64,000 nt of DNA from Micromonospora sp. C28SCA-DRY-2. Lineage in GTDB: Bacteria > Actinomycetota > Actinomycetes > Mycobacteriales > Micromonosporaceae. This document shows, one piece after another, positions 1-64,000 of the stretch. Made by a program: the position numbers and the translations under genes. The notes beneath the pieces are model-generated. The model was not told where the DNA came from and made no database searches. It worked only from the letters and a program-made list of their open reading frames with translations. Numbering within the stretch: the stretch's first letter is position 1; each line of letters begins with the position of its first letter. The DNA lies in assembly GCF_030519475.1 (NCBI RefSeq), contig NZ_JAUMKD010000001.1:1364001-1428000 (forward strand), written 5' to 3'.

Positions 1-478
1 TCGTGAAGATCAGGAAGATCGCCACGATCGCCAGGAACTGCGGGAACATCTGGATCAGCAGCAGGGTGAGCAGCCCGATCCGCCGGCCGGCGAAGCGCAT
101 CCGGGAGAAGGCGTACGCGGCGAGCGCGGAGAGGAAGATCGACACGAAGCTCGCCGTGCCGGCGATCAGCAGGCTGTTGAGGAACCAGTGGCCGAAGGCG
201 GTCCGGTCGAACAGGTTGCCGAAGTTCTCGAACGACACGCCCTCGGTCGGCACCAGCTCGGTCGAGGAGAGCGTGCCGCGCGGGTTCAGCGCCGCGGAGA
301 GCACGAACAGGATCGGGAAGAGGCTGAACGCCACCGCCAGCACCCCGACCAGGTGCCGCCAGCCGACCTGGCGGAACCAACGGCCGCGCTGCCCGCCCCG
401 GGCGTTGCGGTTGGCGACCGGCGCGCCGCCGCCCGTGTCGCCGGCGGCCCGGACAGCGCTGCTGCTGAGGGTGCTCAC
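1..478 (-). CDS. malG: Maltose-type ABC transporter permease MalG (3' end cut by window edge)
   Basis: Second inner-membrane permease of a maltose/malto-oligosaccharide ABC importer, expected to pair with the MalF-like protein encoded just upstream. Only the first 159 codons are inside the window. The start is GTG at 478, eight bases after GGAAGG and overlapping the stop of the last upstream mini-ORF (GTGA). After about 40 polar residues come a membrane segment (HLVGVLAVAFSLFPILFVL), a periplasmic stretch with the MalG-like phrase ALNPRGTLSSTELVP, then segments beginning WFLNSLLIAGTASF and GLLTLLLIQMFPQFLAI, which are typical of MalG/GanQ permeases. The EAA loop lies beyond the window. The gene is third in the malE-malF-malG operon but is separated from malF by four tandem repeats, so its translation may depend on the repeat-encoded mini-ORFs. 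The assignment is firm at family level; the exact sugar is inferred from the neighbouring alpha-glucosidase. Confidence 0.9.
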   Translation of the reverse strand, partial: MSTLSSSAVRAAGDTGGGAPVANRNARGGQRGRWFRQVGWRHLVGVLAVAFSLFPILFVLSAALNPRGTLSSTELVPTEGVSFENFGNLFDRTAFGHWFLNSLLIAGTASFVSIFLSALAAYAFSRMRFAGRRIGLLTLLLIQMFPQFLAIVAIFLIFT

Positions 479-702
479 CGGAGCCACCTTCCGTTCGCGA
501 CTGCGGGGCTCGCAAGCTCACTCCTCGCGCTCACCGGAGCCACCTTCCGTTCGCGACTGCGGGGCTCGCAAGCTCACTCCTCGCGCTCACCGGAGCCACC
601 TTCCGTTCGCGACTGCGGGGCTCGCAAGCTCACTCCTCGCGCTCACCGGAGCCACCTTCCGTTCGCGACTGCGGGGCTCGCAAGCTCACTCCTCGCGCTC
701 AC
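473..702 (-). repeat. Four tandem 56-bp repeats, each a coupled 19-codon mini-ORF, between malF and malG
   Basis: Four identical 56-bp units begin at 473, 529, 585 and 641, with a partial fifth (GCTCAC) at 697-702. Read on the minus strand, every unit begins GTGAGC and encodes MSARSELASPAVANGRWLR followed by TGA; that TGA overlaps the GTG of the next unit (GTGA). The malF stop (TGA, 699-701) overlaps the first GTG in the same way, and the last unit's TGA overlaps the malG GTG. Each unit also carries GGAAGG eight bases before the next GTG, a good Shine-Dalgarno sequence. Because 56 is not a multiple of three, each copy steps the reading frame yet leaves a coupled start behind. I recall similar dispersed repeats in Micromonospora genomes, but could not check this. 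Confidence 0.9.
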
Positions 703-2339
703 GAGTACACCTCCTCCTGCTTGCGGGTGCGCCGGAAGCTGATCGCCGAGACCGTGGCGACGATCGCGAAGATGAAGATCGACACCGCCGCGGCCATGCC
801 GAACTCCGCACCCTGGGCGCCGAACGCCAACCGGTAGGTGTAGGTGATCAGCAGGTCGGTGGCCCCGTTGGTCGGGTTGTCGGCCGGGAACGGCCCGCCC
901 TCGGTGGTCAGCCAGATCGCGTTGATGTTGTTGAAGTTGTACGCGAACGACGCGATCAGCAGCGGGGAGAGCGCGACCAGCAGCAGCGGCAGGGTGACCG
1001 ACCGGAACGACTGCCAGGGCGACGCGCCGTCGACCGAGGTGGCCTCGGTCAGCTCGCGCGGGATCGCCTGCAACGCGCCGGTGGCCACCAGGAACATGTA
1101 CGGGTAGCCGAGCCAGAGCTGCACCAGCAGCACCGCCGCGCGGGCCGTCCAGTCCTGGCCGAACCAGTCCACGCCGAGCCCGAACAGGTTGTTGACCAGG
1201 CCGAAGTCGGTGTTGAACATGTCCCGCCAGACCAGCAGCATGGCGAACGACGGCATGGCGTACGGCAGGATCAGCAGCACCCGGTAGAGGTTGGTGCCGC
1301 GCAGCCGGGGCGAGTGCAGCGTCAGCGCGATGGCCAAGCCGAGCAGGAAGGTGAGCCCGGTCGACCCGATCGCGAAGGCGAAGTTCCAGACCAGCGTGCC
1401 GAAGAACGGGCCGGAAATGGCGGGCTCGGTGAGCACCCGGGCGAAGTTGTCGAACCCGACGTTGACCTTCCAGCCCTGCGCCAGCCGTTCCCCGTCGGCG
1501 GCCACGAAGGCGCCGCTGGACTCGTCAGCGGTCCACGTCTTCCCGCTCTCGGCGTCCCGGACGCAGTCGCAGCCGGCGTCGTACGCCCGCATGGCCTTGC
1601 CCTCGTAGGCGCGGGTGAGGCCGGTGGACCGGATGGCGCCCCCGGCGGTCGGCACGACCAGGTCGGTGATCTCCTGGCTGCGGGCGCCGGCCTGGCCGAA
1701 GTTCAGCACGGTGTAGCCGTCGGCGGCGGTGACCTTGCCACCCGGGGCGACGGTCACGTCGGCCGGGTCGAGCCGGCGCAGCCCCTCGGCGTCGCCGACC
1801 GAGACGGTGCCGGTGGCCGGGTCGGTGACCAGGAAGACCAGCGGGCCGGTGGCGGGATCGCCGGTGGTGGCCACGGAGAGCGCGTACTCGGTGGAGCCGG
1901 GGACCTGCTGCACCGAGGCGGTCTGGATGGCGACGATCGCGTCGTCCTTGCTGCCGCGGTGCCCGTCGCCGAAGTTCGTGAACGCGGTGCTCGCCGTGTA
2001 GAGCACCGGGAAGACCTGGAAGGCGATCAGGAAGAGCGTGCCGGGGACCAGGTACTTGGCCGGGACGTGCCGGCGGGTGAGGTAGAGGTAGAACAGTCCG
2101 GCGGTGGTGACCGCCAGCAGGGCCAGCCCGGCCCACTTCTCGGCCTCGATGAGCGGGAAGGCCGCCCAGACCGCGATCCCGGCCACCAGGCCGAGCAGGA
2201 CCACCTTGACCAGCAGGCCGGTCACGGTGATCGGCGCGTGGTTCCGCGCGGTACGGGACGAGCGCGGGAGCCCGGAGCCGACGGGCTCCCGGCCCGGGAC
2301 CTGCTGGGCAGGTCCCGGGCCGGACAGCGGCGTGCTCAT
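699..2339 (-). CDS. malF: Maltose-type ABC transporter permease MalF
   Basis: Inner-membrane permease of the malto-oligosaccharide importer, 546 aa. Three N-terminal membrane segments lie roughly at residues 35-115 (for example LLVKVVLLGLVAGIAVWAAF). They are followed by a periplasmic domain of about 160 residues between the third and fourth segments, the hallmark of MalF as opposed to shorter sugar permeases. The C-terminal half carries the permease core with the EAA loop (EATSVDGASPWQSF...LPLLL, near residue 430) that docks on the ATPase. No ATPase gene is present; in actinomycetes a shared MsiK-type ATPase encoded elsewhere usually serves such systems. The start ATG at 2339 overlaps the malE stop (TAATG), so translation is probably coupled. 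A strong hairpin lies just after the start. The stop at 699-701 opens the 56-bp repeat array. Confidence 0.93.
   Translation of the reverse strand: MSTPLSGPGPAQQVPGREPVGSGLPRSSRTARNHAPITVTGLLVKVVLLGLVAGIAVWAAFPLIEAEKWAGLALLAVTTAGLFYLYLTRRHVPAKYLVPGTLFLIAFQVFPVLYTASTAFTNFGDGHRGSKDDAIVAIQTASVQQVPGSTEYALSVATTGDPATGPLVFLVTDPATGTVSVGDAEGLRRLDPADVTVAPGGKVTAADGYTVLNFGQAGARSQEITDLVVPTAGGAIRSTGLTRAYEGKAMRAYDAGCDCVRDAESGKTWTADESSGAFVAADGERLAQGWKVNVGFDNFARVLTEPAISGPFFGTLVWNFAFAIGSTGLTFLLGLAIALTLHSPRLRGTNLYRVLLILPYAMPSFAMLLVWRDMFNTDFGLVNNLFGLGVDWFGQDWTARAAVLLVQLWLGYPYMFLVATGALQAIPRELTEATSVDGASPWQSFRSVTLPLLLVALSPLLIASFAYNFNNINAIWLTTEGGPFPADNPTNGATDLLITYTYRLAFGAQGAEFGMAAAVSIFIFAIVATVSAISFRRTRKQEEVYS
2291..2321 (-). 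promoter_or_regulatory. Strong mRNA hairpin at the malE/malF junction, inside the malF 5' coding region
   Basis: GGCCCGGGACCTG pairs perfectly with CAGGTCCCGGGCC across a 5-base loop (13-bp stem), 18-48 bases downstream of the malF start. It is within coding sequence and is followed by no U tract. By analogy with the malE-malF REP elements of E. coli, it could protect upstream malE mRNA from 3' exonucleases and so let the binding protein outnumber the permeases. That role is inferred; only the stem is seen. Confidence 0.5.
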
Positions 2340-3586
2340 TACTTGATCTGGCCGGAGATGGTCTTGCCGGCCGCGGTGATCGTCTTGGCCGGGTCGGCGC
2401 CGCCGATGATGGCGGCCTGCGCCTTGCCGAACGGGTCCCAGATCGCGGCCATCGCCGGGATCGCCGGGAGCACCTGGCCGTTCTTGCCGGCCTCCTGGAA
2501 CTTGGCCAGGTCCGGGTCGGTGCCCTTGACCTGGTCCAGCGCGGCGGTCAGCGCCGGCGGGCGGGGCTCGGCGTTGTACAGCGCCACGGCCAGCTCGGGG
2601 GTGGTGACGTAGTTGGCCACGAACTCCTGGGCCAGCGCCTTGTTCTTGCCCTTGGCCGCCACGTAGAACGCCTGGACGCCGACGAAGGGCTGGGCCTCCT
2701 TGCCACCGGCGAAGCCGGGGACCGGGGAGATGTCGTACTTGATGTTCGCCTTCTTGGCGTCCGCGATGGCCCACGGGCCGGAGACCAGGAAGGCGCACTT
2801 CTTGGCGCCGAAGGTGGCGATCGAGTTCTCGGCGGTGATGGAGCGCTTCAACGCACCCTCACCCTTCTCACCGAGGGCGGCGATCTTCTTGAACGCCTCG
2901 ATCGACTCCGGCTTGCCCACGCCCAGGTCCTTCGGGTCGTAGTCGCCGTTGGCGGCGGTGCCGAACAGGTAGCCGCCGGCCGAGGTGTACAGCGGGTAGA
3001 TGTGGTACGCGTCGCCGTTCTGGCCGGACTGCAGGCAGAGGATCTCGCTGGCCTTCTTCTCCGCCTTGAGCTTCTTGCCGGTGGCGACCAGTTCCTCGAT
3101 GGTCTTCGGCGCCTCGGGGGCCAGCTCGGTGTTGCGGATCAGCGCGAGGTTCTCCATCGCGTACGGCACGCCGTAGAGCTGGCCGTTGAAGGTGACGGCC
3201 TTGACCGCCGTGGCGTTGAAGCCGCTCTTCTGCTCGGCGGTGAGCTGCACCGGGTCGATGGCGCCGTTCTGCACCAGGTTGCCGATCCAGTCGTGCGCGC
3301 CGACCACCACGTCCGGGCCGCTGCCCTGCTGGTGGGCGGTGACGAAGTTGGTCTGCAGGTCCTTGGAGACGGCCTGCACCTCGACGGTGACGCCGTTCTC
3401 CTGGCCGAACTTCTCGGCGAACGGCTTGAGGGCCGCGGTCCGCTTGTCGTCGGCCCAGATCACCAGCTTGCCACCGGCGGCCTTGGGGGATTCGTTGGCG
3501 GCCGGCTCGTCGCTGCCGCCGCCACAGCCGGACGCGGCGAGCGCCAGGGCGAAGGCGGCGACCACACCCGCGGTACGGATGCGCAT
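2339..3586 (-). CDS. malE: Maltose/malto-oligosaccharide-binding lipoprotein MalE
   Basis: Extracellular solute-binding protein (family 1), 415 aa, which captures the sugar and delivers it to MalF-MalG. The N-terminus is a lipoprotein signal (MRIRTAGVVAAFALALAASGC) with the lipidated cysteine at residue 21, followed by a Gly/Ser/Asp/Glu linker. The mature part starts with KLVIWADDKRTAALKPFAEKF, typical of MalE/cyclodextrin-binding proteins, and contains the TNFVTAHQQGSGPDVVVGAHDW and GVPYAMENLALIRNTEL regions found in that family. The ATG at 3586 is chosen over the in-frame ATG at 3604 because AGGAG lies five bases before it and the signal peptide then has a normal length. It is the first gene of the operon, divergent from the LacI-type gene, with operator-like repeats in between. 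Confidence 0.93.
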   Translation of the reverse strand: MRIRTAGVVAAFALALAASGCGGGSDEPAANESPKAAGGKLVIWADDKRTAALKPFAEKFGQENGVTVEVQAVSKDLQTNFVTAHQQGSGPDVVVGAHDWIGNLVQNGAIDPVQLTAEQKSGFNATAVKAVTFNGQLYGVPYAMENLALIRNTELAPEAPKTIEELVATGKKLKAEKKASEILCLQSGQNGDAYHIYPLYTSAGGYLFGTAANGDYDPKDLGVGKPESIEAFKKIAALGEKGEGALKRSITAENSIATFGAKKCAFLVSGPWAIADAKKANIKYDISPVPGFAGGKEAQPFVGVQAFYVAAKGKNKALAQEFVANYVTTPELAVALYNAEPRPPALTAALDQVKGTDPDLAKFQEAGKNGQVLPAIPAMAAIWDPFGKAQAAIIGGADPAKTITAAGKTISGQIK

Positions 3587-3647
3587 CGGTACTCCTGTCG
3601 TCATGGCGGCCCGCCGGGGGAAGGGCGGCCCGCCAGTGGAAACCTCT

Positions 3648-3659
3648 GTAAGTTCTTGC
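3648..3659. promoter_or_regulatory. Candidate MalR operator upstream of malE
   Basis: GTAAGTTCTTGC, which reads GCAAGAACTTAC on the minus strand, matches the near-perfect inverted repeat GCAAGAACTTGC found at 3753-3764 at 11 of 12 positions. It lies 62 bases upstream of the malE start, where a repressor would block transcription. LacI-family repressors of maltose genes in actinomycetes bind CTTGC/GCAAG-type inverted repeats. The sequence match is seen; binding is inferred. Confidence 0.5.
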
Positions 3660-3738
3660 CAACCGGCGCTAGGGTGCTGCGCCGCTGCTCTCGCATGTTG
3701 CGGGGACGTTAGCAAGGCGTTGCAGAGAATGGAAGGGT

Positions 3739-3778
3739 TTGCAAGAGTGTACGCAAGAACTTGCCCGTGAGCTAAAGT
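3739..3778. promoter_or_regulatory. Candidate MalR operators and leaderless promoter of the lacI-type gene
   Basis: TTGCAAGAGTGT (3739-3750) is followed by the inverted repeat GCAAGAACTTGC (3753-3764). A -10 box TAAAGT (3773-3778) ends six bases before the ATG of the repressor gene, so that mRNA is probably leaderless. The palindrome sits immediately upstream of the -10 box, where bound repressor would shut off its own gene and possibly malE on the other strand. ACTCTTGCAA, the complement of part of the first element, recurs in the alpha-glucosidase promoter. Confidence 0.5.
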
Positions 3779-3784
3779 GCCGCC

Positions 3785-4873
3785 ATGCGCGCTCGACTGT
3801 CCGACATCGCCCAACAGGCCGAAGTCAGCGAGGCCACGGTGTCGCGGGTGCTCAACGACCGCCCGGGAGTGGCCCCGGAGACCCGGCAGGCCGTCCTGAC
3901 CGCCCTCGACGTGCTCGGCTACGAGCGCCCGGCCCGGCTGCGCAAGCGCAGCGCCGGGCTGGTCGGCCTGGTCGTCCCGGAGCTGGACAACCCGATCTTC
4001 CCCGCCTTCGCCCAGGTCATCGAGTCGACGCTGGCGCAGAGCGGGTTCACCCCCGTGCTGTGTACCCAGACCGCCGGCGGGGTCACCGAGGACGAGTACG
4101 TGGAGATGCTGCTGGACCGGCAGGTCTCCGGGATCGTCTTCGTCTCCGGCCTGCACGCCGACACCGCCGCCAACCACGACCGCTACCGGGCGCTGATCGC
4201 CCGCCCGCTGCCGGTCGTCATGATCAACGGCTACGTGCCCGGCATCGCCGCGCCCTTCGTCTCCTGCGACGACGGCGAGGCCGCGGAGCTGGCGGTGGCC
4301 CACCTGGTCGCCCTCGGGCACCGCCGGATCGGCCTGATCACCGGGCCGGACCGGTTCGTGCCGGTGCGGCGGAAGGTGGCCGGCTGGCGCAGCGCGATGG
4401 GCCGGCTGGCCGGGCTGCCCGCCGCCGACCTCGACGAGCTGGCCGAGCTGTCGCTGTTCGGTGTGGAGGGTGGCGAGGCCGCCGCCGGCCGGCTGCTCGA
4501 CCGCGGCGTCACCGGGATCGTCTGCGGCTCGGACCTGATGGCGCTCGGCGCCATCCGGGCGGCCCGGCAGCGCGGCCTGTCGGTGCCGGCCGACCTCTCC
4601 GTGGTCGGCTACGACGACTCGCCACTGATGGCGTTCACCGACCCGCCGTTGACCACCATGCGCCAGCCGGTGGCGGCGATGGCGGTGGCCGCGGTGCGGG
4701 CGCTGGTCGACGAGATCAACGGGCACGCCGCGCCGCACTCGGAGTACCTGTTCCGCCCGGAGCTGGTGGTGCGCGGCTCGACAGCGGTCGCCCGGGCGGC
4801 CGGCGACCGGCCGGTCAGCGGCGGGGTGGGCGGGCAGCGGCCGGCCCCACCGGCGCTCGCCGTGCCGGCCTGA
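3785..4873 (+). CDS. LacI-family repressor, probably of the maltose genes (MalR-like)
   Basis: DNA-binding repressor of 362 aa that should release its operators when a maltose-derived sugar binds. Residues about 5-24 form the LacI helix-turn-helix (LSDIAQQAEVSEATVSRVLN), followed by the hinge region and a periplasmic-binding-protein-like effector domain (GLVGLVVPELDNPIFP...GHRRIGLITGP...GIVCGSDLMALGAIRAA...VVGYDDSPLMAF). It is divergently transcribed from malE, and the alpha-glucosidase gene follows on the same strand after 137 bases. The conserved neighbourhood makes maltose control the best guess. The start at 3785 has no Shine-Dalgarno sequence but lies six bases after a good -10 box, so translation is probably leaderless. 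Confidence 0.9.
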   Translation: MRARLSDIAQQAEVSEATVSRVLNDRPGVAPETRQAVLTALDVLGYERPARLRKRSAGLVGLVVPELDNPIFPAFAQVIESTLAQSGFTPVLCTQTAGGVTEDEYVEMLLDRQVSGIVFVSGLHADTAANHDRYRALIARPLPVVMINGYVPGIAAPFVSCDDGEAAELAVAHLVALGHRRIGLITGPDRFVPVRRKVAGWRSAMGRLAGLPAADLDELAELSLFGVEGGEAAAGRLLDRGVTGIVCGSDLMALGAIRAARQRGLSVPADLSVVGYDDSPLMAFTDPPLTTMRQPVAAMAVAAVRALVDEINGHAAPHSEYLFRPELVVRGSTAVARAAGDRPVSGGVGGQRPAPPALAVPA

Positions 4874-4893
4874 TCCGATGACCGGCGTCATTT

Positions 4894-4939
4894 CTTGCGC
4901 AAAGACTGCTTGACTCTTGCAACGCCGGAGCGGCATTCT
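4894..4939 (+). promoter_or_regulatory. Alpha-glucosidase promoter with overlapping CTTGC operators
   Basis: CTTGCGCAAAG (4894-4904) is an inverted repeat just upstream of a -35 box TTGACT (4910-4915). ACTCTTGCAA (4913-4922), shared with the malE/lacI intergenic region, overlaps that -35. A possible -10, CATTCT (4934-4939), follows 18 bases after the -35. A repressor bound here would block RNA polymerase directly. The -10 is the weakest element. Confidence 0.45.
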
Positions 4940-5010
4940 GCTCAGGCACCCTTGCGCCCAGCACCGCGCGGGATGCCGCCGTCCCGCGCCACAGAACGGG
5001 GAACGCCTCG

Positions 5011-6645
5011 ATGACCGCAAGCCACCCCACCCCGCAGACCTCCGACGCCGACTGGTGGCGCTCCGCCGTCGTCTACCAGGTCTACGTCCGCAGCTTCGCC
5101 GACAGTGACGGCGACGGCATCGGCGACCTGCGCGGCATCCGCGAGCGCCTGCCGTACCTGCGCGACCTCGGGGTGGACGCGCTCTGGCTGACCCCCTTCT
5201 ACACCTCGCCGATGGTCGACGGCGGCTACGACGTCGCCGACTACCGCGACGTCGACCCGATGTTCGGCACCCTCACCGACTTCGACGCCATGATCACCGA
5301 CGCGCACGCGCTCGGCCTGCGGATCATCGTCGACCTGGTGCCCAACCACACCTCCAGCGCGCACCCCTGGTTCTCCGCCGCCCTGGCCGCCGGCCCCGGT
5401 TCCGCCGAGCGGGCGCGCTACCTCTTCGCCGACGGCAAGGGCGAGCAGGGCGAACTGCCCCCGAACGACTGGGAGAGCATCTTCGGCGGCCCGGCCTGGA
5501 CCCGGGTGCCCGACGGCCAGTGGTACCTGCACCTGTTCGACCCGGCCCAGCCGGACCTGAACTGGCGGCACCCCGAGGTGCGCGCCGAGTTCGAGGACAT
5601 CCTGCGGTTCTGGCTCGACCGGGGGGTGGACGGCTTCCGGATCGACGTGGCGCACGGCATGATCAAGGCCGAGGGCCTGCCGGACGTCGGCTTCAGCACG
5701 ATGACCACCGGCCAGCGCCAGGTGGAGTTGCTCGGCAAGGGCCGGCTGCCCTACTTCGACCAGGACGAGGTGCACGACATCTACCGCGCCTGGCGGCCGA
5801 TCCTGGACAGCTACCCCGGCGGCCGGATGGCGGTCGCGGAGGCGTGGGCCGAGACGCCGCAGCGGCTGGCCCGCTACATCGGCCCGGACGAGCTGCACCA
5901 GGCGTTCAGCTTCGACTTCCTCGACGCGACCTGGTCGGCCGAGTCGTTCCGCAAGGTGATCGACACCGCGCTGGCCGAGGCCACCATCGTCGGCGCGCCC
6001 ACCACCTGGGTGCTCTCCAACCACGACAAGCAGCGGCACGTCACCCGTTACGGTGACGGCCCGGAGGGGCTGCGCCGGGCCCGCGCGGCCACCCTGCTGA
6101 TGCTCGCCCTGCCCGGCTGCGCGTACCTCTACCAGGGCGAGGAGCTGGGCCTGCCGGAGGTGCTCGACCTTCCCGACGAGCTGCGCCAGGACCCGGCGTT
6201 CCTGCGCACCGGGGAGAGCCGGGACGGCTGCCGGGTGCCGATCCCGTGGAGCGGCGAGCTTGCCCCGTACGGCTTCGGGCCGGCCGGCAGCGAGCTGAGC
6301 TGGCTGCCGGCGCCGGCCACCTGGCAGGCCCTCTCGGTCGCCGCCCAGACCGGCGTGCCGGGCTCGACCCTGGAGCTCTACCGCACGGCGCTGCGGATCC
6401 GCCGGGAGCACCCGGCGCTGGCGGCCGACGCCGGCCCGGTGACCTGGCTGGAGACCGCTCCGGGCGTGCTGGCCTTCAGCCGCGCCGCCGCTGACGCCGT
6501 GCTGACCTGCGTGGTCAACATCAGCGGCGCCCCGGCCCTGATCGACGGTTACGGCGAGCCGATCGCCGCCAGCGAGGCGCTCACCGGGCAGGGCTCCGGC
6601 CACCTGCTCGGAGTCGACGCGGCTGCCTGGTTCGAACGGCGCTGA
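5011..6645 (+). CDS. aglA: GH13 alpha-glucosidase (oligo-1,6-glucosidase-like)
   Basis: Cytoplasmic glycoside hydrolase of 544 aa that should release glucose from maltose and short malto-oligosaccharides brought in by the adjacent transporter. It has the GH13 (beta/alpha)8 barrel: region I DLVPNHTS, region II GFRIDVAH with nucleophile Asp212, region III VAEAW with acid/base Glu277, and region IV SNHDKQRH with Asp339 as transition-state stabiliser. The opening (DWWRSAVVYQVYVRSFADSDGDG, then VDALWLTPFYTSPMVDGGYDV) is typical of the alpha-glucosidase/sucrose-hydrolase group. There is no signal peptide. The start ATG at 5011 follows a GGGGAA ribosome site. Upstream operator-like repeats suggest control by the adjacent LacI-type protein. 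Trehalose or isomaltose specificity cannot be excluded from sequence. Confidence 0.92.
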   Translation: MTASHPTPQTSDADWWRSAVVYQVYVRSFADSDGDGIGDLRGIRERLPYLRDLGVDALWLTPFYTSPMVDGGYDVADYRDVDPMFGTLTDFDAMITDAHALGLRIIVDLVPNHTSSAHPWFSAALAAGPGSAERARYLFADGKGEQGELPPNDWESIFGGPAWTRVPDGQWYLHLFDPAQPDLNWRHPEVRAEFEDILRFWLDRGVDGFRIDVAHGMIKAEGLPDVGFSTMTTGQRQVELLGKGRLPYFDQDEVHDIYRAWRPILDSYPGGRMAVAEAWAETPQRLARYIGPDELHQAFSFDFLDATWSAESFRKVIDTALAEATIVGAPTTWVLSNHDKQRHVTRYGDGPEGLRRARAATLLMLALPGCAYLYQGEELGLPEVLDLPDELRQDPAFLRTGESRDGCRVPIPWSGELAPYGFGPAGSELSWLPAPATWQALSVAAQTGVPGSTLELYRTALRIRREHPALAADAGPVTWLETAPGVLAFSRAAADAVLTCVVNISGAPALIDGYGEPIAASEALTGQGSGHLLGVDAAAWFERR

Positions 6646-6848
6646 GCGGGTAACCCGTCATCGACCTGGTCGTCCGTTGTGCCCCGCGCCGACGGGCGGC
6701 TGGGCCACCGACCCCTTGTGGTGGGGGGTGAGGTGGCGCCGGCGCCTCGTGGAGTCCGCTCCGCGGGGCGCCGGCGTCCATTCCGGACGTGTCGCCGCCG
6801 CCCGCCGGGGTAGGAGGTGCCTCGACGGTCCCCCGGAGGTGGTCTGCG

Positions 6849-7217
6849 ATGGCACGTGTGGCTCAGTACACCCTCGACGTGACGGACGTCGACCGGATGG
6901 CGGCGTTCTGGTCCGCGGCGCTCGGCTACCGGGTCGAGCAGGGCGGCGACGGCAGCGCCAAGCTGTACCCGCCGCCGGACGCGATCGGCGCGCCCACCGT
7001 CTGGTTGCAGGGTTGCGGCACCCCGAAACGGGACAAGAACCGGCTGCACCTGGACCTGGTCGCCGACGGTGACCCGGCGGCCGAGGTGCGCCGGCTGGTG
7101 GAGCTGGGCGCCCGGCACGCCGACGTGGGGCAGACCGGCGAGGAGGGCTTCGTCGTCCTCGCCGACCCGGAGGACAACGAGTTCTGCGTGCTGGACGGCC
7201 CGCCCCGGCGCGGCTGA
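6849..7217 (+). CDS. VOC-family (glyoxalase/bleomycin-resistance fold) protein
   Basis: Small single-unit vicinal oxygen chelate protein of 122 aa. It opens with the beta-alpha-beta signature QYTLDVTDVDRMAAFWSAALGY and ends with the metal-site-like strand FVVLADPEDNEFCVLDGP, whose Glu usually helps hold the metal; RLHLDLV supplies the expected His. The actinobacterial 'glyoxalase-like domain' group to which it looks closest has no defined substrate. The start ATG at 6849 is supported by GGAGGT eight bases upstream. It stands alone between the alpha-glucosidase gene and a convergent gene; about 200 bases upstream carry no other gene. Its role is unknown: it could be a lyase, a dioxygenase or a drug-binding protein. 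Confidence 0.82.
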   Translation: MARVAQYTLDVTDVDRMAAFWSAALGYRVEQGGDGSAKLYPPPDAIGAPTVWLQGCGTPKRDKNRLHLDLVADGDPAAEVRRLVELGARHADVGQTGEEGFVVLADPEDNEFCVLDGPPRRG

Positions 7218-7251
7218 CCGGCCGCGCCGCCGGCACCGGCCGCCGCCGGGC

Positions 7252-7695
7252 TCAGGACCCGGTGCCGGTGAGTTTCGCCGCGATCCGGCGGAAGCCCTCC
7301 CGCAGCTCGGCCTCGCTCGGCGCGCGGGTCGGCTCGGTGCGCTGGTCCGCCGCGGCGGCCGCCTCCAGCTCCTCGTCGATGGTGTCCTCGAAGTCGCCGT
7401 AGAGGTCGGCCTCCTCGACCTGCGCGATCTCGTCCTCGGCGGCGATCTGCGCGGCCGCGATCTCGCCCCGGATCTGGTCCGCGGAGACCGCCGGCAGCAG
7501 CGGCTCGACCACCGCCATCAGCTGCTCCTCGGCCACCACCGCCTCGGCCAGCGCCAGCGCGTGCGCCCGCTCGTACGGGCCGCAGACCACCGGCTCCCAC
7601 TCGTCGGCGTCGCCGAGCGGGCCGAAGGTGATGATCCAGGGCAGGCCGAGCATCGGCGAGTCGTCCGGCAGGTCCAACGTCACGAGTGCGCCCAC
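7252..7695 (-). CDS. Acidic hypothetical protein
   Basis: Protein of 147 aa that I do not recognise. It is strongly acidic and Ala/Glu-rich, with no signal peptide or membrane segment. The N-terminal 50 residues (VTLDLPDDSPMLGLPWIITFGPLGDADEWEPVVCGPYERAHALALAEAVV) look folded. The remainder is a low-complexity helix rich in Glu and Ala, ending with FRRIAAKLTGTGS. Third codon positions are almost all G or C, so it is a real gene. The GTG start at 7695 has no clear ribosome site. It is convergent with the VOC gene, and their ends are about 35 bases apart. Confidence 0.75.
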   Translation of the reverse strand: MGALVTLDLPDDSPMLGLPWIITFGPLGDADEWEPVVCGPYERAHALALAEAVVAEEQLMAVVEPLLPAVSADQIRGEIAAAQIAAEDEIAQVEEADLYGDFEDTIDEELEAAAAADQRTEPTRAPSEAELREGFRRIAAKLTGTGS

Positions 7696-7852
7696 CGGCC
7701 CATCATGGTCCGTCCCGCCGGACTCCCGGGCGGCAATCTCCCATTCCCGTCCGGCCGCCGGAGAGCGCGGGACGCGGGGCCGGTCCGCGCATCGGCCACC
7801 CGTCGCCCTCGGCCCCGCCGTTGTGGCGCGGCCCGGGGCGAGGGTGTCCCGG

Positions 7853-8242
7853 TCAGCCCGGCCGGGCCGCGTCCAGCGCGGCGCGGACCAGCGCGAGCGC
7901 CGCCGCGGGTGGCACCCCGAGCCGGCCCGCCTGCGCCGCGTACTCGGCCGCCGCCCGCTGCAACCGGTCCATCGCGTCGTCCCGCCCGGGCGCGACGAAC
8001 GTGCCGTGCCGGCCCCGGGTGCGCAGCAGGCCGGCCGCCTCCAGTTCCCGGTAGGCCCGGGCCACCGTGTTCGCGGCCAGGTTCAGGTCCGCCGCGAGCT
8101 GCCGGACGGTGGGCAGCCGGGTGCCCACCGGCAGCCGGCCGTCGCCGACCATCTCCGCGAGCTGCCCGCGCACCTGCTCGTACGGCGGCACCGACGAGTC
8201 CTGGTCGACGACGATCAGCACCGGCTCCTCCCGCTCGCTCAT
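7853..8242 (-). CDS. GntR-family regulator, YtrA subfamily
   Basis: Short GntR regulator of 129 aa. Residues about 15-75 form the winged helix (PPYEQVRGQLAEMVGDGRLPVGTRLPTVRQLAADLNLAANTVARAYRELEAAGLL). Instead of a large effector domain there are only about 45 C-terminal helical residues, which defines the YtrA group that usually controls neighbouring transporter genes. Its ATG overlaps the stop of the upstream BrkB-like gene (ATGA, 8239-8242), so the two are translated together and the regulator may act on that operon. No ligand can be predicted. Confidence 0.88.
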   Translation of the reverse strand: MSEREEPVLIVVDQDSSVPPYEQVRGQLAEMVGDGRLPVGTRLPTVRQLAADLNLAANTVARAYRELEAAGLLRTRGRHGTFVAPGRDDAMDRLQRAAAEYAAQAGRLGVPPAAALALVRAALDAARPG

Positions 8243-9165
8243 CCGGCCCCGCCCGGGGTGCCGGGATCGGTGTCCACGTCGAGGTCGCCCGGCGGCGGGT
8301 CGCCCGCCGCGAGGTCCACCACCCGCCCGCGCGAGCTGGTCGCGGCCAGCGCCGCGCCGAAGAGCAGCAACTGGTTGAGCAGGTAGAGGTAGAGCAGCAG
8401 ACCCACCGCCCCGGCCACCACGGTGTACGCCGGGTTCCGCTCGGTGCGCACCACGTAGTAGCGCCCGACGGTGTTGAGCAGCGTGATGCCGACCGCGACC
8501 AGCAGCACCACCGGGCGCAGCCGGGCCCGGCTCATCCGCAGCCGGGGCACGGCGACCAGCAGCAGGGTGGCCAGCACCGCGTTGACCAGCACGCTCAGCA
8601 GCGCGCTGATCGTGGTGAGGCCGACCGAGCCGGTGCTGCGCAGCAGAAAGCGCAGCAGTGACTCCAGCGCGTCGACCGCGGCCACCGAGACACCGAGCAG
8701 CACGAAGACGACGATCAGCACGCCGAGGTCGACCAGCCGGCGGACCACCAGGTTGCCCGGCTGCTGGTTGAACCCGTACATCAGCCGCTGCGACGAGCGG
8801 ATCGCCTCCACCCAGCCGATCCCGGTGAAGACCAGGATGACCAGGCCGACCACGCCGACCGTGCCGCTGCTCTCGGCGATCTGCACCGGGTCGAGGAACG
8901 GCAGGTTCTCCCGGAGGAAGTCGGCGGCCGCGAGGCTGACCTCGTCGTTGTCCTCCAGGATCGCGCCGAAGATCGAGTACGCCACCAGCGCGAGCGCGAA
9001 CACCGCGAAGAAGCCGTAGTAGGCGATCGCCGCGGCCAGCCGCCCGCCCAGCAGGTCGGCGTAGAGTGCGCCGGCCCGCCAGAGGTGGTCGAACGCGCCG
9101 GAACGGTGGCGGGCGGCGTCCAACCGGCGACCGATGCCCGCCTCCAGGCGGCCGAACACGTTCAC
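8239..9165 (-). CDS. YihY/BrkB-family membrane protein
   Basis: Integral membrane protein of 308 aa in the YihY/virulence-factor BrkB family (formerly mis-called ribonuclease BN), with about six hydrophobic segments. After a cytoplasmic N-terminus (HRSGAFDHLWRAGALYADLLGGRLAAAIAYYGFFAVFALALVAYSIFG) come family motifs such as GIGWVEAIRSSQRLMYGFNQQPGNLVVRRLVDLGVL. The tail is acidic and Pro/Gly-rich. The GTG at 9165 (VNVFGRLEAG) is preferred because upstream codons read into poor sequence. It is the first gene of a two-gene unit with the YtrA-type regulator. The family has no settled transport function. Confidence 0.87.
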   Translation of the reverse strand: MNVFGRLEAGIGRRLDAARHRSGAFDHLWRAGALYADLLGGRLAAAIAYYGFFAVFALALVAYSIFGAILEDNDEVSLAAADFLRENLPFLDPVQIAESSGTVGVVGLVILVFTGIGWVEAIRSSQRLMYGFNQQPGNLVVRRLVDLGVLIVVFVLLGVSVAAVDALESLLRFLLRSTGSVGLTTISALLSVLVNAVLATLLLVAVPRLRMSRARLRPVVLLVAVGITLLNTVGRYYVVRTERNPAYTVVAGAVGLLLYLYLLNQLLLFGAALAATSSRGRVVDLAAGDPPPGDLDVDTDPGTPGGAG

Positions 9166-9241
9166 GCGGTCATCCTCGCCGATCCCCGGCCGCCGCGCGG
9201 GCAACCCGCCCGCCGCGTGCCCGTCCCGGCCGCCGGCGGAG

Positions 9242-9805
9242 TCAGCCGCCCAGCCGGAAGTCCCGGCGTGGTTGCCACCGGGCCTGCCCGCTGTGCGAGA
9301 AGAGGGTGAACGCCTCCACCTCGAACATCGCGGAGAAGTCGGCCAGGTCCTCGTACGCCTTGTCCAGCGCCTCCGGCGCGACGTCCTGCGCCACCGTGAC
9401 GTGCGGGTGGTACGGGAAGCGGGCCTCCCTCCGCAGCTCGGGGGCGGCGCTGATCGCGGCGGCCAGCAGCTCGCACTCGCTGATCCCGGCGGCGACCGCG
9501 ACGAAGACCACCTGGGTCACCGGCCGGAACGTGCCGGTGCCGCGCAGGTGCAGGGTGAACGGCAGGTGGGCGGCGGCCACCGCGCCCAGGTGCCGCTCCA
9601 CGGCGGGCAGCGTCGCCACCGGGATCTCGGTCGGCCCGAGCAGCGTCACGTGCGCGGGGATGTCCGCGGCCTGCGGGTCGCCGGCCTCGGCCCGGCGTCG
9701 GGTCAGCATCGCCCCCCACGGCTCGGGGATGTCCACCGCGACCCCGATCTGGATGGTGTCGTCCACCCCCGGCGCCCCGTTGCTGCCGTCCACGCTTCGC
9801 GCCAC
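9242..9805 (-). CDS. 2'-5' RNA ligase/cyclic phosphodiesterase-like (2H) protein
   Basis: Protein of 187 aa in the 2H phosphoesterase superfamily (LigT/ThpR-like). The two diagnostic motifs are present: HVTLLG with His52 and HVTVAQ with His135, separated by about 80 residues as in LigT-like enzymes. Such proteins open 2',3'-cyclic phosphates or join RNA ends, but actinobacterial members are uncharacterised. The GTG start at 9805 lacks a clear ribosome site. It lies 46 bases downstream of trpS on the same strand and may be cotranscribed. The length and both motifs are intact, so it is probably active on an RNA or nucleotide substrate. Confidence 0.83.
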   Translation of the reverse strand: MARSVDGSNGAPGVDDTIQIGVAVDIPEPWGAMLTRRRAEAGDPQAADIPAHVTLLGPTEIPVATLPAVERHLGAVAAAHLPFTLHLRGTGTFRPVTQVVFVAVAAGISECELLAAAISAAPELRREARFPYHPHVTVAQDVAPEALDKAYEDLADFSAMFEVEAFTLFSHSGQARWQPRRDFRLGG

Positions 9806-9851
9806 CCCTCCGACCGCCGACCCGTCACCCGTACCGTCGCGCCGCGCGGCG

Positions 9852-10910
<1,059 letters not shown>

Positions 10911-11933
10911 TCATGACGGCCCCACGGGTCGGTTGGGGCCGGTAGCGGTGGGCGCGTCGACCTCGCGGCGCTGCTCGGGCAGGCGCATCGCGGAGACGGC
11001 GAGCCGGGCCACCCGGCGCCCCTCCAGGGCCAGCACCCGCAGCAGCCACCCGCCGGGCGGCTCCCCCGCCCCGGCCGGGCCGCCCTCCGGCCCGACGGCC
11101 ACCGGCACCTCGTCGCCGGCCACCGGCAGCCGGCCCAGCGCCGCCATCACGTACCCGCCGACCGTCTCGTACGGGCCGGCGGGCAGCCGCACCCCGGTGC
11201 GCTCGGCGAAGTCGGCGAGGTTGAGCCGGCCGTCCACCACCGCGGGCAGGCCGGCGCGCACCGGCTCGGGCGGGCCGTCGTACTCGCCGTGGATCTCCCC
11301 GACCAGCTCCTCGATCAGGTCCTCGCAGGTGACGATGCCGGCGGTGCCCCCGTACTCGTCGACCACCACGGCCAGGTGGTGCCCCTCCCGGCGCATCTCG
11401 GTCAGCGCGGCGAGCACCCGCTTGCTGCCCGGCAGCCGCTTCACCTCCCGGGTCAACTCGCCGACCGTGGCGCACGGGTCGCCCTCGGGGCGCAGCAGCA
11501 CGTCGCGCAGGTGCACGAAGCCGACCACGTCGTCGTGGGTGCCGTCGACCACCGGGTAGCGGGTGTGCGGCTCGGCGCGGACCAGCCGGGCCGCCTCGGC
11601 GATGGACAGCCGGGCGGAGAGGAAGACCACCTCGGTGCGGGGCATCATCACCTCGCGGACCAGGCTCGCGCCGGCGACCAGCACCTCGTCGATGATCCGG
11701 CGTTCCTCCGGGTCCAGCAGCGTGTTGGCGGCGACCAGGTCGCGCAGGTCAGCCTCGCTGATCCGCTCCCGGCCGGCGGCCGGGCTGGCACCGAGCAGGT
11801 CGGTCACCAGCCGGGTGGCGCCGTCCGCGGCGCGGACCACGACCCGGGCGACCGCCCGGGCGAGCGGGCCCGGTTCGCGGCGCGGCCGCTCCCGCGTCCG
11901 CCGCCGGAGCCCGGGACGACCCGCTTCCCGCAT
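10911..11933 (-). CDS. CorC/HlyC-like protein with paired CBS domains, lacking the DUF21 membrane domain
   Basis: Protein of 340 aa with a paired CBS module (about residues 80-205: MMPRTEVVFLSARLSIAEAARLVRAE, then VVDEYGGTAGIVTCEDLIEELVGEI) and a C-terminal CorC_HlyC domain (about 220-330). Actinobacterial relatives, presumed Mg2+/Co2+ exporters or regulators, usually begin with a DUF21 domain of three to four membrane helices; here the first 75 residues are Arg-rich and soluble. It therefore resembles E. coli CorC, a soluble partner, rather than the full transporter. Whether this is natural or a truncation cannot be told; 180 bases upstream contain no missing helices in any frame. The start ATG at 11933 has a weak ribosome site. 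Confidence 0.85.
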   Translation of the reverse strand: MREAGRPGLRRRTRERPRREPGPLARAVARVVVRAADGATRLVTDLLGASPAAGRERISEADLRDLVAANTLLDPEERRIIDEVLVAGASLVREVMMPRTEVVFLSARLSIAEAARLVRAEPHTRYPVVDGTHDDVVGFVHLRDVLLRPEGDPCATVGELTREVKRLPGSKRVLAALTEMRREGHHLAVVVDEYGGTAGIVTCEDLIEELVGEIHGEYDGPPEPVRAGLPAVVDGRLNLADFAERTGVRLPAGPYETVGGYVMAALGRLPVAGDEVPVAVGPEGGPAGAGEPPGGWLLRVLALEGRRVARLAVSAMRLPEQRREVDAPTATGPNRPVGPS

Positions 11934-11989
11934 GCCTTGGATGGTAGACAGCGGAGGCCGTCGCCACCCGCAACCGCATATGTTCGGCT

Positions 11990-12014
11990 CTGTTTAATCG
12001 TGAGAGTTTATGAT
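11990..12014 (+). promoter_or_regulatory. Candidate galE promoter/operator with imperfect direct repeats
   Basis: An unusually AT-rich island between the corC-like gene and galE contains GTTTAATCGTG (11992-12002) and GTTTATGATGG (12006-12016), two similar half-sites 14 bases apart. TATGAT (12009-12014) is a good -10 box; no convincing -35 is seen. GTTTxATxxTG repeats resemble operators I associate with galactose regulators of Streptomyces, but this is from memory. Confidence 0.35.
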
Positions 12015-12114
12015 GGAATGGCGAGCGAGCGGACGCGGAGCACGCCCCGACCGGCGGCCGTAGGGTGATCACCACATGGTCGCGGCCGGAGCGGCCAGGC
12101 AGGAGGGGACCGAC

Positions 12115-13098
12115 GTGAAACTGCTCGTCACCGGCGGCGCCGGCTTCATCGGCAGCGTGGTGACCCGGATGCTGCTGGACGCCGGGCACCAGGTGGTCGT
12201 CCTCGACGACCTGCGCACCGGGCACCGGGCCGCGCTCGCCCCCGAGGCGACCCACGTCGAGGCGTCCATCCACGAGGCGGCCCGGGTGGTCACCCCCGAG
12301 GCCGGCTTCGACGGGGTGCTGCACTTCGCCGCCCTGATCGCCGCCGGCGAGTCGATGGTCAAGCCCGAGCTCTACTGGCACACCAACACCGTCGGCACGC
12401 TCGCGCTGCTCGACGCGGTCCGCGCCGCCGGGGTGCCCCGGCTGGTCTTCTCCTCCACCGCCGCCGTCTACGGCAATCCCACCGAGCTGCCGATCCCGGA
12501 GACCGCCGTCAAGGCCCCCACCAACACGTACGGGGCCACCAAGCTCGCCGTCGACATGGCGCTCACCTCCGAGGCGATCGCGCACGGCCTGGCCGCCGTC
12601 TCGCTGCGCTACTTCAACGTGGCCGGCGCGCACCTCGACGGCGACGTCGCGCTCGGCGAGCGGCACGACCCGGAGACCCACCTGATCCCGATCGCGCTCG
12701 AGGTGGCCGCCGGCCGCCGGGAGAAGCTCCAGCTCTTCGGCGACGACTACCCCACCGTCGACGGCACCTGCGTGCGCGACTACATCCACGTCGCCGACCT
12801 GGCCCGGGCCCACCTGCTCGCGCTGGACACCGCGACCGGCGGCCAGCACCGGATCTACAACCTCGGCAACGGCAGCGGCTTCACCAACCGGCAGGTCGTG
12901 GACGTGGTCCGCGAGGTCACCGGGCACCCGGTGCCGGTCGAGGTCGCGCCGCGCCGCGAGGGCGACCCGGCCGAGCTGGTCGCCTCGTCCGCGCTGGCCC
13001 GCAACGAACTCGGCTGGGTGCCGCGGAAGCCGACCCTGCACGACATGGTCGGCGACGCCTGGGCCTTCTACCGCGCCCACGTGCTGGAGCAGCGGTGA
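12115..13098 (+). CDS. galE: UDP-glucose 4-epimerase
   Basis: NAD-dependent epimerase of 327 aa interconverting UDP-galactose and UDP-glucose for galactose use and for cell-surface glycans. The N-terminal Rossmann motif is TGGAGFIG (residues about 7-14). The catalytic Ser-Tyr-Lys set is visible as FSSTAAVYG and TYGATKLAVD, and RYFNVAGA and GTCVRDYIHVADLARAH are GalE signatures. The GTG at 12115 is preferred to the ATG at 12076 because AGGAGGGG lies about eight bases before it and the Rossmann fold then starts normally (VKLLVTGGAGF). The stop overlaps galK (GTGA). The usual third gene, galT, is absent here. Confidence 0.93.
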   Translation: MKLLVTGGAGFIGSVVTRMLLDAGHQVVVLDDLRTGHRAALAPEATHVEASIHEAARVVTPEAGFDGVLHFAALIAAGESMVKPELYWHTNTVGTLALLDAVRAAGVPRLVFSSTAAVYGNPTELPIPETAVKAPTNTYGATKLAVDMALTSEAIAHGLAAVSLRYFNVAGAHLDGDVALGERHDPETHLIPIALEVAAGRREKLQLFGDDYPTVDGTCVRDYIHVADLARAHLLALDTATGGQHRIYNLGNGSGFTNRQVVDVVREVTGHPVPVEVAPRREGDPAELVASSALARNELGWVPRKPTLHDMVGDAWAFYRAHVLEQR

Positions 13099-14255
13099 CC
13101 GACGACGTCGCGGCCCGCGCCACCGCCGGCTTCCGCAAGGCGTACGGGGCGGAGCCGGCGGGCCGCTGGGCGGCTCCCGGGCGGGCCAACCTGATCGGCG
13201 AGCACACCGACTACAACGACGGCTTCGTGCTCCCCTTCGCGCTCTCCCTGCGCACCGTGGCGGCGGCCGCCACCCAGTCCGGCGAGACCTGGACCGTCTG
13301 GTCGGAGCTGACCGGCGAGACGGTCACCTTCGGTGCCGCCGAGGTCGCCGCGCCGGGCCGGGTCACCGGCTGGGCCGCGTACGTGGCCGGGGTGGTGTGG
13401 GCGCTGCGCGAGGCCGGCCACAGCGTGCCCGGCGCCCGGCTGGCGATCGCCTCCGACGTGCCGCTCGGCTCCGGGCTCTCCTCCTCGGCCGCGCTGGAGT
13501 CGGCCGTGCTGGCCGCCCTGGTCGACCTGGCCGGGCTGGACCTGCCCGCCGAGCGGCGGCCCCGGCTGGCCCAGCGGGCCGAGAACGCCTACGTCGGCGC
13601 GCCGACCGGGATCATGGACCAGTCCGCCGCCATCCGCTGCCGGGCCGGGCACGCGCTCTTCCTCGACTGCCGCGACGAGTCGGTCGAGCACATCCCGTTC
13701 GACCTGGAGGCCGCCGGGCTCGCCATGCTGGTGGTCGACAGCCGGGCCCCGCACCGGCACGCCGACGGCGAGTACGCGGCCCGCCGCAAGTCCTGCGAGC
13801 ACGCCGCCGAGCTGCTCGGCGTACCGGCGCTGCGCGACGTCACGGTGGCCGGGCTGGACGACGCGCTCGCCCGCCTCGACGACGACGAGACCCGCCGGCG
13901 GGTCCGGCACGTGGTCACCGAGGACCAGCGGGTGCTGGACACCGTCGCGCTGCTGCGGGCCGGCCGGATCCGCGAGATCGGCCCGCTGCTGACCGCCTCG
14001 CACGCCTCGATGCGGGACGACTTCGAGATCACCGTGCCGGAGATCGACACCGCCGTCGAGGCGGCGCTGGCGGCTGGGGCGCTCGGTGCGCGGATGACCG
14101 GCGGCGGGTTCGGTGGCTGCGTCCTCGCCCTGGTCGACGCCGACGCCGCCGAGCCGGTGGCCGCCGCCGTCACGGCCGCGTACGCCGAGCGCGGTTTCAC
14201 CGCCCCCGGGCACGTCACCGTGCTGCCCGGTCCGGGCGCCACCCGCCTGGACTGA
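13095..14255 (+). CDS. galK: Galactokinase
   Basis: GHMP-family kinase of 386 aa that phosphorylates galactose at C1. The galactokinase signature GRANLIGEHTDYNDGFVLP opens the protein, the GHMP ATP-binding loop is PLGSGLSSSAALE (about residues 122-134), the catalytic Asp lies in PTGIMDQSA, and the third motif is MTGGGFGGCVLAL near the C-terminus. All are intact. The GTG start overlaps the galE stop (GTGA), so the two are translationally coupled. Without galT nearby the pathway is split: galactose-1-phosphate uridylyltransferase must be encoded elsewhere. Confidence 0.95.
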   Translation: MTDDVAARATAGFRKAYGAEPAGRWAAPGRANLIGEHTDYNDGFVLPFALSLRTVAAAATQSGETWTVWSELTGETVTFGAAEVAAPGRVTGWAAYVAGVVWALREAGHSVPGARLAIASDVPLGSGLSSSAALESAVLAALVDLAGLDLPAERRPRLAQRAENAYVGAPTGIMDQSAAIRCRAGHALFLDCRDESVEHIPFDLEAAGLAMLVVDSRAPHRHADGEYAARRKSCEHAAELLGVPALRDVTVAGLDDALARLDDDETRRRVRHVVTEDQRVLDTVALLRAGRIREIGPLLTASHASMRDDFEITVPEIDTAVEAALAAGALGARMTGGGFGGCVLALVDADAAEPVAAAVTAAYAERGFTAPGHVTVLPGPGATRLD

Positions 14256-14346
14256 GCCGCCGCCCCGGCCCGCCGCCAGGCGACGGTCCGAAGGCGACGG
14301 TCGGTAGGGTGTCCCGGCGGGCGACGCGACGGACTGGGGAGGCGAC

Positions 14347-15477
14347 GTGGGCGACGCCGGTGTGACCGCGCAGGAACGGGCGCTGGCGCTGATCCGGGTC
14401 GGGCGGCACGCCGACGCGGCACGGGTGCTGACCGACCAGCTCGCCGAGCAGCCCGAGCACGTCGGCGTGCTGCTCATGCTGGCCCGCTGCCGCCGGGAGC
14501 TGGGCCAGCTCGCGGAGGCCATGCGCGTGGTCGACCGGGCGCTGGGCTTCGCCACCGCCAAGGAGCACCTGCTCGCCGAGAAGGCCCGGATCCTGCTGGC
14601 CGCCGGCCACGCCGGGTACGCGGCGGCCGCCGCGCAGCGGGCGCTGGACCTGGCGCCGGGGTCGTGGGAGGCGAACGCGCTGCTGGCCGAGGCGCTGCTC
14701 ACCCTCGGCAACCCGACCCGGGTGGTGGTCGCCCGCCGGTACGCCGACACCGCGCTGGATCTCGCCCGGCACATCCCGGACGTACACCTGCTCGACGCCC
14801 GCCTGCACGCCCGGATGGGCCGGCCGCGGGCCGCGCGGGCGGCCTGCCGGCAGGCCCTCGCCCTGGACCCGGCGTACGAACCGGCGCTGCGCCAACTCGC
14901 GCTGCTGGACGCCGCGCGGGACCGGGCGGGGCGGGCCGCCCGGGGCTTCACCGCCGCGCTGGCCGCCGACCCGCAGAACCCGGGGGCCGCCGCCGCGCAC
15001 GAGGCGGTCGCCGCCGCGCTGTGCTGGCGGCTGTTCGACCTGCTGGTGCTGGCCGCCCTCGGGCACTGGGCGCTGTTCGCGACGATCGCCGGCGCGCTCG
15101 GCGACGCGGGCCGGCCCGCCCGGCTGGCCGCCGCGGTGGCGGTGCCGCCGCTGGTCGCCGCGGCGGGCGTGCTGGCCTGGCGCCGGCAGCCGGCGGCGGT
15201 GCGGTGGCAGCTGCGCCGGCAGCTCGGCTCGACCTCGGTGCTGCTCTGCCTGCTGCTCAGCCTGACCGTGGCCGCCGGTCTGGTGGTCGGCAGCCTCGCG
15301 CCGGTGCCGGGCGCGCTGCTGCTGGTCCCCGGTTGCGCGATCTTCGCGTTCCGCGCCTGGCGCCAGCTCGGCCGCCGCGCCGCGCCGGCCGTCCGCTGGC
15401 TCGGCTACCGGATCTGGACCCGGCTCGCCGCCCGCACCACCCTGTCGACCCCGGGCGCCCCGACCGGAGGTTCCTGA
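14347..15477 (+). CDS. TPR-repeat membrane protein
   Basis: Protein of 376 aa, not assignable to a pathway. The first 220 residues are tetratricopeptide-like helices (ALALIRVGRHADAARVLTDQLAEQPEHVGVLLMLARC, AQRALDLAPGSWEANALLAEALLTLGNP, CRQALALDPAYEPALRQLALLD), giving about five repeats for protein binding. The C-terminal third has about four membrane segments (LFDLLVLAALGHWALFATIAGAL, LAAAVAVPPLVAAAGVLAW, VLLCLLLSLTVAAGLVVGSL, ALLLVPGCAIFAFRAW). The GTG start at 14347 follows a GGGGAGG ribosome site. Topology puts the TPR domain in the cytoplasm. It is convergent with cysN, their stops being only about 20 bases apart. Confidence 0.82.
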   Translation: MGDAGVTAQERALALIRVGRHADAARVLTDQLAEQPEHVGVLLMLARCRRELGQLAEAMRVVDRALGFATAKEHLLAEKARILLAAGHAGYAAAAAQRALDLAPGSWEANALLAEALLTLGNPTRVVVARRYADTALDLARHIPDVHLLDARLHARMGRPRAARAACRQALALDPAYEPALRQLALLDAARDRAGRAARGFTAALAADPQNPGAAAAHEAVAAALCWRLFDLLVLAALGHWALFATIAGALGDAGRPARLAAAVAVPPLVAAAGVLAWRRQPAAVRWQLRRQLGSTSVLLCLLLSLTVAAGLVVGSLAPVPGALLLVPGCAIFAFRAWRQLGRRAAPAVRWLGYRIWTRLAARTTLSTPGAPTGGS

Positions 15478-15496
15478 CCGGCGCGCCGGGGCCGGG

Positions 15497-16801
15497 TCAG
15501 GAGGCTTCGATGATCATGCCGGCGCCGACCGTACGGTTGGTGGTCTCGTCGATGATGACGAAGCCGCCGGTGGTGCGGTTGCGCCGGTACTCGTCGGCGA
15601 GCAGCGGGATGGTGGTCCGCAGCCGCACCCGGCCGATCTCGTTGAGCCGCAGTTCGCCGGCCGCCTCGTCGCGGTGCAGCGAGTTGATGTCCAGCCGGTA
15701 GTTCAGCCCGCGCACGATCGCCCGGGCCGAGCGGGTGGTGTGCTTGATGGCGTACTTGCCACCGACCTGGAGCGGCCGGGTCTCGTCCATCCAGCAGACC
15801 ATCGCCTCGATGTCCTGGGCCACCGCCGGGGCGTTGTTCGGCCGGCAGATCAGGTCGCCCCGGGAGATGTCGAGCTCGTCTTCCAGGCGTACGGTCACCG
15901 ACATGGGCGGGAACGCCTCCGCCACCGGCCCGTCGGCGGTCTCCACCGCGGCGATCCGGCTGGTGAACCCGGACGGCAGCACCATCACCTCGTCACCCGG
16001 CTTGAGCACGCCCGAGGCCACCTGACCGGCGTAGCCCCGGTAGTCGGTCACGGTGGTGGACTGCGGGCGGATCACGTACTGCACCGGGAACCGGACGTCG
16101 ACCAGGTTGCGGTCGCTGGCGATGTGCACCCGCTCCAGGTGGTGCAGCAGCGACGGCCCCTCGTACCAGGGCATGTTCTCCGACCGGCTGACGATGTTGT
16201 CGCCCCTGAGCGCGGAGACCGGCACCACGGTCAGGTCCGGCACCTCCAGCTTCGCGGCGAACGCGGTGAACTCGTCGGCGATCCGCTCGAAGACCTCCTG
16301 CGAGAAGTCGACCAGGTCCATCTTGTTGACGCAGAGCACCAGGTGCGGGACCCGCAGCAGCGAGCAGAGGAAGGCGTGCCGGCGGGACTGCTCGACCAGG
16401 CCCTTTCGGGCGTCGACCAGGATCAGCGCCAGGTCGGCGGTGGACGCCCCGGTGACCATGTTCCGGGTGTACTGGATGTGCCCGGGGGTGTCGGCGATGA
16501 TGAACTTCCGCCGCGGGGTGGCGAAGTAGCGGTACGCCACGTCGATGGTGATGCCCTGCTCCCGCTCCGCCCGCAGGCCGTCGGTGAGCAGCGCCAGGTT
16601 GGTGTACTCGTCGCCGCGCGCCGCGCTGACCGCCTCGACGGCGGCGAGCTGGTCGGTGAAGAGCGACTTGGTGTCGTACAGCAGCCGGCCGATCAGGGTC
16701 GACTTGCCGTCGTCCACGCTGCCCGCGGTGGCGAAACGCAGCAGGTCCATGGGGCGGCCGGAGGTCTCGGTGGCCGCCGGCGCCACGGTCTCGGTGGTCA
16801 T
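15497..16801 (-). CDS. cysN: Sulfate adenylyltransferase subunit 1 (GTPase)
   Basis: Regulatory GTPase subunit of ATP sulfurylase, 434 aa, which couples GTP hydrolysis to formation of adenosine 5'-phosphosulfate. The EF-Tu-like G domain has G1 AGSVDDGKSTLIG (about residues 29-41), G3 DTPGHIQYTRNM, and G4 NKMDL, followed by two beta-barrel domains. There is no fused APS kinase (CysC) domain. The start ATG at 16801 overlaps the last base of the cysD stop (TGATG), so the two subunits are made together. The first residues before the G domain are unstructured. Confidence 0.95.
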   Translation of the reverse strand: MTTETVAPAATETSGRPMDLLRFATAGSVDDGKSTLIGRLLYDTKSLFTDQLAAVEAVSAARGDEYTNLALLTDGLRAEREQGITIDVAYRYFATPRRKFIIADTPGHIQYTRNMVTGASTADLALILVDARKGLVEQSRRHAFLCSLLRVPHLVLCVNKMDLVDFSQEVFERIADEFTAFAAKLEVPDLTVVPVSALRGDNIVSRSENMPWYEGPSLLHHLERVHIASDRNLVDVRFPVQYVIRPQSTTVTDYRGYAGQVASGVLKPGDEVMVLPSGFTSRIAAVETADGPVAEAFPPMSVTVRLEDELDISRGDLICRPNNAPAVAQDIEAMVCWMDETRPLQVGGKYAIKHTTRSARAIVRGLNYRLDINSLHRDEAAGELRLNEIGRVRLRTTIPLLADEYRRNRTTGGFVIIDETTNRTVGAGMIIEAS

Positions 16802-17709
16802 CAGAAGTAGCCCTCCCGCTTGCGGTCCTCCATGGCGGCCTCGCTGACCCGGTCGTCGCCCCGGGTCGCACCGCGCTCGGTGATCCGGGTGGCGGCGACC
16901 TCCTCGATGACCTTCTCCACCGTGTCGGCGTCCGAGCGGACGGCGGCGGTGCAGGACGCGTCGCCGACCGTGCGGTAGCGCACCCGCGCCTTGAACCGCT
17001 CCTCACCCGCGCGCGGCCGGAAGAACTCGTTGACCGCGTAGAGCATCCCGTCCCGCTCGACCACCTCGCGCTCGTGCGCGTAGTAGATCGACGGCAGCGC
17101 GATCCGCTCCCGGGCGATGTAGTGCCAGACGTCCAGCTCGGTCCAGTTGGACAGCGGGAAGACCCGGATCGACTCGCCCGGGTGGTGCCGGCCGTTGTAG
17201 AGCGCCCACAGTTCGGGACGCTGGTTCTTCGGGTCCCACTGGCCGAACTCGTCCCGGAAGCTGAACACCCGTTCCTTGGCCCGGGCCTTCTCCTCGTCCC
17301 GGCGGGCGCCGCCGAAGAGCGCGTCGAAGCGGTGCTTCTCCACCGCGTCCAGCAGCACCGGGGTCTGGATCCGGTTGCGCATGCCGTCGGCCGACTCGCG
17401 CACCAACCCGCTGGCCAGCGCCTCCGGCACGCTCGCCACCACCAGTTGCAACCCCAGCTCGGCGACCCGCCGGTCCCGGTATTCGAGAACCTCGGGGAAG
17501 TTGTGCCCGGTGTCCACGTGCATCACCGGGAACGGGATGTTGGCCGGCGCGAACGCCTTCTGGGCCAACCGCAGCATCACGATCGAGTCCTTGCCGCCGG
17601 AGAAGAGCAGCACCGGCCGCTCCATCTCGGCGACCACCTCGCGCATCACGAAGATGCTCTCGGCCTCCAGCGCGTCGAGGTGCGAGACCTGGTAGGCGGG
17701 GCGGGTCAC
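16801..17709 (-). CDS. cysD: Sulfate adenylyltransferase subunit 2
   Basis: Catalytic subunit of ATP sulfurylase, 302 aa, which adenylates sulfate in the first step of assimilation. The PP-loop is LLFSGGKDSIVMLRLA (residues about 34-49), and VMHVDTGHNFPEVLEYRD, RRDEEKARAKERVFSFRDEFGQWDPKNQRPELW and FPLSNWTELDVWHYI are conserved CysD blocks. The protein ends DRKREGYF, as is typical. The GTG start at 17709 overlaps the stop of a nine-codon mini-ORF (GTGA) that appears related to the repeat before the gene at 32409. cysQ lies upstream on the same strand. Confidence 0.95.
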   Translation of the reverse strand: MTRPAYQVSHLDALEAESIFVMREVVAEMERPVLLFSGGKDSIVMLRLAQKAFAPANIPFPVMHVDTGHNFPEVLEYRDRRVAELGLQLVVASVPEALASGLVRESADGMRNRIQTPVLLDAVEKHRFDALFGGARRDEEKARAKERVFSFRDEFGQWDPKNQRPELWALYNGRHHPGESIRVFPLSNWTELDVWHYIARERIALPSIYYAHEREVVERDGMLYAVNEFFRPRAGEERFKARVRYRTVGDASCTAAVRSDADTVEKVIEEVAATRITERGATRGDDRVSEAAMEDRKREGYF

Positions 17710-17735
17710 GGGCGGGGCTCGATTCGCTCGCTCAT
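17706..17735 (-). CDS. Nine-codon mini-ORF coupled to cysD
   Basis: Starting with ATG at 17735, the frame reads MSERIEPRP and stops at TGA (17706-17708), which overlaps the cysD GTG. Its first ten bases, ATGAGCGAGC, match the start of the mini-ORF repeat at 32329, and GAGCGAATC also recurs there, so it looks like a shortened relative. It may re-initiate ribosomes onto cysD, which has no strong Shine-Dalgarno sequence of its own. Expression is not demonstrated. Confidence 0.4.
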   Translation of the reverse strand: MSERIEPRP

Positions 17736-17781
17736 CCGATTCCAGACCTTTCCGGTCGGGTACGTCAGGAAGACGCTCAGG

Positions 17782-18615
17782 CTACCCCGAATGTCTCTGC
17801 AACGCCGCAAGCAACCGGGGGGCGAGATCCGCACGGCAGACCAGCAGGTCGGGCAGGCGCGGATCCGCCTCGTTGTATTTCAGCGCAGAACCATCGATCC
17901 GGGAAGCGTGCAGCCCGGTGGCCGTCGCCACAGCCACCGGCGCCGCGGAGTCCCACTCGTACTGGCCGCCGGCGTGGATGTAGGCGTCCACCTCGCCGGT
18001 CACCACCGCCGCGATCTTGGCACCGGCCGAGCCCATCGGCACCAGGTGCGCCCCGACGTCCTCCGCCAGGTCGGTGAGGAAGACCGGCGGCCGGCTCCGG
18101 CTGGCCGCCAGCCGGAGGGTCCGCCGCCCACCCGCGGCCGCCGCCTCCAGGGTCAGCGGGGGGTACGCCGGCGGATAGTCGGTGGCCAGCACCCGCTGCT
18201 GCGCCGGCAACCCGACGGCCCCGGCGACCAGCCCGTGCGGCGTCGGCGCGGTACGCGACCAGAGCGCCACGTGCACCGCCCAGTCCGAGCGGCCCTCCTC
18301 GCCGAACTCCCGGGTGCCGTCCAGCGGGTCGACGATCCACACCCGGTCGGCGGTCAGCCGGGACACCGCCCCGGTGTTCACCTCCGCCGCCCAGGCCAGC
18401 CGCGACCCCTCGTCCTCCTCGGAGAGGACCGCGTCACCCGGCCGCCAGCGCGCCAGCTCGGTCCGGATCAGGTCGTGCGAGACCTTGTCCCCGGCCGACT
18501 TCAGCGCTCCCGCGTCGGCGAACCCCAGCTCGGCCCGCAGCGCCAGCAGCGCCTGACCGGCCCGGGCCGCCAGCCAGCGGGCGAACGCGCCGTCGATCAT
18601 CGGAGGACTGCCCAT
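17782..18615 (-). CDS. cysQ: 3'(2'),5'-bisphosphate nucleotidase CysQ
   Basis: Mg2+-dependent, Li+-sensitive phosphatase of the inositol monophosphatase family, 277 aa, that removes the 3'-phosphate from PAP/PAPS and so clears a by-product of sulfate activation. Metal-binding motifs are SEEDEG (Glu ligand), the hallmark WIVDPLDGTREF, and WDSAAPVAVA near the C-terminus. The gene lies immediately upstream of cysD-cysN on the same strand with a 46-base gap, consistent with a sulfate-assimilation unit. Of two nearby ATGs (18615 and 18600), the first is used here; neither has a strong ribosome site. Confidence 0.92.
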   Translation of the reverse strand: MGSPPMIDGAFARWLAARAGQALLALRAELGFADAGALKSAGDKVSHDLIRTELARWRPGDAVLSEEDEGSRLAWAAEVNTGAVSRLTADRVWIVDPLDGTREFGEEGRSDWAVHVALWSRTAPTPHGLVAGAVGLPAQQRVLATDYPPAYPPLTLEAAAAGGRRTLRLAASRSRPPVFLTDLAEDVGAHLVPMGSAGAKIAAVVTGEVDAYIHAGGQYEWDSAAPVAVATATGLHASRIDGSALKYNEADPRLPDLLVCRADLAPRLLAALQRHSG

Positions 18616-18754
18616 GACTTCCGCTCCCGTCGCCTCGTCCCATCCCGCGCCACCCGACGCGCCTGGCGACGACCCGCGCCGCCGGTCGGCATCACTCGGG
18701 CGAAAGGCGCAGACTACCCGCCGGCGACGCCCGGTCCCGGACGCCCCGCCCGGC

Positions 18755-19345
18755 TCACGAGCCGTGGTAGAGGTTCTGCGTCGGCTCCACGCCGCGGGTG
18801 ACGACCGACTCCACCACGTCCGCGGCCCGGTCCACCAGGAACTCCAGCTCCTTGCGCTCCACCGCGCCGAAATCCGACAGTACGTAGTCCGCCGGGTCCT
18901 GCCGGCCCGGCGGCCGACCGATGCCGAACCGCACCCGCACGTAGTCCTTGGTGCCCAGCGACTTCGACATCGACCGCAGGCCGTTGTGCCCGCCCTCGCC
19001 GCCGCCGCACTTCACCCGCAACTGCCCGTAGCCGATGTCCAGCTCGTCGTGCACAGCGATCACCTGACCCGGCGCGACCTTGTAGAACTGCGCCAGCGCC
19101 GCCACCGGCCCGCCGGAGAGGTTCATGTAGGTCAGCGGCTTCACCAGCACCAGCTTCGGCCCGCCGAAACCGAGCCGGCCCTCGGCGACCTCCGCCACCG
19201 CGCGCTTGTGCCGGCCGAACTTCGCGCCCAGCCGCCCGGCCAGCAGGTCGGCCACCATGAACCCGACGTTGTGCCGGTTACCCGCGTACTCCCGGCCCGG
19301 GTTGCCCAGGCCGACCACCAGCCACGGCCCCGCCTCGTCCGTCAC
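18755..19345 (-). CDS. pth: Peptidyl-tRNA hydrolase
   Basis: Esterase of 196 aa that rescues tRNAs by cleaving peptidyl-tRNA released during translation. Motifs are [24 protein letters not shown], which holds the catalytic His (of RHN), then [23 protein letters not shown] and [12 protein letters not shown]; all essential residues are present and the length is normal. It follows rplY on the same strand, the order found across bacteria. A hairpin between them (19390-19423) may end most rplY transcripts, so pth expression could depend on read-through. Confidence 0.96.
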
Positions 19346-19389
19346 GACCCGCCCCTCCCGCTGTCGCTGCCACCAGATCCGAATACGCC

Positions 19390-19423
19390 GACAGGCGCCC
19401 CCAACCGCTCGGGGACGCCTGTC
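19390..19423 (-). terminator. Terminator-like hairpin after rplY
   Basis: GACAGGCGCCCCC and GGGGACGCCTGTC form a 13-bp stem with one mismatch and an 8-base loop, 17 bases downstream of the rplY stop. No U tract follows, as is common in high-GC actinomycetes. It would reduce read-through into pth. Confidence 0.65.
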
Positions 19424-19439
19424 GCACGAAGCGAACCGA

Positions 19440-20129
19440 TCAGGCCTCGGTACGCGCCTCGGCGTTCTCCTCGCCCTCGGCGGCCGGAGCTTCCTCGGCG
19501 CCCTCGGTGACCTCGCCGACCTCGGCCTCGGCCTCCTCGGCGGCCTCCTCGACCTCGGGCAGGGTGGCCTCGAGCTGCTCGGCCGTCGGGGCGGCGGTCA
19601 CCGTGGCGACCGGCAGCTCCGGGTCGATGGCGAGCTCGACGCCGGCCGGCAGCGCCACGTCACCGGCGGTGACCTGGACACCGGCCTCGGCGCCCTCGAT
19701 CGACGCCTCCAGGTGGTCCGGCACCTTGGTGGCGTCGGCGGTCACCGAGAGGGTGTCGTGGTCGTGCACGATCAGGGTGTCCTTGGCGGCCTCACCGGTC
19801 AGCTGGACCGGGACGTCGACGGTGACCTTCTCGCCGCGCCGGACCAGCAGCAGGTCGACGTGCTCGAAGGTGTCCTTGATCGGGTCACGCTGGATCGCCT
19901 TCGGCAGCGCCAGCGCCTGGGTGCCGTCGCTCACCTCGATCGCGAAGAGCTGGTTGGCGCCACCCTTACGGATCGCCGCGGCGAACTCCCGGGCGGGAAG
20001 CGCGATGTGCTTGGGCTTCTCGCCGTGGCCGTACAGCACGGCGGGCACCTTGCCGGCCCGGCGGGTACGACGGGCACCACCCTTGCCGAACTCGGTACGG
20101 GGCTCGGCGCTGATCTTTACCTCGGACAC
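19440..20129 (-). CDS. rplY: 50S ribosomal protein bL25 (CTC form)
   Basis: Large-subunit protein of 229 aa that binds 5S rRNA. The N-terminal L25 domain ([42 protein letters not shown]) is followed by the TL5/CTC beta domain and a long acidic Glu/Ala tail of about 45 residues, as in actinobacterial CTC-type L25. The GTG at 20129 is chosen because AGGAG lies eight bases before it and the protein then begins with the conserved SEVKI; an upstream in-frame extension to 20204 has no support. It is the first gene of the rplY-pth pair. Confidence 0.95.
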
Positions 20130-20555
20130 GGGGAAACTCCTGATGCTTCGCTGCGGCGGCTTGTCGTCTGGCGGTGCTGGGGCGAGGGGCTCGCTGGGGC
20201 TCATGCGTCATGAACGACTGCCCGGAGCACCGCGTCGATCACGGTGCCTCCGTGCGGCGCTTGTCAGCGGCCCGCCGGGCACCCTCGCCGTGGCAACCGC
20301 ACCAGTCTACCCGAGCTGATTCCGCGCTCTCCGGCAGTCCCCAGGTCTGCGCGCCGCGGCCGGCCCCGACGCCCCCAGCCGGCCGGCCAGGACTCCCCCG
20401 CCGGGGGCGAATCTCCACGGCCGCACCCGGCGCGCACCCGGCCGTGCCGATCGCGACGGGCCGGGCCCTGGCGTTGTGCACCGCGCTCGGGGCGAATCCG
20501 GGCCGGTGCCCGCCGGGCGGCGGGGATCAGGCGTCGCCCGACCCCCGCCGGCCGG
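20130..20555. other. Intergenic region between prs and rplY
   Basis: This 426-base stretch is the leader of rplY (right to left) and the tail of prs. Apart from the prs terminator hairpin at 20518-20550 and the rplY ribosome site, I see no RNA gene, riboswitch or plausible small ORF. Reading frames across it have random third-position composition. Confidence 0.6.
20518..20550 (-). terminator. Terminator-like hairpin after prs
   Basis: CGGCGGGG (20518-20525) pairs with CCCCGCCG (20543-20550) around a 17-base loop just downstream of the prs stop. The stem is strong and GC-only with no U tract. Confidence 0.5.
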
Positions 20556-21536
20556 TCAGCTCAGGCCGCCGAACAGGGTGGTCACCGACCCGTCGTCGAA
20601 CACCTCACGGATCGCCCGGGCCAGCAGCGGCGCGATCGACAGCACGGTGAGCTTGTCGAGCTGCTTCTCCGGCGGCAGCGGCAGCGTGTTGGTCACCACG
20701 ACCTCGCTGATCGGGCTGTTCTTCAGCCGCTCGGTCGCCGGGTCCGAGAGCAGGGCATGGGTGGAGGCGACCACCACGTCCGCCGCGCCGGACTCCCGGA
20801 GGATGTCCGCCGCCCGGCAGATCGTCCCACCGGTGTCGATCATGTCGTCGACGATCAGGCAGACCCGCCCCTCGACCTCGCCGACCACCCGGTTCGCCAC
20901 CACCTGGTTCGGCTTCAACGGGTCCCGGGTCTTGTGGATGAAGGCCAGCGGGCAGCCGCCCAGCCGGTCCGTCCAGCGCTCGGCCACCCGCACCCGGCCC
21001 GAGTCCGGCGCGACCACGGTCATCGGCCGGCCGGCGTACTTGTGCTGGACGTACTCGGCGAGCACGTCCATCGCGAAGAGGTGGTCCACCGGGCCGTCGA
21101 AGAAGCCCTGGATCTGCGCGGTGTGCAGGTCCACGGTGAGGATCCGGTTGGCGCCCGCGGTCTTGAGCAGGTCGGCGATCAGCCGGGCCGAGATCGGCTC
21201 CCGACCCCGGTGCTTCTTGTCCTGCCGCGAGTACGGGTAGAACGGCAGGACCACGGTGATCCGCTTCGCCGAACCCCGCTTCAGCGCGTCGATCATGATC
21301 AGGGTCTCCATGACCCAGGTGTTGACCCCGTGCGTGACGGACTGCACCACGAAGGCGTCCGAACCACGCACCGAGTCCTTGAACCGTACGAAGATCTCAC
21401 CGTTGGCGAAGTCGTACGCGTCGGCCGGCGTCGGCGCGACGCCGAGCACCTCGCCGATCTCCCTGGCCAGTTCCGGAAAGGCCCGTCCGGAGAAGAGCAT
21501 CAGGCTCTTGCGGTTTTCGGCGACGATGCTGCCCAT
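20556..21536 (-). CDS. prs: Ribose-phosphate pyrophosphokinase
   Basis: PRPP synthetase of 326 aa, making phosphoribosyl pyrophosphate for nucleotide, His and Trp synthesis. Motifs are the N-terminal LMLFSGRAFPELAREI, GEIFVRFKDSVRGSDAFVVQS, the ATP-binding VVLPFYPYSRQDKKHRGREPISA, the metal/ribose-phosphate loop region VDLHTAQIQGFF, and the PRPP loop LIVDDMIDTGGTI. The length fits class I enzymes. It sits 60 bases downstream of glmU on the same strand, the usual glmU-prs arrangement. The ATG start at 21536 lacks a consensus ribosome site. Confidence 0.97.
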   Translation of the reverse strand: MGSIVAENRKSLMLFSGRAFPELAREIGEVLGVAPTPADAYDFANGEIFVRFKDSVRGSDAFVVQSVTHGVNTWVMETLIMIDALKRGSAKRITVVLPFYPYSRQDKKHRGREPISARLIADLLKTAGANRILTVDLHTAQIQGFFDGPVDHLFAMDVLAEYVQHKYAGRPMTVVAPDSGRVRVAERWTDRLGGCPLAFIHKTRDPLKPNQVVANRVVGEVEGRVCLIVDDMIDTGGTICRAADILRESGAADVVVASTHALLSDPATERLKNSPISEVVVTNTLPLPPEKQLDKLTVLSIAPLLARAIREVFDDGSVTTLFGGLS

Positions 21537-21596
21537 GGCCCGTCTGCTCCCGTTGTGGTCGGTGGTGCCCGGCGCGCGGTGGTGGTGGGCCGGGGA

Positions 21597-23132
21597 CTAT
21601 TCGGTTGCAGTATCTCCCCTGCCAGACGCCGGGCCCACCGCGTCGGCATCCCCGTGGATTGCCTCACCTTCGCTTGCGGCACCCGCCCCGGCCGACGCAC
21701 CCTCGGCCGCCCGCTGCGCCCGCTCGGCCGCCGCCGCGGAGACCGTGCCGGGCCGCTTGCGCGCCACCCAGCCCTCGATGTTGCGGTGCGGCGCCCGGGT
21801 GACCCCGAGCGCGCCGGGCGGCACGTCCTGGGCGATCGCGCTGCCCGCCGCCACGTACGCCCCGGCGCCCACCTCGACCGGGGCGATCAGGCTGGTGTCG
21901 CAGCCGACGAAGGCCCCCTCGCCGACGACAGTGCGGTGCTTGTTCACCCCGTCGTAGTTCACGAAGATCGTCGCCGCGCCGATGTTGGCCTTCGCGCCGA
22001 TCGTCGCGTCACCCACGTACGACAGGTGCGGCACCTTGGCGCCCTCGCCGACCTCGGAGTTCTTCACCTCGACGAACGTGCCGACCTTCGACTTCTCGGC
22101 CAGCCGCGCGGCCGGCCGCAGGTACGCGTACGGCCCGACGCTGGCCCCCGGGCCGATCTCGGCGCCCACCGCGTGGCTGCGCAGCACCGTCGCGCCGGCG
22201 CCGACCACCGTGTCGATCAGGGTGACGTCCGGCCCGACCACCGCGCCGGTGCCGACCACCGTGCCGCCGCGCAGCTGGGTGTTCTGGTCCACCACCGCGT
22301 CCCGGTCCAGCGCGACGGTCACGTCGATCCAGGTGGTGTCCGGGTCCAGCAGGGTCACACCGGTCCGCATCCAGGCCTCGTTCACCCGGTCGCGCAGCAG
22401 CCGGCGCAGCGCGGCCAGCTCGACCCGGTCGTTGCAGCCCAGCGTCTCGACGTGGTCGGCCGCGACGTGCACCGCCACCGGCTCGCCGGCCGAGACCAGC
22501 AGGCCGAAGACGTCGGTCAGGTACTCCTCGCCCTGGTCGTTGTCGGTGGAGAGCTTGCCCAGCGCGTCCCGCAGCCGGGCCGCGTCGAACGCGTAGATCC
22601 CGGCGTTGATCTCGCGGATCGCGCGCTGCGCGGCGGTGGCGTCGCGCTCCTCGACGATCCGCTCCAGCCGGCCGTCGGCGTTGCGGACGATCCGGCCCAG
22701 GCCGGTCGGGTCGGGCACCTCGGCGGCGAGCACTGTCGCCGCGGCGCGCTCGCCCTCGTGCGCGGCCACCAGCGCGGCGACCGTCTCCGGGCGGAGCAGC
22801 GGCACGTCACCGTTGATCACCACGACGGTCCCGGTGGCGTCCGGCGCGGCGTCCAGCGCGATCCGGACCGCGTGGCCGGTGCCGAGCTGCTCGGCCTGGA
22901 GCACCGGAGTGGCCTCGGGCGCGATCTCGGTCAGGTGGCCGCGCACCTGGTCGGCGCCGTGGCCGACCACCACCACCGTGCGGTCCGCGCCGAGCGGCGC
23001 GGCGGCGGCCAGCACGTGGCCGAGCAGCGTACGGCCGAGCAGCGGGTGCAGCACCTTGGGCAGCGCCGACTTCATCCGCTTGCCCTCACCGGCGGCGAGC
23101 ACGACGACGGTGCGGGTGTGGGGCTGGGACAC
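21597..23132 (-). CDS. glmU: Bifunctional UDP-N-acetylglucosamine pyrophosphorylase/glucosamine-1-phosphate acetyltransferase
   Basis: Enzyme of 511 aa carrying out the last two steps of UDP-GlcNAc synthesis for peptidoglycan. The N-terminal uridyltransferase has VVLAAGEGKRMKSALPKVLHPLLG (residues about 10-33), the UTP/metal site GDVPLLRPE and the INAGIYAFD block. The C-terminal half is a left-handed beta-helix of hexapeptide repeats (for example VVGPDVTLIDTVVGAGATV, then KANIGAATIFVNYDGVNKHRTVVGEGAFVGC) with the catalytic His in NKHRT. The final 50 residues are a disordered Ala/Glu tail. It lies upstream of prs and 90 bases from tRNA-Gln. Confidence 0.97.
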   Translation of the reverse strand: MSQPHTRTVVVLAAGEGKRMKSALPKVLHPLLGRTLLGHVLAAAAPLGADRTVVVVGHGADQVRGHLTEIAPEATPVLQAEQLGTGHAVRIALDAAPDATGTVVVINGDVPLLRPETVAALVAAHEGERAAATVLAAEVPDPTGLGRIVRNADGRLERIVEERDATAAQRAIREINAGIYAFDAARLRDALGKLSTDNDQGEEYLTDVFGLLVSAGEPVAVHVAADHVETLGCNDRVELAALRRLLRDRVNEAWMRTGVTLLDPDTTWIDVTVALDRDAVVDQNTQLRGGTVVGTGAVVGPDVTLIDTVVGAGATVLRSHAVGAEIGPGASVGPYAYLRPAARLAEKSKVGTFVEVKNSEVGEGAKVPHLSYVGDATIGAKANIGAATIFVNYDGVNKHRTVVGEGAFVGCDTSLIAPVEVGAGAYVAAGSAIAQDVPPGALGVTRAPHRNIEGWVARKRPGTVSAAAAERAQRAAEGASAGAGAASEGEAIHGDADAVGPASGRGDTATE

Positions 23133-23224
23133 GACGCGGCTCCAGTCGGGACGACGGACAGTCTCGCGGCCATGCTAACCAGACGGCGGGTCGCCGTTGG
23201 CGCGGCCACAACGAATGCGTTGAG

Positions 23225-23296
23225 CTGGGGTGCCTGGATTCGAACCAGGAGCTCAAGGCTCCAAAGGCCTGCGGGTTGCCGTTACCCCACACCCCA
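23225..23296 (-). tRNA. tRNA-Gln (anticodon TTG)
   Basis: A 72-nt cloverleaf. The acceptor arm TGGGGTG pairs fully with CACCCCA; the T arm is CCTGG-TTCGAAT-CCAGG; the anticodon loop CTTTGGA gives anticodon TTG (codon CAA), with U33 and purine-37 in place. The discriminator is G, as in other tRNA-Gln genes, and CCA is not encoded. It lies downstream of the HTH/LAGLIDADG-like gene and upstream of glmU, all on the minus strand. Confidence 0.95.
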
Positions 23297-23321
23297 ATAG
23301 CGTGTCAATCTCGGCGACCCG

Positions 23322-24170
23322 TCAATTCACGTCCGTGCCGCCGGAGATCTGGAACAGCTCGGTGATCATACCTTCGATCCGCCAGTAGAGCTCGCGGCTG
23401 CGCGGCACCGTGATCACCAGACAGCCACGATAGCCGTCGCCGGTGTTTCGGCGCACGGTGGCCGGATTGTGTTTCTTCAGGGTGGCGCGCCGGAAGCGGC
23501 CGGTCGGCAGCCCGAGCCTCCCGGCCCACCACCGCGCCGCGGCGTCGGCGTCGGCCGTCTCGTGGATGCTGACCCGGTAGGTCGGCACGCTCCGCTCGAC
23601 GCCGCACGCGTCGAGGAAGCGCAGGAACAGCGCCAGCAGGCCGGGGTCGCTGTTGACGAACTGCACGCGGTCGTCGCGCCGCCAGGGCTTCGACTTGGTG
23701 CCCTCGCACCAGTAGATCGCCGCGCCCAGCAGCAGGAGATCGCGTTCGCCGAGCGGGCCCACCGTCTCGGCCGCACGCTGCCGGACAACCGCCCGCGCGG
23801 CGTCGCGCGCCTGCCGGTGAGCCGCCCAGCGCGCCTCGGTCATCCGCGCCACGTAGCCGCGACGGCGCTCGGCAGCCTCGTCGTCCGGGTCGAGCGGCAG
23901 GTGCTTCACCCATTGGTAGGCGGTGGACTTGGCGACCCCGAGCTGCCGGGCGATGTCGTTCACCGACCGGCCGAGCGCGCGCAGCTCGACCGCCTCGGCC
24001 CGCAGGTCGTCCTTGGCGTTGGGGCGGCGGACCCGCTCGGGCGCCGGCACCCCGCGCAGCAACTCGTAGACCTTGGTTCGGCTGAGGCCGGTGCGGGCCC
24101 GGATCTCGCGGACGGAGAGCTGCTCGGCGGAGCGCAGGCGGCGCACCTCGGCGGCGATCGGATCGACCAT
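23322..24170 (-). CDS. Double-HTH protein with a LAGLIDADG-like C-terminal domain
   Basis: Protein of 282 aa, function unknown. Two helix-turn-helix units are visible: residues about 19-40 (SVREIRARTGLSRTKVYELLRG) and about 68-90 (RSVNDIARQLGVAKSTAYQW), resembling transposase or resolvase HTHs. After an Arg-rich helical linker (100-140), residues 145-157 (LLLLGAAIYWCEG) fit the LAGLIDADG helix pattern with Glu156 in the acidic catalytic position. They are followed by FVNSDPGLLALFLRFLDACGV and WWAGRLGLPTGRF, which match the fold of single-motif homing endonucleases. I recall similar uncharacterised actinobacterial proteins. The ATG at 24170 is taken because an upstream extension has poor codon use; no ribosome site is seen. 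The gene ends 26 bases before tRNA-Gln. Confidence 0.75.
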   Translation of the reverse strand: MVDPIAAEVRRLRSAEQLSVREIRARTGLSRTKVYELLRGVPAPERVRRPNAKDDLRAEAVELRALGRSVNDIARQLGVAKSTAYQWVKHLPLDPDDEAAERRRGYVARMTEARWAAHRQARDAARAVVRQRAAETVGPLGERDLLLLGAAIYWCEGTKSKPWRRDDRVQFVNSDPGLLALFLRFLDACGVERSVPTYRVSIHETADADAAARWWAGRLGLPTGRFRRATLKKHNPATVRRNTGDGYRGCLVITVPRSRELYWRIEGMITELFQISGGTDVN

Positions 24171-24306
24171 GAGCAGCAGGTTAGAACACCCGTACGACGT
24201 TCTCAGGCATTCATTCCCGGAACTCTCCCGTGCGAAGCGCGGTGCCACAAGTTACGGTGACGTAGGCGTAACTTTGCGATCTTGTCCGACCCCTCTGCGA
24301 GGTGCC

Positions 24307-25269
24307 ATGTCGACCTCTCTGCTCGACCCGAACAACGCCGCCGGCCCCAAGCCACTTACCCAGGGGGCGCAGTCCCCAGGCATCCTGGTCGCCCTCTGGG
24401 CGTTCGTCGTGATCCCCTTCGTAGCCCTGATCGCGGCCGTCCCGGTCGCCTGGGGTGGCTGGTTGAGCTGGACCGACGTGTCCATCGCCCTGCTCTGGTA
24501 CGTGGTGTCCGGGCTCGGCATCACGGTCGGCTACCACCGCTACTTCACGCACGGCTCGTTCAAGGCCAAGCGGTGGCTGCGGATCGCGCTGGCCGTCTCC
24601 GGTTCGCTGGCGGTGCAGGGCGAGATCATCCAGTGGGTCGCCGACCATCGCCGCCACCACGCCTTCTCCGACCAGGAGGGCGACCCGCACTCGCCGTGGC
24701 GGTTCGGCGAGAGCCTCGGCGGGCTGACCCGCGGGATGTTCCACGCCCACGTCGGCTGGCTCTTCGGCCGCGAGCTGTCCAACCGGGAGCGGTTCGCGCC
24801 GGACCTGCTCGCCGACCGGGACATCCGCCGGGTGGACCGGCTCTTCCCGCTGCTGGTCACCGTCTCGGTGCTCGGCCCGGCGCTGATGGGCGGCCTGCTC
24901 ACCTGGTCCTGGCAGGGCGCGCTCACCGCGCTCTTCTGGGGCGGGCTGGTGCGGATCGCGCTGCTGCACCACGTGACCTGGTCGATCAACTCGGTCTGCC
25001 ACGTCTACGGCGAGCGCCCGTTCGCGGTGCGCCAGGGCGACCGGGCGTCCAACTTCTGGCCGCTGGCGATCCTGTCCTTCGGTGAGAGCTGGCACAACCT
25101 GCACCACGCCGACCCGACCAGCGCCCGGCACGGTGTGCTGCGCGGGCAGGTGGACATCTCGGCCCGGGTGATCTGGCTGCTCGAGAAGGTCGGCGCGGCC
25201 TACAACGTGCGGTGGCCGAAGCCCGAGCGGATCGCCGCGAAACTCGTGAAGCCGGTCGCCGAGCCGTAA
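24307..25269 (+). CDS. Acyl-CoA/fatty-acid desaturase
   Basis: Membrane-bound di-iron fatty-acid desaturase (delta-9 type), 320 aa, introducing a double bond into acyl chains for membrane fluidity. The three histidine boxes are HRYFTH (from GITVGYHRYFTHGSF), HRRHH (from ADHRRHHAFSDQEGDPHSPW) and HNLHH (from GESWHNLHHADPTSARHG); an additional LLHHVTWSINSVCH is conserved. Two pairs of membrane segments surround them. The start ATG at 24307 has a weak GAGGT site four bases upstream. The TetR gene directly downstream on the same strand may control it. Confidence 0.93.
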   Translation: MSTSLLDPNNAAGPKPLTQGAQSPGILVALWAFVVIPFVALIAAVPVAWGGWLSWTDVSIALLWYVVSGLGITVGYHRYFTHGSFKAKRWLRIALAVSGSLAVQGEIIQWVADHRRHHAFSDQEGDPHSPWRFGESLGGLTRGMFHAHVGWLFGRELSNRERFAPDLLADRDIRRVDRLFPLLVTVSVLGPALMGGLLTWSWQGALTALFWGGLVRIALLHHVTWSINSVCHVYGERPFAVRQGDRASNFWPLAILSFGESWHNLHHADPTSARHGVLRGQVDISARVIWLLEKVGAAYNVRWPKPERIAAKLVKPVAEP

Positions 25270-25376
25270 ACCGGGCAGTGCCGGCGGGGGTTACCTGGCA
25301 GTATTGCCGGGTGACCGAGCGAAGCGCTGGCCCCATCCCACGACAGGGCGTCACCGAACGCCGGCGAGGTGACGAC

Positions 25377-26066
25377 ATGGCGGACGCCGCGGGCAAGGAC
25401 GCGGGCACCGGCCGGCGGCGGGTGGTCCCGGCGGCGGCGGGCAAGGCCACCTCGCGGGTGCGGATGTCGGCGGCGCAGCGCCGGGAGCAGCTGATCTCGA
25501 TCGGCCGGCAGATCTTCGCCGAGCGCGGTTTCGACGCCACCTCGATAGAGGAGGTGGCGGCCCGCGCCAAGGTCTCCAAGCCGGTGGTCTACGAGCACTT
25601 CGGCGGCAAGGAGGGGCTGTACGCGGTGGTGGTGGACCGGGAGGTCCGGTCCCTGCTGGACCGGATCACCACGGCGCTGACCGCCGGTCACCCGCGGGAG
25701 CTGTTGGAGCAGGCGGCGTTGGCCCTGCTCGGCTACATCGAGGAGGAGACCAGCGGGTTCCGGGTGCTGGTGCGGGAGTCGCCGGTGATGTCGGCGACCG
25801 GCAACTTCAGCAGTGTGATGAACGACGTGGCGCACCAGGTGGAGCACATCCTGGGCGCGGAGTTCTCCAGCCGGGGCTACGACCCGAAGCTGGCCGAGCT
25901 CTACTCGCAGGCGCTGGTGGGCATGGTGGCGCTGACCGGCCGCTGGTGGCTGGAGGTGCGCAAGCCGCGCAAGGAGACGGTGGCCGCGCACCTGGTGAAC
26001 CTGGCCTGGAACGGGTTGTCGCACCTGGAGGCCAAGCCGGGCCTGATCACCGTGCGGAGGCGCTGA
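25377..26066 (+). CDS. TetR-family transcriptional regulator
   Basis: Regulator of 229 aa. After a 30-residue Ala/Arg-rich tail, the TetR DNA-binding domain begins at about residue 30 (RMSAAQRREQLISIGRQIFAERGFDATSIEEVAARAKVSKPVVYEHFGGKEGLYAVVVDREV). The C-terminal domain (ETSGFRVLVRESPV...EHILGAEFSSRGYDPKLAELYSQALVGMVALTGRWWLEVRKPRKETVAAHLVNLAWNGL) resembles lipid-related TetR proteins. The start ATG at 25377 has GAGGTG five bases upstream; an in-frame GTG at 25311 would add 22 residues, so the start is not fully certain. Position after the desaturase gene suggests control of fatty-acid unsaturation. Confidence 0.88.
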   Translation: MADAAGKDAGTGRRRVVPAAAGKATSRVRMSAAQRREQLISIGRQIFAERGFDATSIEEVAARAKVSKPVVYEHFGGKEGLYAVVVDREVRSLLDRITTALTAGHPRELLEQAALALLGYIEEETSGFRVLVRESPVMSATGNFSSVMNDVAHQVEHILGAEFSSRGYDPKLAELYSQALVGMVALTGRWWLEVRKPRKETVAAHLVNLAWNGLSHLEAKPGLITVRRR

Positions 26067-26073
26067 CCGGCGC

Positions 26074-26556
26074 TCAGGACCGGCGCAGGTGGGACTCGTG
26101 CACCGGGTGGTTGCGGTGGGTCCGCAGCTCCTCCGCGTGCTCGTCGGTGCCGACCTTGCCGTACAGGCCGGTGCCGAGCAGGATGAGGCCGAAGATCATC
26201 GAGACCACGACGGTGGACATCGAGAAGTTGAGGAAGTTGGCCTCGGTCTGCAGTACGGACATCATGAGGATGCTGGTGACCAGGAAGACGATCCCGGCGG
26301 TCAGGTTCATGTAGTGGCCGAGGTTGCCGCGCCGCGAGGCCCCGATGATCAGCACGATCCCGAACACCACGGAGGCCAGGGCGAAGGCGAGGTTGGTGCG
26401 GAGCCCGAGCACCCAGTGGCCGTCGCGTTCGAAGAGCGGGTCACCCCAGGTCTGTGCGACGCCCCAGACGCCGAAGACCAGGATGTAGAGGCCGACCAGC
26501 CCGGCCAGGGCCCGGTAGATCGGCCGTGCCGGATGGTTCACCGGGAAGTGCACCAT
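26074..26556 (-). CDS. DUF4383 four-helix membrane protein (copy 1)
   Basis: Small membrane protein of 160 aa with four hydrophobic segments and the start VNHPARPIYRALAGLVGLYILVFG that marks the actinobacterial DUF4383 family. The helix-2/3 regions (VVFGIVLIIG, LTAGIVFLVTSILMM) and the tail GKVGTDEHAEELR are shared with the second copy 200 bases upstream. The ATG at 26556 follows GGAGG with seven bases spacing; an upstream extension to 26616 is not needed. Function is unknown; the family often lies near stress genes. It is convergent with the TetR gene. Confidence 0.85.
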   Translation of the reverse strand: MVHFPVNHPARPIYRALAGLVGLYILVFGVWGVAQTWGDPLFERDGHWVLGLRTNLAFALASVVFGIVLIIGASRRGNLGHYMNLTAGIVFLVTSILMMSVLQTEANFLNFSMSTVVVSMIFGLILLGTGLYGKVGTDEHAEELRTHRNHPVHESHLRRS

Positions 26557-26691
26557 CGCCCGTCCTCCGTCCGAATGGCTGCGATTCACCAGGATTGTCA
26601 CCCGGGCCACCCGCACCTGTCTGTTGAACCGCCAGCCGGGTCCTCGGCGAACGACGATCAGGCCCGGACGGGCCGGGCCCGGATACGACTT

Positions 26692-26732
26692 CGCCGGAGC
26701 CGGACCTGCGCGGGGCAGGTCGGGCTCCGGCG
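26692..26732 (-). terminator. Terminator-like hairpin between the two DUF4383 genes
   Basis: CGCCGGAGCCGGACCTGC pairs with its near-perfect complement (one mismatch) around a short GC loop, about 22 bases after the stop of the upstream DUF4383 gene. It would separate transcription of the two paralogues. Confidence 0.65.
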
Positions 26733-26754
26733 AATCCGGAGGCGCAACCCTGGA

Positions 26755-27210
26755 TCAGAGGACGAGGCGGGCCTTCTCGAACGCCTCGCGCTCCTCGTCG
26801 GTGCCGACCTTGCCGTACATGCCGACCATCAGCAGCACCAGGCTGAGCACCATCAGCACGATGACGGTGGCGATGCTGAAGTTGAAGATGTTGGCCTCGG
26901 TCTGGATGAACGCGAGCCCGGCGAGGCTGACCACCATCAGCAGGTACGCCAGCCACTGGTTGACCACCACGTCGACGTTGCGGCCGATCGCGGTGCCGGC
27001 CAGCACGGCGAGCCCGATCAGGATGCTGATCAGCGAGAAGCCGAGGTTGGTGCCCTGCCCGAGGGCCCGGGTGTCGTCCTGGGCGAGGACCTCGTTGCCG
27101 GCGCTCGCGATGATGCCGAGCACCCCGAAGACGACCAGGTACAGACCGGTGAGCCCGCCGATCGCCCGGTAGACCGGCCGCGCGGGGTGGTTGACGGGGG
27201 TGTGGGCCAT
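26755..27210 (-). CDS. DUF4383 four-helix membrane protein (copy 2)
   Basis: Paralogue of the preceding gene, 151 aa, starting MAHTPVNHPARPVYRAIGG and ending MYGKVGTDEEREAFEKARLVL. Four membrane segments are predicted, with the same charged cytoplasmic tail beginning GKVGTDE. The ATG at 27210 is preceded by GGAG ten bases upstream; an in-frame extension to 27285 is unlikely. The tandem pair presumably arose by duplication; divergence is large outside the N-terminal motif and the tail, so the copies may have separate roles. Function unknown. Confidence 0.85.
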   Translation of the reverse strand: MAHTPVNHPARPVYRAIGGLTGLYLVVFGVLGIIASAGNEVLAQDDTRALGQGTNLGFSLISILIGLAVLAGTAIGRNVDVVVNQWLAYLLMVVSLAGLAFIQTEANIFNFSIATVIVLMVLSLVLLMVGMYGKVGTDEEREAFEKARLVL

Positions 27211-27324
27211 CTCTGAGTCTCCAACGCCGTTCGGGTGAGGGTTCGCCGACGATTGTCCCGCACGTCGAGGTGTGACGCCGCACACGGGTCCCGGTGTGGC
27301 GGGACCCGGGTGCGGCGGGGCCGG

Positions 27325-29124
<1,800 letters not shown>

Positions 29125-29143
29125 TACCCACCTCCCATGATCA

Positions 29144-29167
29144 AGGCGTCCCGGGTGCGGGACGCCT
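29144..29167 (-). terminator. ispE terminator or ABC-F leader hairpin
   Basis: AGGCGTCCCG and CGGGACGCCT form a perfect 10-bp stem with a 4-base loop, 140 bases after the ispE stop and 20 bases before the ABC-F start. It may terminate ispE transcripts. Alternatively, as part of the ABC-F leader, it could act as an attenuator, a common device in ABC-F genes. The stem is certain; the role is not. Confidence 0.55.
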
Positions 29168-29306
29168 GTGACAGTCGAGGGTACGCGGGCGCCGTGCCCG
29201 TCCGGCCGGGCGCCGGGCCCCTGTCGGTCAACCGCCCCGCGCACCCGCTTGTTCCGTCCCCGCCCCGAGGGCCCGACAGGCCGGCGGGCGGCGGGTGATG
29301 ACCGGC

Positions 29307-30260
29307 TCAGACGATGCGTGCCCCGGCGACCGGTCCGTGCGCCACCCGGGCCTCCCGGCACACCCCGGCCGCCGTCAGCTCGGCGGCGATCCGCCCGGCG
29401 TGCGCCTCGTCGGTGGCGAGGAAGACGCAGGTCGGCCCGGAGCCGGAGACGAGGCCGGCGAGCGCGCCGGCCGCCTCGCCGGCCTTCAGGGTGGCGGCCA
29501 GCGACGGGCGCATGGCCAGCGCGGCGTCCTGGAGGTCGTTGCCGAGCGCGGCGGCGAGCACCCGCGGGTCGCGCTGGCGCAGGGCGGCGAGGAGCGCGTC
29601 GGTGCTGCCCAGCGGGGGGCGGGCGGTGCCGGCCGCGCGGAGCCGGTCGAGTTCGGCGTAGGCGGCCGGGGTGGAGAGCCCGCCGTCGGCGATGGCCACC
29701 ACCCAGTGCCAGGAGGTGGGGCGGGCCAGCACCGGGCTGACCGCCTCGCCCCGGCCGGTGCCCAGCGCGGTGCCGCCGTGGATCAGGAAGGGCACGTCGG
29801 AGCCGAGGTCGGCGGCGATGCCGGCGAGTTCGTCGCGGGACAGCCCGGTGCCCCAGAGCGCGTCGCAGGCGACCAGCGCGGCGGCGGCGTCGGCGCTGCC
29901 GCCGGCCAGCCCGCCGGCGAGCGGGATCTGCTTGCGCAGGTGCAGCCGGGCGTGCGGGAGGACGCCGGCGTACCCGGCGAGCGCGTGGGCCGCCCGGATC
30001 ACCAGGTTGGAGTCGTCCAGGGCCAGCTCACCGGTGCCCTCACCGGCCATGGTGAGGGTGAGCGTGTCGCCGCGGCGGGCGGTCAGCTCGTCGTAGATCG
30101 AGATGGCGTGGTAGACGGTGTTCAGTTCGTGGTAGCCGTCCCGGCGCAGCGGGCCCACCCCGAGGTGCAGGTTGACCTTGGCGGGCACCCGTACCCGGAC
30201 CGGCCCGCTGGCGCCCCGCCGCCGCTCGTCCTCGTCGTCCGGTCGCCACGCCTCGGTCAC
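29307..30260 (-). CDS. ispE: 4-diphosphocytidyl-2-C-methyl-D-erythritol kinase
   Basis: GHMP kinase of 317 aa in the MEP pathway, phosphorylating CDP-methylerythritol on the way to isoprenoids. The N-terminal substrate motif is VRVPAKVNLHLGVGPLRRDGYHEL, and the ATP loop is IPLAGGLAGGSADAAAAL with GSDVPF downstream; the C-terminal MVSGSGPTCVF-type motif is present as LVSGSGPTCVFLA. The GTG at 30260 overlaps the stop of a 37-codon upstream ORF (GTGA), and upstream of it codon use in this frame degenerates. It belongs to the conserved tatD-ksgA-ispE string on the minus strand. Confidence 0.95.
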   Translation of the reverse strand: MTEAWRPDDEDERRRGASGPVRVRVPAKVNLHLGVGPLRRDGYHELNTVYHAISIYDELTARRGDTLTLTMAGEGTGELALDDSNLVIRAAHALAGYAGVLPHARLHLRKQIPLAGGLAGGSADAAAALVACDALWGTGLSRDELAGIAADLGSDVPFLIHGGTALGTGRGEAVSPVLARPTSWHWVVAIADGGLSTPAAYAELDRLRAAGTARPPLGSTDALLAALRQRDPRVLAAALGNDLQDAALAMRPSLAATLKAGEAAGALAGLVSGSGPTCVFLATDEAHAGRIAAELTAAGVCREARVAHGPVAGARIV

Positions 30261-30370
30261 GGGACGTCCCGCGGGCACGGGCGGACCTCGAACGGCTTCT
30301 CCACGATCTGCTCCTCGGCGCAGTGGCGGCCGGGCTCGCACCGGCCGCCGACCAGGGGGTACGGGTACAC
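30257..30370 (-). CDS. Probable unannotated 37-residue Cys-containing protein, coupled to ispE
   Basis: Between ksgA and ispE an ORF runs from GTG (30370) to TGA (30257-30259), and its stop overlaps the ispE GTG (GTGA). All 37 sense codons after the start end in G or C, the signature of real coding sequence in this genome, whereas the same frame upstream of 30370 loses it. The peptide starts MYPYPLVGGRC and ends VRPCPRDVP; it contains three cysteines (residues 11, 17 and 32) with CEPGRHC as a possible metal-binding pair. GAGGG lies nine bases before the GTG. I do not recognise the family; it may be a small zinc-binding protein or a translational-coupling leader for ispE. Confidence 0.6.
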   Translation of the reverse strand: MYPYPLVGGRCEPGRHCAEEQIVEKPFEVRPCPRDVP

Positions 30371-30402
30371 GTGCAGCGGCCCTCGGCGGACCCGGCGCCA
30401 GC

Positions 30403-31305
30403 CTACTGGGCGGCGGAGGCGGCGGCCGGAGCCGACGCGGCGATGGCGGCGAACTGCTCCACGGTGAGTGACTCACCGCGCGCGCCGGGGTCGACACCGG
30501 CGGCGGTGAGCGCCGCGGCGGCCCGGTCGGCGCCGCCGGCCCAGCCGGCCAGCGCGGCGCGCAGGGTCTTGCGGCGCTGCGCGAAGGCCGCGTCCACCAC
30601 GGCGAAGACCCGTTCCCGGGGTACGTCCGGCCGGGGCGGTTCGCGGCGGGTGAAGGCGACCAGCCCGGAGTCGACGTTCGGCACCGGCCAGAACACGTTC
30701 GGCGGCACCCGACCGGCGGCCCGGGACCGGGCGTACCAGGCGAGCTTGACCGACGGCACGCCGTACACCTTGGAGCCGGGGCCGGCGACCAGCCGGTCGG
30801 CCACCTCCTTCTGCACCATCACCAGGCCGTGCCGCAGGCTGGGCAACTCGGCGAGCAGGTGCAGCACCACCGGCACGGCCACGTTGTAGGGCAGGTTCGC
30901 CACCAGCGCGGTCGGCGCCGGCTCGGCGAGGTCGGCGGCGCCGACGCGCAGCGCGTCGGCCCGGTGCACGGTGAGCCGGCCGGCGTCCGGGCCGGCGTGC
31001 CGCGCGGCGGTCTCCGGCAGCGCCCCGGCCAGCACCGGGTCGATCTCGACGGCGTGCACGTGCGCGGCGACCGGGAGCAGGGCCAGGGTGAGCGAGCCGA
31101 GGCCGGGGCCGACCTCCAGCGCCACGTCCTCGGGGGTCAGCCCGGCGGCGGTGACGATCCGGCGGACGGTGTTCGGGTCGTGCACGAAGTTCTGGCCCAG
31201 CTTCTTGGTGGGCGCGACGCCCAGCCGGGCGGCGAGGTCCCGGATCTCCGCCGGGCCGAGCAGGCCGCCCGGCCCGCGCGGCGGCTCGGCGCCGGCCGGG
31301 CTCAC
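30403..31305 (-). CDS. ksgA: 16S rRNA (adenine1518/1519-N6)-dimethyltransferase
   Basis: Ribosome-maturation methyltransferase of 300 aa that dimethylates two adenines near the 3' end of 16S rRNA. The SAM-binding motif is [16 protein letters not shown] (motif I) and the catalytic motif IV is [31 protein letters not shown] is the family N-terminal block. C-terminal substrate-recognition residues are present ([27 protein letters not shown]). The GTG start at 31305 overlaps the tatD stop (GTGA). Loss of the enzyme gives kasugamycin resistance in other bacteria. It belongs to the conserved tatD-ksgA-ispE string. Confidence 0.96.
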
Positions 31306-32207
31306 CACGGCCCGAAGACCCGGTCGCCGGTGGCGGAGATCGCCGCGCAGAGCTCGTCCAGGTCGGCGCCGGTGGTGGCGGCCAGCGACCGGACGGTCAG
31401 CGGGATCAGGTACGAGGCGTTGGGCCGGCCCCGGTGCGGCATCGGGGTGAGGTAGGGGGCGTCGGTCTCCACCAGGATCTGGTCCAGCGGGGTGAGCGCG
31501 GCGGCCTCGCGCAGCGGGCCGGCGCTGCCGAAGGTGACGGTGCCGGCGAAGCTGAGCAGGTAGCCGCGGCGCACGCACTCGGCGGCGAAGTCGGCGTCGC
31601 CGGAGAAGCAGTGCAGCACCACGGTGTCCGGCGCGCCCTCGTCGTCGAGGATCCGCAGCACGTCGGCGTGCGCGTCGCGGTCGTGGATGACCAGGGCCTT
31701 GCCGTATCGCTTGGCGATCGCGATGTGCGCCCGGAAGCTCTCCTCCTGGGCGGCGCGGCCCTCGTCGCCGGTGCGGTAGAAGTCCATCCCGGTCTCGCCG
31801 ACGCCGCGGACCCGGTCCCGGGCGGCCAGCGCCTCGATCTCGCGCAGCGCCTCGTCCAGGTCGGCCAGCCGGGGCGCCTCGTTGGGGTGCAGCGCCACGG
31901 TGGCCAGCACCGCCGGGTGGCGCTCGGCGGTCTCCGCGCCCCAGCGGGAGGAGTCGACGTCCACCCCGACCTGCACCAGCCGGTCGACGCCGACCGCGGC
32001 GGCGAGGGCGACGGCCGCGGCGACCGGGTCGTCGGCCGGCCCGCCGCCGGGTACGCCGGCCTCGCTGACGGTGATGTCGAGGTGGGTGTGGCTGTCCAGC
32101 ACCGGGCCGGGCAGCGGCTCGGGCGCGGGCGGGAACTCCCCGGCGCGGCGGGCGGCCCGGGCGCGCCGGGACTCGCGCCCGGTCGTCTCTTCGGTTGGCT
32201 CGGTCAT
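31302..32207 (-). CDS. tatD: TatD-family metal-dependent hydrolase
   Basis: TIM-barrel metallohydrolase of 301 aa, of the TatD group (DNA exonuclease, or D-aminoacyl-tRNA deacylase in some members). Metal ligands are visible as DSHTHLD near residue 40, [29 protein letters not shown] and ETDAPYLTP. The first 35 residues ([28 protein letters not shown]) are a non-conserved tail. The ATG at 32207 is used; there is no strong ribosome site, but an upstream extension would run into the neighbouring promoter region. Its stop overlaps the ksgA GTG. Confidence 0.92.
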
Positions 32208-32328
32208 CACCCAAAGGATCACACACCGGCCGGGTCCACCCGAGCGCCACCTGACGTTCACCTCGGCTACCCAGGGCGACTCTACGGTCGCGGGATGGGT
32301 GAGCGGACCGTGGTGGGGAGGTGACGAC

Positions 32329-32412
32329 ATGAGCGAGCGACAGCGAGCGAATCATCGACTCAGCGCGGACATGCCTCATGACGGCACGCAGCAAAGCGGA
32401 GTGCCGGCATGA
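32329..32412 (+). CDS. 27-codon mini-ORF repeat coupled to the gene at 32409
   Basis: ATG at 32329, after the strong site GGGAGG, opens a 27-codon frame ([10 protein letters not shown]...GVPA) whose TGA (32410-32412) overlaps the next gene's ATG (ATGA). GGAG just before that ATG supplies a second ribosome site. The DNA looks like a Micromonospora dispersed repeat (GAGCGAATCATCG..., ...GCGGAGTGCCGGC) that I recall from other genomes. Its opening ATGAGCGAGCG recurs before cysD (17735). It probably inserts at a gene start while keeping translation coupled. Confidence 0.55.
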
Positions 32413-33650
32413 GTGTCCTGCCCCGGGCCGGCGGGGACGCCGGTCAGCGGACCGGGCTGCGGGTGGCGTACGGCGGCGCGGTGTATCCGGCCGAGGAGAT
32501 CGCCCGGGGTGCGGCGTACGAGGTGTTCAGCGCCGACGAGGTGGCCGGCTTCGAGCGGTCACCGCGGCCGGGCAGCGCGCTGCCGTGGCGCCGGTTCGTG
32601 CACGTCACCGAGGTGAGCGCGGTGTACGGGGCGCCGGCGCCGGCCGAGGAGCCGGAGGCGCCGCTGATGCTGCCGGCGCACCGGGAACGCGGCTTCGCCC
32701 AGGTGCAACAGTTGAGCCAGCAGCCGGCCGCCGCCGGCGACCCGGTGCTGGCCGCGGTGCGCGGCTCGGCGCTGATCCGGCGGGGCACCCGGATGGTCAA
32801 GGTGCTCTCCCCCGGCCAGCTCGCCGGTTACCTGCGCGGCTGGCTGCCGCACGGCTTCTGCTACCGGGAGCACGACGTGGCGCACCTGCGCGGTGCGGCG
32901 GCCACCGCGGTGCTGCGTACCGACTCCGACAGCGGGCCGGGCGACGTGACGTACGTGCTGCGCTGGCGGGCGGCCGACCCGGGCGACTACGAGGCGCCGG
33001 TCGGCGCGGCGCACCGGGGGCTGACCGCCCTGCCGCCCCGGGACCGGCTGGGCCCGCCGGTGCTGGGCACCGGGTTCGTGCCCAGCGGCAGCCAGCTCGT
33101 CCCGGAGTTCGTCACCCGGGACTTCGCCGACCTGCCGATGCCGGCCAACGCCACCCTGCTCGCCTATCCGGCGGAGGGGGTGGAGGTGGTGCTCTACAGC
33201 TACCAGGCGGAGCAGCGGGGCTGGCTGCGGATGGTCGGCCCGCAGTGGCGGCACCTGCTCGCCGCGGTGCCGGGGCTCTCCCCCGACCAGGAGTACCTGC
33301 CGACCGGCGAGGTGCCCCGCTCGACCCAGCTGGTCGGCGCGTACGGCGGCGGCGAGTACGAGGCGGTGGCCGACCTGCCCGGCGGGTTCCGGGTGCTGGC
33401 GATGACCCGGGCCGCCCGCTACCCGGTCGAGGCGGTGGCCCGGCGGCTGCGCCACGCCCGCTGGCGGGGGGTGGACTGCCTGGTGCTCCGGGAGGAGGCC
33501 GGCTGGCTGCGGATCCGCCTGCGCCGGCCGGATCCGGACGCCGTGGCCGCTACCGGGGCGCAGTGCCAGGAACGGGGCGTCTACGAGACCTGGGCGCCGG
33601 CCGCGGAGGTCACCGACGACCGGGTGGTGGATCTGCCCTACCACCTCTGA
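32409..33650 (+). CDS. Hypothetical protein, 413 aa, possibly internally duplicated
   Basis: I do not recognise this protein. It is soluble and globular, without signal or membrane segments. The N-terminal segment [24 protein letters not shown] resembles the later [23 protein letters not shown], and the segments [13 protein letters not shown] and [22 protein letters not shown] share a pattern of Trp/Arg-rich strands, so the protein may be made of repeated domains. Conserved-looking phrases include [35 protein letters not shown] and [16 protein letters not shown]. The ATG start overlaps the stop of a 27-codon mini-ORF repeat. It lies between the divergent tatD and an alpha/beta hydrolase, with no operon partner of known role. 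Confidence 0.7.
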
Positions 33651-33720
33651 CCGGAATACCGGACCGGGGTGCGGGAATGCGCCGGGCGAGTTGACCACGA
33701 GCCCGATTTCAGGAGTGAGC

Positions 33721-34572
33721 ATGCCCTTCATCACCGTGGGTACGGAGAATTCCGCCCCGATCGACCTGTACTACGAGGACCACGGCAGCGGCCAGCCGGT
33801 CGTCCTGATCCACGGTTTCCCGTTCAGCGGGGCGACCTGGGAGAAGATGAGCGGTCCGCTGCTCGCGGCCGGCTACCGGGTGATCACCTACGACCGGCGG
33901 GGCTTCGGCAACTCGGCGCAGCCCAGCGTGGGCTACGACTACGACACCTTCGCCGCCGACCTCGACGTGCTGATGACCGAGCTGGACCTGCGCAACACCA
34001 TCCTGGTCGGGCACTCGATGGGCACCGGTGAGGTGACCCGCTACCTCGGCGCGTACGGCTCGAACCGGGTGGACCGGGCGGTGCTGTTGGCCCCGCTGGC
34101 ACCGTTCCTGCTGAAGACGGCGGACGACCCGGAGGGCGTGGAGAAGAGCCTCTTCGAGGGCTTCAAGCAGGCGATCATCGACGACCGCTTCGCCTTCCTC
34201 ACCCAGTTCTGCAACAACTTCTTCAACTGGGACGAGAACAAGGGCAAGGTGGTCAGCGAGGAGGCGTACCGGGCGCACTGGGAGATCGGCGCGCGGGCCT
34301 CGGCGAAGGGCAGCCACGACTCGGTGGACGCCTGGTTGACCGACTTCCGCAACGACGTGCCGAACATCGACGTCCCGGTGTTGATCATCCAGGGCGACAA
34401 GGACAAGGTGCTGCCCTTCCCGGCGACCGGCCAGCGTCTGGCGCCGATGCTGCGCGACGCCAAGCTGGTCACCCTGAACGGGGCACCGCACGGCATCCCG
34501 TGGACGCACCCGACCGAGGTGAACAACGCGATCATGGAGTTCATCGGCGCGCCGGCGATGGCCCGCGCCTGA
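33721..34572 (+). CDS. Alpha/beta hydrolase (non-heme chloroperoxidase/esterase-like)
   Basis: Hydrolase of 283 aa closest to the cofactor-free bromo-/chloroperoxidase group. HGFPFSGATWEKM is the oxyanion region; the nucleophile elbow is GHSMGTGEV (Ser of GHSMG, near residue 99); the acid is in VLIIQGDKDKVLPFPATGQRL and the catalytic His is in GAPHGIPWTHP. Natural substrates in this group are esters or peroxy acids and are unknown here. The ATG at 33721 is chosen for AGGAG five bases upstream. A strong bidirectional terminator follows and separates it from the convergent metG. Confidence 0.92.
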   Translation: MPFITVGTENSAPIDLYYEDHGSGQPVVLIHGFPFSGATWEKMSGPLLAAGYRVITYDRRGFGNSAQPSVGYDYDTFAADLDVLMTELDLRNTILVGHSMGTGEVTRYLGAYGSNRVDRAVLLAPLAPFLLKTADDPEGVEKSLFEGFKQAIIDDRFAFLTQFCNNFFNWDENKGKVVSEEAYRAHWEIGARASAKGSHDSVDAWLTDFRNDVPNIDVPVLIIQGDKDKVLPFPATGQRLAPMLRDAKLVTLNGAPHGIPWTHPTEVNNAIMEFIGAPAMARA

Positions 34573-34583
34573 CCGCGTACGCG

Positions 34584-34616
34584 ACGCGGCCCCGGGGGAG
34601 TCCCCCGGGGCCGCGT
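34584..34616. terminator. Bidirectional terminator between the hydrolase and metG
   Basis: ACGCGGCCCCGGGGGA and its exact complement TCCCCCGGGGCCGCGT form a 14-16-bp perfect stem around one to four unpaired bases. It lies 12 bases after the hydrolase stop and 16 bases after the convergent metG stop, so it can serve both. Confidence 0.85.
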
Positions 34617-34631
34617 TCCGCGTACGCCGGC

Positions 34632-36434
34632 TCAGCCGCCGAGCCGGGCCAGTTCCTCGTCCACGATCGACGGGTCGAGCTTGCGGAAGACCGGCTTCGG
34701 GGCGGCCAGCGGCCGGCCCACCGCCAGCGGCACCGACTCCCAGCGCGCGCCGACCGTGTAGTCCCCGGTCAGCACCGGGTACGCCGGCCCGCCGTCGAGG
34801 TCCTCGACCTCCTCGATGACCGGCATCGGGGCGTGCACCCCGGTGCCGCCGAGCAGCTCGTGCACCTTCTGCGCGGAGTGCGGCAGGAACGGGGTGAGCA
34901 GCGTGTTGGCGTCGCTGACCACCTGGAGGGCGACGTGCAGGATGGTGCCCATCCGCGGCTTGTCGGCGGCGTCCTTGAGCTTCCACGGCGCCTGCTCGGA
35001 GAGGTACCGGTTCGCCTCGGCGACCACCCGCATCGCCTCGCCGATGGCCTGCTTCTGCCGGTGCCGGGCGATCAGGTCGCCGACCGTGGCGAAGCCGGCC
35101 CGGGCCACCGCGAGCAGCGCCTCGTCGGCCTCGGTGAGCCCGGCCGGATCGACCGGCGGGATCTCGCCGAAGTTCTTCGCCGCCATCGAGATGGACCGGT
35201 TGACCAGGTTTCCCCAGCCGGCGACCAGCTCGTCGTTGTTGCGGCGGAGGAACTCGGCCCAGGTGAAGTCGGTGTCGTTGCTCTCCGGGCCGGCGGCGGC
35301 GATGAAGTAGCGCAGCGCGTCGGCGTCGTAACGCGCCAGGAAGTCCCGGACGTAGATGACCACCCGGCGGGACGAGGAGAACTTGCGCCCCTCCATGGTC
35401 AGGTACTCGCTGGAGACCACCTCGGTGGGCAGGTTGAGCCGCCCCAGCTGGCCCGGCTCGCCGTCCCGCGACCCCTCGCCGGAGTAGCCGGCGAGCAGCG
35501 CCGGCCAGATCACCGAGTGGAAGACGATGTTGTCCTTGCCCATGAAGTAGTAGGCGCGGGCGTCCTTGCCCTCGGCGTCGGCGGACCACCACTTCCGCCA
35601 GGCCTCGGGGTCGCCGGAGCGGCGGGCCCACTCGATGGAGGCGGAGAGGTAGCCGATCACCGCGTCGAACCAGACGTAGATCCGCTTGTCCGCGCGGTCC
35701 CGCCAGCCCTCCAGCGGGATCGGTACGCCCCACTCCAGGTCCCGGGTGATCGCCCGGGGCTGGAGGTCGTCGAGCAGGTTCCGGGAGAACCGCAGCACGT
35801 TCGGCCGCCACCCCTCGCGGGTGTCCAGCCACTGCCGCAGCACGTCGGCCAGGGCCGGCAGGTCGAGGAAGAAGTGCTCGGTCTCCACGAACTCCGGCGT
35901 CTCGCCGTTGATCTTCGAGCGGGGGTTGATCAGGTCGATCGGGTCGAGCTGGTTGCCGCAGTTGTCGCACTGGTCGCCGCGGGCGCTGGCGTAGCCGCAG
36001 ATCGGGCAGGTGCCCTCGATGTAGCGGTCGGGCAGGGTCCGCCCGGTGGACGGGGAGATCGCCCCCATGGTGGTCTTCGGCACGATGTAGCCGTTGCGGT
36101 ACATCCCCTCGAACAGTTCCTGCACCACCGCGTAGTGGTTGCCGGTGGTGGTGCGCGTGAACAGGTCGTAGGAGAGGCCGAGGCCGTGCAGGTCCTCCAC
36201 GATCACCCGGTTGTAGCGGTCGGCCAGCTCGCGCGGGGTGACCCCCTCGGCGTCGGCCTGCACCTGGATCGGGGTGCCGTGCTCGTCCGTGCCGGAGACC
36301 ATGAGCACGTCGTGGCCGGCCATCCGCATGTACCGGCTGAAGACGTCGGAGGGAACGCCGAAACCGGAGACGTGGCCGATGTGGCGCGGGCCGTTGGCGT
36401 ACGGCCAGGCTACCGCCGCGAGAACGTGACTCAT
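34632..36434 (-). CDS. metG: Methionine--tRNA ligase
   Basis: Class I synthetase of 600 aa. The HIGH motif is [10 protein letters not shown] near residue 15. The KMSKS-type loop is KFSSSR, which is typical of actinobacterial MetRS. A zinc knuckle [18 protein letters not shown] gives four Cys ligands, the MetG1 type. There is no C-terminal tRNA-binding (EMAP-II) appendage. The ATG at 36434 has no ribosome site but sits eight bases after a -10 box TAGGCT, so it is probably leaderless. Convergent with the hydrolase and divergent from the membrane gene at 36585. Confidence 0.97.
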
Positions 36435-36584
36435 GACCAGCAAGCCTAGTGACCCGGGCGGCGCGGTCGCGAACCAATAGGGCTCCGCGGGTCGGCGGTC
36501 CGGCCGGGCCGCCTCGACCATTGGTCCGATTTGTCACCGACACGCGCCGTGAACTGCCAATCCGCCTTCCAACGGCGGTGTCCA

Positions 36585-37511
36585 ATGAACATCGTGACTG
36601 GCAGACGAGCGACCCACGACCACGACGAGCGTCCGTCCGGACCGGCCGTCGGGGACGCCCGCCGGGACTCGGTCGGGCCACCACGGGCCGGCGCCGTCGC
36701 GCCGCATCCCCGGCCGGAGGCCACCCCGTCGGCCCCCGCCGCCGACGACCCGGCGGCCGGGCCACCGGTCGAGGTCGAGCCCACCACCGGGGCGCCGGTG
36801 GACGCCGTCCCGCGCCGGGTCCCGGTCCGGCAGCCGAACCGGGGGCGCCGCCGCCGCGGGTCGCCCTCCGACGGGGGTACGCCGGGCGGCGACGAGGAGT
36901 TCTGGGCGCCGATCGAGGAGGTGCACTGGGACGGCACCCCGATCCGGCCGGACCGGCCCGCCGACCGGCCGGCGGGGGACGGCGCGACCCGGACCCGGCG
37001 CGCCGACCGGACGCCGCGCCCGCCCGACCCGCCGCGCGGGTTGGCCGTGCTGCTGGGCCTGAGCCTGGCGGCGGCGTTCTTCGCCTGGGTCAGCGCCGGC
37101 CCGTTCTGGGTCGCGTTGGGGCACGCCACGCGGGGCACCGTGGTGGTGGTCGACTGCACCGGCGGCGGGCTGGGCCAGCGCTGCCGGGGCATCTTCACCG
37201 CCGCCGAGGGGCGGTACGTCGCGCACGGCGTCCGGGTCAGCGGGGTGCCGGCCGGGCGCACCGCGCCGGGCTCCACCCTCGCCGCCCGGATGACCGGCCC
37301 GGACGGCGGCACCGCGTACGCGGACCACGGCGTCGGCGCCCACCTGCGCTGGCTGCTCGGGCTGCTGGGGGTGGCCGGCTGCGCGGCCGGGACCGCCCGG
37401 TGGACCGGGGCCACCCGGCTCGCCGACCCCCGGCACCGCCGCTGGGCGGTGGCCGCCGCCGCGGCCGGCCCGGCGCTGATCACCGCGGGTTTCCTGGTCG
37501 CCGCCTGGTAG
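36585..37511 (+). CDS. Hypothetical membrane protein with Pro/Arg-rich N-terminus
   Basis: Protein of 308 aa, unrecognised. The first 155 residues are disordered and Pro/Arg/Asp-rich (with EEFWAPIEEVHWDGTPIRPDRPADRP as the only structured-looking part). Two or three membrane segments follow: GLAVLLGLSLAAAFFAWVSAG (near residue 153), then, after an extracytoplasmic domain of about 70 residues (GTVVVVDCTGGGLGQRCRGIFTAAEG) with two cysteines likely to form a disulfide, LRWLLGLLGVAGCAAGTA and WAVAAAAAGPALITAGFLVAAW. The ATG at 36585 gives the first plausible start, with divergent metG. No function can be assigned. Confidence 0.75.
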   Translation: MNIVTGRRATHDHDERPSGPAVGDARRDSVGPPRAGAVAPHPRPEATPSAPAADDPAAGPPVEVEPTTGAPVDAVPRRVPVRQPNRGRRRRGSPSDGGTPGGDEEFWAPIEEVHWDGTPIRPDRPADRPAGDGATRTRRADRTPRPPDPPRGLAVLLGLSLAAAFFAWVSAGPFWVALGHATRGTVVVVDCTGGGLGQRCRGIFTAAEGRYVAHGVRVSGVPAGRTAPGSTLAARMTGPDGGTAYADHGVGAHLRWLLGLLGVAGCAAGTARWTGATRLADPRHRRWAVAAAAAGPALITAGFLVAAW

Positions 37512-37616
37512 CCGGACCGGCCCGGCCGCGGGCGGCGCTGCCGGCAACGCGGCGCGGAACCGCCCCGACTGCTCCCGGCCGGCCGGGCCGACGCGGCCGG
37601 GCCGCGACGCGGCGCC

Positions 37617-38465
37617 CTACGCGTGCACGACCGTGTAGACCTCGCGGCGGCGCAGGCCGAACTCGGCGGCCACCTCGGTGATCGCGTCCCGGCGGGTCAG
37701 GCCCGCGGCCTCCCGGGCGGCCACCGCCGCGCGCAGCGTGTCGTCGTCCGGGCGTTCCGCGGCCACCTCGGGCGCGCCCCCCACCACCAGGGTGATCTCG
37801 CCCCGGGGCTCCTCCTCGGCGGCCCACCGGGCCAGCTCGCCGAGCGGGCGGCGGACCACCTCCTCGTAGGTCTTGGTCAGCTCGCGGCAGAGCGCGGCCG
37901 GCCGGTCCGGGCCGAACGCCGCGGCCAGGTCGGCCAGCGCCGCGCCGATCCGGTGCGGCGCCTCGAACAGCACCAGCGTGCGCGCCTCGGCGGCCAGCGC
38001 GCGCAGCCGGGACCGGCGGGCGGCCGGCGTGCGGGGCAGGAACCCCTCGAAGCAGAACCGGTCGCTGGGCAGCCCGGACAGCGCCAGGGCGGTGGTCACC
38101 GCGCTGGGCCCGGGTGCGGCGGTGACCGGGACGCCGGCGTCCAGCGCGGCCCGGACCAGCCGGTAGCCGGGGTCGGAGACGCTCGGCATGCCCCCATCGG
38201 TGACCAGGGCGACCAGGTAGCCGGCGGCCAGCACGTCGACCAGTTCCGGGGTACGCCGCTCCTCGTTGCCCTCGAAGTAGGAGATGATCCGCCCGGGGAC
38301 GGTGACGTCGAGGTCGCGGGCCAGCCGGGTGAGCCGGCGGGTGTCCTCGGCGGCGACCACGTCGGCGGTGGCGAGCACCTCGCGGAACCGGGCGGAGGCG
38401 TCGGCGGAGTTGCCCAGCGGCGCGCCGAGCAGGACCAGGCGCCCGGTGTCGGACATTTCACCCAC
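37617..38465 (-). CDS. rsmI: 16S rRNA (cytidine1402-2'-O)-methyltransferase
   Basis: Tetrapyrrole-methylase-fold enzyme of 282 aa that 2'-O-methylates C1402 in the decoding centre. GRLVLLGAPLGNSADASARFREVLATADVVAAEDTRRL, then DGGMPSVSDPGYRLVRAAL and APGPSAVTTALALSGLPSDRFCFEGFLPR are RsmI blocks. The GTG at 38465 (VGEMSDTG) is chosen over the ATG at 38456 because AGGAG lies eight bases upstream of the GTG but 17 from the ATG. It is divergent from pmt, with a leaderless promoter between; rsmI/pmt divergence is common in actinomycetes. Confidence 0.94.
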   Translation of the reverse strand: MGEMSDTGRLVLLGAPLGNSADASARFREVLATADVVAAEDTRRLTRLARDLDVTVPGRIISYFEGNEERRTPELVDVLAAGYLVALVTDGGMPSVSDPGYRLVRAALDAGVPVTAAPGPSAVTTALALSGLPSDRFCFEGFLPRTPAARRSRLRALAAEARTLVLFEAPHRIGAALADLAAAFGPDRPAALCRELTKTYEEVVRRPLGELARWAAEEEPRGEITLVVGGAPEVAAERPDDDTLRAAVAAREAAGLTRRDAITEVAAEFGLRRREVYTVVHA

Positions 38466-38548
38466 GATTGGTGCTCCTTCATCGACGGTCGTACCGGTAT
38501 CGGAGACGACGGGCGCCACCGGGCACCTTCGGAGCCTACGATCGCCGG

Positions 38549-40237
38549 GTGACGAGTGCGTCGACAGCACAGAGCGCGGGTCAGACGGAGGCGGAGCGCA
38601 CGCCGGCCGGCGGCGACCCCGGGCGGGCGTCGCAGGAGGCCGGCGGCGGCGTCCCCGGCGTGGTGCGCCGGCGGTTGGCCACCGTCGACGCCCGGCTGGA
38701 CGGGCGCTCCTGGCTGGCCACGGCCGTGGTCGTGGCGATCGCGGCGATCCTCCGCTTCGTCGGGCTGAGCGGCCCGAACGGCAAGATCTTCGACGAGATC
38801 TACTACGCCCGGGACGGCTGGGGGCTGGTCGACAAGGGCGTCGAGTGGAACTACAAGGACGGCGGCCCGTCGTACGTGGTCCACCCGCCGCTGGGCAAGT
38901 GGCTGATCGGGCTCGGCGAGTGGGCCTTCGGCTACTCCGACGCCGAGCACAACATCTCGGTGCCCGGGCACCTGGTCACCACCGCGCCGGAGTTCGGCTG
39001 GCGCTTCTCCGCGGCGCTGATCGGCACCCTGTCGGTGCTGCTGCTGGTGCGGATCGGCCGGCGGCTGTTCCGGTCCACCGCGCTGGGCTGCGCCGCCGGG
39101 CTGCTGCTCGCCCTCGACGGCTTCCACCTGGTGCTGTCCCGCACCGCGCTGCTCGACATCTTCCTGCTCTTCTTCGTGCTGGCGGCGTTCGGCGCCCTGG
39201 TGCTCGACCGGGACGCGCGGCGGCGCCGCTGGGCCCGCGCGCTCGACGCCGGGCTGGACCCGTCCCGACCGGGCCGGGCCGGGCGGCCGGACACCGGCTG
39301 GCGGGACTGGCCCTGGTGGCGGCTGGCCGCCGGGGTGCTGTTCGGCTGTGCCTGCGCGGTGAAGTGGAGCGCGCTGTACTTCCTGCCGGCGTTCGCGCTG
39401 CTGGTGCTGTTCTGGGAGGTCGGCGTGCGCCGCTCCGCCGGGGTACGCCGGCCGTGGCGGGACACCCTGCTCGACGAGCTGCCCTGGCTGGTGCTGGCCG
39501 GGGTGCTGATGGTGGCCACCTATCTGGCCACCTGGACGGGCTGGTTCCTCAGCGACGACGGCTACTACCGGCTCGCCGAGAACTACCCGAACGCCCCGCT
39601 GAGCGACACCCCGGTCATCGGGGCGCTGAACAACCTGTTCCAGTACCACAAGGCCGCGTACGGCTTCCACACCGGCCTGGACGACCCGCACAAGTACCAG
39701 TCGTGGCCGTGGCAGTGGCTGCTGCTGGGCCGGCCGGTGGCCTTCTACTGGTCGGGCGACGGGGCCTGCGGGGCGCCGAGCTGCGCCTCGGAGATCCTGC
39801 TGCTCGGCACGCCGCTGCTCTGGTGGTCGTTCCTGCCCGCCCTGGTGGCGCTGGCCTGGCTGGGTGCGGCCCGGCGGGACTGGCGGGCCGGGGCGATCCT
39901 GCTCTGCGTGGCGGCCGGGCTGCTGCCCTGGTTCTGGTTCGCCCTCGACGGCCGGACGATGTTCTCCTTCTACACCGCCCCGGCGCTGCCGTTCCTGGTG
40001 CTGGCCGTGGTCTACGTGCTCGGCGCGATCGTCTCGCCGGCCGGCCCGCCCGATGACCAGGTGGCCGCCGACCCGGAGGCCGGCCGGGACCGCCGGTTGG
40101 TGGGGGGCGTGATAGCCGGCGGCTACGTGCTGCTGGTCGCGCTCTGCTTCGCCTACTTCTACCCGATCTTCGTCGGGAAGCTGATGACGTACGCGGAGTG
40201 GTCGGCGCGGATGTGGCTGGACGGTCGCTGGATCTGA
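38549..40237 (+). CDS. pmt: Dolichyl-phosphate-mannose--protein mannosyltransferase
   Basis: Polytopic GT39 glycosyltransferase of 562 aa that O-mannosylates secreted proteins using polyprenyl-phosphate mannose. The catalytic DE pair lies in GPNGKIFDEIYYARDGWGL (near residue 81), with VVHPPLGKWLIGLGEWAFG, SRTALLDIFLLFFVLAAFGALVLDRD and EILLLGTPLLWWSFLPALVALAWL as further PMT landmarks. About eleven membrane segments are present. The GTG at 38549 lies six bases after a TACGAT -10 box (38537-38542), indicating a leaderless mRNA. It is divergent from rsmI. Length is near the usual 520-590 residues. Confidence 0.95.
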   Translation: MTSASTAQSAGQTEAERTPAGGDPGRASQEAGGGVPGVVRRRLATVDARLDGRSWLATAVVVAIAAILRFVGLSGPNGKIFDEIYYARDGWGLVDKGVEWNYKDGGPSYVVHPPLGKWLIGLGEWAFGYSDAEHNISVPGHLVTTAPEFGWRFSAALIGTLSVLLLVRIGRRLFRSTALGCAAGLLLALDGFHLVLSRTALLDIFLLFFVLAAFGALVLDRDARRRRWARALDAGLDPSRPGRAGRPDTGWRDWPWWRLAAGVLFGCACAVKWSALYFLPAFALLVLFWEVGVRRSAGVRRPWRDTLLDELPWLVLAGVLMVATYLATWTGWFLSDDGYYRLAENYPNAPLSDTPVIGALNNLFQYHKAAYGFHTGLDDPHKYQSWPWQWLLLGRPVAFYWSGDGACGAPSCASEILLLGTPLLWWSFLPALVALAWLGAARRDWRAGAILLCVAAGLLPWFWFALDGRTMFSFYTAPALPFLVLAVVYVLGAIVSPAGPPDDQVAADPEAGRDRRLVGGVIAGGYVLLVALCFAYFYPIFVGKLMTYAEWSARMWLDGRWI

Positions 40238-40288
40238 GTGCCGGCGCCGATACCGACGGTGACCACCGGAAACGCCCTCCGCACATAG

Positions 40289-40340
40289 ATGCGCGCCCCG
40301 ATCGCCTGCCACGGGGGAAGCGGGCGATTGGGGCGCGCAT
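40289..40340 (+). terminator. Large hairpin after pmt
   Basis: ATGCGCGCCCCGATCGCC pairs with GGCGATTGGGGCGCGCAT (18 bp, one G-T pair) around a 16-base loop, 50 bases after the pmt stop. It probably ends pmt transcription. The remaining bases of this 389-base gap (to 40602) show no gene or RNA that I can recognise. Confidence 0.7.
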
Positions 40341-40602
40341 GAAGAGCTTAACCACCCCGCACCACCGGCACAACGGGTCGACTTGGGTCAGATTTCCGAC
40401 GGATGCGCCGCCGGACACATGGTTTACATCCGACAATCGCCGATCCACAGCTTTCGTGCCCGCTTCCCCACATTTGCGCCCTTCGATCGGCGTGCATCAG
40501 CCGATGTCGAGCCGTCTCCGGCGGGCGCCGGGGCCGGCGGCGGGTGACGGCGGTGGCGCGCGGCCACGCCGGACCGGGTCGCCGTGGACGGGGTCCGGCG
40601 CG

Positions 40603-40622
40603 GGGCGGGCTTCGGCCCGCCC
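40603..40622 (-). terminator. UUCG-loop terminator hairpin
   Basis: GGGCGGGC-TTCG-GCCCGCCC, an 8-bp perfect stem with the extra-stable UUCG tetraloop, lies five bases beyond the stop of the small minus-strand gene at 40627. Confidence 0.75.
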
Positions 40623-40626
40623 GGCG

Positions 40627-40887
40627 TCACCAGGATCTGGACTGGCGCGGCAGCCAGCCGGTGAACCTCAGCTGGAGGACGCGCTCCGGGATGCCCCGCA
40701 GATCCTGCGTCGCGGCGGCGAGGCAGGACCCGAGGTAGACGGCGAGGGCGGGGCGCTCGCCCCGGTACTCGTCCAGCAGGCGGCGCTGCTTCGCGGCACA
40801 CGGCCACTCGCCGCCGCAGGTCTCACAGGTCCAGGCGGGCACCACCGGTAGGTGGTCGTTGCCCAGCTCGGATGCACCACCGCTCAT
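40627..40887 (-). CDS. Small Cys-motif protein (WTCETCGGEWPC family)
   Basis: Protein of 86 aa. The sequence WTCETCGGEWPCAAKQRRLLDEYRGERPALAVYLGSCLAAATQDL matches a short actinobacterial family that I recall mainly from Micromonosporaceae (sometimes mislabelled 'flavin reductase'). Three cysteines in CETCGGEWPC suggest a metal site or redox switch, but a fourth ligand is not obvious. The rest is helical. The start ATG at 40887 has only a weak ribosome site. Its role is unknown; it is transcribed away from the phosphopantetheinyl transferase gene and ends at a UUCG terminator. Confidence 0.8.
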   Translation of the reverse strand: MSGGASELGNDHLPVVPAWTCETCGGEWPCAAKQRRLLDEYRGERPALAVYLGSCLAAATQDLRGIPERVLQLRFTGWLPRQSRSW

Positions 40888-41113
40888 GGGGGCACGGCCC
40901 TTTCCGGTCCGAGGACGACGACGCGCGGATCGCCGACCTCCGTACAGTGTGGACGGCACCCGGTGCTCCCCAGTCGGCACTGCGTGAAGCGCCGGTGGCT
41001 CCCGCCGCGTTACACGGTTGCGGTAGGTTGCCGAGTCGTGGCGAGGGTGGGGCACAGCGCCGACCGGGTACCGGCCCGGCCGGCACGCCGGGAGCGTACC
41101 GCGGACGGCCCCG

Positions 41114-41764
41114 ATGCGTGACCTGCTGCCGGCGGCGGTGGCCGTGGCGGTGGCCGGGCCGGACGACTGGACCGGGCAGTTGCTGCCCGCCGAGCGGGAC
41201 TGCCTCGCCGAGCGGGCGGTGGAGACCCGCCGCCGCGACTTCACCGCCGGGCGGGTCTGCGCCCGGCGGGCGATGGCCGCGCTCGGCCTCTCCCCCGCCG
41301 CCGTACCCTCGGCCGCCGACCGGTCGCCGGTCTGGCCGGCCGGGGTGGTCGGCAGCATCACGCACACCCGCGGCTACTGCGCCGCGGCGGCCGCGCGGGC
41401 CACCGAGGTCCGCTCCGTGGGCATGGACGCCGAGCAGCACCGCGACCTCAATCCGGGCGTACGCCGGCTGATCTGCCTGCCCGAGGAGGACGAGCGCTGC
41501 GCCCGGCTGCCCGCCGGGATCTCCTGGCCGGCGGTGCTGTTCAGTGCGAAGGAGACCGTCTACAAGGTCTGGCACCCGGTCGTCGGCACCTGGCTGGACT
41601 TCCACGACGCCCTGGTCACGGTCGACCCGGAGGCGGGGACGTTCACCGCCCGCATCGCGCCGGCCCGCCTCGACGCCGCCCCGGTGGCCGCGCCGCCCCG
41701 GATCACCGGCCGGTTCACCGTGGACGCCGGGCTGGTCCGCACCGCCGCGGTCCTGCTGCCCTGA
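41114..41764 (+). CDS. 4'-phosphopantetheinyl transferase (EntD/Sfp-type)
   Basis: Enzyme of 216 aa that attaches phosphopantetheine from CoA to carrier proteins. VGSITHTRGYCAAAAARATEVRSVGMDAEQH (Asp/Glu at about 104-106) and FSAKETVYKVWHP (about 143-155, with the invariant K and E) are the two signature motifs, and RRRDFTAGRVCARRAM is the conserved N-terminal block. The arrangement is that of the EntD group serving non-ribosomal peptide/polyketide carrier proteins. No such synthase is in the window, so it must act in trans. The ATG at 41114 is preceded by GACGGCCCCG, not a good ribosome site. Confidence 0.93.
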   Translation: MRDLLPAAVAVAVAGPDDWTGQLLPAERDCLAERAVETRRRDFTAGRVCARRAMAALGLSPAAVPSAADRSPVWPAGVVGSITHTRGYCAAAAARATEVRSVGMDAEQHRDLNPGVRRLICLPEEDERCARLPAGISWPAVLFSAKETVYKVWHPVVGTWLDFHDALVTVDPEAGTFTARIAPARLDAAPVAAPPRITGRFTVDAGLVRTAAVLLP

Positions 41765-41952
41765 CCCGCTCCGCGACGCTGGCCCGGGGCGGCGCCCCGA
41801 ACCGGCCCGCCGTGACCCCGCCTGGCCGGCAGGGCGGATCATCGACCCGAACAGGGGACCACCAACTCGCACCCGGCACGGAATGATGCAGGGTTGTTTG
41901 CGCACGGTAGCGTCAGGCAGTTCTCGATCGTCATCAGGTGCCTAGGAGTACG

Positions 41953-43050
41953 GTGAGCCACCCCCAGCCCCCTTACGGGCCGCAGGATCCCCACCAGCAG
42001 AACCCGGAGCAGCAGCAGCCGTACCCGCCGACGGCCCCGATGCCGCAGTTCCCCGCCGACCAGGGCGGTTACCCGCCGCCCCCGCCGGCGGCGCAGCCAC
42101 CCGGCGACCCGTGGGCCCCGTTGCCCCCGGTCTCCGGCGCCCCGCAGCCGCCGGCCTCCGGCGGGGGCGACCCGTGGGCCGCGCCGCAGCCCCCGGTCTC
42201 CGGCGCTCCCCAGCCGCCGGTCTCCGGCGCCCCGCAGGCCCCGGTCTCCGGCGAGCCGTGGGGGGCGCCGCAGGCACCCGTCTCCGGTACGCCCCAGCCG
42301 CCGGTCCCCGGGCAGCCGTGGGCGCCGCCGGTCTCCGGCGCACCGCAGCCGCCCACCTCGGGCGTCCCCGGCGCCTACGGGGCGCCGGCGCCCGGTGCGC
42401 CCGGCTACCCGCTCGGCGCCCCGCAGCCGGTCGCCCCGAACGGCGGCAAGAAGAAGACGGTCCTGATCATCGCGATCGCGGCGGTCGTGCTGACCCTGCT
42501 CTGCTGCGTCGGCGGCATCGTGGCGATCGTCGCGAGCGCGGACAAGGCCGCCGACGAGGTGGCCGAGGCGCTGCCCACCCCGATCACCACCGGTGCGCCG
42601 GGCCTGCCCAGCGGCGCGCCGAGCGCCTCCGCCGGTGGCGAGACCGACGGCGAGACCTTCAACATGAAGCCGGGTGACACGCTGGTGCTCTCCGACGACG
42701 AGGGCACCGTCGAGATCACCGTCACCAAGTTCACCACCGCCACCAAGGGCTGCCGCTCGTACGCCCCGAAGCCCGACAAGGGCCTCTACCTGATCGCGCA
42801 CGTGACGGCCAGCGTCACCAAGGGCAAGGGCTCGATCAACCCGTTCTACTTCGAGTGGGTGGCCGCCGACGGCACCACCGTCAACGGCCTGGCCAGCGCC
42901 CTGTCGGGCTGCGGCGACACGCTCAGCTCGGGGAACAACCTGCGGGCCGGCAGCAAGCGGACGGGCACCGTGGTGTTCGACGTGGCCGACAAGAACGGCG
43001 CGCTGGAGTACCAGCACCGGTTCGAGGCCGCGGGCTCCTGGAAGCCGTAG
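41953..43050 (+). CDS. Pro-rich membrane-anchored DUF4352 protein
   Basis: Protein of 365 aa. The N-terminal 160 residues are a cytoplasmic low-complexity tail of repeated PPVSGAPQ-like units (about eight repeats, visible at DNA level as repeated CCGGTCTCCGG). A single membrane segment follows (KTVLIIAIAAVVLTLLCCVGGIVAIVAS, about 170-195), then an extracytoplasmic domain (GDTLVLSDDEGTVEITVTKFTT...GLYLIAHVTASVTKGKGSINPFYFEWVAADGTT) that fits DUF4352, an immunoglobulin-like fold, with two cysteines possibly bridged. GTG at 41953 is chosen for AGGAG five bases upstream. Such proteins may act as secreted binding modules; substrate is unknown. Confidence 0.88.
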   Translation: MSHPQPPYGPQDPHQQNPEQQQPYPPTAPMPQFPADQGGYPPPPPAAQPPGDPWAPLPPVSGAPQPPASGGGDPWAAPQPPVSGAPQPPVSGAPQAPVSGEPWGAPQAPVSGTPQPPVPGQPWAPPVSGAPQPPTSGVPGAYGAPAPGAPGYPLGAPQPVAPNGGKKKTVLIIAIAAVVLTLLCCVGGIVAIVASADKAADEVAEALPTPITTGAPGLPSGAPSASAGGETDGETFNMKPGDTLVLSDDEGTVEITVTKFTTATKGCRSYAPKPDKGLYLIAHVTASVTKGKGSINPFYFEWVAADGTTVNGLASALSGCGDTLSSGNNLRAGSKRTGTVVFDVADKNGALEYQHRFEAAGSWKP

Positions 43051-43067
43051 TCCGAGCGTCCCTCCTG

Positions 43068-43097
43068 GAGGGCCGGTCCCGGTCGGGGCCGGCCCTC
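43068..43097 (+). terminator. Terminator-like hairpin after the DUF4352 gene
   Basis: GAGGGCCGGTCCC pairs with GGGGCCGGCCCTC (one T-G pair) around GGTC, 17 bases after the stop. It is GC-rich with no U tract. Confidence 0.65.
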
Positions 43098-43228
43098 GCC
43101 GTTCCCGCCCGGCTCCCCGGCCCGAGGCGGGCCGGGGAACCCGCGGCACGTCCCGCCCGACGTGGCAGCTCGGAGGGCCATCGTCGTGGCCCCCCGCGAC
43201 CGGCGCGCACTGGCTAGGATCCCCGGCC

Positions 43229-43813
43229 ATGCACCCACAGCCGCCGGCCGGGGAGGCCGCCCTCCGCGACGGCCCCGGGCAGGACCGGCCGCCGCCCTCG
43301 GCGCGCCGCCCTCGCCGGCGGGCGCTGCTCGTCGCGGCCGTCCTCGTCCCCGTCCTGCTCGCCGCGGCCGTGGTCACCTACCTGGCCGGCGGCTTCCACG
43401 ACGAGGGCCGGTTCCGCGCCGAGCCGCCGGCCTGCGCCACGGTCGCGCCGAGCGTACGGCTGCTCGGCCCCGCGTACGCCCTGGAGCAGGACGACACCAA
43501 CAACTGCGACCTGCTGCTGCCCCCGGAGCATCCGAGCTACGTCCCGGCGCCCACGATCACCGTCTCCTACTACGTCGCCACCCCGCGCCGCAGCGACGCG
43601 CCGGACGCCGCCGCCGAGCAGTTGCGCCGGCTGGCGGCCGGCTTCGTGCGGCTGCCGGATGTGGGCGACGAGGCGTACCTCCGGGACCGGAGCATCTTCC
43701 TGCGGGTGAACAACCTGGTGGTGGGGATCGTGGTGTTCCCCCGGGTGGTCAGCACCGAGGAGCAGGTGCTGGCCTTCGCCACCGATCTGGCCGACCGCCT
43801 GGGGGACGGCTGA
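43229..43813 (+). CDS. Hypothetical single-pass membrane protein
   Basis: Protein of 194 aa with a Pro/Arg-rich cytoplasmic start, one hydrophobic segment (ALLVAAVLVPVLLAAAVVTYLAGG, about 32-55) and an extracytoplasmic domain of about 135 residues. The latter carries ACATVAPSVRLLGPAYALEQDDTNNCDLLL, whose two cysteines may form a disulfide, and ends VLAFATDLADRLGDG. The layout resembles DUF3558-like anchored domains but I cannot assign it. ATG 43229 follows a weak site. Third-position G/C is near 100 percent, so the gene is real. A similar secreted protein follows. Confidence 0.75.
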   Translation: MHPQPPAGEAALRDGPGQDRPPPSARRPRRRALLVAAVLVPVLLAAAVVTYLAGGFHDEGRFRAEPPACATVAPSVRLLGPAYALEQDDTNNCDLLLPPEHPSYVPAPTITVSYYVATPRRSDAPDAAAEQLRRLAAGFVRLPDVGDEAYLRDRSIFLRVNNLVVGIVVFPRVVSTEEQVLAFATDLADRLGDG

Positions 43814-43899
43814 AGCCGTACCGCCGCGCCGCCGGGACGGGACGGGACGGAGCGGGCCACGGTCACCCGATCCCGTCCGGACAGGAGGCGAGAGCGGCG

Positions 43900-44745
43900 A
43901 TGGGAAGCGACGACGAGGACCCGTACCGGCACCTCGGCCGTCCGGCGGCCGGGCAGCGGTCGGCCCCACCGGCGGGTGGACGCGCGCGCCGCGGCCGAGG
44001 CGTGCTGGCCGCGGCGGTCGCCGTCGTGCTCGGGCTCACCGCTGGTTGCGGCCAGCCCGCCACCGTCGAGGGGACGCCCGGGCAGCCGACCACGGCGGCG
44101 GCCACCTCCGACGGGGCGGGCCCGGTGCCGTGGGTGTCGGCGCTGGTCGCCCGGGACGGCACCAGGGTCACCGTCTACACCGGGCCCGGCGAGGCGAGGT
44201 GCAAGGAGTTGTACGAACCGAGCGCCACCGTCACCGAGCAGGACGCCACCCAGGTCGTCGTCGCGGTGCGCGGCCGGGTCATCGACTCGGTCGACTGCGC
44301 GGCCAGCGGCACCGCCGTACCCCTCGTGGTGTCGCTGCCGGAGCCCCTCGGCGACCGCGTGCTGCGCGATCCCGCGACCGACGCGACCCATCCCACCTAC
44401 CACGAACGCGAACTGCCCGACCTGGACGCGGACCAGCGGTGGAGCCCGTACGAGTCGCACTGGATGTCCACCGACGAGGGCTGGCACCGCGGCTACAACG
44501 GCCCCGACGGCTCCGGGCTGCTGCTGAGCGCGCAGCCGACGATCGCGGCGTCCCGGTCCGAGGCCGTCGCCACGGTACGGATCGGCTCGCGCGACGGGGA
44601 CGTCACCGGCCAGCGGGGACGGTGGTGGACGGTGTGGTGGGAGGCCGGTGGGGTGACCTATTCACTGCGGCTGATGCCCCGTGAGGGCGGCTCGTTCACG
44701 CTCCAGGAGTTCGAGCGCGAGCTGGCCCGGCTGAAGTGGCGCTGA
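43900..44745 (+). CDS. Probable lipoprotein of unknown function
   Basis: Protein of 281 aa. A long Arg-rich n-region (about 34 residues) leads to the hydrophobic segment GVLAAAVAVVLGLTAGC with a lipobox LTAGC (Cys50). The mature domain contains RVTVYTGPGEARCKELYEPSATV, ESHWMSTDEGWHRGYNGPDGSG and LRLMPREGGSFTLQEFERELARLKWR. I do not recognise the fold. ATG 43900 is preceded by AGGAGG eleven bases upstream. It follows the previous anchored protein with an 86-base gap, and both may be co-expressed. Confidence 0.78.
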   Translation: MGSDDEDPYRHLGRPAAGQRSAPPAGGRARRGRGVLAAAVAVVLGLTAGCGQPATVEGTPGQPTTAAATSDGAGPVPWVSALVARDGTRVTVYTGPGEARCKELYEPSATVTEQDATQVVVAVRGRVIDSVDCAASGTAVPLVVSLPEPLGDRVLRDPATDATHPTYHERELPDLDADQRWSPYESHWMSTDEGWHRGYNGPDGSGLLLSAQPTIAASRSEAVATVRIGSRDGDVTGQRGRWWTVWWEAGGVTYSLRLMPREGGSFTLQEFERELARLKWR

Positions 44746-44869
44746 TCCCCTGATCCGCGTTCGCCCGCAGCGGGATTCCCGCACACCCCGGGTTTCCCGT
44801 ACCGACGGGCGGGGACGCGGGTCGCAGGGGCGGAGACCGCGCATCCGCCCGGAGCGACAGGGAGGCGAC

Positions 44870-45061
44870 ATGAGCTTCGAACGGGCGAACGACCGGGTCG
44901 AGCAGGTGGCCGGCCCCGCCAAGGCACAGCTGGGCAACATGAACCAGGACGAACGGGCACAGGCGGAACGGGTGATGCAGCGGGACCGGATCCGGGGCGA
45001 ACAGCCCGGCGAGCACGTGCAGGAGGACGCCCGGGACGTACGGGAGGATTTCTCCGGCTGA
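44870..45061 (+). CDS. CsbD-like general stress protein
   Basis: Small hydrophilic protein of 63 aa (SFERANDRVEQVAGPAKAQLGNMNQDERAQAERVMQRDRIRGEQPGEHVQ...) in the pattern of the CsbD family: amphipathic Ala/Glu/Lys-rich helices with N-x-x-x-Q-x-x-G-x-x-K spacing. CsbD proteins are stress-induced under sigma-B-like factors elsewhere; their action is unknown. The ATG at 44870 has GGGAGG six bases upstream. It ends at the strong hairpin that also serves the convergent sigma-factor gene. Confidence 0.75.
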   Translation: MSFERANDRVEQVAGPAKAQLGNMNQDERAQAERVMQRDRIRGEQPGEHVQEDARDVREDFSG

Positions 45062-45078
45062 CCCGGCGTGCGGGCGCC

Positions 45079-45115
45079 GGGAAGGGCCGTTTCTCCGGGG
45101 GAAACGGCCCTTCCC
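45079..45115. terminator. Bidirectional terminator
   Basis: GGGAAGGGCCGTTTC and GAAACGGCCCTTCCC form a perfect 15-bp stem with a 7-base loop, 18 bases after the CsbD-like stop and 35 bases beyond the convergent sigma-factor stop. Confidence 0.85.
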
Positions 45116-45149
45116 GTATCGCCGGCGGTGGGCGGCGGACCGCCGGCGG

Positions 45150-46010
45150 TCAGTCGAGGACCAGGTCCACGGCCGCGAGCTGGTCCGGGTCGGCCACCAC
45201 CTCGATGCCGATGATCCGGTCGGTGACCACGAAGCTGAGCACGAGGCGGACCCGGCCGCCGACGACCACCGCCGCTCCCGGCGCGCCGTCGACGAACGCC
45301 GGCACGGCGCCCTGCGCCCGCCCGGAGAAGAACGCGGCCACGACGGCGGAGCCGTGCGCGGCTCCGGCCCCGCCCATCCCCGCGGCGGTCGCGTCGGAGC
45401 GTAGGACGACGTGCGGGTCGAGCAGGGTGAGCAGGTCGTCGAAGCGCCCCTCCCGGGACGCGGCGAGGAACGCCTCGACCACGCCGCGCTGCCGGGCCGG
45501 ATCCGTCTCCGGCGCCGACGGTCCGCTCTGCACCCGGCGGCGGGCCCGGCTGGCGATCTGCCGTACGGCGGCCGGGCTGCGGTCGACCACGGGCGCGAGT
45601 TCGTCGAACGAGACGGCGAACATGTCGTGCAGCACGAAGACCAGCCGCTCGGTGGGGCCGAGGGTCCGCAGCACCACGTCCAGCGCCCGGCCGACCGACT
45701 CGGTCAGCAGCGCCTCCCGCTCCGGATCGACCTCGTCGGCGGTGCCGGGCTCGTCGGCGGCGGTGTCCGCGGGCTGTTCGTGCCGGGTGGCGCTCGCCCC
45801 CAGCCGGTCGAGGCAGACCCGGCCGACCGTGGTGGTGAGCCAGCCCGGCAGGTTGTCGATGCCCTCGACGTCGGCCCGGCTGAGCCGCAGCCAGGTGTCC
45901 TGGACCGCGTCCTCCGCCTCGGCCGTGGAGCCAAGCATCCGCCGGGCCACCGCGCGCAGGCGCGGACGCTGCTCCTCGAAACGCTGCGCCAACAGTTCGG
46001 TGTCAGTCAT
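45150..46010 (-). CDS. ECF41-type RNA polymerase sigma factor with C-terminal SnoaL-like domain
   Basis: Sigma factor of 286 aa. Region 2 is RFEEQRPRLRAVARRMLGSTAEAEDAVQDTWLRLSR; region 4 is ALDVVLRTLGPTERLVFVLHDMFAVSFDELAPVVDRSPAAVRQIASRARRRV. Residues about 170-286 form a SnoaL/NTF2-like extension (VVEAFLAASREGRFDDLLTLLDPHVVLRSDATAAG) that in ECF41 factors tunes activity in place of a separate anti-sigma factor. It is divergent from a carboxymuconolactone decarboxylase-family gene, the standard ECF41 partner. ATG 46010 begins TDTELLAQRF; a longer frame upstream lacks support. Confidence 0.92.
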   Translation of the reverse strand: MTDTELLAQRFEEQRPRLRAVARRMLGSTAEAEDAVQDTWLRLSRADVEGIDNLPGWLTTTVGRVCLDRLGASATRHEQPADTAADEPGTADEVDPEREALLTESVGRALDVVLRTLGPTERLVFVLHDMFAVSFDELAPVVDRSPAAVRQIASRARRRVQSGPSAPETDPARQRGVVEAFLAASREGRFDDLLTLLDPHVVLRSDATAAGMGGAGAAHGSAVVAAFFSGRAQGAVPAFVDGAPGAAVVVGGRVRLVLSFVVTDRIIGIEVVADPDQLAAVDLVLD

Positions 46011-46063
46011 CGCCCCCGCAATTCCGGCCGGCACCCCGGCCTGCGCGTGACGGGCGTCACATC

Positions 46064-46090
46064 TGTCACGCCGTCCGTCCCGCTGTCGAC
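46064..46090 (+). promoter_or_regulatory. Candidate ECF41 target promoter
   Basis: TGTCACG (46064-46070) is followed after 14 bases by GTCGAC (46085-46090). ECF41 promoters are described as TGTCACA in the -35 and CGTC in the -10 regions; the -35 fits at six of seven bases and the -10 only loosely. It lies upstream of the decarboxylase gene, as expected for the sole partner target of this group. Confidence 0.45.
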
Positions 46091-46158
46091 ATCTCGGTGA
46101 CGGACGAGAACGCCACGGCGAGGGACGCCGGCGAGCGTAACAGGAAGGACCGGACGAG

Positions 46159-46623
46159 ATGACTGTGCAGGCCCGTATGCCCAACCCCGCCGGACTGCTC
46201 CCGGACTCGGTGCAGGCGATCAACCTGCTCTACAAGGCGGCGCACTCCGCCGGCGTACCCAACAGCACGCTGGAACTCGTGCACCTGCGCGCCAGCCAGA
46301 TCAACGGGTGCAGCGCCTGCGTCGATTCCGGCGCCCGCGGCGCCCGGAAGGCGGGCGAGACGGAGGAGCGGCTGTTCGCGGTGGCCGCCTGGCGGGAGAC
46401 GCCGTACTTCACCGATGCCGAGCGGGCGGCGCTGGCGCTCGCCGAGGCCGCGACCCGGCTCGCCGACCGGGCCGACCCGGTCTCCGACGAGGTCTGGGCC
46501 GAGGCCGCGCGCCACTTCGACGAGAAGCAACTGGCCGCGGTGGTGCTCTGGGTGGCCACCACCAACTTCTTCAACCGGTTGAACGCCACGACCCGCCAGC
46601 CCGCACCGCAGAACTGGGGCTGA
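46159..46623 (+). CDS. Carboxymuconolactone decarboxylase/AhpD-family protein
   Basis: Protein of 154 aa in the AhpD-like superfamily. The redox motif is INGCSACVDSGARGARKAGETEERL with the CSAC pair (CxxC) near residues 50-55 and the downstream His replaced by Ser-Gly, so peroxidase-type chemistry is possible but not assured. The rest (FTDAERAALALAEAATRLADRADPVSDEVWAEAARHFDEKQLAAVVLWVATTNFFNRLN) is the standard helical core. It forms the divergent pair with the ECF41 sigma factor at 45150. The ATG at 46159 has AAGGA about nine bases upstream. COE-type members with this partner have no known substrate. Confidence 0.9.
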   Translation: MTVQARMPNPAGLLPDSVQAINLLYKAAHSAGVPNSTLELVHLRASQINGCSACVDSGARGARKAGETEERLFAVAAWRETPYFTDAERAALALAEAATRLADRADPVSDEVWAEAARHFDEKQLAAVVLWVATTNFFNRLNATTRQPAPQNWG

Positions 46624-46764
46624 ACGGACGCCGGCAGCGGCGTGGGCGGCGGTCGCCGGACCGCCGCCCGCGTACGGTCGCGGCCTTCACCGGGTCCGGC
46701 CCGAGCGGGACGGGGCCGTGCTACAACTGACCCCGATGAACGCGCAAATCATCATAAGTCGGAC

Positions 46765-47964
46765 ATGGTGACGCGGGCCGGCGCGGGACGCCTCGGAGAC
46801 ACCGCGATCCCCCGCTCGGCGACCGTCCTGGAACTGCTGTTCGACATCGTCTACGTGTTCGCGCTCGCCCGGCTCGCCGGGCGGGTCGCGGACGACCTCA
46901 CCTTCCTGCGGCACGCGCTCCTCTCCGAGGCGGGCCAGACGGTGCTGTTCTTCACGGCGATGTGGATGGTCTGGTCCCTCAACGCGCTGATGACCAGCGC
47001 CTACGATCCCCGCCGGGCGGACATCCAGATCCTCTTGCTGGCCTCGATGTTCGGCACGCTGGTGCTGGCGGTCTCGTTGCCGCAGGCGTTCGGCGAGCGT
47101 GGCGTGATCTTCTCCGTCACGTACGTCCTCATCCAGGTGGGCCGCCCGCTCTACCTGACCCTGGCCTGGCGCGGCGACCCGGCGTGGCGGGCGCCGGCCC
47201 GGGTGCTGAGCTGGCACGTGCTATCCGGCGTGTTCTGGATCGCCGGCGGCATCAGCGGCGGTCTCGGCCGCGGCGTCTTCTGGACCATCGCCCTCGGCAT
47301 CGAGATCCTCGGCTTCGCGCTGAGCTGGCCCGCGCCCCGGCTCGGCGCCACCCGGCCGAACTACCGGACGATCTCCTTCGACCACCTCGCCGAGCGGTAC
47401 AACCAGTTCTTCATGATCGCCCTCGCCGAGGTGGTGCTGGAAACCGGCGCCGCCATCGGTTTCCCGGGCTTCTCCACCAAACGGACCGCCGTGCTCGTCG
47501 CCGCCTTCCTGGCCGTCGTGGCCTTCTGGCGGATCTACTTCTACCACGGCGGGCCCCGCGATCCGGCGACTGCCGGCCGGCCGACCGAGGCGGCCATGCG
47601 GCTCTCCGAGTGGTCCAGCTTCGGCCTGCTGCTCATCGTCGGCGGGGTCATCTGCACGGCTGTCGGCTTCGGCCAGGTCGTCGAGGACCCGGCCCCGCCG
47701 GTCGACTGGGCGCTGGTGGTCGTCATCTTCGGCGGGCCGGCACTCTTCCTGATCGGGCGGGCCTCCCTCGACCGGCCGTCCCGGGGCGAGCCGCGCTGCC
47801 GGGTGCTCTCCCTCGGCGTACTGGCGCTGGCCGTGGTGGCTCCGGTCACGCTGCTGCTCCCGCCGATCGCGGCGGCCCTCGCCGTCGCGTTGATCCTGAC
47901 CGGGATCGCCGTCTACGACGGGCTCGTCCACCGGCCCGGGCCGGAGACGAACCCGGCGTTCTAG
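46765..47964 (+). CDS. Low-temperature requirement protein A (LtrA) family membrane protein
   Basis: Membrane protein of 399 aa with about eleven segments, LtrA family. Family landmarks are SATVLELLFDIVYVFALARLA at the start, WMVWSLNALMTSAYDPRRADIQILLLASMFGTLVLAVSLPQAFGERG, the loop HLAERYNQFFMIALAEVVLETG and WRIYFYHGG. LtrA is named from a Listeria cold-growth phenotype; its molecular role is not known. The ATG at 46765 gives the first residues VTRAGAGRLGDTAIPRSATV; an alternative GTG lies three bases on. No operon partner. Confidence 0.9.
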   Translation: MVTRAGAGRLGDTAIPRSATVLELLFDIVYVFALARLAGRVADDLTFLRHALLSEAGQTVLFFTAMWMVWSLNALMTSAYDPRRADIQILLLASMFGTLVLAVSLPQAFGERGVIFSVTYVLIQVGRPLYLTLAWRGDPAWRAPARVLSWHVLSGVFWIAGGISGGLGRGVFWTIALGIEILGFALSWPAPRLGATRPNYRTISFDHLAERYNQFFMIALAEVVLETGAAIGFPGFSTKRTAVLVAAFLAVVAFWRIYFYHGGPRDPATAGRPTEAAMRLSEWSSFGLLLIVGGVICTAVGFGQVVEDPAPPVDWALVVVIFGGPALFLIGRASLDRPSRGEPRCRVLSLGVLALAVVAPVTLLLPPIAAALAVALILTGIAVYDGLVHRPGPETNPAF

Positions 47965-48081
47965 CCGCCTCGCGGTCCGCCCGCGCCACCAGCGCCGACC
48001 TGCTCGGCCCTGCCGCCGTCGACCGGCTCACCCGGAGCGAACCGCCGTCCGGCGGAGATTCGGGGGTACGGAATCGCTGGG

Positions 48082-48468
48082 TCAGCTCTCCGGGGAGGCG
48101 GTCTGCTGGGCCGGCCAGAACGGCCACTCCTCGAACGACCGGCAGCGCCCGTCCTCGGCGAAGCGCATGATCCACAGGTCGCGGTACTCCTGGTGGACCG
48201 GGTCGCCGTACCGGACCTCCAGCCGCGCCACCGCCGTGTCGCCGTCGACCGCCACGATCTCGCTCGTCATGTCGAACACCTCGTCCGGGCCGGCGCGCTC
48301 GGCCTCCCACATCCGGGCGATCGCCGGCAGGCCGACGACCGGCGTCCGGTACGGGCCCTGTAGGTAGCTCGCGTCCTCGGTGAAGATCGTGGCGAGCGGC
48401 TCCGTCCCCGGCGTCCGCCACGCGCGCTCGTAGGCCCGAAGCCAGTCGACCACCCGCCCCCTGTCCAC
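48082..48468 (-). CDS. SnoaL/NTF2-like domain protein
   Basis: Protein of 128 aa with the cone-shaped NTF2-like fold signature VVDWLRAYERAWRTPGTEPLATIFTEDASYLQGPYRTPVVGLPAIARMWEAE, followed by strand-rich residues (DTAVARLEVRYGDPVHQEYRDLWIMRFAEDGRCRSFEEWPFWP). Such proteins bind or isomerise small ligands. GTG 48468 (VDRGRVVDWL) is the best start; the longer frame upstream degenerates. It is convergent with the LtrA gene and unrelated in sequence to the SnoaL domain of the sigma factor beyond fold. Confidence 0.85.
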   Translation of the reverse strand: MDRGRVVDWLRAYERAWRTPGTEPLATIFTEDASYLQGPYRTPVVGLPAIARMWEAERAGPDEVFDMTSEIVAVDGDTAVARLEVRYGDPVHQEYRDLWIMRFAEDGRCRSFEEWPFWPAQQTASPES

Positions 48469-48592
48469 GCGTCTCAGCCTGCCACCTGATCGAGCGCCGG
48501 ATGCGGGGATCGCGCCACGCCGTCGCGAGGATCGCATCCCGACCCACCCGAGCCGGCCCGGGCTCGGTGGCGCGCGGGCGGACGCTGACTCG

Positions 48593-48621
48593 TTGACAGG
48601 ATCGTTCGGCTCGGCTGTACT
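48593..48621 (+). promoter_or_regulatory. Strong sigma70-type promoter, leaderless
   Basis: Perfect -35 TTGACA (48593-48598), 17-base spacer, and -10-like TGTACT (48616-48621), then seven bases to the GTG at 48629. The -35 match is the best in the window; the -10 has an atypical second base. Confidence 0.5.
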
Positions 48622-48628
48622 GCGGCCC

Positions 48629-49000
48629 GTGCCGGAGATCCAGATAACGAGATCTGAACGACGCACGATCGAGAAGGCGTGGCGCCGGATCCCGTTCGCC
48701 ACCCGCCTGGAAGTCCTGCGGCTGGCGAAGCGCGGAGAGCGCCACCCCGATCCCGACGTGGACACGTGCGCCCAGCAATACGCCCGCATGGTCCTGGGAC
48801 AGAAGGCGGTGGGGCTCGCCCCCGGTGTCCTGCTGGCAGCGGGGGCGGTGTCGATCGCCGTCGCGGTGGTGCTCGGCGGCTCCCGGATCCTGACCGTGAA
48901 CGCGGTCCTCGCCCTCCTGCTGGCCGCCTACTTCTGGGACCTGAGGCGGGACGCGAGGATAGTCGCGGCAGCGCGCCGGAACGACCCGCCGGAGGCGTGA
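48629..49000 (+). CDS. Small two-helix membrane protein
   Basis: Protein of 123 aa, unrecognised. Residues 1-58 are soluble and basic (VPEIQITRSERRTIEKAWRRIPFATRLEVLRLAKRGERHPDPDVDTCAQQYARMVLG). Two close membrane segments follow (VGLAPGVLLAAGAVSIAVAVVLGG and ILTVNAVLALLLAAYFWDL) with both ends in the cytoplasm. The start GTG at 48629 is preferred to an upstream ATG because it sits seven bases after the -10 of a perfect TTGACA promoter. DUF-like hypothetical; no function inferred. Confidence 0.68.
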   Translation: MPEIQITRSERRTIEKAWRRIPFATRLEVLRLAKRGERHPDPDVDTCAQQYARMVLGQKAVGLAPGVLLAAGAVSIAVAVVLGGSRILTVNAVLALLLAAYFWDLRRDARIVAAARRNDPPEA

Positions 49001-49039
49001 GGGCAGCGCCGACACCGAACCGGATGGCATAGTGCCGCC

Positions 49040-49615
49040 ATGAAGGCAGACCTGCACAGCTACTTGAAGGGCGGCCGCGGCTCGCTGCTGTGGAAGCTCG
49101 ACGGGCTGAGCGAATACGATATCCGGCGCCCGCTGACCCGGACCGCCACCAACCTGCTCGGTCTGGTGAAGCACGCGGCGGCCATGGAGGCCCTCTACTT
49201 CGGTCTCGTGTTCGGCCGGCCGTTCGAGCAGGAACTGCCGTACCTCGACGACGGAGCGGAACCCAACGCCGACATGTGGGCGACCGCGGACGAGACCCGC
49301 GAGGAGCTCGTCGCCCGGTACCGTCGCACGATCGCCCACGCCGACACCACCATCGAGGCCCTCGCGCTGGACGATGTCGGCCGCGTGCCGTGGTGGGGCG
49401 ATGAAGAGGTCACTTTGCACCGCGTCATGGTCCACGTCATCGCGGAAACGCAACGGCACGCCGGCCACGCTGACATCGTGCGGGAACTCATCGACGGCGC
49501 GGCCGGGCTGCTGCCCAGGAACGACAACCTGCCCCAGGCCGACGAGGCATGGTGGCTGGACTACCGCCAGCGGGTGGAGCAGGCCGCCCTCGACGCCAGC
49601 AAACGCGGCAACTAG
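49040..49615 (+). CDS. DinB/DUF664-family protein
   Basis: Four-helix-bundle protein of 191 aa in the DinB superfamily. DGLSEYDIRRPLTRTATNLLGLVKHAAAMEALYFG carries the first His ligand, and VMVHVIAETQRHAGHADIVRELIDG gives the second and third (HVIAETQRHAGH), the usual metal triad. Such proteins include thiol-dependent transferases. ATG 49040 lies six bases after a CATAGT -10 box, so it is leaderless. Its stop codon TAG (49613-49615) falls in the left end of the following IS element, so the natural C-terminus may have been altered. Confidence 0.88.
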   Translation: MKADLHSYLKGGRGSLLWKLDGLSEYDIRRPLTRTATNLLGLVKHAAAMEALYFGLVFGRPFEQELPYLDDGAEPNADMWATADETREELVARYRRTIAHADTTIEALALDDVGRVPWWGDEEVTLHRVMVHVIAETQRHAGHADIVRELIDGAAGLLPRNDNLPQADEAWWLDYRQRVEQAALDASKRGN

Positions 49616-49633
49616 GGCCTGTTTCAGAAGTGG
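49612..49633 (+). repeat. Left inverted repeat of the IS element
   Basis: Reads CTAGGGCCTG then TTTCAGAAGTGG; differs at two bases from the complement of 51103-51124. It overlaps the stop codon of the DinB-like gene. Confidence 0.85.
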
Positions 49634-49660
49634 ATCAAGAGAGCGCGATGATCATGCTTC

Positions 49661-50410
49661 GTGGCTCGGGGAGATCTGACAGATGTTCAGTGGACAGTTC
49701 TGGAGCCGTTGCCGCCGAGGGGCGTTAAGCCCGGTCGGCCGCCGGTGTGCAGCAAGCGGCAGCTGATCAACGGGATACGGTCAGGCCGGGGCCGATGCGA
49801 AGGGTCTGATCACCTGGGACATCTCGGTGGACTCCACGATCTCCCGCGCCCACCAGCACGCGGCCGGTGCCCGTAAAAGGGGGATCTGCAGGTCGAGCCG
49901 CCCGGCGGCCTCTTCACCGAGCCCGACGATCACGGGCTCGGGCGCTCCCGCGGTGGACTGACCACCAAGATCCACCTGGCTGTCGAGCAGGCCCAGAAGC
50001 CGATGTCACTCGTGATCACTGCCGGGCAGCGCGGGGACTCCCCGCAGTTCCAGGTCGTCCTGGGTCGCATTCGCGTGCCCCGGCTCAGCCCGGGACGCCC
50101 GCGTACTCGGCCGGACAAGGTCCGCGCGGACAAGGCGTACGGTTCCCGCGCGAACCGCGGCTACCTGCGGCGACGTGACATCCGGTGCACGATCCCGGAG
50201 AAGCGCGACCAGATCGCCAACCGCAAGAAGCGCGGCTCCCACGGGGGCCGGCCGCCGAAGTTCGACAAGGACGACTACAAGGAGCGCCACGCGGTGGAGT
50301 GCGGAATCAACCGTCTCAAGCGTCACCGCGCGGTGGCCATGAGGTACGACAAGCTTTCCGTCCGGTACGAGGCCACCGTGCTGGTCGCGGCCATCAACGA
50401 GTGGCCGTGA
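49661..50410 (+). pseudogene. IS5-family transposase remnant (internal deletion and frameshifts)
   Basis: Three in-phase blocks of an IS5-type DDE transposase are visible. N-terminus (GTG 49661): DLTDVQWTVLEPLPPRGVKPGRPP...RQLINGIR. Second block, from about 49790: ADAKGLITWDISVDSTISRA and [10 protein letters not shown] with the first catalytic Asp. Third block, from about 49883: [37 protein letters not shown] (second Asp) and [22 protein letters not shown] (Glu). The roughly 45 residues normally between INGIR and ADAKGL are missing, and each junction shifts frame (the second at an A/G run near 49872). So it cannot make active transposase. Confidence 0.88.
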
Positions 50411-51056
50411 CCAACCGGCTCAGGATCGGAAGCACTCCGCGAAGGTCATCGTCGTCCACCGTGGCCGTCGCGGCCGCCCGGGCCGTCTCCGAGGCGTTGA
50501 ACGCCACGCTCAATCCGATGGATGCGAACAGCGGCAGGTCGGACCGGCTGTCTCCGACCGCCGCACAAGCGCGGGAGTCCACCCCCAGGCTCCGCGCCTG
50601 CGCGAGGGCGAAGTCCCGCTTGTCGTACTCATCGAAGTGGCGGGCCACTCGTCCCGTGAACCGACCGTCGGTGCTCTCCAGCCGGGGGCCGCTGAACGAA
50701 TGGAACCCGAAGCGGCCGGCCAAGTAGCTACCGACCGGGGACCAGGCCAAGGTTGCAAGCACGGGCACCAGGCCATTCCTCCGGCACCAGGCCACGGTCT
50801 CCGCGATGCCCGGGACCAGGGGAAGCCCATCGAGCCAGCCGAGGACCTGCTTCTCGGACACCCCGGCCCAGCCCCCCGCATCCAGCTCCGAGACCTGCCG
50901 GTTGTCCAAGACACCGGCGGCATACGCATCCTCAGCCTTGGCCACCTCGTCGCGATGCCCGAGGAAGTCGGCCAAGAAGGTGGACGAACTCGTCCCTGGA
51001 ACGAGCGTGCCATCGACATCGAAGAAGACGGCGCCTACATGATCAGATAAGAGCAC
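50394..51056 (-). CDS. HAD-family phosphatase (SerB-like) inside the IS element
   Basis: Haloacid-dehalogenase hydrolase of 220 aa. Motif I is [19 protein letters not shown] (nucleophile and acid DVD), motif II is [12 protein letters not shown], with the usual Ser/Thr, and motif III/IV is [23 protein letters not shown] with the two Asp. This resembles phosphoserine-phosphatase-like HADs; the substrate is unknown. It is intact, unlike the neighbouring transposase. It is read opposite to the transposase and overlaps its 3' end by 17 bases. ATG 51056 is preceded by about 47 bases, then the right inverted repeat, so no host promoter is between. Confidence 0.88.
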
Positions 51057-51102
51057 TGGCCGAGGATGCCACCCGTGTCACGCGCCGGATCAAAATGTGC
51101 GC

Positions 51103-51124
51103 CCACTTCTAAGACAGGCCCTAG
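51103..51124 (-). repeat. Right inverted repeat of the IS element
   Basis: CCACTTCTAAGACAGGCC then CTAG; complementary to the left end at 20 of 22 positions. Confidence 0.85.
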
Positions 51125-51661
51125 CAGGGCCGCCCCAGCCATCGCTCTCGTCAAGGGCGATCCGCCCCCGCACGGATGCGAACCCCGGCGGAACGACGCT
51201 AGCTGGCGATCGGCGAGGGGTCCCAGTCATCGCCATCCTCCGTGTGACGGCTCCCGGAGCTGTACGCCGCCGATCACAGCCGCGTCGGCCGTGACCGACG
51301 CATCACGAGCCAGTCCCGGGCCCTGGTCCACCGCCGGGCCCTCGTCTTCCTACGTTGTTCCGGTCCGCGACCGTCCGCCGGTATCGCTGGTTCGGCTGCT
51401 TCCTCGCCTGCTTCGGCGGCCGCCAAACTCCCCCGCCCGAAGTAGCAGCGGGCCACGCCTCCATGAATCGACCCCGGGTGATCAGCCAGGCCCGGCGCAG
51501 CGCTGCCGACCGTGGCGGGGGGACAGGTGTGACCCTGTTCACTGAGCATGCGACGTTATGCGAGAGTATTCGCCGTTTTGGGCGCTCGCTTTATGAGGTA
51601 GCTCCCCCGAATCGGCCCTTCTCCTCGTCCACGCCGGACAGACCGCAGAGAATCCCCTTGC
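51125..51661. other. Intergenic region right of the IS element
   Basis: 537 bases without a convincing gene. The only long frames (minus strand, about 51300-51545) have random third positions. The last 100 bases (from about 51540) are AT-richer than the rest of the window and probably hold the promoter of the ArsR-family gene; no clear -35/-10 pair stands out. The lower GC suggests imported or decayed DNA. Confidence 0.5.
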
Positions 51662-51689
51662 GCAATGGTCAAGAGTCGTTGACCATTGC
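51662..51689. promoter_or_regulatory. Perfect 11-bp inverted-repeat operator before the ArsR-type gene
   Basis: GCAATGGTCAA, six bases, TTGACCATTGC: an uninterrupted 11-bp dyad centred on GAGTCG, ending four bases before the GTG at 51694. It fits a dimeric winged-helix repressor and would block its own gene and the coupled MFS gene. Confidence 0.75.
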
Positions 51690-51693
51690 TCAC

Positions 51694-52233
51694 GTGCCTA
51701 TCGATGATCTCCCCGAGACGTTTCACGTCACCACCGACGAACAGCTACGCGCCATTTCCAGCCTCGCGCGTCACCGGATCATGGCCGTGCTCCGCTTCGA
51801 GCCCGCGACGATCACGCAGATCGCCGAACGAGTGGGCCTCGCGAAGGGGAGCTCCAGCTACCACATTCGACTGCTCGAACGGGCCGGCCTGGTGAAGGTG
51901 GTGCGAACGCGGAAGGTGCGGGGGGTCACCGAGCGGTACTACGCCATGGCCGCGCGGACGATCGTGCTGCCGGATCCGGGCGAGGGAGGGCCGGACGTGC
52001 TGATGCGGCACGCGGTGGCGGACCTGGAGGCAGCGCCGCGGGATGGCGAGCGGCACGTACGGATGGCGCACCTGCGGCTCACCGACGAGCAGTTCGCGGA
52101 GTTGGGGGCGCGGTTGGCGGCGCTGGCGGACGAGTACCGGGAGCTGTCGGATCCGTCGCTGCCGGACGCGTCCCTCGTCTTCGCGCTGTTCCACCCGGCG
52201 CGGCGCGAGCAGGCCGAAGGGGACGCCAAGTGA
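51694..52233 (+). CDS. ArsR-family winged-helix regulator of the adjacent MFS gene
   Basis: Regulator of 179 aa. Residues about 7-75 form the ArsR winged helix (FHVTTDEQLRAISSLARHRIMAVLRFEPATITQIAERVGLAKGSSSYHIRLLERAGLVKVVRTRKVRGVTERYY). There is no CxC metal site, so a drug or other small molecule is the likelier inducer. The C-terminal half (VRMAHLRLTDEQFAELGARLAALADEYREL) is the helical dimer/effector region. GTG 51694 is chosen because the conserved HTH then starts normally and the perfect operator lies just upstream. Its stop overlaps the MFS GTG (GTGA). Confidence 0.9.
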   Translation: MPIDDLPETFHVTTDEQLRAISSLARHRIMAVLRFEPATITQIAERVGLAKGSSSYHIRLLERAGLVKVVRTRKVRGVTERYYAMAARTIVLPDPGEGGPDVLMRHAVADLEAAPRDGERHVRMAHLRLTDEQFAELGARLAALADEYRELSDPSLPDASLVFALFHPARREQAEGDAK

Positions 52234-53522
52234 CCTCAGACGTGCGGAGGTTGCCGGCCGGGTTCGGGCGGTTGTGGGCTGCGCAGACGGTGTCCTCGCT
52301 CGGTGACGGGGTGTCGCATGCCGCGCTGCCGCTGCTCGCGTTGGGGTTGACGCGGGATCCGATGGCGCTCGCCGTCGTCACGGCCGCCGGGACGCTGCCG
52401 TGGCTGCTGTTCGGGGTGCTCGGCGGTGCGCTGGTGGACCGCTGGGACCGCCGGCGCACGATGTGGGTCGTGGACGCGGCGCGTGCGCTGCTGCTCGCGA
52501 TACCGGCGGCAGCGGCCGCGTTCGACGTGCTGAGCATTCCGCTGCTCGCGGCCGTTGCCTTCCTGCTCGGCCTCGGCGGGCTGTTCTTCGACACGGCCGC
52601 CACGGCCTATCTGCCGGATCTGCTCGGCCGCGATCCCGCACTCCTGGAGCGAGCCAACTCCCGGCTGCGCGGGGCCCAGACCGCCATGTCCGGCTTCGCG
52701 GGGCCGCCTGCGGGCAGTGCGCTGCTCGCGCTGGGGCGGGCGGTTCCGCTGCTCGCCGACGCGCTGTCGTTCGCGCTCTCCGCACTGCTCGTACGGTCCC
52801 TGCCCGCCGTGCCCCGGCCCGTACCGCAGGTCCGTGAGTCGCTGCTTCGGCAGGCGCGGGCCGGGGCCTCGTACGTCTTCCGGGACCGGTTGCTGCTCGG
52901 GCTCGCGCTGCGCCCGGCGGTCGGGAACGTCGCCTTCCTCGCCGTGGGGACCGTCCTCGCCCTCTTCGCCCACGAGCGTCTCGGCATCGGCGCCTTCGGC
53001 TTCGGTCTGCTCCTCACGGCGGAGGCCACCGGCGGCCTGCTCGGCGCGGGCATCGCCTCCTTCCTCGGCCGACGGCTCGGCACCGGCACCGCGCTCACCT
53101 GCACGGCCGCAGCCGAGGGACTCGCGATCTTGGGCCTGGCCGCCGCCCCGAACCCGTACGTGGCCGGGCTCGCGCTCGCCGTCTGCGGCGCGGGCATGGG
53201 CGCCACGATGGTGCTCGGCCCCTCCCTCCGACAGGCGATCGTCCCCGCCCACCTGATGGGCCGGGTCGCCTCCACCTCCCGCATGCTCGCCATGTGCGCC
53301 GCCCCGTTCGGCGCCTTCCTCGGCGGCTGGCTGGCCACCACCTACGACGTACGCACCCCGCTCTACACCGCCGCCGGCCTCCTCCTCGCCATGACCGCCG
53401 TCACGTCGACCATGACCACCAACCGCCGAATCGAGGCGGCGCTACGTAGTTCTTCCGACCGGGAGCGCCCGGCACAGGACAGCCACCCCGCCCCGCTGAC
53501 CGATGCCGTCATCGCTGCCTGA
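52230..53522 (+). CDS. MFS transporter (drug-efflux type) coupled to an ArsR regulator
   Basis: Major facilitator superfamily protein of 430 aa with twelve predicted segments, in the antibiotic/multidrug-efflux type seen beside ArsR-HTH regulators. Motif A is LVDRWDRRRTMWVVDAARA after helix 2; the N-terminus RLPAGFGRLWAAQTVSSLGDGVSHAALPLLALGLT is typical of macrolide-efflux-like (MefA/MDR) exporters. The GTG start overlaps the regulator stop. The last codons (LTDAVIAA, stop) lie in a 23-bp tandem repeat, so the C-terminus is prone to length change. Confidence 0.92.
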   Translation: MTSDVRRLPAGFGRLWAAQTVSSLGDGVSHAALPLLALGLTRDPMALAVVTAAGTLPWLLFGVLGGALVDRWDRRRTMWVVDAARALLLAIPAAAAAFDVLSIPLLAAVAFLLGLGGLFFDTAATAYLPDLLGRDPALLERANSRLRGAQTAMSGFAGPPAGSALLALGRAVPLLADALSFALSALLVRSLPAVPRPVPQVRESLLRQARAGASYVFRDRLLLGLALRPAVGNVAFLAVGTVLALFAHERLGIGAFGFGLLLTAEATGGLLGAGIASFLGRRLGTGTALTCTAAAEGLAILGLAAAPNPYVAGLALAVCGAGMGATMVLGPSLRQAIVPAHLMGRVASTSRMLAMCAAPFGAFLGGWLATTYDVRTPLYTAAGLLLAMTAVTSTMTTNRRIEAALRSSSDRERPAQDSHPAPLTDAVIAA

Positions 53523-53566
53523 CCGATGCCGTCATCGCTGCCTGACCGATGCCGTCATCGCTGCCT
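53498..53566. repeat. Three tandem 23-bp repeats across the MFS stop codon
   Basis: The unit GACCGATGCCGTCATCGCTG followed by CCT occurs at 53498, 53521 and 53544 without mismatch. The first copy encodes the end of the MFS protein, whose TGA (53520-53522) spans the first junction. Because 23 is not a multiple of three, copy-number change can alter the C-terminus. Confidence 0.92.
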
Positions 53567-53617
53567 GATCGGTGCACCCACCAGCTCCAGAAGTCACGAC
53601 TGCCGGAAAGGCACCAG

Positions 53618-54412
53618 ATGCTCTACTCGACCGCACGCGTCGTCACCGACCGCCCCCACCGCTACCTCAAGCAACTGGTCTCCCACATGGGGCGCAAGGT
53701 GCCCACCGAACTCGACGAGGACCGCGGGTCCATCAGGTTCAGCATCGGCAGCTGCCTACTCGTGGCCTCGACCGCCCACCTCGACATGATCGTCAAAGCC
53801 GGCACGGCGGACGCCGTCGCGGCGGTGGAGGACACCACCGCCGGCCACCTGCTGCGATTCGCGACCAGGGACAGACTCACCGTCGACTGGCTGCCCCTGG
53901 TACGCCCCGCCACAACCGAGGACGACGCCGCTCTCCTCGCCCTCGACCGTGCGGCGTGGACCGCCGGCTCAGGGCTCCCCTCCACCCGGGCCGAGGAGCG
54001 GACGGCCTACTTCACCGAACGACGCAAGCCCGAAACCCACCTGGTCGCCGCTCTCGGCGGCCAGCTCGTCGGCGCCGTGAGCACCCACCCGACGACCCCG
54101 TTCCCGGAAGGGGCCCACGTCTTCGGCCTGTGGAACCTGGTGGTGGCCGAGCAAGCCCGCCGCACGGGGATCGCCTCAGCCCTGCTGTCAGCCGCCGAAC
54201 GCCGTGCCGGCTCACAAGGCGCGAAGAAAGTCGGACTGCGCGTCCTGGCCACCAACACCGGCGCCATACGGCTCTACGAACAGCACGGCTACACCGTCGA
54301 AGGCCGACACATCGACGAGTTCCTGATCGACGGCGCCTACGTCGACGACATCAGCATGGGCAAGTGCCTGACGACCAGTTCGGCTTCGACTCGGAAGGCG
54401 ACACGTTCGTAG
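53618..54412 (+). CDS. DUF2218-GNAT acetyltransferase fusion protein
   Basis: Protein of 264 aa with two parts. Residues 1-92 (MLYSTARVVTDRPHRYLKQLVSHMGRKVPTEL...LVASTAHLDMIVKA...RFATRDRLTVDWLP) match the small DUF2218 family, usually a stand-alone 90-residue protein. Residues about 95-250 are a GCN5-like N-acetyltransferase: LVRPATTEDDAALLALDRAAW, the acetyl-CoA loop LVVAEQARRTGIASALLSAAERRAGSQGAKKVGLRVLATNTGAIRLYEQHGYTVEGR, in which Q/RxxGxG/A is present. ATG 53618 has GGAAAGG eight bases upstream. The last 15 residues are non-conserved. A target is unknown; a toxin or antibiotic acetyltransferase is possible. Confidence 0.85.
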   Translation: MLYSTARVVTDRPHRYLKQLVSHMGRKVPTELDEDRGSIRFSIGSCLLVASTAHLDMIVKAGTADAVAAVEDTTAGHLLRFATRDRLTVDWLPLVRPATTEDDAALLALDRAAWTAGSGLPSTRAEERTAYFTERRKPETHLVAALGGQLVGAVSTHPTTPFPEGAHVFGLWNLVVAEQARRTGIASALLSAAERRAGSQGAKKVGLRVLATNTGAIRLYEQHGYTVEGRHIDEFLIDGAYVDDISMGKCLTTSSASTRKATRS

Positions 54413-54486
54413 CTCACCGCGCAAACGGCGGAGCAGCAGCGCCGATTCCCTCGATGGCACCTGGTCATCCCCAGGCTCTATGGACG

Positions 54487-54521
54487 TCAAGCTCCCCCGG
54501 TCTCACGCCGGCGGAGCTTGA
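54487..54521 (+). terminator. Terminator-like hairpin downstream of the DUF2218-GNAT gene
   Basis: TCAAGCTCC pairs with GGAGCTTGA, with an inner CCGG/CCGG extension. It lies 75 bases after the stop, in a 268-base gap whose remaining sequence shows no gene. Confidence 0.55.
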
Positions 54522-54680
54522 CCCCTTCGTCCAGAGCGAATGATCAGCGGCGGCCGAGCTGCGTGGGCGTCTGGAGCGAGCTGGTCAAACGGTCAGCGAG
54601 CGTCCATGGCCGTCCGTCGTTGCTCGTGCTCGTCGTCACCCAGGTAGTCACCCAGTCGAATCGACCACCTGAAGCCCGCG

Positions 54681-55874
54681 TCAGGACACCGGAGCCGATT
54701 CCGGTGCCATACGCGCGGCCGGTTTGGCCGTCGAGGTGCCGCGGGGAACGGCGAGGTAGGACAGTGCCAGCCCGAGCAGGCTGAACAGCGCGCCCGCCAG
54801 CCCGGTCCACCGCAGCCCGCCGGCGGCGACGATCGCGCCGCCGAGCGCTGAACCCACAGCGGCTCCCAGGTTGAACGCACCGACGTTGACCGACACCGCC
54901 AGCGTCGGCGCCGCGCCGGCGTGCTTGAGGATCAGGCCCTGAAGCGGGGCGATCGTCGCGGTTGCCAACAACCCGAGCAGCAGCACCGCGACGACCGCGG
55001 ACGGCTTCCACGCAACGGCCACCGGGAACACCACGAGCACCCCGACCAGCCCGCCGAACACGCCACGTACCGTCGCGCTCAGCGACCAGTCGGTGAGCCG
55101 TCCCGCGGCCAGGTTTCCCGCGAAACTGCCCGCCCCGTATGCCAGCAGCAGCCCCGACACCACGGGCGCGGTGAACCCCGTGACCTGCGTCAGCAACGGT
55201 GCGATGTAGGCGAAAACCAGCATGACGCCGGCGAATCCGAGCGCCGTTGTGGCAACCGTCACCAGCACCGGCCGCCGCGCCACCACCCGCAACTCCTCCC
55301 GGATGCTGGTGTCTTGAGCGGCCTGGCGCGGCATCACCACCGCCAACAGCGCGGTGCCCGCCAGGGCCAACGCCGTCAGAACCACAAACGGCGCCCGCCA
55401 CCCGGCCCGCTCGCCGAGCAACGCGCCCAACGGCACGCCGAGCAGGGTAGCGACGGTGAACCCCGACGCCACGGCCGCGACCGCACGACCCACCCGCTCG
55501 GCCGGCACCACCTGCGTCGCCGTCACCAGCGCCAACGCCAAGAACGCGGCGTGGCTCAGCGACGACACCACGCGCCCGGCCAGCAGCGCCGCGAACGTCG
55601 GCGCCCAGGCGCTCAGCGCGCTACCGGCGGCGAACAGCAGCATCAACCCCAGTGCCACGCCCTTGCGCGGCAGTCGTGCGGTCGCGATCGTCACCAGCGG
55701 ACCGCCGATCACCACACCAAGCGCGTAGGCGGTCACGGCCTGCCCCGCCGTCCCGACCGACACACCCAGATCCCCACCCATCTGAGGCAACAGTCCGGCA
55801 ATCAGATACTCGGAGGTCCCGACGACAAACACGCTGGCGCACAACGCCGCCAGAATCACGAAGCTCTTTCTCAC
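54681..55874 (-). CDS. MFS transporter (AraJ/PbuE-like exporter)
   Basis: Major facilitator protein of 397 aa, twelve segments, of the DHA1/AraJ-like group (chloramphenicol-resistance, purine or arabinose exporters). The opening MRKSFVILAALCASVFVVGTSEYLIAGLLPQMGGDLGVSVGTAGQAVTAYALG is typical, with the group's GTSEY and motif-A-like RLPRKGVALGLMLLF. The start is placed at the GTG 55874, not the ATG 55898, because the MerR-type promoter -10 (55882-55887) lies between them; transcription would begin at this GTG and the ATG would not be in the mRNA. Substrate unknown. Confidence 0.88.
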   Translation of the reverse strand: MRKSFVILAALCASVFVVGTSEYLIAGLLPQMGGDLGVSVGTAGQAVTAYALGVVIGGPLVTIATARLPRKGVALGLMLLFAAGSALSAWAPTFAALLAGRVVSSLSHAAFLALALVTATQVVPAERVGRAVAAVASGFTVATLLGVPLGALLGERAGWRAPFVVLTALALAGTALLAVVMPRQAAQDTSIREELRVVARRPVLVTVATTALGFAGVMLVFAYIAPLLTQVTGFTAPVVSGLLLAYGAGSFAGNLAAGRLTDWSLSATVRGVFGGLVGVLVVFPVAVAWKPSAVVAVLLLGLLATATIAPLQGLILKHAGAAPTLAVSVNVGAFNLGAAVGSALGGAIVAAGGLRWTGLAGALFSLLGLALSYLAVPRGTSTAKPAARMAPESAPVS

Positions 55875-55881
55875 GAACGGA

Positions 55882-55913
55882 AAGCTAGACTCTGACATGG
55901 GTGTCAGAGTCAA
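55882..55913 (-). promoter_or_regulatory. MerR-type promoter with perfect palindrome between MFS and merR-like genes
   Basis: Read on the minus strand: -35 TTGACT (55908-55913) and -10 TAGCTT (55882-55887), separated by 20 bases. The spacer contains GACTCTGACA-N4-TGTCAGAGTC (55888-55911), a perfect 10-bp palindrome. Over-long spacers with a central dyad are the hallmark of MerR-activated promoters. Seven bases after the -10 lies the MFS GTG, so its mRNA is leaderless. Confidence 0.75.
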
Positions 55914-55933
55914 ACCTGAGTGAGTGGGGCCAC

Positions 55934-56413
55934 ATGCGCATCGGGGAACTGTCGCGCCGCACCGGCGTCCACGAGCGGCTACTGCGCTACTACGAACAAC
56001 AAGGGCTACTCCAGCCCAACCGCCGCCCCAGCGGCTACCGCGAATACTCCGACAGCCACGTCGAAACCGTCCGTCGCATCCGAAGCCTGCTTGCCGCAGG
56101 CCTGAGCACCAACACCATCGCCACCGTGCTGCCGTGCCTCCGCGACGACAACGAACGCCTGGTACCGACCTGCCCGGACCTCGTCACCGACCTCTGCCAG
56201 GAACGCGACCGGATCACCGCCGCCATCACCGAACTGCAGGCCTCGCGGGCCATGCTCGACACCGTCATCAACGCCGCACCCGAGGACATCGCCAGCCGCG
56301 CCCGCACCAACCTCGCTGCCGCGACATCTCAAGCCAGGACTGGTCCGGCGCGCCCGTCATCCACGGATGGCCGGCGTCGGAGATCCGGCGGAAGCCACCG
56401 TGCGAGCGTTTGA
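55934..56413 (+). CDS. MerR-family regulator of the divergent MFS gene
   Basis: Regulator of 159 aa. The N-terminal winged helix is MRIGELSRRTGVHERLLRYYEQQGLLQPNRRPSGYREYSDSHVETVRRIRSLLAAGLSTNTIATVLPCL; a helical dimer region follows (ERDRITAAITELQASRAMLDTVINAA). There is a short Cys-containing part (VLPCLRDDNERLVPTCPDL), found in MerR proteins of the drug-efflux (BmrR/TipA-unlike, 'MerR family, short') kind. The final 30 residues (ARTGPARPSSTDGRRRRSGG...) look like foreign, out-of-frame sequence, so the native C-terminus may have been replaced by a recombination junction near 56330. ATG 55934 fits conserved starts. Confidence 0.88.
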   Translation: MRIGELSRRTGVHERLLRYYEQQGLLQPNRRPSGYREYSDSHVETVRRIRSLLAAGLSTNTIATVLPCLRDDNERLVPTCPDLVTDLCQERDRITAAITELQASRAMLDTVINAAPEDIASRARTNLAAATSQARTGPARPSSTDGRRRRSGGSHRASV

Positions 56414-56417
56414 ACCC

Positions 56418-56579
56418 CTACCCTCGCAGCACCGGCCCGACCTGCTTGGCGATCATGTTCAGGTACGCCTGCCGTACCGGACGCTCCAGGCCAAAGATCG
56501 CATTGGCGGGTACGACAACGAAGCCGAACGGCGCTGCTGTACTTGACTGCTGTACAAGATCGGCAAAGGCCGTCTCCGA
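56418..56579 (-). pseudogene. C-terminal gene fragment, possibly of a flavodoxin-fold NAD(P)H oxidoreductase
   Basis: An open frame of 53 codons ends in TAG (56418-56420) and has no start codon; it begins after an in-frame TAG at 56580. The last 30 residues (FVVVPANAIFGLERPVRQ, then AYLNMIAKQVGPVLRG) have the regular amphipathic helix of a real protein end. They remind me of C-termini of flavodoxin-like quinone reductases, but I am not sure. The upstream part is missing, so it is a remnant left at a recombination junction. Confidence 0.45.
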
Positions 56580-56598
56580 CTATCGGAAACGGCCTTTG
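56564..56598 (-). terminator. tRNA-Ala terminator hairpin
   Basis: CAAAGGCCGTCTCCG pairs with CGGAAACGGCCTTTG (one G-T pair) around four to five bases, eight bases beyond the tRNA 3' end. It overlaps the start of the gene fragment at 56418-56579. Confidence 0.75.
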
Positions 56599-56605
56599 AG
56601 CTGGG

Positions 56606-56679
56606 TGGAGCTGAGGGGATTTGAACCCCTGACCCCCTCGATGCGAACGAGGTGCGCTACCGGTCTGCGCCACAGCCCC
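56606..56679 (-). tRNA. tRNA-Ala (anticodon CGC)
   Basis: A 74-nt cloverleaf. Acceptor GGGGCTG pairs with CAGCTCC (one G-T pair). The anticodon arm CCTCG-TTCGCAT-CGAGG gives anticodon CGC (codon GCG). The T arm is AGGGG-TTCAAAT-CCCCT; discriminator A; no CCA encoded. It borders the accessory region on the right. Confidence 0.95.
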
Positions 56680-56886
56680 TCCGCCGGCGGACCGGCGAGG
56701 TCCCACCCGGCTGACACCGGGCGGGCCGGCGACAAGGCTAACAGGTCGCCGGCCTCCGCCGCGAATCGCCCCCGGCGCGCCGCGCCCTTGATCGACTCCG
56801 GTTCCCGGATCCGGGGGCATCCCGCCGCCGGGACACCCCCGGATCGCGCATCTCGCGCCCACACCGCCGTGCCGGGCACGAACCGG

Positions 56887-57672
56887 TCAGGCCGAGTGTG
56901 AGCCGCGACCGGACTGGTAGGGGCGGCCGCGCAGGCCACCGGCCCGCCGGTAGGAGACCGAGCCGCCGTTGGCCGCCGCCGGCAGGTCGGCCGGGCGGTC
57001 CAGGCCCATCGCGGCGCGGCGTACCACCTCGCGCTGGGCCGCGAGCCGGCGCTGCGCCTCCCGGCGGGCCGCCGCCCGGCGGGCCTGCTCCCGCCGCACC
57101 TCGGCCTGCCGGGCGGCCAGCCAGGCCGCCTCCCGGGCCCGCGCCCGCCGCCGGCGGCGATCCGCCACCGCCCGGCTGCGCAGGTGTGCGACGTACGCGA
57201 CCAGCAGGGTGGCGGTCACCGCGAAGCTGATCCAGAAGCCGGGGCTGACCACGATCACGCCGATCAGCTCGACGAAGTTGAGCAGCAGCAGCGCGGCGAG
57301 CACCCGCCGGCGGCGATACACGGCCGGGGTGTGCTGCCGGCGCGGCGGGGGCCGGCGGCGGGACCGGTTCGGCGCGGGCGGGACGGCGCGCAGCCGCTTC
57401 GACCGGCGGGGCGCGGGCGGCGCGGAGACCGGGGCGCCGAGTCCACCGGTGGCGGCGTTCTCACTGAGTGTGACGACGAGCGCACGGGACGGGTTGACCG
57501 GCCGCCGTCCCGGGACAGTACGGCGCCGCCGGCGGCGCTGGAGCACCCGCGCCGTCGACTGCGCCCGCTCCGCCACCAGCCGCTCGGTGGCGTCGTACCG
57601 GCGGACCAGCGCCGGAGCGAGGGCGAGCAGGCCGGCGGCGGCGAGGACGGCGAGGAGCACCGACGTCGGCAC
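56887..57672 (-). CDS. sepX: Divisome protein SepX/GlpR
   Basis: Membrane protein of 261 aa. One segment lies near the start (SVLLAVLAAAGLLALAPALV, about 3-22), followed by a basic disordered loop (RRRRRRTVPGRRPVN...RRSKRLRAVPPAPNRSRRRPPPRR), two more segments (VLAALLLLNFVELIGVIVVS and FWISFAVTATLLVAYVAHL, about 124-165), then a long Arg/Ala helix. This layout, and the neighbours rimJ-glp-galU, identify SepX (Streptomyces) or GlpR (Corynebacterium), the membrane partner of gephyrin-like Glp at the division septum. GTG 57672 is chosen for GGGAGGGG five bases upstream; the GTG at 57690 lies inside that ribosome site. Confidence 0.85.
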   Translation of the reverse strand: MPTSVLLAVLAAAGLLALAPALVRRYDATERLVAERAQSTARVLQRRRRRRTVPGRRPVNPSRALVVTLSENAATGGLGAPVSAPPAPRRSKRLRAVPPAPNRSRRRPPPRRQHTPAVYRRRRVLAALLLLNFVELIGVIVVSPGFWISFAVTATLLVAYVAHLRSRAVADRRRRRARAREAAWLAARQAEVRREQARRAAARREAQRRLAAQREVVRRAAMGLDRPADLPAAANGGSVSYRRAGGLRGRPYQSGRGSHSA

Positions 57673-57855
57673 CCTCACCCCTCCCGTCACCGAGTTCGGA
57701 GCAACCGCTGGCCGACCGCAGGATCTTCCGCCGATCGGTCTCGGGTGCGCGGATCGTACGGGCGGACAGCGCTTGCCACAGCTTGCAGTTACTTGAGGTT
57801 ACGGTCCACCTGCCCGGATGCTGACGCGCCGCGCCGATCCCGTGCGTGGGACGGC

Positions 57856-58506
57856 TCACCCCGTCCGGGTGCGGATCCGGTGCCAGCGGGCGAGCAGACC
57901 GCCCTCGGCGGCGACCTCCTCGCTGGTCATCGCGTATCCGATGTGGTCACGCCAGGCCCCGTCGATATGCATGTAGCGCACGTGGTACGCCTCCTCGCGG
58001 AAGCCCAGCTTCTCCACCACCCGCCGCGACGGCCGGTTCTCCGGCCGGATGTTCACCTCGACCCGGTGCAGCCCACCGGGGCCGAAGGCGTGGTCCACGG
58101 CGAGCGCCAGCGCGGTCGGGATGACCCCGCGACCGGCCACCCTGGAGTCCACCCAGTAGCCGACGTAGCCGGAGCAGAACGCCCGCCGGACGATGCTGCC
58201 CACGTTCAGGTGGCCGACCAGCCGCTCCCGCCCGCCCTCGCGCAGGCAGACGGCGAACGGCATCCCCTCGCCGGTACGCGCCGAGCGCCGCTGGTCCCGG
58301 TACACCCAGCGGAAGGCGGCCGGCGAGTTCAGCTCGTCCCAGCTGCCCGGCAGCGACGACTCCCAGGGCGACAGCCAGGCCTGGTTGGCGCGGCGCACCT
58401 CCGACCAGGCGGCCGCGTCCGAGCGCCGGTACGGGCGCAGCAGTACGGGACCGTCCACCAGCACCACCGGCCAGCCGGGTGCCCGTCCGGGGTTGAAGAG
58501 ACTCAC
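57856..58506 (-). CDS. RimJ/RimL-type GNAT acetyltransferase
   Basis: N-acetyltransferase of 216 aa. LRPYRRSDAAAWSEVRRANQAWLSPWESSLPGSW starts the fold; GYVGYWVDSRVAGRGVIPTALALAVDHAFGPGGLHRVEVNIRPENRPSRRVVEKLGFREEAYHVRYMHIDGAWRDHIGYAMTSEEV holds the acetyl-CoA loop (RVAGRGV) and the RimJ-typical RPENRPSRRVVEKLGF. RimJ/RimL enzymes acetylate ribosomal-protein N-termini; here the substrate may differ since the gene is always found in the sepX-glp-galU cluster. GTG 58506 is the first start. Confidence 0.92.
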   Translation of the reverse strand: MSLFNPGRAPGWPVVLVDGPVLLRPYRRSDAAAWSEVRRANQAWLSPWESSLPGSWDELNSPAAFRWVYRDQRRSARTGEGMPFAVCLREGGRERLVGHLNVGSIVRRAFCSGYVGYWVDSRVAGRGVIPTALALAVDHAFGPGGLHRVEVNIRPENRPSRRVVEKLGFREEAYHVRYMHIDGAWRDHIGYAMTSEEVAAEGGLLARWHRIRTRTG

Positions 58507-58558
58507 CGGGCGGACCCTACGCCCGCGACCACCGGCCTTGGAAGGGCACGCCGCAGGC

Positions 58559-59872
58559 TCACCGACGTCGATCCAGCAACAGCACGTCCACGGTGGATCC
58601 GGCGGCCGCGGTGGTGACCCGTTCGCCGAGCACCATCAGCCCGTTCGCCTCGGCGAGCCCGGAGAGGGTGAACGGCCCGCCGCTGAGCGGCTGCACCGTG
58701 TAGCCGCCGCCGCGCCGCTCCGCGACGTGCGCCGGCCGGAACTCGCGCAGCCCGGCCGGGGAGGAGATGGTCTCCAGCAGGTGCGCCCGCACGCTGGGCC
58801 GGAACACCGGCTCCGCGCCGGCCAGCAGGTTGATCGCGGGGCGGGCCAGCACCTCGAAGCCGATCAGGGCGGCGCCCGGGTCGCCGGGCAGGCAGACCAC
58901 CGGCACCTCCTCGGCGCCGACGGTGCCGAAGCCGAGCGCGGTGCCGGGATAGAGCGCGACCTCGGTGAAGGTGACCGGCCCGGCCCGGCCGCCCTCCCGC
59001 CGGGAGAGGATCCGGCGGACCATGTCGCCGGGGCCGGTGCCGGTGCCGCCGGTGGTGATGATCAGGTCGGCGCGCAGGGTCTGGTCCTCCAGCAGCCCGC
59101 GCAGCCCCTCCGGGTCGTCGTCGCAGATGCCCACCCGGTATGCCAGCGCGCCCGCCTCGGCCGCGGCGGCGGTCAGCGCGTGCGAGTTGGCGTCCACCAC
59201 CTGGCCCGGCTGGCTACCCCGGCCGACGTCGACCAGTTCGTCGCCGGTGGCCACGATGACCACCCGGGGGCTGGGCCGGACCACCACGTGGCCGATGCCG
59301 GTGGCGGCGAAGACCGCTACCAGCGCGGGCGAGACGTAGGTGCCGGCCCGGGCGAGCAGGGTGCCGGCCGGCAGTTCCTCACCGGCCCGGCGTACCCCGT
59401 ACCCCCGCTTGGGCACGCGGAAGATCTCGACGGCGGCCATGCCCTGGTCGGTCCACTCCACCGGGACCACCACGTCGGCCGCGATGGGCAGCGGCGCCCC
59501 GGCGGCGACCGAGAAGCACGAGCCCGGGGTGAGCCGGACCGGCCGCCAACTGGCCGCGCCGAGGTCGCCGACCACGTTGAGCCGCACGTTCCGGCCGCCG
59601 GCCGAACCGGCCTGGACGGGCAGGTAGCCGACGCCCCGGCCGCCCCCGGCGATGTCCTCCCAGCGCGCCGCGTAGCCGTCCACGGCCGCCTGGTCGAAGG
59701 CCGGGAACGCGTGCGGCGCGACGACGTCCTCGGCGAGGACGTTGCCGTGCGCCTGGGTGAGGTCGAGGTCGAGCGGAGGCAGCGCGCGTAACCTGCGCAG
59801 CACGCTGCCCAGGTAGTCGGCGAGCGGCGTCAACTCGTTGGCGGCCGCCTCGGCGTCGGCCGTCGCTGTCAT
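58559..59872 (-). CDS. glp: Glp, gephyrin-like MoeA-domain protein
   Basis: Protein of 437 aa with the MoeA fold: N-terminal PPLDLDLTQAHGNVLAEDVVAPHAFPAFDQAAVDGYAARWEDI, the molybdopterin-binding-like domain with VIVATGDELVDVG and LIITTGGTGTGPGDMVRRIL (about 300-320), and VVCLPGDPGAALIGFEVLARPAINLLAG. MoeA proper inserts molybdenum, but actinobacterial Glp in this gene neighbourhood (beside sepX/glpR and galU) functions in cell division with FtsZ. No other molybdenum-cofactor gene is present. ATG 59872 overlaps the galU stop (ATGA), so the two are translationally coupled. Confidence 0.9.
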   Translation of the reverse strand: MTATADAEAAANELTPLADYLGSVLRRLRALPPLDLDLTQAHGNVLAEDVVAPHAFPAFDQAAVDGYAARWEDIAGGGRGVGYLPVQAGSAGGRNVRLNVVGDLGAASWRPVRLTPGSCFSVAAGAPLPIAADVVVPVEWTDQGMAAVEIFRVPKRGYGVRRAGEELPAGTLLARAGTYVSPALVAVFAATGIGHVVVRPSPRVVIVATGDELVDVGRGSQPGQVVDANSHALTAAAAEAGALAYRVGICDDDPEGLRGLLEDQTLRADLIITTGGTGTGPGDMVRRILSRREGGRAGPVTFTEVALYPGTALGFGTVGAEEVPVVCLPGDPGAALIGFEVLARPAINLLAGAEPVFRPSVRAHLLETISSPAGLREFRPAHVAERRGGGYTVQPLSGGPFTLSGLAEANGLMVLGERVTTAAAGSTVDVLLLDRRR

Positions 59873-60825
59873 GTACCAGATCCGCCCGCCGTGTCGGCGT
59901 TGACGAACTCGACCAGCCACTTGCGGAACTCGGCGCCGAGGTCTTCCCGCTCGGCGGCGATCTGCACCACCGTCTGGAGGTAGCCCAGCGGCATCCCGGT
60001 GTCGTAGCGGGTGCCCCGGTAGACGATGGCGTGCACCGGGACGCCCTCGTTGCGCAGGATCTCCATGGCGTCGGTCAGCTGGATCTCCCCGCCGCTGCCC
60101 GGCTCGGTACGCCGGATCGCGTCGAAGATCGCGCCGGGGAGCACGTAGCGGCCGAGCACCGCGAGGTTGCTCGGCGCCTCCTCCGGCTGCGGCTTCTCCA
60201 CCATGCCGGTGACCTTCACGACCTCGCCGATGTCGGTCAGCTCCGCCTCGGCGGGCTCGACCGAGGCGATCCCGTACCGCTTCGTCTCGGCCGGGTCGAC
60301 CTCGAAGAAGGCCAGCACCACGCCGCCGGTGCGGGCCTGCAGCTCCAACATGGCCGGCAGCAGCGGCTGGTCGAGCTTGACGAACTCGTCGCCGAGCAGC
60401 ACCGCGAAGGGCTGGTCGCCGACGTGCGACTCGGCGTACCCGACGGCGTGGCCGAGACCGAGCTGCTCGGGCTGCCGGACGGTGTAGATGTCGGCCAGCT
60501 CGCTGGGGCGCTGCACCGCGGCCAGGATGTCGGGCTTCTTCTCCAGCCGGGCCTCCAGGTCGGGGCGGCGGTCGAAGTGGTCCACCATCGACGTCTTGCC
60601 CCGACCGGTGATCAGCAGGACGTCGGTGATGCCGGCCTGGGTGGCCTCCTCGACGATGTACTGCAACACCGGCCGGTCGACCACCGGCAACAGCTCCTTG
60701 GGCACCGCCTTGGTGGCCGGCAGGAACCGGGTGGCCAGACCGGCGGCCGGGATGACGGCCTTGACCGCGCGGGAGCGACCGGTTGCGGCGGTCGCCGTGG
60801 AGGGCTTCGCTGAGTGCTCCGACAT
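59869..60825 (-). CDS. galU: UTP--glucose-1-phosphate uridylyltransferase
   Basis: Enzyme of 318 aa making UDP-glucose for cell-wall glycans and the galactose pathway. Motifs are VKAVIPAAGLATRFLPATKAVPKELLPVVDRPVLQYIVEEA (about residues 22-60), FAVLLGDEFV, VEKPQPEEAPSNLAVLGRYVL and GEIQLTDAM. The start ATG at 60825 has no obvious ribosome site. It is first in the galU-glp-rimJ-sepX string; glp overlaps its stop. It lies only nine bases downstream of the diguanylate cyclase gene stop, so these may be cotranscribed. Confidence 0.96.
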   Translation of the reverse strand: MSEHSAKPSTATAATGRSRAVKAVIPAAGLATRFLPATKAVPKELLPVVDRPVLQYIVEEATQAGITDVLLITGRGKTSMVDHFDRRPDLEARLEKKPDILAAVQRPSELADIYTVRQPEQLGLGHAVGYAESHVGDQPFAVLLGDEFVKLDQPLLPAMLELQARTGGVVLAFFEVDPAETKRYGIASVEPAEAELTDIGEVVKVTGMVEKPQPEEAPSNLAVLGRYVLPGAIFDAIRRTEPGSGGEIQLTDAMEILRNEGVPVHAIVYRGTRYDTGMPLGYLQTVVQIAAEREDLGAEFRKWLVEFVNADTAGGSGT

Positions 60826-60834
60826 GTCGCGAGA

Positions 60835-63117
60835 CTATCGGCCACGGGTCTGCCGTGGCGGGTGTGGCCCGGAAGACGCGCCGCCGGCCGGTCCGGTCCG
60901 GCCGGTGTCCGGGGTGGCCCCGCACGGTTCGGGCTCGCCGGGCACCGGCTCGCCGGCCGGCGGGGCCGGGCCGGCACCGGCGCGGGGGAACCCGTCCGCC
61001 GGGCTGACCGCGGCCGCCGGCACCGGGATCTCCCGCACCGGCGGGGTACGGCGCGCGCTGACCACCCGCCAGGTGTCCCGGCCGGCGTCCTTGGCGGTGT
61101 AGAGGGCGTCGTCGGCGGCGTCCAGCACCTGCTGCCCGGTGGTGCCGTGGTCGGGGTAGACGGCGATGCCGATGGAGACGGTGACCCGCAGCGTCACCGG
61201 CGTGCCGCCGTGCCCGTGCACCGCGATCGGGGTGTCCCGGATCGCCGCGCCGAGCCGGTCCGCCACGATCGCCGCGCCGCGGGCGTCGGTCTCCGGCAGC
61301 AGCACCACGAACTCCTCGCCACCCTGGCGGAAGGCGAGGTCCACCTCGCGGATCTCGCCGCGCACCCGGCGGGCGAACTCGGCCAGCACCGCGTCCCCGG
61401 CCGGGTGCCCGTAGGTGTCGTTGACCTGCTTGAACCGGTCGAGGTCGAGGGCGAGGACGCTGAGCATCCGGCCGAACCGGTTGGCCCGCTCCACCTCCCG
61501 GCGCATCGACTCGCGCAGGTAGCGGTAGTTCCACAGCCCGGTGAGCGGGTCGGTGAGGGAGAGCCGCTGCGCCTCCTCGTGCACCCGCACGTTGTCCACC
61601 GCCACCGCCGCGTGCCCGGCGAAGGTGCGCAGGGTGCTCAGGTCGTCGTCGTCGAACTCCTCCGCGCCGAGCCGGTCGTAGAGGGCGAGCACGCCGAGCG
61701 CGCCGGCCGGGGCCGCCGGGTCGGCGCCCGCGCGCGCCGCCGGGTCGCCGGGGCGGGTCGCGCTCTCCGCGCCGCGTCCGGCCGGGTCGGCCGGGGCGCC
61801 GCCGGGCGCGGCGAAGGGCACCGCGACGTACGTCTGGCAGCGCGGCTCCCCCGCCGGCGCCTCGGACGGCTCGATCCGGCCGCGCCGGGGCTCGCCGGTG
61901 GCCGCGACCGTGCCGACCACCCCGGTGCCCACCGGCACCCGCAACGGCGCCGAGCCGGGCGGGTCGTCCGCCGGCAGGCGCCCGTCCAGTCCTTCGGTGC
62001 ACTGCGCGACGAGCACCCCACCGGCGTCCAGCAGCAGCACGGCGCCGGCCCGGGCGCCGGTCGCCGCGATCGCGCTGTGCAGGATGACCCGCAGGATGCG
62101 TTGCAGGTCGTGGGTGCTGGCCAGGGTGTCGCCGAGCACCGCCAGGTGCCCGCGCAGCTGGTCCCGGCTGCTGGTCAGGGCCGCCACGTAGCTGCCGGTC
62201 TCCCGGGTCATCCGGTTGAAGGCGCCGGCCAGCCGGCCGATCTCGTCCCGGCTGCGCACCGGGACCCGGGTGCCCAGGTCACCGCCGGCGACCCGGTCCA
62301 CCGCACCGGCCAGCTCCACCAGCGGCCGGGTGGTCACCCGGGCCAACCGCCAGGCCACGGCCACCGCCAGCAGGGCGGCCAGCAGCACCGCGCCGACCAG
62401 CGCGGCCCGCAGGCCGGGTGGCTGGTCGCTGGGCACGGAGAGCACCAGGGGCAGCGGCTGCCCGGAGGTGGGGCCGACCCGGCGGACGTACCGGCCCTCG
62501 GCGGTCTCGGTGACCGACTCGCCGTCGACCGTGCCGGCGGCGGCCAGCACGGCGTCGCGTACCCCGGTGGCCTCGGTGGTGTGGGCGACCCGGGCGGGCA
62601 CGGCGGCCCCGTCGAGCAGGGTGACCGCCACGCCGGTGACCGCCGCCAGCCGGGCCACGAAGGCCGGGTCCACCGGCTGCGCCGCGGCGACCGCGCCCAG
62701 CCCGGCGCCGGCCGGGTCGCGCAGGTCCACCCGCGCGGCGAGGGCCGACACCGGCCCGAACGCCGGGGTGGCGGCGGCGCAGTCCCGCCACGGGGCCGGC
62801 GGCGAGCCCGGCGTGGCGTAGGTGAGCCGGCCGGCCGGGTCGGTGACCCGCACCGCGGCGGCGAGGCCGCGGCTGACCACCTGGCCGGCGGCGCCGGCGC
62901 GGTCGGGGGTGAGGGCGACCGCGTCGGCGGCGGCGCGTAACTGCTGGCAGAGGGCGTCGACAGCGGTACGCACCGTCGCCGCCGCCACGGCGAGGCGCTC
63001 GGTGGAGCGGCTGCGGTCGACGGCCGCTACGGTCGAGGCCACGAAGAACGCTCCGAGCAGCACGGGGCCGAGCACCACCGCCAGGAAGGCTGCGGTCAAC
63101 CGCCCACGTAGCGTCAC
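60835..63117 (-). CDS. Membrane-bound GAF-GGDEF diguanylate cyclase
   Basis: Enzyme of 760 aa making the second messenger c-di-GMP. Two membrane segments (TLRGRLTAAFLAVVLGPVLLGAFFVAS at the start and LRAALVGAVLLAALLAVAVAWRL near 230) enclose a 200-residue extracytoplasmic sensor; HAMP (VTTRPLVELAGAVDRVAGGDLGTRVPVRSRDEIGRLAGAFNRM), a GAF domain (AIAATGARAGAVLLLDAGG...ALYDRLGAEEFDDDDLSTLRTFAGHAAVAVDNV) and the GGDEF domain follow. The active site is GGEEF (near residue 599) and the inhibitory I-site RxxD (REVD) lies five residues before it, both intact, so it is an active, feedback-inhibited cyclase. The last 60 residues are Pro-rich. GTG 63117 has GGGGGGA five bases upstream. Confidence 0.93.
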   Translation of the reverse strand: MTLRGRLTAAFLAVVLGPVLLGAFFVASTVAAVDRSRSTERLAVAAATVRTAVDALCQQLRAAADAVALTPDRAGAAGQVVSRGLAAAVRVTDPAGRLTYATPGSPPAPWRDCAAATPAFGPVSALAARVDLRDPAGAGLGAVAAAQPVDPAFVARLAAVTGVAVTLLDGAAVPARVAHTTEATGVRDAVLAAAGTVDGESVTETAEGRYVRRVGPTSGQPLPLVLSVPSDQPPGLRAALVGAVLLAALLAVAVAWRLARVTTRPLVELAGAVDRVAGGDLGTRVPVRSRDEIGRLAGAFNRMTRETGSYVAALTSSRDQLRGHLAVLGDTLASTHDLQRILRVILHSAIAATGARAGAVLLLDAGGVLVAQCTEGLDGRLPADDPPGSAPLRVPVGTGVVGTVAATGEPRRGRIEPSEAPAGEPRCQTYVAVPFAAPGGAPADPAGRGAESATRPGDPAARAGADPAAPAGALGVLALYDRLGAEEFDDDDLSTLRTFAGHAAVAVDNVRVHEEAQRLSLTDPLTGLWNYRYLRESMRREVERANRFGRMLSVLALDLDRFKQVNDTYGHPAGDAVLAEFARRVRGEIREVDLAFRQGGEEFVVLLPETDARGAAIVADRLGAAIRDTPIAVHGHGGTPVTLRVTVSIGIAVYPDHGTTGQQVLDAADDALYTAKDAGRDTWRVVSARRTPPVREIPVPAAAVSPADGFPRAGAGPAPPAGEPVPGEPEPCGATPDTGRTGPAGGASSGPHPPRQTRGR

Positions 63118-63198
63118 TCGGTCCCCCCGGAAGTTCCGCCGATGCTGCGATGCTGACACAGAGCGACCAGGTGAAAGGCGTTGCGTCAGGAGTGTTGC

Positions 63199-63885
63199 GT
63201 GCCGGATTTTTCTGATGGAGCGGAAGCGGCCGATGTGGCACATGTGGCGAAGCGGGATGCCCGCGCCGCGCTGCTCGCGCGCCGCCGGGCGCTGACCGGT
63301 GCGCAGCGAGCCGCCGCCGCCGCGCGCGTCCAGGCCGAGCTGGTCGCTCTGGTACGCCGGCTGCGCCCGCGCCGGATGACCGCGTACGTGCCGGTGGGCA
63401 GCGAGCCGGGCGGGCCGGAGCTGCCCGAGGTGCTCGCCGCGGCGTTGCCTGCCGGAGGTGAGCTGCTGCTGCCGGTGCTCCGCGCGGACCTGGACCTGGA
63501 CTGGGCGCCCTGGACCGGCCCGGACGGGCTGGTCGCGGCCGGCCGGGGCATGCGGGAGCCGACCGGGCCGCGGCTGGGCCGGTCAGCGGTGGCCGGTGCC
63601 GAGCTGGTGGTGCTGCCCGCGCTGGCCGTGGACCGCCGAGGGCTGCGGCTGGGCCGCGGCGGCGGCTCGTACGACCGGGCGCTGGCCCGGGTGCCGGCGG
63701 CGGCGCTCACCGTGGTGCCGCTGCACGACGGTGAGCTGGTCGAGGCGGTTCCCGCCGAGCCGCACGACCGCCCGGTACGCGCGGTGGTCACCCCCGCCGA
63801 GGGCGTGCGTACGCTGGACACCGCGTCGGGCATCGCGCCAGGTGTCGCGCCCCACACTTCCGCTGGACGAACCCGGGGCACATGA
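63199..63885 (+). CDS. 5-formyltetrahydrofolate cyclo-ligase
   Basis: Folate enzyme of 228 aa that recycles 5-formyl-THF to 5,10-methenyl-THF with ATP. Signatures are KRDARAALLARRRALTGAQR (substrate/ATP contact near the start), RRMTAYVPVGSEPGGPELPEVL, WTGPDGLVAAGRGMREPTGP and the C-terminal RRGLRLGRGGGSYDRAL, a hallmark of the family, all intact. GTG 63199 is set by AGGAG seven bases upstream; it gives a modest acidic N-terminus. Divergent from the diguanylate cyclase and 60 bases before the CIRCE element. Confidence 0.93.
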   Translation: MPDFSDGAEAADVAHVAKRDARAALLARRRALTGAQRAAAAARVQAELVALVRRLRPRRMTAYVPVGSEPGGPELPEVLAAALPAGGELLLPVLRADLDLDWAPWTGPDGLVAAGRGMREPTGPRLGRSAVAGAELVVLPALAVDRRGLRLGRGGGSYDRALARVPAAALTVVPLHDGELVEAVPAEPHDRPVRAVVTPAEGVRTLDTASGIAPGVAPHTSAGRTRGT

Positions 63886-63892
63886 CGCACCA

Positions 63893-63919
63893 TTGGCACT
63901 CGAATACGTCGAGTGCCAA
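63893..63919. promoter_or_regulatory. CIRCE element (HrcA operator)
   Basis: TTGGCACTC-N9-GAGTGCCAA, a perfect 9-bp inverted repeat with nine-base spacer, identical in form to CIRCE (consensus TTAGCACTC-N9-GAGTGCTAA). Both variant positions change together so the arms remain complementary. It ends 28 bases before the fmdB-type start, where HrcA could block its transcription. CIRCE usually precedes groESL or dnaK. Confidence 0.85.
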
Positions 63920-63947
63920 CCGGCCGTGCCAGATTCCGGAGGAGAAC

Positions 63948-64000
63948 GTGCCCACGTACCAGTACGCCTGCACCGCGTGCGGCCACCAGCTCGAGGCGGT
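63948..64000 (+). CDS. FmdB-family zinc-ribbon protein (5' end only)
   Basis: Only the first 17 codons are in the window: MPTYQYACTACGHQLEA, a GTG start with the CxxC half of an FmdB-type zinc ribbon (PTYQYxCxxCGxxxE). GGAGGAG lies four bases before the GTG. FmdB family proteins are small regulators first linked to formamidase and amidase genes; in actinomycetes the gene typically follows the cyclo-ligase gene. CIRCE upstream suggests heat control. Confidence 0.85.
   Translation, partial: MPTYQYACTACGHQLEA

Follow-up and report, generated by a model that had tools for sequence, protein, structure and literature searches.

A dispersed mini-ORF repeat at start/stop overlaps between co-directional genes of the Micromonospora group

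Between a malF-like and a malG-like ABC permease gene of Micromonospora sp. C28SCA-DRY-2 lies a four-unit tandem array whose repeat belongs to a family dispersed through genomes of the Micromonospora group. Its reading as an inserted repeat that preserves coupling, of a kind known from mycobacteria, is well supported, and we consider it probable that the element is a mobile - or once-mobile - mini-cistron which inserts at coupled junctions and leaves the coupling preserved. Throughout, the window is the whole stretch of DNA analysed, 64,000 nucleotides long.

Results

A perfect four-unit array between malF-like and malG-like genes

TRF run on the window reports a tandem repeat at 473-702, with a period of 56, 4.1 copies and 100% matches. 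Read on the minus strand (479-702), its four units do not differ by a single letter: unit 1 occupies 647-702 (core 702-661, tail 660-647), unit 2 591-646, unit 3 535-590 and unit 4 479-534. Each unit encodes the peptide MSARSELASPAVANGRWLR in a mini-ORF of 19 codons plus TGA (702-643, 646-587, 590-531 and 534-475, respectively), with every stop overlapping the start after it in a GTGA; as a 60-nt mini-ORF shares 4 nt with its successor, the period is 60 - 4 = 56. The minus strand runs from the malF-like gene (...TACTC GTGAGC...) through the four units to GTGAGCACC... of the malG-like gene. The former gene (699-2339, minus strand) has its TGA (701-699) inside the first GTGA of the array (702-699), whilst the latter (1-478, minus strand, cut by the window edge) starts at the fifth, closing GTGA (475-478, minus strand), within which the TGA of the last mini-ORF also falls. 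A further GTGA, at position 14 of each core, is a stop in another frame. A Shine-Dalgarno-like (SD-like) stretch, GGAAGGTGG, lies in the tail of unit 1 (652-660, minus strand) and recurs in every unit. The sequence-only reading of this DNA had described the same coordinates, four perfect 56-bp units, 19-residue peptide and GTGA overlaps, all of which TRF and our minus-strand reading confirm.

The protein encoded upstream is MalF-like, matching NCBIfam PRK10999.1 at 341.9 bits (under the cut-off of 392) and Pfam BPD_transp_1 at 59.2 bits (cut-off 26.4). Downstream, the MalG-like protein matches NCBIfam PRK10998.1 at 57.7 bits on 159 aa, under the cut-off of 261, and Pfam gave no match for this truncated protein. 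A 21-base core motif occurs at four places in the 64-kb window, all of them in the array; with 0.03 matches expected by chance, a chance origin is rejected, as is an assembly artefact, since the element recurs at many junctions across many species. Elsewhere in the window, at 53496-53575, a separate 23-bp unit, CTGACCGATGCCGTCATCGCTGC, is present in 3.5 copies at 96%, upstream of an ATG.

A repeat family of the Micromonosporaceae

Units of the family follow a common plan: a core from GTGAGCGCGAGGAGTG via a variable middle to AGCCCCGCAGTCGCGAAC, 42 bp in the window array and longer in variants, and then a variable tail, roughly 12-17 nt long, that contains the SD. Searching the window's own genome for the array gave 40 places, and a profile search of the own-genome stretches gave 42 arrays of 1 to 4 units. 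The sample of family loci comprises at least 119 loci matching an exact 32-bp motif, with 132 arrays by profile search; as this motif begins GTGAGC, intact 5' ends are favoured among them. The named loci among the matches listed (80/119) are mostly from Micromonospora, and also from Salinispora, Verrucosispora and Plantactinospora; going by these, the range of the family is the Micromonosporaceae. A 19-base core motif (at most one mismatch) was found in 160 of 300 sampled genomes of this family, that is, in every one of the 106 from the window's genus, as well as in 54 of the 194 others. Outside the family but in the same class, 3 of 342 sampled genomes hold one core near-match each, and just a single genome of the same order in that class-wide sample has one. 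Searches of the open-licence PMC literature gave no description of the Micromonospora-group repeat among the matches listed.

The SD-like stretch mostly lies 8-9 nt upstream of the next start (72/118), and a pattern search found none in 21/118. Family-wide, anti-SD pairing over the 20 nt that precede the closing start averages -10.29 kcal/mol, as opposed to -7.13 for shuffles. The ribosome site that had been claimed for each unit is thus upheld as a putative one, by the SD-like stretch in the tails and by this pairing.

Most arrays lie between co-directional genes and open on the upstream stop

The flanks (240 bp) were scored with a codon model for which 294 long ORFs served as the training set. 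After dropping 10 of the 174 arrays, all at family loci and too near the locus end, 164 could be classified. Two genes on the repeat's own strand flank 146 of these (35/42 in the own genome, 111/122 in others), and a same-strand gene lies downstream in 158. Considering that 467 of the 658 adjacent gene pairs at the family loci are co-directional within 300 bp, insertion between neighbours in random orientation predicts roughly 36%, whereas 89% is observed. The upstream gene stops on the TGA of the array's first GTGA in 111/146; its stop otherwise falls at the second GTGA of the unit (5), elsewhere inside the array (5), before the array (18) or beyond it (7). At the other end, 131/146 have, after their last core, a DTGA at which the downstream gene can start in its own frame. 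The own genome, which is less biased by the motif, gives 25/35 arrays opening on the upstream stop and 26/35 with a measured closing DTGA. The sequence-only reading had proposed scoring the share of copies at coupled junctions, and these are the shares; copies away from such junctions, or with a randomly broken frame, which it took to speak against its claim, were looked for and form a minority.

Several arrays depart from this pattern. Eighteen of the 164 are not flanked by two same-strand genes: one of them, L172, is a rare array antisense to its neighbours. L111 and L187 have a common flank, with a coding signal on neither side of the array, and in L070, one of the seven with a stop beyond the array, the array lies inside an open frame.

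The ends themselves are informative. In 27 arrays the opening reads GTGA and the closing ATGA, and the empty rph-rdgB site of relatives is ATGA in 14/17; from this, the GTGA at the 5' end would seem to come with the element, and the start at the 3' end to be that of the host. The array ends show no duplicated target base. Exceptions at the opening are L295 (ATGA) and L299 (CTGA).

Could this be a mobile element which merely cuts at DTGA, in an HUH-type, single-strand manner, such that coupled junctions are just the survivors of selection? The repeat may resemble HUH elements in its manner of transposition: the site is always DTGA and strand-specific, and the D base of the target is not duplicated in the 27 arrays above. 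However, DTGA occurs 735 times in the window (both strands), against 4-nt overlaps at 5 of its 34 co-directional junctions, and cutting of this sort should leave both orientations at non-coding sites, whereas one array in 164 is antisense to its downstream gene. We regard this explanation as unlikely; it concerns movement, and can be compatible with a mini-cistron that preserves coupling.

Repeat-free junctions of relatives are mostly ordinary overlaps

Among 121 genomes searched for the malF-malG junction, 37 had no full-length malF match, leaving 84 orthologous junctions. Eighty are plain 4-nt start/stop overlaps (76 recognised by script and 4 by eye: L197, L245, L246 and L248), three carry the element (the window's own, L128, and L244 and L247), and L140 holds a different, 36-bp insert. 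With three of 84 junctions filled, the element is dispensable there. The three filled junctions have different tails, and in L247 the second unit is in frame with malG, such that the repeat now starts the protein; taken together, this suggests separate insertions.

Three further junctions, each with n=30, are more evenly divided: nuoM-nuoN has 14 filled, 15 empty 4-nt overlaps and 1 other; rph-rdgB has 9, 17 and 4; and the M16-peptidase junction 12, 18 and 0. The first two names come from NCBIfam and the third, that of the downstream gene, from Pfam; family searches gave no match for the protein upstream of the M16-peptidase junction. The five other rows are decayed copies (L267, L293 and L301) and CTGATG sites (L297 and L308). 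At nuoM-nuoN, L253, L258, L264 and L272 have composite inserts, with further repeat-like sequence between the two DTGA ends. Shortened, decayed copies (L259 and L267 at nuoM-nuoN, L293 at rph-rdgB) retain DTGA at both ends.

Of the 25 own-genome arrays whose opening GTGA holds the upstream stop, the window's and L161 were handled apart, and the other 23, chosen for this opening, were compared in four relatives. The 77 classified rows comprise 48 empty 4-nt overlaps, 14 filled and 15 other; for 20 of the 22 of these junctions that yielded data, one relative or more has an empty 4-nt overlap. Among the rows classed as other, some contain short inserts of different kinds. Repeat-free rows are therefore 4-nt overlaps in 48/63, compared with a background of 110/467 co-directional junctions in the loci and 5/34 in the window (binomial tail ~2e-18, a figure that ignores relatedness and the choice of arrays). 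That a cassette can be inserted or multiplied whilst keeping the start/stop overlap, as had been suggested, agrees with this: DTGA continuity is found at many junctions, and the empty sites are ordinary 4-nt overlaps.

A second type of insert, GAGCGAGCG...GCGAACCAT, is found at the same kind of overlap in L394, L354, L411, L414, L391 and L140, at junctions orthologous to repeat-bearing ones. Of the six, three retain the geometry of a relay, two are fused in frame and one falls at 1 mod 3. The strict motif is present in 7/41 same-genus genomes, and was not found in the window's own.

One might suppose that arrays are kept as a regulatory rheostat, in which the number of units sets ribosome supply and tunes malG and other downstream genes. 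Copy number does differ between loci of the own genome and, at one junction, between species; furthermore, the length of a tandem repeat upstream of fpg1 in M. tuberculosis is reported to be related to its mRNA level (PMC2734929). Yet that effect is modest and at the mRNA level, the element is absent from 80/84 malF-malG junctions and from about half of the genomes at the other three, and its neighbours are of unrelated function (68 downstream clusters). We find a rheostat hard to believe in. No result here supports the suggestion of the sequence-only reading that the array serves to tune malG expression, or that its level is set by copy number.

Reading frame and growth of the arrays

From the last unit to the downstream gene, the frame falls into classes 2:0:1 mod 3 as 104:14:5 (n=123). 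Class 2 corresponds to a relay and class 0 to a fusion in frame; in class 1, which is rare, a ribosome on the unit would miss the next start. Collapsing orthologues, by counting each combination of downstream-gene cluster and distance once, leaves 54:9:5 (n=68), and the internal periods give 54:27:4 (n=85). The claim of the sequence-only reading that the array depends on overlap geometry, and not on one continuous frame, therefore holds for most periods but fails for the 27/85 that are in-frame fusions and the 4/85 at 1 mod 3. Closing distances range from 38 to 69, mostly in frame-keeping steps, with 56 in 66 arrays and 59 in 29. Descent from one ancestral length partly accounts for the frame bias. 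Frame-keeping length variation is nonetheless the best sign in this analysis that the units are translated, which the frame statistics favour. The frame is a relay to the downstream gene in 100/123 measured arrays; the complete relay is present in 86/146 arrays overall and 19/35 in the own genome, and all links are intact in 26/43 multi-unit chains with a DTGA at both ends. An internal stop occurs in 4/63 unique 56-bp units. There is no clear signal of peptide conservation or codon position, with positions 1-32 partly fixed by the search motif.

Within arrays, tails are 98.3% identical (33 pairs), as against 46.4% between junctions, from which we conclude that an array grows when whole units are duplicated locally.

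A non-coding DNA or RNA element - a protein-binding site, hairpin or processing site, with open frame and DTGA ends incidental - would suit a core much more constant than the tail and free of codon periodicity, as well as single-unit folds of -19 to -21 kcal/mol (given here without shuffle comparison), but is very improbable in view of the strongly non-random frame to the downstream gene, the mostly frame-keeping length changes, the weak consensus fold of the alignment (-4.26 kcal/mol), at which a strong shared RNA fold is rejected, and the array being covered by no Rfam family. The one Rfam match was sub-threshold and outside the array, and family identity on that basis is rejected.

Discussion

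From the position and orientation of the arrays, their empty sites, the frame bias and the homogeneity within arrays, we infer that the element moves, that its units may be used by ribosomes, and how both could come about. A mobile or once-mobile mini-cistron would insert at an NTGA junction, where a gene's stop overlaps the next start, and would place there a mini-ORF whose frame runs from the first GTGA through to the closing DTGA. As the frame runs between these two points, a ribosome that finishes the upstream gene could begin again on the mini-ORF, terminate at the GTGA that follows and then reach the start of the downstream gene, in a serial termination-reinitiation aided by the SD in each tail; after insertion, the element would multiply locally as whole units. 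Its main effect would probably lie in leaving the operon unharmed, and not in regulation. More tentatively - and here we are readier to doubt than to assert - ribosomes may serially reinitiate through up to four 19-codon cistrons, and the element may either target start/stop overlaps or survive at these alone because translation makes such sites safe. If both parts of this joint reading were true, coupled junctions would be a standing niche for more than one repeat family per genus, and copy number would be a by-product dial on the downstream gene.

Whatever the mechanism, clean filled and empty sites make the insertion point, the retained start codon and the frame directly readable. Natural arrays of 1-4 near-identical mini-cistrons are material for measuring the efficiency of repeated reinitiation, a question of translational coupling. 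Caution is also due in annotation, where a unit may be mistaken for a short gene or for an N-terminal extension.

How does the repeat compare with known systems? REP/BIME-type extragenic repeats are short, dispersed and multi-copy, with a conserved palindromic hairpin and an associated REP-type transposase. The Micromonospora-group repeat is likewise short, dispersed and multi-copy; however, it is in register with translation at start/stop overlaps. On the hairpin, the observation is the weak consensus fold reported above, a value obtained without shuffle control or covariation test. In bicistronic designs and NTGA coupling, ribosomes could be supplied by a short ORF that ends in an overlap with the following start, according to a 2025 review (PMC12548453). 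Unlike in such designs or in natural NTGA coupling, the short ORF here belongs to a dispersed repeat and in some arrays occurs several times in a row.

The closest parallel is with the mycobacterial interspersed repetitive units (MIRU), for which the original work is reportedly that of Supply et al. 1997. Two papers put these units at 46-101 bp, with 41 loci in M. tuberculosis H37Rv (PMC3914561), or at 40-100 bp (PMC2734929). According to the review, they appear to be mobile and to insert at start codons, their internal ORF is coupled at a spacing of -4, and the host gene is likely affected minimally (PMC12548453). The likeness extends to each of these elements: short, dispersed and often tandem units of variable copy number, as in the 42 own arrays; insertion at start codons, here with filled and empty sites in relatives; and a coupled internal ORF, here with a DTGA start after the last core and a relay in most measured arrays. 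The difference lies in the bacterial family. Given that our comparison is by description, and that the core motif is nearly absent from the 342 sampled genomes of the class outside the Micromonosporaceae, we have not filed the repeat as a MIRU. By analogy, it apparently works like one in a separate family, and would thus be a second lineage of the arrangement known from mycobacteria, widespread in its own genus.
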